From positions 1 through 25,798 of the IMG/VR virus record IMGVR_UViG_3300009320_000107: a stretch of 25,798 bases of DNA; one strand, written 5' to 3'. This document shows, piece after piece, positions 1 to 25,798 of the stretch; position 1 is the first letter of the stretch; every line of letters starts with the position of its first letter. This DNA comes from a virus. The translations under genes were made by a program, and so were the position numbers. The notes under the pieces are model-generated. The model was not told the DNA's origin. It saw nothing but the letters and a program-made list of their open reading frames with translations, and made no database searches.

Positions 1-189
1 TTTTAGTGGCCTCCATTTCTTCCAGGGTAAACTATCACTCAGCTCGGATAGCTCCATGAATAATGCGTGTATAGTATCCATTGTTGATTGGAGCCGAACT
101 TGTGGGGACGCTGATCTAACAGGATACCCTAGTTTATCGTGATACCGTTTTATGGCATCAAATAAATCTACTACGGTAAGTGAATCCAT
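1..189 (-). CDS. dUTPase/MazG-like nucleotide pyrophosphohydrolase, N-terminal part (runs off the window)
   Basis: Only the first 63 codons are present; the gene continues past base 1. It starts at ATG 189 with GGAGG about 10 bases upstream and overlaps the end of the dCMP deaminase gene by 19 bp. The visible part is helical and contains FMELSELSDSLPWKKW, which resembles the E-x-x-E-L metal-binding helix followed by W-K-x-W seen in all-alpha NTP pyrophosphatases (MazG and dimeric dUTPase). Such an enzyme would hydrolyse dUTP or another dNTP to the monophosphate and feed the thymidylate genes next to it. The family call rests on this one motif and the context, so the substrate is open. Confidence 0.5.
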   Translation of the reverse strand, partial: MDSLTVVDLFDAIKRYHDKLGYPVRSASPQVRLQSTMDTIHALFMELSELSDSLPWKKWRPLK

Positions 190-605
190 GTACCTACATT
201 CCTCCCTTCAAGCCACAAATCTCGTGGCTCAGATTTACTGTGTTCTTTTCTGAAATAAATAGATCTACAAGATGTATTTAATATCATCCTCATACACATA
301 ATACAAGGGGATAATGTTAAATACATACTGAAGATACTATAAGGGTCAGTACATTTGACAAGAGCATTTTGTTCAGCATGGGCGGAAGGACATAGGTCTA
401 AATTTCCGAAGACATCTTTAATACATTGACACCGGTCCGTACAATGAGGATAACCACGAGGAGCACCATTATACCCAGTTGCCATGATATTTTTATGGAC
501 ATCAACGATAACACAGCCTACCTGCTTATCAAGGCAGGTAGACCGTGTAGCTACAGTATCTGCAACACTAAGAAAGTACTCGTGTGTTGTAGGTCTCTTT
601 GTCAT
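171..605 (-). CDS. dCMP deaminase
   Basis: Deoxycytidylate deaminase, 144 aa: zinc-dependent conversion of dCMP to dUMP, the substrate of thymidylate synthase. The zinc and catalytic motifs are clear: H76-A-E78 and P100-C101-x2-C104. The family signatures RSTCLDKQVG (about 21-30) and ATGYNGAP (about 42-49) are also present. The frame stays open up to base 743, but that extension lies inside thyX. ATG 605 has a GGAG 7 bases upstream and gives the usual N-terminus, so it is preferred. It overlaps the 3' end of thyX by 38 bp, implying translational coupling. With ThyX and the upstream diphosphohydrolase it forms a phage dTMP-supply cluster. Confidence 0.93.
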   Translation of the reverse strand: MTKRPTTHEYFLSVADTVATRSTCLDKQVGCVIVDVHKNIMATGYNGAPRGYPHCTDRCQCIKDVFGNLDLCPSAHAEQNALVKCTDPYSIFSMYLTLSPCIMCMRMILNTSCRSIYFRKEHSKSEPRDLWLEGRNVGTWIHLP

Positions 606-1269
606 AAGGTGCTCCACAGGACATCTTTCCTTGAGTGCATTTATCCATGAAACAATCGGGGCCGATACATTCAAATAGCTCAGGCCACCACTCAATTGCT
701 TCATAACGAATAACTTCAGCCGCATGTCGCATCTCATCAACATTCCGTTTGCAACATCGCAAATTCAAGAAGTTCATAAGAGCACGAGCATTGATGGTCC
801 ACACCATATGAACCGCTGAAGCATTAGGTAAGAGCTGCCGAGCTTCTTGAGGTAACACTCGAGCATCAACAGCATCAACTAAACGTTCATATCGATGTAG
901 AGCTTCAACAAGAGCTGCTCGCATCATAGGATTGTCTTTTTGGTCGGGATGAACAACCATGGGATAGTCTCGGTAGTCTTGATAATGTTGTGAAGAAGCA
1001 GTAAAAGAACATATCCGGTGGCGTGTGATCTGGGCCAAAAAGGATCGGCTTACATTTTGCAAGTAGAAACAGATAACTGCATGTTCCAGGAGTGAGGTAT
1101 GTTTCGCGGTTACAAGGAACTTAGTTAAAGCCGGAGACAAAGTCTCATCTAGCTCCAACAAAGCTTTTCTTTTCATTGTGACATTCAAAGCCACTTTAAC
1201 TATATCCTGAGGAAGTGGGGATTTCCAAAGAACAGTAGCCTTCATGTCATCATAGGTCAGTATCTTCAT
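568..1269 (-). CDS. thyX: Flavin-dependent thymidylate synthase ThyX
   Basis: ThyX, 233 aa, makes dTMP from dUMP using FAD, NADPH and methylene-tetrahydrofolate. The diagnostic RHR-x7-S motif is intact at residues 83-93 (RHRICSFTASS), followed by SQHYQDYRDY and an RCCKRNVDEMR region expected near the C-terminal active-site helix. ATG 1269 is chosen over the more upstream 1293 because GGAGG lies 6-7 bases before it. The first bases overlap the preceding gene by 20 bp. Adjacent dCMP deaminase supplies dUMP. Length is normal for phage ThyX. Confidence 0.95.
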   Translation of the reverse strand: MKILTYDDMKATVLWKSPLPQDIVKVALNVTMKRKALLELDETLSPALTKFLVTAKHTSLLEHAVICFYLQNVSRSFLAQITRHRICSFTASSQHYQDYRDYPMVVHPDQKDNPMMRAALVEALHRYERLVDAVDARVLPQEARQLLPNASAVHMVWTINARALMNFLNLRCCKRNVDEMRHAAEVIRYEAIEWWPELFECIGPDCFMDKCTQGKMSCGAPYDKETYNTRVLS

Positions 1270-1558
1270 TTGGGTCCTCCAAATAGAATTCAAGCATAAA
1301 TAAAAACATTACACAGCAGGCTAAATGGCTTAAATGAGGTAATTGACTTTCTTTATCATATTGTTGCCCGAGTCTATAGCCTAGTAAATGCCTCATTGCT
1401 GCTGCATAATATCGATTCTTACCGTCTTTAACTTTTTGCCAATTATTAGCCCCATATTTTTCTGCTCCAAAAGTTAGGACTCTACCTATAGTTTCAATAA
1501 ATTCTGGAGGAATAAGATCAAGTCGAAGTTTATCTTCATCAAATTTTTTACCAGACAT
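1250..1558 (-). CDS. dATP/dGTP diphosphohydrolase-like protein (DUF5664/PF18909 type)
   Basis: 102 aa. Sequence features match the small phage family annotated as dATP/dGTP diphosphohydrolase N-terminal domain: an N-terminal RLDLIPPEFIETIGRVLTFG, then AEKYGANNWQKV, then a helix AAAMRHLLGYRLG and a C-terminal LPHLSHLACCVMFLFML. A good GGAGG sits 4 bases before ATG 1558. It probably acts on purine dNTPs, shaping the dNTP pool during replication. It is first in the nucleotide group and overlaps thyX. The reaction is family-based inference. Members include the MazZ-type enzymes of 2-aminoadenine phages, but most carriers do not have that modification. Confidence 0.75.
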   Translation of the reverse strand: MSGKKFDEDKLRLDLIPPEFIETIGRVLTFGAEKYGANNWQKVKDGKNRYYAAAMRHLLGYRLGQQYDKESQLPHLSHLACCVMFLFMLEFYLEDPNEDTDL

Positions 1559-1594
1559 AAATCCTCCTACAACATTTGATGATTATTGGGAGTG

Positions 1595-1624
1595 AAAAAG
1601 AAAGGTGCCGCCGTAACGGCACCT
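1595..1624 (-). terminator. Rho-independent terminator after the winged-helix gene
   Basis: On the minus strand, AGGTGCCG (1617-1624) pairs perfectly with CGGCACCT (1603-1610) around a 6-base loop, followed by a T-rich stretch (complement of 1595-1602). It lies 15 bp past the stop of the 158-aa gene, before the nucleotide-metabolism genes. Downstream genes must be reached by read-through or by a promoter not recognised here. Confidence 0.8.
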
Positions 1625-1638
1625 CCCAGGTTGAGGGT

Positions 1639-2115
1639 TTATTCCAACTCATCGTCGCCGGCCGTTTCAACTTCCTCGGCCTCAGCATCCGCAGCTTCAC
1701 GGAACTGTACTTCGATTTCGCCTTGCTCGATCTCGGCGATCTTCAGGCTGGCTTTTGCCACCTGAAATTTTAAAGCTTTAAGCTCGCTGTCCGGGTCGGC
1801 TTCCAGGAACTTGGTAGCCTTGTCCAGGGCGGTGGCGGCACGACCGACTTTCTTTTCGGCCTTTTCAATCCGCTCGGTAGGTGTCAGTTTCGCATCAGAA
1901 CGGGAGCCGGATGATGCACGGTGTTCGTCCCACTCTTCGCGGGTGATAATTTCATACGTGCCGTCATCCATTTTCCTAGGGCATGTACCCATAAGACGCA
2001 GATACGTCATTTGGGAAGCCAGACCTTTGTCATTGACTTCCGCAGCTTCCATAAGACTCTCTTTGGTGGCTCCACCTTCAAGAATCTTTGCCAAAATAAT
2101 ATCACGCTTTGCCAT
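1639..2115 (-). CDS. Winged-helix protein with coiled coil and acidic tail; candidate DNA/ssDNA-binding protein
   Basis: 158 aa, not a family I recognise. Three parts are visible: a winged-helix-like N-terminus (about 7-65; ILAKILEGGATKESLMEAAE, then LASQMTYLR), a charged helical region (78-137), and a strongly acidic tail (138-158) ending DDELE. Such tails are typical of phage and bacterial ssDNA-binding proteins (T7 gp2.5, SSB), where they recruit partners. ATG 2115 is preferred over 2160 because AAAGGAGG sits directly upstream. The ribosome-binding context (AAAGGAGGTTATC) is the same as for the major capsid gene, and codon use is more GC-rich than neighbours, suggesting abundance. It has its own promoter and terminator and sits next to a RecB-like nuclease, the usual slot for an SSB or annealing protein. 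The N-domain resembles that of the regulator at 8006-8287. Function is inferred. Confidence 0.6.
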   Translation of the reverse strand: MAKRDIILAKILEGGATKESLMEAAEVNDKGLASQMTYLRLMGTCPRKMDDGTYEIITREEWDEHRASSGSRSDAKLTPTERIEKAEKKVGRAATALDKATKFLEADPDSELKALKFQVAKASLKIAEIEQGEIEVQFREAADAEAEEVETAGDDELE

Positions 2116-2144
2116 GATAACCTCCTTTATGGCTGTTAATGTTG

Positions 2145-2159
2145 TGGACACCATGTCCA
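2145..2159 (-). promoter_or_regulatory. Leader hairpin or operator upstream of the winged-helix gene
   Basis: TGGACA and TGTCCA form a perfect 6-bp inverted repeat around three bases, between the promoter at 2172-2200 and the ribosome binding site of the 158-aa gene. It could be a 5' mRNA stabiliser or a protein-binding site. Confidence 0.4.
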
Positions 2160-2171
2160 TTGTTCATTTTA

Positions 2172-2200
2172 AATATAGCACACTTTTGTGCCAAAGTAAA
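2172..2200 (-). promoter_or_regulatory. Early promoter for the winged-helix gene
   Basis: Minus-strand TTTACT (-35, 2195-2200), exactly 17 bp, then TATATT (-10, 2172-2177). The spacer carries the inverted repeat GCACA/TGTGC (2178-2191), a possible operator. The layout and the TTTACTTTGG start are shared with the promoter at 4737-4765. Confidence 0.75.
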
Positions 2201-2217
2201 CATAAATTTTACCGGAT

Positions 2218-3357
2218 TTAAGACTTTTTTTCCGGGTCGAAATCCGCGAAGACGGATGTAGCAACGCAGGATGGATTCACTGAAGGACGGGGATCAGATA
2301 GTGATACCATCTTTGTTTTCCCCAGTGGTTTCTCATACAACATTGCAAAGGCAGAATTCTTTTTCAGAGTCTTGTCAAGTTTCTCTGCTTGAGCCGGAGA
2401 TATTAATTTCGATTTGTAAATATCTTCAATCTCTGTATTCTGCCCGAGCCACAACGCAGTTTTGGTTTCTGATTGTTTCCATTTACGATTTGATTTACCT
2501 CTAACTAATTTCTTTCCTGGAAAACTACGGCCATGTTCTAATTCCTGAACCGCAAAGCCATAAAGAGATTTCGCATAGGCAGTATACCTATCTGCACTAT
2601 CAAGAGCCTCAGCGATTTCTTCTTTAGTGACATTCTTAGGAAGGTTTTGTGCTGCAGCAAATATCCTGGCCGCATCTTCTTGAGCTTGAATATACCGTGC
2701 TCTACAAGTTGCAGCATTAGGACACCATTTGCACTGTACTTCCCCAGGGTTAAGAGGTGGGTTTTTAGACTGGGCCAAGGCTATAGCTTTCGCTAACTTC
2801 GAATGCACCCAGTCTCTTAACTCATCAACATCTGTTTTAAACTTACTGAAGTTCTCTACAGCAGGTTGACAGACATGAAGAGTTATCGCGTTAAACTTCG
2901 TAGGCCACCCAACATAGCCGGCAGCATAAGCAAGCAATTGAGGATTCTCAAACACATTGACCCAGTTATATCCAAACTTCCAATCTACTATATGTAAGTG
3001 GTTTAGAATGTTATTAGATATAGCTAAGTCAAGAGTGCCCCAAACCTCAGGGACACCCCAGGCAGACAAATTAACCCTGATCTCTGACGCCTCCGTATAT
3101 TCAGTATGTCCGAAGGATGAGATGATTGACTGTTTGTAATCTAAACAATCTTGAACCATATCCTTTTGGTCGTCATCAATATAGGTTATTTGGTTAAGCC
3201 CTATGTTCATAGCCTCATCAGTTGCTTGATGGCACAATATGCCAGCTTGAGCAGCGGGTGAAGTAGGGGGGTCTGGAATCGTGGTCGCTAGCTGTACAGA
3301 GCCAGGACATAAAATAATTCGTTCCAAACGCGATGGACTGAAATTACTGTGCTTCAT
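2218..3357 (-). CDS. DUF2800 family nuclease (PD-(D/E)XK, Cas4/AddB-like)
   Basis: 379 aa. Probable RecB/Cas4-type exonuclease used in phage DNA replication or recombination. The nuclease core motifs are visible: H43 in GILCHQATDE, G107-T-L-D110, D125-W-K127, then Q140-L-L-x-Y. Four cysteines fit the iron-sulfur pattern of AddB/Cas4: C17 near the N-terminus and C209-x2-C212-x5-C218 (CKWCPNAATC). Start ATG 3357 is preferred over GTG 3363 because GGAGAGG is spaced correctly. It overlaps the preceding small gene by 4 bp. In many phages DUF2800 genes sit beside an ssDNA-binding/annealing gene and a VapE-like helicase, as here. The catalytic activity is inferred from the family. Confidence 0.82.
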   Translation of the reverse strand: MKHSNFSPSRLERIILCPGSVQLATTIPDPPTSPAAQAGILCHQATDEAMNIGLNQITYIDDDQKDMVQDCLDYKQSIISSFGHTEYTEASEIRVNLSAWGVPEVWGTLDLAISNNILNHLHIVDWKFGYNWVNVFENPQLLAYAAGYVGWPTKFNAITLHVCQPAVENFSKFKTDVDELRDWVHSKLAKAIALAQSKNPPLNPGEVQCKWCPNAATCRARYIQAQEDAARIFAAAQNLPKNVTKEEIAEALDSADRYTAYAKSLYGFAVQELEHGRSFPGKKLVRGKSNRKWKQSETKTALWLGQNTEIEDIYKSKLISPAQAEKLDKTLKKNSAFAMLYEKPLGKTKMVSLSDPRPSVNPSCVATSVFADFDPEKKS

Positions 3358-3560
3358 TTGCACCTCTCCTTTCTTGTATAAATAAGTTTACCTCTGGTCT
3401 TTACGAAGTTTAAAGCTCGTCCGGGGCTATACTTTGCCAATTTAATGACATGGGAAAGGTGGCCAGCATCAATTTGGTAAGTATATTCTTTGCCAGAGGC
3501 ATAGAATGAACATTCCCCGAACGAGCTTGTTGAGAGCAATATGATTTTACTTTTTGGCAT
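3354..3560 (-). CDS. Hypothetical small protein
   Basis: 68 aa, unrecognised. It contains a beta-rich first half (IILLSTSSFGECSFYASGK) and a segment HVIKLAKYSPGRALNFVK faintly resembling the lysine-serine-glycine region of KTSC-type domains, too weak to name. It overlaps genes on both sides (14 bp upstream, 4 bp with the DUF2800 gene), which supports it being a real, coupled member of the operon. The ribosome binding site is weak (AAGG). Confidence 0.6.
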   Translation of the reverse strand: MPKSKIILLSTSSFGECSFYASGKEYTYQIDAGHLSHVIKLAKYSPGRALNFVKTRGKLIYTRKERCK

Positions 3561-3777
3561 TTAAAGCCTTATTACATGCAGCAATTACAGAGTTTTTAAA
3601 AGCAATCAAATATTCAGGTTTTTCCAAGTGGATAGTGATATCTGGATTGGAATGTTTAGAACTTATATGTCTATTGATTTTTATTGTTATAGGCCAACTG
3701 TCATATTCCTCTTTAGACTTAGAAATATGGGCATAAATTGGTGTTTCACTAAAAAATGAGATTCCATAATATTTCAT
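3547..3777 (-). CDS. Hypothetical small protein
   Basis: 76 aa, no family recognised. It reads as alternating strands (YGISFFSETPIYAHIS, then SWPITIKINRHI) followed by a C-terminal helix ending NAKK. GGGAGG lies 7 bases before ATG 3777. The start codon overlaps the preceding stop (TAATG), so it is probably translated by coupling. Confidence 0.65.
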   Translation of the reverse strand: MKYYGISFFSETPIYAHISKSKEEYDSWPITIKINRHISSKHSNPDITIHLEKPEYLIAFKNSVIAACNKALNAKK

Positions 3778-4070
3778 TAGAATCCTCCCATTGCCAGAAG
3801 TATGAAAGGTACATCTCCCAGACGATCAAATTCATAGATGTCCCTTTCTTCGTTACCATCATTGTATTCCTTAGTATCGTAAATCCCAATGAGGACAGGA
3901 TCTTCTAGGGTTTCAGGAACACAATGGCCGGCTTGGTGTGTTAGCAGAACTGTGATTTCCTCTTCATCAAATTGCTTCCACCAAGCGGTACAATTTCCGC
4001 CTGTCTGGATTATAGAGTAACCCAGTTTCTCCAAATGAGTTTCAAAACGTTGTTTATTCTGTGAATCCAA
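3777..4070 (-). CDS. Hypothetical protein with probable TTG start
   Basis: About 97 aa, unrecognised; acidic, with a C-terminal DVPFILLAMGGF. Several starts are possible: the frame is open to 4139, with an ATG at 4097, but those have poor ribosome binding sites and would overlap the upstream gene by 44-86 bp. TTG at 4070 follows GGGGAGG with 5 bases of spacing and gives a 17-bp overlap, like the other junctions in this operon, so I chose it. One H and two C residues (HQAGHC) are clustered mid-protein. Confidence 0.6.
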   Translation of the reverse strand: MDSQNKQRFETHLEKLGYSIIQTGGNCTAWWKQFDEEEITVLLTHQAGHCVPETLEDPVLIGIYDTKEYNDGNEERDIYEFDRLGDVPFILLAMGGF

Positions 4071-4428
4071 GAGCACCTCCCCATCGTTTAATTCCATGCC
4101 ATTGTTTTTTATCAACAGCATTGATGATTTTATCTTCAAGAGTTTTTAATTGATTACATCGAGCAGCTCGTTCATTAAAAGATTTAACTTTCAGGTAAAA
4201 GTCTGCTCCGTAAGGCATACATTGATGTTGAGGCTTTGGTGAGACCATAAATGCAACCATTCTCCAGACATAATGGGCATCACCAAATGCTTTGCCTGGT
4301 GAGGTGGCTTTTAATCGGCCGGTTTGTTTATTAATAACAAGATTAAGAATTACCTGTTCATCATCTGATAAATCTGTGATCTTAGCAAGATCAACTTTTG
4401 GCATTTTCTGATTTGAGTTATAAGGCAT
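4054..4428 (-). CDS. Hypothetical protein
   Basis: 124 aa, unrecognised. It starts at ATG 4428 with GGAGG 6 bases upstream and overlaps the preceding gene by 11 bp. It has an N-terminal LSDDEQVILNLVINKQTG and a basic second half (KVKSFNERAARCNQLKTLEDK, then WHGIKRWGG), compatible with nucleic-acid binding. No catalytic motif is visible. Confidence 0.7.
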   Translation of the reverse strand: MPYNSNQKMPKVDLAKITDLSDDEQVILNLVINKQTGRLKATSPGKAFGDAHYVWRMVAFMVSPKPQHQCMPYGADFYLKVKSFNERAARCNQLKTLEDKIINAVDKKQWHGIKRWGGALGFTE

Positions 4429-4690
4429 CTATAACCTCCGCAAGTTGTTGTTGCAAATGATTAACAGCAGTGTAGAGATCTTCAGGAACCCCACCATGAA
4501 CCCGTTGATGAGTCTCCATAGCATCACTAAGTTTAGCGAGGAGATGCTCAATACGAGATACAGAGATAAGAATGGATTTAACGGGAAACTTTTGGTCGGG
4601 GTATGAAGCGACTGAAAGAAGAATATCATCAGCTCTATGACAGGCCGTTTTTACTGCAGAATTAAATTCCTTAATATCATCTTGAAGCAT
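4418..4690 (-). CDS. Hypothetical helical protein
   Basis: 90 aa, predicted nearly all-helical with coiled-coil tendency (SRIEHLLAKLSDAMETHQRV and LYTAVNHLQQQLAEVIDAL). ATG 4690 is chosen because AAAGGAGGTGATAA precedes it; the open frame extends to 4759, but that part overlaps the promoter at 4737-4765. It is first in the run of small genes driven by that promoter. Function unknown. Confidence 0.7.
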   Translation of the reverse strand: MLQDDIKEFNSAVKTACHRADDILLSVASYPDQKFPVKSILISVSRIEHLLAKLSDAMETHQRVHGGVPEDLYTAVNHLQQQLAEVIDAL

Positions 4691-4736
4691 TTTGTTATCA
4701 CCTCCTTTACTTTGGTGTGTTTTCTTTCCTATATAT

Positions 4737-4765
4737 AATATAGTCACTGTGGGCACCAAAGTAAA
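4737..4765 (-). promoter_or_regulatory. Early promoter for the small-gene run
   Basis: Minus-strand TTTACT (-35, 4760-4765), 17 bp, TATATT (-10, 4737-4742). The spacer ends ACAGTGAC, like the other early promoters. It lies between the primase gene and the 90-aa gene, with the predicted RNA start about 40 bases before that gene's ATG. Confidence 0.75.
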
Positions 4766-4782
4766 GTTATTTTTTACTGATT

Positions 4783-7173
4783 TTAAGTATATTTTTCCTC
4801 GTCTTCTTGGAATTTCGTGATTCTTGGTGGCATAAGATATAATTTGCGATCTTTATAATGGAATATTCCATGTTCAATGAAGCCGGTTACAGGTCTTTGT
4901 GTTATCACAGCTTCTTTAGTAGAGCCAGTCCATTCAGCTATTCTTTGTTTAACTGAGTGTCTAAGAGCACCAGGTTTAATCTTTTTACTTATACCTGCTT
5001 GTTCTTGAACTAATGAGGTAAGCTCTTTAAGAGTAAAGAGAATGTGTGGGTTAGGGTTAATAGGATTCTTACCAGATCGTGTAATATAATCCAAAGTAAA
5101 AGGATGCTTCCAATCAAACATTTCGTCCAAAATAAAGTCTGCATCTGAACCAGCGAAAAAGCCAGATGATAATCTATTGGTCAAGGCTTCCTGAGACTTG
5201 GATAAAGTCCAAAGTGTCGTAGACGAAGGATTTTTACTAAGGTCTGCTTTAAGCTCGGTGAGCCATTCTGCCCAGAGTTGTTGCATATTTATTTTTAAAA
5301 GAGCAGAAGTATCAATGTAACTGAGAGGCAAAATGGGAGTTCTTCGATTTCCAAACCTAGAAAGGTTAAAAGTATCACTATTAGAACTACCGATGAGAAT
5401 ACATCTTCTGGGGAATATTTTTGTTTGTCTCCCATAGGGTAACCTCACATATATTTTATCATTAGAGATTAAAGCTTTAAGGGCTGAACTTTTGTCGCCT
5501 TTAAGCTGGTTATCAATTTCTTCTATTTCCACAATGGCATATCTTATAAGTTTTAATTCCACATCTTTACGATTCCACTTCTCTGTTACTCCTTCTGATA
5601 TAACTCCAAAGTAATTCTTGCCAAGCTCAGGGCCTAAGAGAAGTCGAATAAAGGTGGATTTATGAATAGCTTCAGGACCCTGGAGTATAGGCATTAAAGT
5701 ATCTTGTTGGAAAGGTCCTTGATATTGAAATGATTTCAGTAACTGCATACAAGCTTTCTTTAAGACCTGATTGAAGAAGTCTGCATGCTTCTCAAAAGCC
5801 CGCTGATATGTAAATATCTTAAAGAAATCTCTTTCTATGGACTTACCTTTAAAAGGTTCGGATGTAATCCATTCATATATAGGATTATAGACATTCCAGG
5901 TTGCATTCATATGAGCTCGGAAGAACTCAGTAGCATGTTTAAAAGGAAGTGGTGGAGCCGAAGGATACTCGTTCTGAACATAAGTGTAATTGAATAACTC
6001 AAGTTCTTGGGTTGTATATAATTCCCCTTCTTTCATTCCTTGACGACGCCAATGTTTCTTCTTAACATCTTTATCACCTTTAATCCTGAAATGTCCCTCC
6101 ATATAAGAGTTCTGTTCAAATGAGAGGTTATGATAATCTATTAATGCAGAATAATTATTTATGTGCTTAATCACATGACCTTTGCTATCCTGTATAGGCC
6201 AGTCCATCTTACATATCTCAGCATACATCTGAACTGTCTTATATGACACAAATGTTTTATCTTTGGCCGGGTCATAAGAATCCCATTTTGCTTTTACAGC
6301 ATCAAAACCAGTTAATCCGGCTGAATCCTTTTCATCATATGAACCAGAAGTATCTTGTTGACTCCAAATATCTAAAAGTCCGAGACCATCTGTGCCAGAT
6401 ATGTTATTCCTGGAGCAATAGTCTTTTACGGAACATATTATCTTATTCCAGAAGTCATAAGAATCATATCCTTGTTTCTCAAATCCTTCATAAGCTCGAA
6501 TAATTCTAGGGTTCGGCCAAGGGGACAGATTCCTTAACATCTCAGTTAATTCTTTAATCCCTCCATGAAACGCTGTAGCAGGTTGCTGGTATGGTATCTT
6601 AGCATCTATGACTTCAGCTTTCTTTAATGAGGGGATTAATTTAGCTAATTCCTGGAATGTGATCTCTGCGATATATGGTGTAGATAGATCAGGATGAGGA
6701 TTGTTAGTGAATATCACAAATCCTTTCTTCACATAAATCTCACCTGTGAACTCCTCTTTCACTTTCTTTATGTTGAACGGCCATTGTTTCTTATCCTTCA
6801 CTTTATAATGTAAATGCAAACCTTTCCCTGACTTAGTCTTCTCTATATAAGTGGGAATGTGTTCTATTAAATCAATGGCTTGAGGAGTAAGGTTTTTCAT
6901 CGCGGATTTATGAGACCCTTCAGAAGCTACATCAAGGTCCACTATCACATATGGATGACTCGACCTAAACACCATCCCAACATACTGGGTTGCAGAACAG
7001 GCTTTATAAGCGTCCTGAAATGTCTTTGGTTTCCAATTCGGTTGCTTAGTCCAGTTAGGAGCTGCACCTCGATTTAGTTGGGTTTCTATCCAGTTATCAC
7101 ATTCTAATAGTTCCGTAGGGATGTTAAATACATTAGGAGCAATCGGTTTAACGAAAGCATTTGGAGCCATCAT
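4783..7173 (-). CDS. Replicative primase-helicase (AEP-like primase domain plus SF3/VapE-type ATPase)
   Basis: 796 aa. The N-terminal half looks like an archaeo-eukaryotic-type primase/prim-pol: D79-L-D81 (motif I), S115-G-K-G-L-H120-L-H122 (motif II) and EIYVKKGFVIFT (about 145-155). A middle part (about 210-320, WSQQDTSGSYDEKD) resembles the primase C-terminal helical region. The C-terminal half is a VapE/DUF5906-like helicase: Walker A G499-x5-K505-S-T507 (with H504 where a glycine is usual), Walker B IVEIEE (547-552), sensor N598, and arginine finger candidates R606/R610/R611. It would make primers and unwind DNA at the phage origin. AAGGA precedes ATG 7173. It lies 11 bp after the HTH gene stop, same operon. 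Confidence 0.88.
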   Translation of the reverse strand: MMAPNAFVKPIAPNVFNIPTELLECDNWIETQLNRGAAPNWTKQPNWKPKTFQDAYKACSATQYVGMVFRSSHPYVIVDLDVASEGSHKSAMKNLTPQAIDLIEHIPTYIEKTKSGKGLHLHYKVKDKKQWPFNIKKVKEEFTGEIYVKKGFVIFTNNPHPDLSTPYIAEITFQELAKLIPSLKKAEVIDAKIPYQQPATAFHGGIKELTEMLRNLSPWPNPRIIRAYEGFEKQGYDSYDFWNKIICSVKDYCSRNNISGTDGLGLLDIWSQQDTSGSYDEKDSAGLTGFDAVKAKWDSYDPAKDKTFVSYKTVQMYAEICKMDWPIQDSKGHVIKHINNYSALIDYHNLSFEQNSYMEGHFRIKGDKDVKKKHWRRQGMKEGELYTTQELELFNYTYVQNEYPSAPPLPFKHATEFFRAHMNATWNVYNPIYEWITSEPFKGKSIERDFFKIFTYQRAFEKHADFFNQVLKKACMQLLKSFQYQGPFQQDTLMPILQGPEAIHKSTFIRLLLGPELGKNYFGVISEGVTEKWNRKDVELKLIRYAIVEIEEIDNQLKGDKSSALKALISNDKIYVRLPYGRQTKIFPRRCILIGSSNSDTFNLSRFGNRRTPILPLSYIDTSALLKINMQQLWAEWLTELKADLSKNPSSTTLWTLSKSQEALTNRLSSGFFAGSDADFILDEMFDWKHPFTLDYITRSGKNPINPNPHILFTLKELTSLVQEQAGISKKIKPGALRHSVKQRIAEWTGSTKEAVITQRPVTGFIEHGIFHYKDRKLYLMPPRITKFQEDEEKYT

Positions 7174-7184
7174 AGTAGTTCCTT

Positions 7185-7406
7185 TTAAATGGGAGTTTTA
7201 TTCTCGACCAAAGGAAGAGGTTGTACATTAGACAGTTGCGATAATAATCTTCTATTGTACCTTTCTTTGTTGGTTACTTTGAGCACTCGAATGTATCCAT
7301 AGATGACTGGTTTGGAAAGGCCTGTTATTCTGGATATTTCAGCACCTGTAAAATGGCATTTCCACAATTCTGTGATTTCATTTATCTTTTGTTCTGTAAG
7401 TTTCAT
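7185..7406 (-). CDS. Small helix-turn-helix DNA-binding protein
   Basis: 73 aa. The core INEITELWKCHFTGAEISRI followed by TGLSKPVIYGYIRVL is a resolvase/Hin-type helix-turn-helix; the basic stretch NKERYNRRLL follows. ATG 7406 is chosen because AAGGA lies 5 bases upstream and because the promoter at 7434-7462 excludes the longer frame (to 7442). It is the first gene of the leftward early operon, directly before the primase, a usual place for a phage regulator or origin-binding protein. It is a candidate for the factor recognising the TCTACAAAYGTAGA elements at 7471-7508 and 8800-8833; this is inference. Confidence 0.75.
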   Translation of the reverse strand: MKLTEQKINEITELWKCHFTGAEISRITGLSKPVIYGYIRVLKVTNKERYNRRLLSQLSNVQPLPLVENKTPI

Positions 7407-7433
7407 TGTGTCCTTTCTCATTGTTTCATTATC

Positions 7434-7462
7434 ATTATACACTGTTGAAACGTAAAAGTAAA
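7434..7462 (-). promoter_or_regulatory. Main early leftward promoter
   Basis: Minus-strand TTTACT (-35, 7457-7462), 17 bp, TATAAT (-10, 7434-7439), with CAGTG directly before the -10. Predicted RNA start near 7427, about 20 bases before the HTH gene's ATG. Two copies of a shared upstream element lie behind it (7471-7508). Confidence 0.8.
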
Positions 7463-7470
7463 CAATAAAG

Positions 7471-7508
7471 ATCTACATTTTTTGTATATGATCATCTACA
7501 TTTGTAGT
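7471..7508 (-). promoter_or_regulatory. Tandem upstream element at the early promoter
   Basis: Read on the minus strand there are two direct copies of CTACAAAYGTAGATGA-like sequence: a clean CTACAAATGTAG at 7507-7496 and a weaker one with two extra bases at 7487-7472. The same tandem pair, in the same orientation to the promoter, precedes the late promoter at 8859 (8800-8833). Distances to the -10 are 68 and 48 bp here versus 58 and 38 bp there, one helical turn apart. Confidence 0.7.
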
Positions 7509-7521
7509 ATGGGTTGATTTA

Positions 7522-7816
7522 TGTGTGGTTAAAAAGGTACAAGAAAAGCTGAAGGGTACGAAAGAGTACCCCTTCATCAAATGAATTGTGTAATAAAATC
7601 AGTATGTTATGGCTCAAAAGTACAAAAGTACGGATTTTTGATACTTTTCCTAAACTTACTTAAGGGGGGTCCTTTTGGCGTGTACTTTATATTTTTCTTA
7701 TATTTTTGTACTTTTGTACCTTTTAGTCATAACATACTGATTTTATTGAATATACGTTTTTTGTAAAAAGTACAAATCAAATCAGCAAAAAAGTTTCGTA
7801 CCTTTTTTACCACACA
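7522..7816. repeat. Large quasi-palindrome with clustered GTAC motifs
   Basis: Inner arms 7592-7631 and 7708-7747 match as inverted repeats in 37 of 40 positions. Outer arms 7522-7540 and 7798-7816 match in 18 of 19. Both pairs share the same centre near 7669, so the whole is one diverged palindrome of about 295 bp. Ten GTAC tetramers, mostly flanked by A/T runs, lie within it (7537 to 7801), against about one expected. A smaller hairpin (GAAGGGTAC with GTACCCCTTC) is at 7551-7575. The region is AT-rich and has no convincing gene. A replication origin or multi-site regulator target is possible. Confidence 0.75.
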
Positions 7817-7848
7817 AAAATGACCGAATTAACTCTTTTGGTCGTGCT

Positions 7849-7937
7849 AGCCACAACGTCCACCTTGCCAAGCTGGATGACAGCCGCAACTTCCATTTTG
7901 CTAAGCTGGATGACAGCCACAACGTCTGATTTGCCAA
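7849..7937. repeat. 33-bp tandem repeat (2.7 copies)
   Basis: Units at 7849-7881, 7882-7914 and a partial 7915-7937. Units 1 and 2 differ at 5 of 33 positions, and AAGCTGGATGAC at the end is identical. The unit is a multiple of three and stays open on both strands. On the minus strand a 51-codon frame (7962 to 7807, ATG inside the terminator stem) would encode two 11-residue repeats (KSDVVAVIQLS, KMEVAAVIQLG) and part of a third, but it lacks a ribosome binding site. No plus-strand start was found. It may be a minisatellite or a remnant of a repeat-coding gene. Confidence 0.7.
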
Positions 7938-7949
7938 TAAATGAGAGAA

Positions 7950-7983
7950 ATAAAAAACCCATCCTCTTTTCAGAGGATGGGTT
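7950..7983 (-). terminator. Rho-independent terminator of the regulator gene
   Basis: AACCCATCCTCT (7956-7967) pairs perfectly with AGAGGATGGGTT (7972-7983) around a 4-base loop. On the minus strand it is followed by a run of six T (complement of 7952-7957). It lies 23 bp after the stop of the gene at 8006-8287 and isolates it from the early operon. Confidence 0.93.
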
Positions 7984-8005
7984 CCCAGCTGGTTAGTATG
8001 TTATT

Positions 8006-8287
8006 CTAATAGGTCCAATCTTCAAGAAACTTTTGACCTTTAGAATTTGTTGCAATACTGTAACCATCTTTTTTCAAGTAACATAGTTGAGAACTCACAT
8101 TCTTATTGGAAATGTTAAGTTCTTCAGCAATGTCATAGATTTCAGTAGGTTCTCTCTCAAGAATTGCCAAAACCTCTTCTTTCCTTCCAGGACCTGTTTT
8201 GGTTCTGCCTGCTTTAAGTTTGGCATTCTCAATCATTAGTGTCTCCACCATTTCGTTCAACTCTCTAATTGTTCTTTGATACATCAT
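8006..8287 (-). CDS. Winged-helix regulator with N-terminal coiled coil
   Basis: 93 aa from the first of two adjacent ATGs (8287 or 8284); AGGTGGAG precedes them. The frame opens upstream to a TTG at 8344, which lacks a ribosome binding site. Residues 1-27 form a leucine-rich helix (RTIRELNEMVETLMIENAKL), probably for dimerisation. Residues about 35-92 form a winged helix (EVLAILEREPTEIYDIAEEL, then NVSSQLCYLKKDGYSI). The domain resembles the N-terminus of the 158-aa early protein (shared SQ-x2-YL core). The gene stands alone, with its own promoter and terminator. TACCAC dyads lie against its -35 (8381-8395) and in its leader (8302-8316), suggesting self-control; the same dyad is repeated in the array upstream. 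Activator versus repressor cannot be told. Confidence 0.78.
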   Translation of the reverse strand: MMYQRTIRELNEMVETLMIENAKLKAGRTKTGPGRKEEVLAILEREPTEIYDIAEELNISNKNVSSQLCYLKKDGYSIATNSKGQKFLEDWTY

Positions 8288-8301
8288 ACTCTCCACCTTT
8301 C

Positions 8302-8316
8302 CACCACTTTGTGGTG
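8302..8316. promoter_or_regulatory. TACCAC-type dyad in the regulator's leader
   Basis: CACCACTTTGTGGTG: perfect 6-bp arms with a 3-bp centre, immediately upstream of the regulator's ribosome binding site (complement of 8291-8302). Probable autoregulatory operator. Confidence 0.7.
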
Positions 8317-8352
8317 CCTTATGTTTGATTGAGATTATTCTCAACCAATTAT

Positions 8353-8380
8353 AATATAGTCATTGATTTGAAAATGTAAA
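8353..8380 (-). promoter_or_regulatory. Promoter of the winged-helix regulator
   Basis: Minus-strand TTTACA (-35, 8375-8380), 16 bp, TATATT (-10, 8353-8358), with AATGAC before the -10 as in the other early promoters. A dyad (8381-8395) touches the -35. Confidence 0.65.
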
Positions 8381-8395
8381 TACCACAAAGTAGTA
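8381..8395. promoter_or_regulatory. TACCAC-type dyad abutting the regulator's -35
   Basis: TACCACAAAGTAGTA, one mismatch from a perfect dyad. Its edge is directly adjacent to the -35 box, so a bound protein would contact or block RNA polymerase. Confidence 0.65.
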
Positions 8396-8447
8396 CTTGT
8401 GAAAATAATTATCATTCTTATTATGAATGGGATTCATTGTAAGTACA

Positions 8448-8696
8448 TACCACTTTGTGGTTATATACCACTATGTAGTATGGCCATACTATACACCACC
8501 ATGTGATATACCACAATGTAGTGGAGCCACAACATTTGGTTATATACCACGACGTGGTGTACCACAGTGTGGCCAAGCCACAACCATTGGTGATAGTGCC
8601 ACATCGTGGTGTACCACATTATAATAGTACATCAGACTTTGCCTCACCATACCACAACGTGGTGCCGGCCCTGGGTGGTGGTACCACATTGTGGCG
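8448..8696. repeat. Array of TACCACNNNGTGGTR dyads with 51-53 bp period
   Basis: Dyads of 15 bp start at 8448, 8466, 8494, 8509, 8545, 8560, 8597, 8612 (left half only), 8650 and 8682; the three central bases vary freely. From 8494 they are arranged as back-to-back pairs 15 bp apart. Pair starts at 8494, 8545, 8597 and 8650 are 51, 52 and 53 bp apart, about five helical turns. A looser element (AGCCACAACATTTGGT, AGCCACAACCATTGGT) fills the same place in the first two units. A perfect 16-bp palindrome (8476-8491) overlaps the second dyad. No gene is credible here. Candidate operator array, iteron-like origin or packaging site. From 8697 to 8799 I see nothing definable. Confidence 0.85.
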
Positions 8697-8799
8697 GGAA
8701 ATCGGTACGTAGACAAGGGCCCAGGGGCAAGATTTCGTGTCCACACACGCGGGAACGTTCATTTCACATATGCGCAAAGTTAAAATGATAAAAACCCCG

Positions 8800-8833
8800 T
8801 CTACAAATGTAGATGACCTTCTACAAACGTAGA
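8800..8833 (+). promoter_or_regulatory. Tandem upstream element at the late promoter
   Basis: Two direct copies 20 bp apart: TCTACAAATGTAGA (8800-8813) and TCTACAAACGTAGA (8820-8833), each followed by TGAC. Each is also an inverted repeat. They end just upstream of where the -35 box of the late promoter should be. The same pair occurs upstream of the early promoter (7471-7508). Confidence 0.75.
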
Positions 8834-8835
8834 TG

Positions 8836-8864
8836 ACTAAAAGGCTTTACAAAGCATATATAAT
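8836..8864 (+). promoter_or_regulatory. Late rightward promoter with weak -35
   Basis: A consensus -10 TATAAT (8859-8864) has only ACTAAA at 17-bp spacing (8836-8841) as -35. With two protein-binding-type repeats centred near -44 and -64, this looks like an activator-dependent promoter for the virion operon. The RNA would start near 8870. Confidence 0.55.
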
Positions 8865-8884
8865 GTGGTATGATGGTATTAATA

Positions 8885-9394
8885 ATGGAAACTCCAACCA
8901 CAAATTGGGATTTGGTGAGAATTCAATATGAATTATTTGGGACAAGCGTTCCCCAAATAGCCCATGACAATGATATTCCACCCGCCCTCGTCGATTTAAA
9001 AATCCAAGAGTGTGAGTGGAAACGTAATAAGCTAGCCCAAGAGTCCTTCGATCTAGCTACTGTTGAATCCCTCGAGAACATAACAGAGGAGCTACTCGAA
9101 CACGTCAAAGAACGAATTAACGTAGTTTCACTCCTCAAACAAGAATCCCTCAATCCTCTCTATATCAAACTCGAGGTTAAGTTATTACACAAAGCCATCG
9201 AGATTGCGGAACAGATGTCTGCAACAGGCGATAAAGCAGCTAACCAACTCCGCGCCCTCACAGTAGCCTTACAAAACCTTTTGGCCCAAAATCGGGTTTT
9301 GGGGATCGGGCAGAAGACGATTGAGGAATCTGACAATAAATTAGTTGTACAAATTATGAACCAGGTTATGGTGGCGAAAGATGAAGGCGAGTAA
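8885..9394 (+). CDS. Terminase small subunit
   Basis: 169 aa. DNA-recognition subunit of the packaging motor. The N-terminal LVRIQYELFGTSVPQIAHDN with PPALVDLKIQECEW is the helix-turn-helix typical of small terminases; the rest is helical (oligomerisation core, about 55-140) with a C-terminal IEESDNKLVVQIMNQ segment of the kind that contacts the large subunit. It precedes the large terminase gene. The start is uncertain: ATG 8885 gives the natural N-terminus, but ATGs at 8870 and 8873 are in frame and none has a clear ribosome binding site. With the predicted RNA start near 8870 the message would be almost leaderless. Confidence 0.8.
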   Translation: METPTTNWDLVRIQYELFGTSVPQIAHDNDIPPALVDLKIQECEWKRNKLAQESFDLATVESLENITEELLEHVKERINVVSLLKQESLNPLYIKLEVKLLHKAIEIAEQMSATGDKAANQLRALTVALQNLLAQNRVLGIGQKTIEESDNKLVVQIMNQVMVAKDEGE

Positions 9395-9572
9395 ATGTTC
9401 AATAATCGGATGTGAGTTTATGCAGTACCTTGATAGGCTCTTGATCATTAAGAATGAGGAAACCGGAGAAGAGGAGTCAGCGATACTGGGGCTGTGCAAG
9501 ACGCATATGAACATGGAGTTAACTAATATTCATGTAGCGGGAACTGATGTCAACAATAAAACTTCCATATAG
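9381..9572 (+). CDS. Small cysteine-containing protein between the terminase genes
   Basis: 63 aa, unnamed. Cysteines and histidine are spaced like a small zinc site: C6-x4-C11 near the start and C39-x2-H42 (CKTH) further on, separated by a strand pair. It overlaps the small terminase by 14 bp and the large terminase by 26 bp, so it is probably translated by coupling. The ribosome binding site is weak. It might assist packaging, but nothing in the sequence proves it. Confidence 0.6.
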   Translation: MKASKCSIIGCEFMQYLDRLLIIKNEETGEEESAILGLCKTHMNMELTNIHVAGTDVNNKTSI

Positions 9573-10947
9573 GTTTGAGTTACGGGATTACCAAGTAGAA
9601 CCTTGGAATGCTGTGATAGAAGATGACTTCCATCGAGGGGTTATGGTAGTCCCTCGTAGGAATGGGAAAGATATTCTTTGCTGGAATTTGATGATTGCGA
9701 AGGCAATGAAACGGCGGGCGCTCTACTTTTACATCGGTCCTTTCTATAATCAAATTCGGCAAATCATTTGGGAGGGTGTAGATAAGACGGGTCGTAGGTT
9801 CCTCGACTATATCCCAGACAGTATAGTCGAATCCAAAACGAAACTGGACATGAGGATTACGTTAAGGAACGGAAGCCAAATCAAGTTGTTAGGCTCGGAC
9901 AACATTGATGCGATTGTGGGGACCAATCCATTCGGCATCGTTTTTACGGAATTCTCATTACATAAACCTGAGGCTTGGTCCTATCTACGCCCTATCCTAG
10001 CTGAGAATGGAGGATGGGCTTTATTCAATGGAACGCCACGTGGACATAACCACTTCTACGAGAATTATAATTATGCTCTCGGAAAGGAGAACTGGTATTC
10101 ACAGTTTCTTACCCGGGATGATACAGGTATACCTTCTTTGGAAGCGATTCAAGAGGATCGTGAATCTGGTATGCCTGAGGAGCTCATACAACAAGAATAC
10201 TACTGTTCGTGGGAAGCAGGCCTTGTGGGCTCGTATTATGCGGATATCATCAATGCTGCCAAGGCAGCAGGTCGTATCGGACCCGTACCGCATGAGCCCC
10301 AATTGCCTGTGTATACCGCCTGGGATTTAGGATGGGATGATTCCACGACTTGTATTTTTTATCAACTCATGGGGAATAGACGGAATATAATTGATTGTTA
10401 TACTAATCGCAATAAACTGATTAAGCATTACGCGGGAGTTGTGACCAATAAACCTTATGGTTATCGTGAACATGCGTTTCCCCATGATGTTAAAGTACAC
10501 GAACAGATTGCAGGTATCACTCGGTTAGAAGAGTTTGAGAACCATGGAGTAAAACCAATACTACCAATCAAACGTCGTAAATTCTTGGGCGACGCACACC
10601 AAGAAGCAATTAATAATGTTCGGGCTTCTTTACAAAAGAGTTGGATTGACGAGGAACTGTGTTATGAGTTCATAGAAGCTCTTAAGACATATCGTCGTGA
10701 ATATGATCCTAAGTTAAAGAAGTTTAAAGATAATCCTGTAAAAGACTGGTCTGTTCATTTTGCAGATGCTAAACGTATGATGGCACATGCGTGTGATTTA
10801 TTACCTAGCTCTACTGCTCCATGGAATCAACCGCATATGATGGACCCCAGAGCTCGACAATTAATGGAGCAACAGACTCGAATGAACGAATTATATACGG
10901 ATCCTAATAATTACGATCCTTTCACCCATGAGGTGCACTATGGCTAG
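9547..10947 (+). CDS. Terminase large subunit
   Basis: 466 aa. ATP-driven DNA packaging motor and nuclease. ATPase part: Walker A-like P36-RRNGK41-D and Walker B GIVFTE135, with T in place of the usual first aspartate. The coupling motif NGTPRGHNHFYE follows. The RNase H-like nuclease domain shows TAWDLGWDDST (D260, D264/D265) and a final metal ligand D407 in HFADAKRMMAH. Length is typical for podovirus terminases. The weak GCGGGAA before ATG 9547 and the 26-bp overlap suggest coupling to the preceding small gene. Confidence 0.93.
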   Translation: MSTIKLPYRFELRDYQVEPWNAVIEDDFHRGVMVVPRRNGKDILCWNLMIAKAMKRRALYFYIGPFYNQIRQIIWEGVDKTGRRFLDYIPDSIVESKTKLDMRITLRNGSQIKLLGSDNIDAIVGTNPFGIVFTEFSLHKPEAWSYLRPILAENGGWALFNGTPRGHNHFYENYNYALGKENWYSQFLTRDDTGIPSLEAIQEDRESGMPEELIQQEYYCSWEAGLVGSYYADIINAAKAAGRIGPVPHEPQLPVYTAWDLGWDDSTTCIFYQLMGNRRNIIDCYTNRNKLIKHYAGVVTNKPYGYREHAFPHDVKVHEQIAGITRLEEFENHGVKPILPIKRRKFLGDAHQEAINNVRASLQKSWIDEELCYEFIEALKTYRREYDPKLKKFKDNPVKDWSVHFADAKRMMAHACDLLPSSTAPWNQPHMMDPRARQLMEQQTRMNELYTDPNNYDPFTHEVHYG

Positions 10948-12637
10948 TACGGCCAAAGTAATACAACATAACTTTCGACCACATATGCCTGAAGATATTG
11001 TTACTCGGCATATTACTCGAGGTGACGCTCTTAAATCTGAGCGAGGGGTGTTTGAAACGCAGTGGCAGGAAATTGCGGAACGTATATTTCCTGAGAATGC
11101 GAATTTCACATATACTGCGTCTATGGGTGAAAAGAGGATGACTCGGATTTTTGATTCTACCCCAATTCACGCTAATATGCTTTTATCTTCTGGTCTTTTT
11201 TCTTTATTGACGAGTTCTGCTAACCAGTGGTTCCAGCTGTCTACTGCTGATCTTATGAGAATGGCAGAAAAAGAAATTGCCATGTACCTGGATGAAGTAT
11301 CTAAGATTTTATATCATGAGATTCAACGCCCTGAAGCTGGTTTTACTACAGCTATTCATGAAGGGTATTTAGATTATGGTGCTTTTGGTAATCTTATTAT
11401 GTTTGTATCTGAGTCTATTCGTTCTAATTCTCTACTGTTTACTTCGCTTCCTCTTAATGAGTGTATGTTTGTCGAGAATGAAGAAAATCGTGTGGACACT
11501 TTGTATCGTATTTATAACCGTTCTTGCAAGCAGTTGTACGATAAATTTGGTATGGAAGCTCTTGCACCTCAAGTCCAAGACCTTTTAGATAAAGGTAAAA
11601 TGGATCGGAAGATAGATTGTTACCATATCATAATGCCTCGTAAAGATTTTGATTTCACAGCCCCTATCAATACACGAATGCCGTTTGGTTCTATATATAT
11701 TGATAAAAAACATAAGCATGTAATTGCTGAAAGTGGGTTTCATGAACTACCTTTTATGGCAGCTCGCTTCTACAAGGCCTCGCATGAGGTTTATGGGAGA
11801 GGTCCTGGCAACACAACTTTGCCTGACGTTAAGATGCTTATGGATGTTGCAAAGACAACAATCAGAGCTGCTCAGAAATCGATTGATCCACCACTTATGG
11901 CCCCAGATCAAGGATTCCTTAACCCGCCTAGAACCACACCGGGAGGGATTAACTTCTATCGACGTGGGACCACTGACAGAATTGAACCAATTCAATTTGG
12001 TTCCAACCCAGGAATGGGAATTGAGTACTCCCAAAGCCTACATGAGAGGATTAAAGATCATTTCTTCATAGATCAGATGCAATTACACCAAGGTCCTCAG
12101 ATGACTGCAACAGAGGTATTACAGAGGACAGAAGAAAAATTGAGATTGATGGGCCCACTTCTTGGTCGGATACAAACGGAACTTCTCGGTCCCATGATAC
12201 AAAGATGTTATAATTTGTTAAAACGTGCCGGCAAATTACCACCTGTACCGGTTTCTTTAGAAGGCGAACCATTAAAAATAATTTATACTTCTCCGATTGC
12301 TCGAGCCCAAGAGCAGATTGAAGCAAATGGTATTGTTCGTATGCTTCAGGTTATTGAGCCTCTTTTAGACCGATCTCCCCAGACTGTAGATGTCATAGAC
12401 TCAGATGAAATTGCTCGAGGTGTCGGAGATATGTTCAGCGTAAGTCGTAAATATTTTAAAGATCAAACTGAGGTTGATGCTAAACGAGCAGCTGATGCAA
12501 AAGCTATTAAAGATGCTCAAGAAGCTGAGAATCTTGCCAAGGTTGGTAAAGGTCTCCCTGGAGTTATGCAAGCAGGTAAAGATATGGGAGAAGCAGGTAT
12601 TGATCCAGCAGAACTACAGAGGGTAATAAGTGAGTAG
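10940..12637 (+). CDS. Portal / head-to-tail connector protein
   Basis: 565 aa, member of the T7 gp8-like head-tail connector family (PF12236 type). Recognisable stretches include SERGVFETQWQEIAERIFPE near the N-terminus, the NRVDTLYRIYN strand-helix, YGRGPGNTTLPDVK mid-protein, and QLHQGPQMTATEVLQR in the clip/stem part. It forms the dodecameric vertex through which DNA enters and leaves. ATG 10940 is preferred over 10928 because GAGGTG is correctly spaced; it overlaps the terminase stop by 8 bp. The C-terminal ~70 residues are alanine/lysine-rich and helical, as is usual. Confidence 0.93.
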   Translation: MASTAKVIQHNFRPHMPEDIVTRHITRGDALKSERGVFETQWQEIAERIFPENANFTYTASMGEKRMTRIFDSTPIHANMLLSSGLFSLLTSSANQWFQLSTADLMRMAEKEIAMYLDEVSKILYHEIQRPEAGFTTAIHEGYLDYGAFGNLIMFVSESIRSNSLLFTSLPLNECMFVENEENRVDTLYRIYNRSCKQLYDKFGMEALAPQVQDLLDKGKMDRKIDCYHIIMPRKDFDFTAPINTRMPFGSIYIDKKHKHVIAESGFHELPFMAARFYKASHEVYGRGPGNTTLPDVKMLMDVAKTTIRAAQKSIDPPLMAPDQGFLNPPRTTPGGINFYRRGTTDRIEPIQFGSNPGMGIEYSQSLHERIKDHFFIDQMQLHQGPQMTATEVLQRTEEKLRLMGPLLGRIQTELLGPMIQRCYNLLKRAGKLPPVPVSLEGEPLKIIYTSPIARAQEQIEANGIVRMLQVIEPLLDRSPQTVDVIDSDEIARGVGDMFSVSRKYFKDQTEVDAKRAADAKAIKDAQEAENLAKVGKGLPGVMQAGKDMGEAGIDPAELQRVISE

Positions 12638-12884
12638 TTTTTTTAATCGGATAAAAAATAAAAATGTACATCAAGCATATAGAGATTTGTTTGATATGGA
12701 TAACCCAACAGTTAGAGCTGTTTTACAAGATATGTGTAAAGCTCATGGAGTTTTTGATGGAGGGTTTGATCCAGATCCATATGTGCATGCTATGCACGGG
12801 GGTGAGCGTAACGTAGTGTTACGTATATTTTCTATAATCAGATCTACACCAGAAGAAATTGTAGATTTATCACAGGAGGGATAA
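12630..12884 (+). CDS. Bbp19-like small head protein
   Basis: 84 aa starting at GTG 12630, with GAGGG 6 bases upstream and an 8-bp overlap with the portal gene. The pattern YRDLFDMDNPTVRAVLQDMC, HGVF and RNVVLRIFSII matches the small phage proteins typified by Bordetella phage BPP-1 Bbp19, found between portal and scaffold genes. The precise role is not established; position suggests head morphogenesis. Confidence 0.72.
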   Translation: MSSFFNRIKNKNVHQAYRDLFDMDNPTVRAVLQDMCKAHGVFDGGFDPDPYVHAMHGGERNVVLRIFSIIRSTPEEIVDLSQEG

Positions 12885-12887
12885 TTT

Positions 12888-13724
12888 ATGAGTGGTGAAG
12901 GACAAGACCAAAACGCTGGTAACCAGGATGGTGCTGGTCAGGGTGATGATAATCTTGGATGGCGAGCTGATTTGCCAGAAGATATCAGAACAAATGAAAC
13001 TCTGGCAAAATTTACTGATGTAAATGGCTTAGCTCAAGGATACATTAATGCTGAGCAACTTATAGGCCGGGATAAGATTCCAATGCCTAAAACTGATGAT
13101 GAATGGGAAAGCACATATACTCGGTTAGGTCGTCCAGAAACTGATGCTGAGTATGCTATGCCTATTAGTGATAACTTTGAACCGGCTGTTCAAGAGGCCT
13201 TAAAATTGGATATTGATGTTATGAGACCTATGTTTCATAAGTTAGGTCTTAATAACAAGCAAGCTACTAATTTATTTACTGAGTATTCTAACTTAGTAGA
13301 TCAAAAAATTAAAGAAGTTAAGGAAGGCGCTATTACTGCTAAAACAAATGCAGAGGTTGAATTGAAAGCTGAATTCGGCCAAGGATATGAAGGTAAAATG
13401 GTTTTAGCTAATCGTGCCGCTGAAGCTATTGGTGGAAAAGAACTTCTTGATTTATTTGATTCTACTGAGATTGGGAGCCATCCAACTATGGTTAAGGCTT
13501 TTATTAAGATCGGTGAACGTATGTCTGAAGAGCTCGGTCTTGATAAAGATACTGGAGCACAAACTCAATCTAAAGAAAGCATGCAAGCTGATATAGATGA
13601 ATTGATGACAAGTGAAGCATATTTAACTGCTGATCATCCAGGACATGCTGCTGCAGTTCTTAAAGTTAATAAACTTATGGGGTACATTCATGGAACTGCC
13701 CCTGTTTCAATAAGTTTAACCTAA
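12888..13724 (+). CDS. Capsid scaffolding protein
   Basis: 278 aa, acidic. The Gln/Gly/Asn-rich N-terminus (about 1-22) is disordered. It is followed by WRADLPEDIRTNETLAKF, GYINAEQLIGRDKIPMP and WESTYTRLGRPETDAEY, a conserved start for podovirus scaffolds. The centre is helical (IKEVKEGAITAKTNAEVELK). It lies directly before the major capsid gene, the standard location. It would guide procapsid assembly and then leave the head. GGAGGG precedes ATG 12888. Confidence 0.85.
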   Translation: MSGEGQDQNAGNQDGAGQGDDNLGWRADLPEDIRTNETLAKFTDVNGLAQGYINAEQLIGRDKIPMPKTDDEWESTYTRLGRPETDAEYAMPISDNFEPAVQEALKLDIDVMRPMFHKLGLNNKQATNLFTEYSNLVDQKIKEVKEGAITAKTNAEVELKAEFGQGYEGKMVLANRAAEAIGGKELLDLFDSTEIGSHPTMVKAFIKIGERMSEELGLDKDTGAQTQSKESMQADIDELMTSEAYLTADHPGHAAAVLKVNKLMGYIHGTAPVSISLT

Positions 13725-13817
13725 GCAGATAAGGTTACGGCCCCTGCACTATTTTATTTAGGGCCTCCTTTGTGGAGACAACCCAACTGTAATTCGGATT
13801 AACTCTAACAAAGGAGG
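13717..13817 (+). promoter_or_regulatory. Structured leader that can hide the capsid ribosome binding site
   Basis: CCTCCTTTGT (13764-13773) is perfectly complementary over 10 bases to ACAAAGGAGG (13808-13817), which is the capsid gene's ribosome binding site. An upstream GGCCC (13739-13743) can pair with GGGCC (13761-13765) and so compete for the same strand. A third small hairpin (TAACCT 13717-13722 with AGGTTA 13732-13737) covers the scaffold stop codon. The layout allows two alternative folds, one closed and one open for translation. No ligand can be named. Confidence 0.55.
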
Positions 13818-13822
13818 TTATC

Positions 13823-14692
13823 GTGTCGCAAGCGATTACCACAGCAATGGTGCAGCAGTATAAGGCCAATGTGCAACTGCTGTCCCAGCAAATGGGGTCT
13901 CGCCTCCGTAACTCGGTAAGGGTTGAAACCGTTGTCGGGGAGAATGCTTATTTTGAGCAGATCGGTGCAACTGCTGCTCAGGAAAAAACATCCCGGCATA
14001 TGGACACGCCTCAGACTGATACACCGCACGCAAGACGTCGGGTATCATTAGTTGATTATGTCTGGGCTGACTTTATCGATAACGAGGACAAACTGCGAAC
14101 CCTCATTGACCCGACCAGTGCTTACGCTAAGAATGCTGTAGCGGCATTCGGCCGTTCAATTGACGATGCTCTCATTACGGCTTTTAATGGCACTGCATAT
14201 ACCGGGAAAACGGGTTCGACGTCCACTTCCTTCGATTCAAATAATGTAGTTGCAGAAGGAAATACCGGACTGACCCTGGCTAAACTGCTTGAAGCCCGGA
14301 AAATTTTCTGGGATGGAGACATTGATGAAAGTATTCCGCTTCATATTGTCGTGTCTTCAAAGCAGCTCACCGACCTTTTGAACCTGGAAAAGGTTACCAG
14401 CTCCGACTATGCCGCCATCAAGGCTTTAGTAAGGGGCGAAATCGATACATATCTCGGTTTCAAATTTCACCGATCACAGCGATTGTCTGTTGACGCAAAT
14501 GATATTCGTTCATGTTTTGCCTGGGCTCAAGATGGAATGCTTTTGGCCCTTGGTGCCGACATCCATACGGAAATCAGCAAGCGTCCGGATAAGAACTATT
14601 TGACTCAAGTTTGGGTCGGCATGAGTGTTGGTGCCACCCGGATGGAAGAGGCCAAAGTAGTTCAAATCGACTGTGATGAAACCCCGGATTAA
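13823..14692 (+). CDS. Major capsid protein
   Basis: 289 aa, HK97-fold type capsid protein of the podovirus family found in BPP-1-like phages. Recognisable stretches: RVETVVGENAYFEQIG, RRRVSLVDYVWADFIDNED, AVAAFGRSIDDALITAFNG, and a C-terminal DKNYLTQVWVGMSVGATR. It starts at GTG 13823 after a full AAAGGAGG. Codon use is visibly more GC-rich and CTG/GGC-biased than in the portal and scaffold genes, as expected for the most abundant virion protein. It is followed 11 bp later by the cement protein gene. Confidence 0.9.
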   Translation: MSQAITTAMVQQYKANVQLLSQQMGSRLRNSVRVETVVGENAYFEQIGATAAQEKTSRHMDTPQTDTPHARRRVSLVDYVWADFIDNEDKLRTLIDPTSAYAKNAVAAFGRSIDDALITAFNGTAYTGKTGSTSTSFDSNNVVAEGNTGLTLAKLLEARKIFWDGDIDESIPLHIVVSSKQLTDLLNLEKVTSSDYAAIKALVRGEIDTYLGFKFHRSQRLSVDANDIRSCFAWAQDGMLLALGADIHTEISKRPDKNYLTQVWVGMSVGATRMEEAKVVQIDCDETPD

Positions 14693-14703
14693 GGAGGTAA
14701 GTT

Positions 14704-15186
14704 ATGGCTACTACATATAGCAATGAAATGACCGACCTCCGCGCGACGCCTCGTGTTCCTCAGAATCCTACTGAATTACACGGTCGTGTCCGTATTGCCT
14801 CGGTGACATATACCCAGGTAGCGAACGGAAGCGCTGGGGATATTTTCCAAATGTGCAAACTGCCGGCTGGTCGAGTTAAAGTACTCGGTGGTTTAAGTCA
14901 GCTTTATATCAATTTAACAACCGCTTCAATGAAAGTTGAAATTGGTTGGGCCGCTTATACCAATCTCGCCGGCACTGCTGTTGCTGCAGATCCAAATGGT
15001 CTTGATGCCACTAAGGACGTCGATACTGCCGGAGTATTTAGTGTTGGCACAGTAGCTGCAGTTCTTGCACTCGGCCAGAATAAGGTTTTTGAGTCTCAGG
15101 ATGGAGTTATCCTTACTTTGACCATGACCACAGATACCGTGGCCAGCGATTCTGTTGTCGGCCATATCGCTTACGTTCTGGACTAA
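14704..15186 (+). CDS. Probable capsid cement/decoration protein (Bbp16-like)
   Basis: 160 aa, almost all beta-strand in pattern (RVRIASVTYTQVANGSAGDI, VKVLGGLSQLYINLT, DGVILTLTMTTDTVASDS), compatible with a jelly-roll cement protein such as BPP-1 Bbp16. It sits directly after the major capsid gene and shares its biased codon use and strong AAGGAGG signal, implying near-equal, high expression. It would bind between capsomers to stabilise the head. The name rests on position and fold impression rather than a firm family match. Confidence 0.65.
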   Translation: MATTYSNEMTDLRATPRVPQNPTELHGRVRIASVTYTQVANGSAGDIFQMCKLPAGRVKVLGGLSQLYINLTTASMKVEIGWAAYTNLAGTAVAADPNGLDATKDVDTAGVFSVGTVAAVLALGQNKVFESQDGVILTLTMTTDTVASDSVVGHIAYVLD

Positions 15187-15247
15187 TTATTAACACTATT
15201 CCTTCCCAGGAGCCAATGTCGCCTCCTGGGAAGCTGAGTGTTAATAA
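15187..15247 (+). promoter_or_regulatory. Long two-part stem-loop before the tail tubular A gene
   Basis: Outer stem TTATTAACACT (15187-15197) with AGTGTTAATAA (15237-15247), and inner stem CTTCCCAGGAG (15202-15212) with CTCCTGGGAAG (15223-15233). Each is 11 bp and perfect, with a 4x3 internal loop and a 10-base end loop. It fills the gap between cement and tail genes and ends next to the GGAGG of the tail gene. There is no T run, so it is not a classical terminator; mRNA processing, stabilising or translation damping is likely. Confidence 0.8.
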
Positions 15248-15256
15248 GGAGGCAAT

Positions 15257-15823
15257 ATGGCTACATCAGAAGTTAGTATATGTAATGAAGCTTTAATATC
15301 GCTTGGGGAAGATACTATTATTTCCTTAACTGATAATACCAAGAGAGCTCGGACTTGTAATGCTCTTTACGCAAGTAAACGAGATTCACTTTTACGAAGC
15401 CATCCTTGGAAATTCGCTATACGTCGAGTTTCTTTAGCTGCTGATGCAGCAACCCCTCTTAATGAGTTTGATGCTCAATTTTCCCTTCCTTCTGATTGTC
15501 TTCGTTTTTTAGATATATATCCAGGTTCTGGTCAAGTTCCGTACCGGTTAGAAGGACAAAAAATATTAGCTAGTGAAAGTGAACTTGAAATAAAGTATAT
15601 CCAACAAATAACTGATGTTACAAAAATGGATATGTCTTTCCGAGAAGCTCTATCAGCTTTGATGGCTAGAGAAATGGTTGTTCCTTTAGTCAACAGTGAT
15701 TCTAAGTTACGGGCCATGGCTGAATTATTTGAAATGAAAATTGGAGAGGCTAGATTTGTTGGGGCTATTGAAGATGACCTTTATACTATAGAAGCTGAGG
15801 AGTGGCTATTAGCTAGAGAATAA
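15257..15823 (+). CDS. Tail tubular protein A-like (T7 gp11)
   Basis: 188 aa. Adaptor between portal and nozzle of the short tail. The N-terminus SEVSICNEALISLGEDTI, then TKRARTCNALYASKRDSLLR and HPWKFAIRR, is the recognised gp11-like signature; the end is a helix (LFEMKIGEARFVGAIEDD). AAGGAGG precedes ATG 15257, right after the long stem-loop. Codon use drops back to AT-rich here, in contrast with the capsid and cement genes. Confidence 0.9.
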   Translation: MATSEVSICNEALISLGEDTIISLTDNTKRARTCNALYASKRDSLLRSHPWKFAIRRVSLAADAATPLNEFDAQFSLPSDCLRFLDIYPGSGQVPYRLEGQKILASESELEIKYIQQITDVTKMDMSFREALSALMAREMVVPLVNSDSKLRAMAELFEMKIGEARFVGAIEDDLYTIEAEEWLLARE

Positions 15824-15824
15824 T

Positions 15825-17552
15825 ATGCGAGTAGACTTAATACAAAATGCTTTTACAACTGGCGAAGTAAGTCCTCGGCTAATGGGGCGAACAGACTTAA
15901 AGAAGTTTCCCCATGGTCTCGCACGTTTAGAAAATTATATTATTCATCCACATGGCGGAGTAAGTCGTAGAGGCGGTTTTAAATTTGTCCAAGAAGTTAA
16001 AGATAGTACAAAAACAACAATTCTTTATAGTTTTAATTACAAAGACGAGTTTTCATACGTCTTAGAGTTTGGTCATAATTATATGCGTGTATTTCGGAAT
16101 CAGGCTTATGTTGCAGGTTCTGAAATTGTAACTACTTATACTCAGACTGAAGTTGAAGATCTCAGGTTTGTTCAAGATGATACAACTATATATATTGCTC
16201 ATAAAGACCATGCTCCCGCTAAACTAACTCGATCAGCTCATGATACTTGGGTTCTTGCTAATTTAGTATTTACAGCCACTCCTGCTGCTTGGGGTGCAAG
16301 TAACTATCCTTCCTTAGTTTGGTTCTACGAACAAAGATTATTTTGGGGAGCGACTCCTTCTGAACCTAATAGGATTTGGGGAAGTCAATCAGCTGATTAT
16401 CTAAACCATACTCTGGGAACTGGATTAGATAATGAAGCTATTGACATAACAGTAAAAGAAGCTACTAAAATTAGATGGGCTTCTTCAGGTAGTACTTGTT
16501 TATTAGGGGCATATAATGGAGAATTTAAATTAGGAGCTGCGTCTTTAAACGAAGTTTTAACTCCTACTAATATGCGTCCAGTAAGATATACTGGTTTAGG
16601 AAGTGCTTTCATAGCCCCTATCCGAATAGACTCAGATGTTTTATTTGTCCAAAGGGGAGGTCGTAAGCTTCGACGGCTTCAATATAGATGGCAATCTGAG
16701 ACATATAAAGCAGAAGATTTATCTATAATGTCCGAACACATATCAGAAAGCGGAATAACAGATATAGCTTACTTAAATGAGCCAGATTCACTTTTTTGGG
16801 CGGTACGAACAGATGGTAAATTAATAGGTATGACATATGAACCTGATCATGAAGTATATGGTTGGCATAAACATATAATCGGTGGAACTGATACTGTACT
16901 TAAAAGTATAGCTGTGATAGATGGAGCTACAAATGAAGCTAAAGATGAACTCTGGGCTATTGTTTCTCGTACAATAGATGGGAGTACTGTTCAATACATA
17001 GAATTTAAAGAACAGGGATTAGGACCAGAAGATGATCAAGAAGACTCTTTCTTTGTAGACTCTGGAATAACAACTACTGGAAGTGATTTAGATGAAGTTA
17101 CCGCTGCTCATCTTGTTGGAGAAACTGTTAGCATATTAGCTGATGGGGCTGTTCAACCCAATCAAACTGTAGGGGTAGGAGGAGCGGTTTCTATAGATCC
17201 AGTAGCTGATAAAGTTCATGTGGGTCTACCCTATACTAGTCTAATGGAAACTTTGCCTTTTGAAGGTGGAAATCCTATAGGTTCCTCTTTAGGCCAAATA
17301 AAACGAATTAGTAAGATTCATGCTCGAATATATCGAACTTTAGGATTAAATTGTGGTATAGCAGATGGAACTTTAGATGCTTATGAATTTGGTCCCACTT
17401 CTTCTATGAATGATATGATTCCTGTATTTACAGGAGATATTGAGTTATCTTTTGCAGGTGGTTTCGATAAACAATCTCGAGTTCATATAACTCAAGAGGA
17501 TCCTTTACCCCAAACAATTTTAGCTTTAGTATATGAGGTAAGTGTTAAATGA
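15825..17552 (+). CDS. Tail tubular protein B-like (T7 gp12, tail nozzle)
   Basis: 575 aa, beta-rich. The N-terminal LIQNAFTTGEVSPRLMGRTD, then LENYIIHPHGGVSRRGGFKF, is diagnostic of podovirus nozzle proteins. Further typical stretches are NRIWGSQSADYLNH and LFVQRGGRKLRRLQY. The gene starts one base after the stop of tail tubular A. It is shorter than T7 gp12 (about 790 aa) but in the range of many podovirus homologues. Confidence 0.88.
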   Translation: MRVDLIQNAFTTGEVSPRLMGRTDLKKFPHGLARLENYIIHPHGGVSRRGGFKFVQEVKDSTKTTILYSFNYKDEFSYVLEFGHNYMRVFRNQAYVAGSEIVTTYTQTEVEDLRFVQDDTTIYIAHKDHAPAKLTRSAHDTWVLANLVFTATPAAWGASNYPSLVWFYEQRLFWGATPSEPNRIWGSQSADYLNHTLGTGLDNEAIDITVKEATKIRWASSGSTCLLGAYNGEFKLGAASLNEVLTPTNMRPVRYTGLGSAFIAPIRIDSDVLFVQRGGRKLRRLQYRWQSETYKAEDLSIMSEHISESGITDIAYLNEPDSLFWAVRTDGKLIGMTYEPDHEVYGWHKHIIGGTDTVLKSIAVIDGATNEAKDELWAIVSRTIDGSTVQYIEFKEQGLGPEDDQEDSFFVDSGITTTGSDLDEVTAAHLVGETVSILADGAVQPNQTVGVGGAVSIDPVADKVHVGLPYTSLMETLPFEGGNPIGSSLGQIKRISKIHARIYRTLGLNCGIADGTLDAYEFGPTSSMNDMIPVFTGDIELSFAGGFDKQSRVHITQEDPLPQTILALVYEVSVK

Positions 17553-18019
17553 TAACTTTTACTGTAGAAGGAAAAGAATGTATCCAAGATATTATAGATA
17601 TGTGTGAGTTATGGTGGTATGATTCTTTATTTTATGAAACTCATGGTGTTAAATATTCTCCAGATAAAGCAATGTATGAAACTCTTATGGATTTAGGAAT
17701 ATGCTTTGCTTTATGTGGAAGATCAGAAACTGGGAAACTAGTAGCTTGTTATGTTTCTATGTTAACACCTTATCAATTTAATCCGCAAATTTTAATGTCT
17801 TCTGAAGTAGTATGGTGTGTCCATCCTGACCATCAAAAAAGTAGTATACTATTCCGGTTACTCATTAGTATGGAAAAAGAACTTAAAGCTCGTAATGTAA
17901 ATTTTACATCATTAGCTGTACCTAACATAGATAAATATCAAGGACTGCAAAAACGAATAGAAAAGCAAGGTTTCACATATATGGATAATATGTATATCAA
18001 GGAGATGATTAATGGCTAA
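17549..18019 (+). CDS. GNAT-like acetyltransferase in the tail operon
   Basis: 156 aa. The pattern is that of GNAT N-acetyltransferases: N-terminal helix pair, central strands (KLVACYVSMLT), then SSEVVWCVHPDHQKSSILFR, where the VHPDHQ strand-loop-helix sits in the acetyl-CoA pyrophosphate site, and a C-terminal KQGFTYMDNMYIKE. The usual Q/R-x-x-G-x-G/A loop reads QKSSI, so glycines are missing and activity is uncertain. Start and stop codons of neighbours overlap (ATGA). Acetyltransferase-like genes at this place occur in several podoviruses; the substrate is unknown. Confidence 0.7.
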   Translation: MITFTVEGKECIQDIIDMCELWWYDSLFYETHGVKYSPDKAMYETLMDLGICFALCGRSETGKLVACYVSMLTPYQFNPQILMSSEVVWCVHPDHQKSSILFRLLISMEKELKARNVNFTSLAVPNIDKYQGLQKRIEKQGFTYMDNMYIKEMING

Positions 18020-18746
18020 AATACCAGCAGTAGTTTATTATGCTGTAACAGCAGTTGCTGCTGTTGCTGCTGCAGCTATGAGTCATGAATCTTCACGAAA
18101 ACAAGCTTCTATGCAAGCTGATGCTGCAAAAGCCGAGGCTGAACGTGAAAAAGAACGAGTTCAAGCTGCAGTAGAAGCTGAAGAACGGAAACAAGAGGCT
18201 ATACGACGTGAAATAGAAATAGATAGAGAACAGCGAGCTTTTGAAGTTGGAATTCTTGAGAAACAAAAAGGAATTGAGCAAGAGCAATTTGATTTTGAAA
18301 ACGCGCTTCTTCAAGAAAATATAAATAAACTTGTAGCTACTCAAACGGCAGGACTTGCAGCTGCAGGGATAGATGTGCGAACTGGTTCCCCATTGGCTGA
18401 TATAGTTGCTACGAAGAAACAGGGTGAACGTGAAACTGATTTTTTACGTCGTGGAAGAGATATTAAAATAGAACAGTTAGAAGCACAACAAGAACGGATG
18501 ACAACAGCTACTGATGTTTCTATAGAACGACTAAATAGAGACTTTGTGGAAAGTCAAAAAGGAGTGCAGCAAATCAAAGAAGAAGGTGCCCATACTATTG
18601 CTTCTCTTAGCCGAGATGCTTCTTTATATTTACAGAAAGCTTCTGCTGCAAAAAAGATGGGAGCTCTTAAATCAGGAACATCATTATTATCAGGATATTC
18701 AACCTATAGAACTGATAGAAAAACCGGTTCAGGGTTCTTTGCTTAA
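18012..18746 (+). CDS. Internal virion protein (T7 gp14-like position)
   Basis: 244 aa. A hydrophobic alanine/valine-rich N-terminal segment (AVVYYAVTAVAAVAAAAM, about 5-22) is followed by a very long charged helical stretch (about 30-110). Then comes a conserved-looking AAAGIDVRTGSPLADIVATK, then more coiled coil. This matches ejection proteins that insert into the host membrane during DNA entry. It follows the nozzle gene and precedes two larger ejection-type proteins. It overlaps the GNAT-like gene by 8 bp; AAGGAG precedes the ATG. Confidence 0.75.
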   Translation: MAKIPAVVYYAVTAVAAVAAAAMSHESSRKQASMQADAAKAEAEREKERVQAAVEAEERKQEAIRREIEIDREQRAFEVGILEKQKGIEQEQFDFENALLQENINKLVATQTAGLAAAGIDVRTGSPLADIVATKKQGERETDFLRRGRDIKIEQLEAQQERMTTATDVSIERLNRDFVESQKGVQQIKEEGAHTIASLSRDASLYLQKASAAKKMGALKSGTSLLSGYSTYRTDRKTGSGFFA

Positions 18747-18755
18747 GGACATACT

Positions 18756-20384
18756 ATGACTACAAAAGGAAGAATACCTACATATTCTACATCCGGCAAA
18801 GATATTACTGGTCGTGTTAGTTATGATGACCCATCTGCCGGAGCTCGACTACCTAGTAAAGTAAATGTAGCTAGAGGTCGAGGACCTCGAAACTTTGACG
18901 ACGGGTCAATGTTAATAGCTCGGGGTTTAGCAGGTATCGCAGCAGATTTGGATAGCATACGAGAAGACCATGATCGACGTGGCAGACATGTAGCTAAAGT
19001 ACAGGCCTCAGGGTATAGTGCTGATTTAAATATGATGCTTAATTCAAGATTAGCTGAACATTCTCTATTACGAGGAGAAGAAGCTCTAAATTTAGTTGAT
19101 AATGAAATTTCCTGGATTAAAGAGAGTAAAGAAGCTTTTGTAGCTCAAGGCGGAGATGATACCACTCTTAGAGATACTTTATCTATAACATACGATGCTA
19201 TAAGTACTAAATATATTGAGGGAGTATCTTCTATACAAAAGACTCAAGAAGCTGAATATGAAGCTGAAGTAGCAAATAATATGTCTCGATCTTTTCAATC
19301 AGATATGGCGATGGTAAAAGTAGGAGACGTAAATTCTTTAATGGATATTTCCAAGAATATGGACTCCGATTTGCAACAGTATCCAAAAACAAAGCAAGTA
19401 GGTAAAGCTCTAGGATGGGCTGCAACATTTCTTTCTTGGGCGAGGAATGCTCCTAATTTAACTCAAATAGCATATGATGCTCATAAAGCTCAAATAGTAG
19501 GAGAGTTAGGAGCTAAAGGATATGCAACTCTACAATCAGTTATTGACCAAGGGGTTGCAACTAATCGAACTGACGCTGATTGGAGTTTAAAGAAACAGAA
19601 GCAAAGAAAAATAGTTGAACAAGAGAAAGCTATGCATCAGTATCTGGGATATTATGTTGATGGAACTCTTACAGCTGCTATGATTCAAGATTCCAATTTA
19701 GATACTGATAATAAAAGAACTATGCTTGCATTAGCTAAACAAACTTCTAAGTTTACTGATCTCTCTCCTGCTGACCGAGACTATTCAACTTGGGTTGAAA
19801 TAACTGAAGAAATTCGTTCTATTGTTGAGTTTGATGGAGACCCTACAGAAGTTCAGCGAGAAATTTTAAGAGCTATGAAAGATAAAGAAATCACCAAAGA
19901 AGATGGCCATGGTTTCTTTGAACGGATTGCTAAACGTGGGATGTATGAGAGCAGTGTAATTCGGGATGCTTTTAATACTGTTAAAGCTATGCGTGAGAGT
20001 TTTCTATTTCATAATGATCCCCGAGAAAACGCAATGCAGTCTATACGAATTAGCAATGACCTTAATAAACTTATACAAGATACTAATGGGGATCCTGCTG
20101 AGGTCATGAAATATATGAATGATATTCTGATGCCTCTAACTCGCCGAAATTCAATAGATCTTCTGTTCAATAAAAGAGAAGATGTTCCACTTTATAAACC
20201 TAGACAGCCAGCTGATATGCCTTATATTGGAGAAGAAGAATCTAGAATATTTATGGACGCTGTAAATAAAGCGTACCCTAATGATGTTCGAATTCAAACT
20301 CCAGGAGACTTATGGAGAATAAGCGAACAGAATTTTAATACTTTCTTAGAATTAATTAGACATGAGGAGTATACAGGTAATTAA
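18756..20384 (+). CDS. Internal virion / ejection protein
   Basis: 542 aa, mostly helical. N-terminus KGRIPTYSTSGKDITGRVSY then a long helix-rich body; lengths, order and neighbours fit the second ejection protein of podoviruses (T7 gp15 role). No enzymatic motif is visible. AAGGA precedes ATG 18756. The stop overlaps the next gene's start (TAATG). The assignment is by position and composition. Confidence 0.7.
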   Translation: MTTKGRIPTYSTSGKDITGRVSYDDPSAGARLPSKVNVARGRGPRNFDDGSMLIARGLAGIAADLDSIREDHDRRGRHVAKVQASGYSADLNMMLNSRLAEHSLLRGEEALNLVDNEISWIKESKEAFVAQGGDDTTLRDTLSITYDAISTKYIEGVSSIQKTQEAEYEAEVANNMSRSFQSDMAMVKVGDVNSLMDISKNMDSDLQQYPKTKQVGKALGWAATFLSWARNAPNLTQIAYDAHKAQIVGELGAKGYATLQSVIDQGVATNRTDADWSLKKQKQRKIVEQEKAMHQYLGYYVDGTLTAAMIQDSNLDTDNKRTMLALAKQTSKFTDLSPADRDYSTWVEITEEIRSIVEFDGDPTEVQREILRAMKDKEITKEDGHGFFERIAKRGMYESSVIRDAFNTVKAMRESFLFHNDPRENAMQSIRISNDLNKLIQDTNGDPAEVMKYMNDILMPLTRRNSIDLLFNKREDVPLYKPRQPADMPYIGEEESRIFMDAVNKAYPNDVRIQTPGDLWRISEQNFNTFLELIRHEEYTGN

Positions 20385-23300
20385 TGCCTTCATTAGCTGA
20401 TATAAAAGATAAGTTAGAACCTATGGATTTAGGATTCGAGGAAAAAGAACATGAAACTCCTCCAGTTACTTTAGAGGGAGATTATGGTCAATATGTGGAT
20501 ATGGATGCTCCTATTCCAGATATTAAAGATCTTGGAACTATTAATCCTCCTGTTGGGTTAGATATGAATAAAGTTGGGAATGCCATGTTCTCAGCACATT
20601 CTTTGGGTATGCCAGCTAATGAAGCATATCATGCTGATAAAGAAATTGAAGATAAAAAGAAGCAGTATGAGCATAAGGACCTACTTAAAAGCTGGCAAGC
20701 TTCTTTTAAATCCTCTAATAAAAATATGCAAGTCCACGAACTATATTATAAGCTTTTTGCAGGACAAGGAACTCCTGATACATGGGCTAAGATAAACCAG
20801 TTAGAAGGAGAGATTGAAGAACTCCGTCCTGATATACTTGATGATAACCTTTTTGAAAAAGCTTTGATGTCTACTGCTAATCTATTACCTTCTGCTCTTC
20901 GTTCTATGGTTAAAGGAACAAAAACTGGTATGGTAACAGCTATGGGAATGGGTTCTGCCGCTTTACTAACTGCTCCACCTTTGGCTCCAGAAATGTACTT
21001 AGCTGGGTTCACGGCAGGTACAACAGCAGGTGGTGCAAAGTATATTGCAGAAGTTGAAATGGGTGGAACTTATAAATACCTACGTGGATTAAAAGACGAC
21101 GATGGGAAACCTATTAACCCAGCTTTTGTAGATGCAGCGGTAGGAGCGGTAGGAATGATTAATGGAGCTCTTGAAGCTGTTCAGTTTAAACTACTCTTGA
21201 AAACTATTCCTGGTATCGACAAAGCAGTCTCAGCGAGTATGCAGAAAGCTATTAAAGACTTTTTGGTCGATGGGTCTATGGCTAAATATCTCATAGGTAA
21301 TGCTAAGCGATACGCAGGATTTGTTGCTGGAGAAACGGCTGTTGAAGTGGCTCAAGAAATAAGTTCTATAACTCATCAGCAATTAGCTATAGCTGCAGAC
21401 AATGTTCTTATAGGTTCTGACATTCCTCATGAGAAATGGCCGGCTATTAAAGATCAGCTTTTCAGTACTATATTTTCTTCTGCCGCTGGTTTTGGCATTT
21501 TAGGTGTTCCTGGACATGCTGTTCAAACTGCTAAGGGCATTATAGAAAGTAAATCTCAAGTAGAACATGATGAGTTTAAGAGACTCCTTGCTGATGAACC
21601 TGACCCAAATGCAGCTAAAGAAATAAAAGGAACCTGGGATCGGATAAAAGATATTTTCTTTGGTAATCGTGATGTACGATTATATGAGAACCGCAATGAA
21701 GGCATCTTATTAAAAGAAGACTTAGAGAAACTTGTTGAAGAAAATCAAGATGTCGATGAACTTGCTGCAGCTCTTCAATTGTATATTGACTCTCAAAATG
21801 ATCCTGAAGTTGTTAGGAAAGCTCTTGAAGGTCTACCCATCGAAATAGTCCTCCGAGACACTTTACCTGAAACTAGAGAAGAATACCGACCTGTAGGTGG
21901 AACAGTATTAGCTTCTGATTTAATGGAAGGAGATGTAATTCAATCTCCTAGAGGCTGGAAGCCTATAACAAAAGTTACCAATTATCCTGATGTAGGTGAG
22001 ACACATATTGAAGTAGGAGGCATAAACAGAATTTATGCTCATAGTGCTCCTGTAACTAAAGGACATCTGGTTGAAATACAAATAGATGATTTTCCTGGAC
22101 AAGCTGATTTTTCAAATTTACATCCTCGAGAAGCTGGTTTCCAAGGTCATACAGCTTTACAAGACGGTAAACTTGTACGAGTTTATCATGGTCGTCCTGC
22201 TGTAGAAGGAGGACCAAGTGGAGACTTTCCAATTCATTTTAGTTTTACTCCAAGATTAGCTTCTGAAGTTTCTAAACAAAAAACAGAACCTGGAGAAGAG
22301 GCTTCCCTTAATGTTGCTGATATCCAATTTAAACAAGGTGAATTAGCAGATTCAGCTGATATATACGCAGCAGGAGTAGAAGCAGGAAAAGATCCTTCAA
22401 ACCTTATACAAATGTCTGACAAAGAAATTTTAGAAGCAGACGGAGTAGCCGAAGAACTTAAGAAGTTAGGATTCAAAGGTGCTCTATTGTATATGAATGA
22501 AGCCATCTCACCTTTTGGATTAAATCAAGGACCTGTAATAGGAACTTCACCAACTCAGAATACAGTGGCAGTATTAGATAAATCTGTAATGTCATGGCCT
22601 GCAAAAGAAAAACCCGCTGATCCTGATGCTCCAGCTCATGAGATTTCTAAAAAAGAATTTGCTGCACGATATACTAGAACTGAGCATATGGACTGGCAAA
22701 GTGAGATAAATACTGAAGCTGACGCTCGTATAGTTAAGCAAGTTGGAAGTGACGACATAAAAGAAATCTTTAAGTTTTATCAAGAAAAGTATCCTAAACT
22801 AAAAATGAGGTTACTTCATGATACTACTTATATAGGTAATGCTACGGCATGGGCTCCCACGAATAATGCCGGATTTTGGGACGGCGGTACAATGGAAATA
22901 ACTGTAGGACCAGGGGTTACTCCTATGGTTCTCCGGCATGAAATCGAACATTTACAAGACTGGGCTCGAGGTAAACGAAGAGATGAAAGTATAAATGTAC
23001 CTGCACCTGATGGGGGCTACCGCTCTACCTTTTCTCGGTACCAGCATGATGCTTTTGGTGTTGAGTATGTTCATAGGCAGAGAGTTAAGGAAGCTATTGC
23101 TGAAGGTAAGATAGCAAGTCATCCTGACTATCCTGATTTAAAGGGAACTAAGAAAGAAAAGCCTGCTGGTCCTAGAAAGATACCTCAGACCCATGATCTT
23201 ACTGAAACACAAATTCGTTTGATCGAGATGTCTCAGAATCTAACAGGTGAACAAAAAGCGTTTGCGGAAGATATAAGGCGCCGATATGACGAACTGGCTC

Positions 23301-25009
23301 ATGAAGCTCTGGAAGATGAAGTTATATTTAATATCCTTGATAACTATATGTCTCGGTCTTGGATACTTGATAAGAAGCATAAGCAAGAGTCTACGAGCAC
23401 TTTTACTCAAAATACCATTCACGCGAAAGAACGACGTTTAGGTACAGTCATTGAAGGCTGGGCATTGGGTTTGGAAATGCAAAGTCCCAGTGCGATCGAT
23501 AACTTGGTTATGTACCGTGAGACAATGATCAGAGTGATGGAGCAAAAGAGATTACTCCAAGCTATGAAGAAGGCCAAAGACAATAAAGGTCGAAGACTTC
23601 TCACAACTGATAAAGAGCGACCAGGATATATGAAAGTTCGTTTGCCTGGATTTAGGACTGATAAGGCTCTGTATGCTCCTAAGGAAGTAGCTCAAAACTT
23701 AAATGATATTTTTGGGATATCTCCTTTGTACCAATCAGAGTTTATAACAAAACTTACACAAGTAAACGCCATGATGAAGAAGATAGCCCTGAGTACTAGT
23801 TTCTTCCACAACCTCGCTTTTATTAGATCATTTTATTTGGGCGGTAAAACAGCTAAATGGACTAACATGAATCCGTTCCAAGCTCACAGAGATGGTTTGG
23901 AAATGGTTCGGAATATGGATGACATTGTAGTACTCGGAGTCCGGAATGGTTTGACTCTTAGTTTGATTCAGGACTGGGAAGAAGAACTTATTCAAACACG
24001 GTCAGCTTTAGATAAGATGACTTCCAAACATACTAAATCTAAACGGATACGAAATTTAGTTGGCGATCTATGGCGAAGACAAATTCAATTTACTTTCGGA
24101 GTTCAAGGTACAGGTCTTAAGGTTAAAGCTTTTGCACTTGAGATGCAAAATGAAATGAAAAAGAACCCTAATGAAGACGTAGATATAATAGCCAAGAGAG
24201 TAGCTGCACTTATGAATGATGATTTTGGTGGTCTTCATTTAGAGCGAATAGGTCGAAGTCCTCTTACACAACATATTTTCCGTTTAGTAGCTTTAGCTCC
24301 AGATTGGACTGAAAGTAATATACGAACAGTAATAGGGATGTTTTCACACAAATCAACTAAAAAACAGCGACAACTTTATAGAAAGTTTTGGGCAAGAGTA
24401 ATACTTAAAAATGTTGCAGCAACTTCTTTATTGAATTTTGCTTTAGCAGGAGGAGATGTAGAAGAGGCGTATAAAAGATGGAAGCAAGGTGTTGAAACTG
24501 ATTGGAAAAATATAGCATCAGTTGATATAACACCGTTATACGATCTCTTCGGACGAGATCCTGCACATAAAAGGTATTTTTCAGTAGCTGGTCATTTTTT
24601 AGACCCAATTAAGTACACAGGAGTTTTAGCTGGCCATGGTCAAGCAATTCAACATAAATCTTCTATGTTGGGAAGACTATTCTCAGATTGGATATTTAAT
24701 AGAAATTGGCAAGGGAAACGTTATAAAAATTTAAGTGAAATTCCTTTAGGAGTTCACGATTATTTAGATTATTTAGATCCAAACACTTATGTAACTTATC
24801 GACCAAAAGTTAGGCGAGGAATGCGAGAAGAAAATTATATTTTAGATTCCTTTTCTTGGCCATCTTTTATCATGCATGCTTTGATTAGTAGTTCTCCTAT
24901 TGCATTCCAGAATTTACTTGCTGTTACTTCTGGACAAATAGATGCAATGGACGGAGTATTAAATACGCTTGGTGCTCGTGTTAGACCAAGGAAACAAAAA
25001 GCTTTATAG
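20384..25009 (+). CDS. Giant multidomain internal virion protein with ART-like and HEXXH metallopeptidase segments
   Basis: 1541 aa, last and largest ejection-type protein (T7 gp16 place). In order: an N-terminal head; a small-residue-rich, membrane-active-looking region (about 185-330; MGMGSAALLTAPPLAPEM, then FTAGTTAGGAKY); a beta segment (about 500-560, GTVLASDLMEGDVIQSPRGW); a segment like phage polyvalent-protein ADP-ribosyltransferases (RVYHGR 599-604, then FPIHFSFTPRLA and GFKGALLYMNEA); a zincin-type motif H852-E-I-E-H856 preceded by a strand (MEITVGPGVTPMVLRH); and a long helical C-terminal part resembling large polyvalent-protein domains. It may be injected to breach the envelope or act on host targets. 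No lytic transglycosylase motif was seen. Domain activities are inferred. Confidence 0.78.
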   Translation: MPSLADIKDKLEPMDLGFEEKEHETPPVTLEGDYGQYVDMDAPIPDIKDLGTINPPVGLDMNKVGNAMFSAHSLGMPANEAYHADKEIEDKKKQYEHKDLLKSWQASFKSSNKNMQVHELYYKLFAGQGTPDTWAKINQLEGEIEELRPDILDDNLFEKALMSTANLLPSALRSMVKGTKTGMVTAMGMGSAALLTAPPLAPEMYLAGFTAGTTAGGAKYIAEVEMGGTYKYLRGLKDDDGKPINPAFVDAAVGAVGMINGALEAVQFKLLLKTIPGIDKAVSASMQKAIKDFLVDGSMAKYLIGNAKRYAGFVAGETAVEVAQEISSITHQQLAIAADNVLIGSDIPHEKWPAIKDQLFSTIFSSAAGFGILGVPGHAVQTAKGIIESKSQVEHDEFKRLLADEPDPNAAKEIKGTWDRIKDIFFGNRDVRLYENRNEGILLKEDLEKLVEENQDVDELAAALQLYIDSQNDPEVVRKALEGLPIEIVLRDTLPETREEYRPVGGTVLASDLMEGDVIQSPRGWKPITKVTNYPDVGETHIEVGGINRIYAHSAPVTKGHLVEIQIDDFPGQADFSNLHPREAGFQGHTALQDGKLVRVYHGRPAVEGGPSGDFPIHFSFTPRLASEVSKQKTEPGEEASLNVADIQFKQGELADSADIYAAGVEAGKDPSNLIQMSDKEILEADGVAEELKKLGFKGALLYMNEAISPFGLNQGPVIGTSPTQNTVAVLDKSVMSWPAKEKPADPDAPAHEISKKEFAARYTRTEHMDWQSEINTEADARIVKQVGSDDIKEIFKFYQEKYPKLKMRLLHDTTYIGNATAWAPTNNAGFWDGGTMEITVGPGVTPMVLRHEIEHLQDWARGKRRDESINVPAPDGGYRSTFSRYQHDAFGVEYVHRQRVKEAIAEGKIASHPDYPDLKGTKKEKPAGPRKIPQTHDLTETQIRLIEMSQNLTGEQKAFAEDIRRRYDELAHEALEDEVIFNILDNYMSRSWILDKKHKQESTSTFTQNTIHAKERRLGTVIEGWALGLEMQSPSAIDNLVMYRETMIRVMEQKRLLQAMKKAKDNKGRRLLTTDKERPGYMKVRLPGFRTDKALYAPKEVAQNLNDIFGISPLYQSEFITKLTQVNAMMKKIALSTSFFHNLAFIRSFYLGGKTAKWTNMNPFQAHRDGLEMVRNMDDIVVLGVRNGLTLSLIQDWEEELIQTRSALDKMTSKHTKSKRIRNLVGDLWRRQIQFTFGVQGTGLKVKAFALEMQNEMKKNPNEDVDIIAKRVAALMNDDFGGLHLERIGRSPLTQHIFRLVALAPDWTESNIRTVIGMFSHKSTKKQRQLYRKFWARVILKNVAATSLLNFALAGGDVEEAYKRWKQGVETDWKNIASVDITPLYDLFGRDPAHKRYFSVAGHFLDPIKYTGVLAGHGQAIQHKSSMLGRLFSDWIFNRNWQGKRYKNLSEIPLGVHDYLDYLDPNTYVTYRPKVRRGMREENYILDSFSWPSFIMHALISSSPIAFQNLLAVTSGQIDAMDGVLNTLGARVRPRKQKAL

Positions 25010-25018
25010 GAGATTATT

Positions 25019-25798
25019 ATGACAGTCTCTAGCGAAGATTATCGTGATGCTTATGCAGGTAATGACTCTACTACTGAGTTTACTATTAATTTTTATTTCT
25101 TAGTAGACGCCGATATAAAAGCTGTTTTACTAGTAAATGCTACAGGAGTAGAAACTGTATTAGCTCTTACCACTCATTATACTCTTGCAGGGGCAGGTAA
25201 CCCAGCAGGAGGTACTCTTACTATGTTGACAGCTCCTGCAACTGGTGAAACTCTTACTATTATCCGAGATGTAGATTATAAGCAGGAAACTGATTATGTT
25301 GCACATGGCACTTTCCCGGCAGAAAGTCATGAAGATGCTCTTGATAAAGTTACTATGCAAACTCAAAAGTTACAAGAGCAACTTGATCGCTCTATAAAGG
25401 TTCCTGTTTCTGAAACTGCTGATCCTGAACTTCCTGTGCTAACTGCAGAAAAGGCAATTAAAGTTAATGCCACAGGTGATGGATTTGAGTTATCTACTGA
25501 TGACTTTGATGATATAGTAACTGATGCAGAAACAGCGCAAGCAGCTGCTGAAGCAGCACAGACGGCTGCTGAGACGGCTCAGACCGCAGCCGAGACTGCG
25601 CAAACTGCTGCTGAAACGGCAGAGACTAATGCAGAAACAGCAGAGACAAATGCTGAGACAGCGGAGACGGGAGCTGTTGCAGCTCAAACAGCAGCTGAAA
25701 CAGCAGAAACTAACGCTGAGACAGCGGAGACAAATGCTGAGACGGCAGAAACTGGAGCTGTCGCAGCGCAAGCAGCAGCTGAGGCAGCTCAGACAGCT
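25019..25798 (+). CDS. Tail fibre protein, N-terminal part (runs off the window)
   Basis: 260 codons present, no stop. Residues 1-130 match the T7 tail-fibre N-terminal domain that binds the tail: SSEDYRDAYAGNDSTTEFTI, LTTHYTLAGAGNPAGGTL, TIIRDVDYKQETDY, then FPAESHEDALDKVTMQTQKL. From residue 169 on it is an alanine-rich heptad repeat (AAETAQT, NAETAET), a coiled-coil stalk. AGGAGA precedes ATG 25019. The receptor-binding C-terminus lies outside the window. Confidence 0.9.
   Translation, partial: MTVSSEDYRDAYAGNDSTTEFTINFYFLVDADIKAVLLVNATGVETVLALTTHYTLAGAGNPAGGTLTMLTAPATGETLTIIRDVDYKQETDYVAHGTFPAESHEDALDKVTMQTQKLQEQLDRSIKVPVSETADPELPVLTAEKAIKVNATGDGFELSTDDFDDIVTDAETAQAAAEAAQTAAETAQTAAETAQTAAETAETNAETAETNAETAETGAVAAQTAAETAETNAETAETNAETAETGAVAAQAAAEAAQTA
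25526..25798 (+). repeat. Heptad-coding repeat in tail fibre, with 84-bp super-repeat
   Basis: Thirteen consecutive 21-bp units encode 7-residue blocks (A-E-T-A-Q-T-A type). Within them four blocks (AAETAET, NAETAET, NAETAET, GAVAAQ) form a 28-residue unit at 25607-25690 that is repeated at 25691-25774. The protein copies are almost identical, while many codons differ at the third base. Confidence 0.88.

Follow-up and report, generated by a model that had tools for sequence, protein, structure and literature searches.

An intergenic element at positions 7517-7821 of an uncultured phage contig, which combines ten GTAC-centered iterons with two nested pairs of inverted arms, is probably a replication origin or the main initiator-binding part of one, judging from its organization and from similar arrays in other phages. 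The contig analyzed here, to which we refer as the window, is IMG/VR virus record IMGVR_UViG_3300009320_000107, positions 1-25,798 (~25.8 kb). Replication origins are known for a minority of environmental phages only; if our assignment is correct, it provides a candidate origin and a candidate initiator for an uncultured phage lineage with almost no sequenced relatives.

The window carries a tailed-phage gene set arranged in two divergent blocks. The leftward block encodes the thymidylate synthase ThyX, a dCMP deaminase, a DUF2800 exonuclease, a 796-aa primase-helicase and a small helix-turn-helix (HTH) protein, and the rightward block, from ~8870, encodes the terminase, portal, capsid and tail proteins. 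The GTAC element sits in the divergent control region between these blocks. The relevant features are as follows.

4783-7173, minus strand: primase-helicase, 796 aa, the proposed initiator (PF05272, E=2.8e-24; PHROG DNA primase/helicase families; PDB 7pds VapE, E=1.5e-7)
7185-7442, minus strand: first gene of the replication operon, encoding a small HTH protein of 85 aa, or shorter if an internal ATG is used (weak HTH matches)
7428-7516, minus strand: leftward promoter TTTACT-17-TATAAT (7462-7434) with a CTACAAATGTAGAT site ahead of it
7517-7540, plus strand: outer left arm, with the iteron at 7537 and one GTGGT half-site (TGTGTGGT); 22/24 complementary to 7798-7821
7537-7801, no strand assigned: array of ten GTAC iterons, consensus AAARGTACRAA (10 versus 1.3 expected)
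7592-7631, plus strand: inner left arm, with the iterons at 7620 and 7628 (8-bp phased GTACAAAAGTAC); 37/40 complementary to 7708-7747
7632-7707, no strand assigned: 76-bp core between the inner arms, the proposed melting site (70% AT, 92nd percentile of the window)
7708-7747, minus strand: inner right arm, with the iterons at 7708 and 7716; 37/40 pairing with 7592-7631
7798-7821, minus strand: outer right arm, with the iteron at 7798 and also ACCACACA; 22/24 pairing with 7517-7540
8302-8696, no strand assigned: a further array located between the winged-helix ORF and the terS-like gene, with 13 sites resembling TACCACNNNGTGGTA; it scores highest of all hexamer arrays in the window (log10P -13.1)

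The sole close relative of the window is a second IMG/VR contig, 99.4% identical over 12 kb, in which the GTAC element is base-for-base the same, so that the element is not the product of a single assembly error. A primase search of GTDB genomes returned no close relatives, a DNA-level search of the phage collection gave no match to the window, and searches with the portal, exonuclease and terminase led to distant phages only; no relative at an intermediate distance emerged.

The N-terminal part of the primase-helicase is prim-pol-like, an assignment made through PHROG primase matches (residues ~17-190), the Pfam Prim-Pol model not being reached, and residues 466-664 form a VapE-like SF3 helicase domain (E=2.8e-24). 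The C-terminus is possibly a winged-helix domain; because AlphaFold predictions of the initiator and of its C-terminus came out at pLDDT 31 and 38, we treat the DNA-binding domain as putative. A single small gene, the HTH gene, separates the primase-helicase from the GTAC array. A winged-helix ORF is located at 8006-8344, and small HTH genes flank the element on both sides; the terS-like ORF begins 1 kb from the element. The cumulative GC skew reaches its minimum at ~8-9 kb, in support of an origin in this region, although the direction of transcription also switches there and the two effects are inseparable at this place.

A previous sequence-only reading had described the element as a 295-bp palindrome with ten GTAC motifs where about one would be expected. 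The excess is genuine: ten copies are found in 295 bp versus 1.3 in dinucleotide shuffles, and the highest count in 5000 such shuffles was six. Two further properties had been missed. The GTAC sites extend to the iteron-like sequence AAARGTACRAA, and they are oriented: all five in the left half (7537, 7556, 7566, 7620 and 7628) read forward and four of the five in the right half (7682, 7708, 7716 and 7798) read in reverse, the remaining one (7770) being forward. The post hoc motif AARGTAC occurs eight times within the element versus eight times in the other 25.5 kb (log10P -12.8). Iterons are found both inside and outside the arms, and one of them (7682) falls inside the 76-bp core. GTAC-N4-GTAC bears a resemblance to a LexA-like box.

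Both arm pairs were recovered in our analysis. The inner pair, with the 37/40 matches given before and a spacer of 76 nt, is the top inverted repeat of the whole window (score 31 versus 13 for the best elsewhere), and the outer pair, formerly given as 18/19, is contained in the longer 22/24 pairing. Folded as single-stranded DNA, the element has z = -8.3, and none of 100 shuffles was as stable. It is also AT-rich (70% versus 60% for the window), intergenic except for an unsupported 61-aa mechanical ORF at 7581-7766, and adjoined by the HTH and primase-helicase genes, in agreement with the previous description as AT-rich, non-coding and close to the primase-helicase operon. Other parts of that description have to be amended. 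The two pairs do not share one center near 7669, their centers being 0.5 nt apart (inner, 7669.5; outer, 7669.0), and the weaker similarity proposed to exist between the arms is at the level of chance, with 16 of 51 positions of 7541-7591 pairing versus 13.3 expected (P=0.23, inner register). The element therefore consists of two nested arm pairs and is not a continuous 295-bp palindrome. An Rfam search yielded eukaryotic miRNA families only, far below threshold, and these were rejected.

An origin of replication, a cruciform and the target of an unknown protein had all been considered for this element. The first of these is favored by arrays in other phages, and the second has a precedent in the stem-loop origin of pRN1. 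We scanned 14 whole phage genomes blindly, recording the hexamers most strongly over-represented per 300 bp. Nine of the genomes encode VapE-type and five RepA-like self-loading primase-helicases, and the latter include published relatives of the RepA-like helicase that accompanies one group of GTAC arrays. The top array lies within 400 bp of the primase-helicase gene in 7 of the 14 genomes, and an array among the top three does so in 10; the combined distances of the top arrays to the helicase gene give Fisher P = 8e-8, a somewhat optimistic value because phages XX1924 and PB15 are closely related and the array of Murka falls within coding sequence. In three of the 14 genomes (PM116P6, BD166P1 and MW202475), there is no array beside the primase-helicase gene. 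Short-iteron arrays thus adjoin self-loading primase-helicase genes far more often than expected by chance. If this association reflects origin function, it translates into a simple rule: looking next to the gene for a self-loading primase-helicase for the strongest array of short repeats would yield a candidate origin for the majority of the 14 phages.

The hexamer changes from phage to phage (GGTACA, GGTTCA, GGGACA, GGATAC, AAGTAC and others). Among phages with RepA-like helicases, Idiomarinaceae phage 1N2-2 has 12 GTAC in 300 bp (as GGTACA), starting 11 bp past the helicase stop codon, Alteromonas phages XX1924 and PB15 have 12-13 GGTTCA at the same place, and CGphi29 has a GGGACA array beside the helicase. 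The VapE phages show GGATAC x10 (phiFL4A), CACCCC x9 or, when scored locally, GGTCAC x8 (PS3), CTTGTC x6 (AB1), GTAACA x5 (Emery) and GCACCC x11 (SFCi1). The iteron letters vary with the helicase, as expected of initiator-specific iterons, and, if the arrays are origins, such variation would allow the DNA-recognition code of the initiators to be studied. In Shewanella phage SFCi1, which encodes a VapE protein resembling that of the window, the layout is the same: inverted arms with iterons and, between them, an AT-rich stretch come first, followed by a small HTH gene and the primase-helicase. The array is upstream of the helicase operon in the window and in SFCi1, whereas most comparison phages have it immediately downstream of the helicase gene.

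Candidate origins are also present in the cultured phages 1N2-2 (L138, 34213-34420), XX1924 (L137, 24241-24540) and PB15 (L139, 19701-20000), as dense arrays of GGTACA or GGTTCA immediately behind the RepA-like primase-helicase genes. A separate observation concerns the record of Aeromonas phage phiWae15 (L149), in which CCTGCC is repeated 24 times within the 300 bp at 56721-57020, close to the end of the record.

We also examined GTAC itself as a potential phage signal by searching IMG/VR with a pattern of two GTAC-W4-GTAC pairs that are 61-91 bp away from each other. This pattern matched 57 contigs, which fall into 23 groups; most matches were intergenic clusters containing 7-19 GTAC, and the phages concerned are unrelated. 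The control pattern built on TGCA was nearly as common (43 contigs, 24 groups), and the notion of GTAC arrays as a universal phage signal was therefore rejected. The median number of copies per match was 10 for GTAC versus 7 for TGCA, and 50 of the 57 GTAC matches versus 25 of the 43 TGCA matches lay outside long ORFs. Dense arrays of some short palindrome, not always the same one, are present in many phages. The numbers for VapE enrichment among the GTAC contigs (2/42 versus 0/42) were too small to use, and tallies of neighboring families were uninformative as a test of origin versus packaging because terminases and primases occur in both sets. One match, locus L044, closely resembles the element in design, with ten GTAC in 296 bp and inverted arms that are nested; it comes right after the gene for a VapE-domain primase-helicase and before terS/terL. 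L044 was found with the GTAC pattern and is therefore not independent in motif or spacing. L061 encodes a prim-pol/PriCT-2/VapE protein. In viral contig L049, twelve GTAC (1915-2180) come straight after a DUF927/Cch-type helicase gene, likely representing a SaPIbov1/SCC-type origin in a phage. An arm spacing of 65-91 nt was seen in 4 of 10 phages not selected by the pattern; a fixed spacing across phages is only suggestive.

From the ten iterons, arranged as two inverted sets around an AT-rich core beside the HTH and primase-helicase operon, we infer the following course of initiation at the GTAC element. The AEP/SF3 (VapE-type) self-loading primase-helicase would bind the AAARGTACRAA iterons via its C-terminal domain, and two hexamers would load head to head across the 76-bp core, a geometry suggested by the two iteron sets facing each other. 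The core would then melt, with extrusion of the 40-bp arms as a possible aid. Priming by the prim-pol domain would follow, and two forks would depart, one leftward via the replication operon and the other rightward via the late genes. Several observations count against an origin at this site: the array lies upstream of the operon, unlike those of most comparison phages, the TACCACNNNGTGGTA array is the stronger of the two as a hexamer array and could be the origin instead, and three of the 14 scanned genomes have no array beside the gene.

The nearest known analogues are the origins of SaPI/PICI, P4, pRN1 and SCCmec. An AT-rich region with a set of iterons on either side is a constant feature of PICI origins (PMC6092414). 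SaPI Rep is described as binding iterons beside its own gene through its C-terminal domain (Ubeda et al., as cited in PMC7581432), and SCCmec Cch2 has been shown to do the same (PMC7581432). In common with the origins of the P4/SaPI/PICI type, the window has multiple short specific repeats in a non-coding stretch, two iteron sets around an AT-rich region (the 76-bp core, 70% AT) and an adjacent gene for an initiator helicase of the SF3/D5/VapE type. The SaPI/PICI origins, however, lie directly downstream of rep (or Pri-Rep), whereas the GTAC array is upstream of the HTH-primase operon, and we therefore do not file it as a SaPI/PICI origin but only as an element that would work like one. The iteron sequence is also different, the arms in the window are long and well matched, and binding, proven for SaPI/PICI, is a prediction for the window. 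The resemblance to SCCmec Cch/Cch2, where the C-terminal domain of the helicase binds repeats beside the gene (PMC7581432), is offset by a different helicase family and by the presence of only three iterons in the SCCmec site; the DUF927-Cch helicase of L049, directly followed by its GTAC array, is a relative of SCCmec Cch. P4 alpha is likewise a fusion of a primase with an SF3 helicase and, as described in PMC4234260, binds origin repeats with a winged-helix domain. The P4 primase is of the Toprim type, whereas that of the window is prim-pol-like. P4 has two distant sites, ori and crr, that carry the same iteron, and P4 is not known to have a 40-bp palindrome.

With its AEP-SF3 protein, pRN1 requires a ~100-bp stem-loop, and a stem-loop origin without iterons has also been proposed for phage BIP-1, with AEP-SF3-winged-helix replication proteins (PMC4234260). 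The window shares with pRN1 the AEP primase joined to an SF3 helicase, the co-transcribed small regulator gene ahead of the replication gene (orf56 in pRN1) and the large stem-loop near the replication gene, with 40-nt arms and a 76-nt loop compared to a 21-nt stem and a 58-nt loop in pRN1. The pRN1 stem-loop, in contrast, lies downstream of the gene and pRN1 lacks iterons, whereas the window has ten, some of them in the arms. The iteron-origin principle is already known, and what differs here is most likely the combination of two separately described designs. That the element indeed joins a pRN1-type stem-loop with inverted iteron sets of the P4/SaPI/PICI type is a tentative proposal, which we consider possible but rather doubtful. 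Should it hold, such arrays would constitute a general and predictable class of origins in tailed phages that encode self-loading primase-helicases, the members differing only in their iteron letters, according to the initiator.

The second array (8302-8696) has to be weighed against the GTAC element. Twelve of its sites are within two mismatches of TACCACNNNGTGGTA and one has three, compared to a single site within two mismatches elsewhere in the window, and each site is a symmetric 15-mer. This array may act in replication, as an alternative or additional origin or as a second site, or it may be an operator or serve packaging. Its strength as a hexamer array is an argument for regarding it as the origin proper and the GTAC palindrome as a secondary (P4 crr-like) replication site or a regulatory site; furthermore, each outer GTAC arm carries one ACCAC/GTGGT half-site, hinting at a common protein. 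We nonetheless consider this arrangement unlikely: the array is separated from the primase gene by 1.3 kb and lies beyond another gene (8006-8344), symmetric 15-mers are typical of dimeric regulators, and the only long inverted arms in the window belong to the GTAC element.

Flanked by operons that diverge from it, with small HTH genes on either side and a good leftward promoter (7462-7434) downstream of it, the GTAC element is also placed as would be expected of a transcriptional control region in which the HTH (7185-7442) or winged-helix (8006-8344) protein binds GTAC and controls the early and late operons. The promoters, however, already have sites of their own. CTACAAATGTAGAT is present at the leftward promoter in one clear copy (7492) and one degenerate copy (~7471), the rightward promoter (8846-8874) has paired CTACAAATGTAGATGA sites at 8800/8820, and the CTACAAATGTAGATGA sites adjoin the -35 boxes of both outward-facing promoters; a separate regulator therefore probably controls transcription. 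In addition, the GTAC array starts ~75 bp upstream of the -35 box and spans 265 bp, and ten sites with long arms are unlike the usual operator. A purely regulatory role thus appears quite improbable. The promoter-associated sites, CTACAAA(T/C)GTAGATGA, span 7471-7516 and 8797-8836 and immediately precede the -35 box at each of the divergent promoters, with two exact copies at the right promoter and one clear plus one degenerate copy at the left; they are likely activator or repressor sites common to both promoters.

Recognition of the GTAC element by the small terminase subunit, as a pac or cos site, might be suspected given that the terS-like ORF starts 1 kb away and that many IMG/VR contigs with GTAC arrays have terminase genes beside the array. 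When terS is separated from the helicase in other phages, however, the array stays with the helicase: in XX1924 and PB15, terS is 5.5 and 6.3 kb from the helicase and the array abuts the latter, and in 1N2-2, a MazG gene stands between the array and terS. The arrays follow the helicase gene rather than terS. In the window, moreover, the 8302-8696 array is closer to the terS-like gene, and a packaging site at the GTAC element is very unlikely. The nested inverted repeats with near-perfect outer ends are superficially compatible with a MITE-like relic with terminal inverted repeats, or a chance palindrome, but either is highly improbable: apart from the near-identical relative, the end sequence has no other copy in 2.9 million IMG/VR viral contigs, no target-site duplication is visible by eye in the flanks, iterons occur inside and outside the arms, and chance is excluded by the GTAC shuffles, the folding z and the window-wide inverted-repeat scores.

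Other repeats are present in the window. Three tandem 33-bp repeats (AGCCACAACGTCCACCTTGCCAAGCTGGATGAC) occupy 7849-7947, with the palindrome on one side and a strong terminator hairpin, leftward in orientation (7986-7953), on the other. A tail-fibre-like ORF at the contig end (25481-25798) contains TAETAQTAAETAETN-type repeat runs encoded by CAGCAG-rich DNA.
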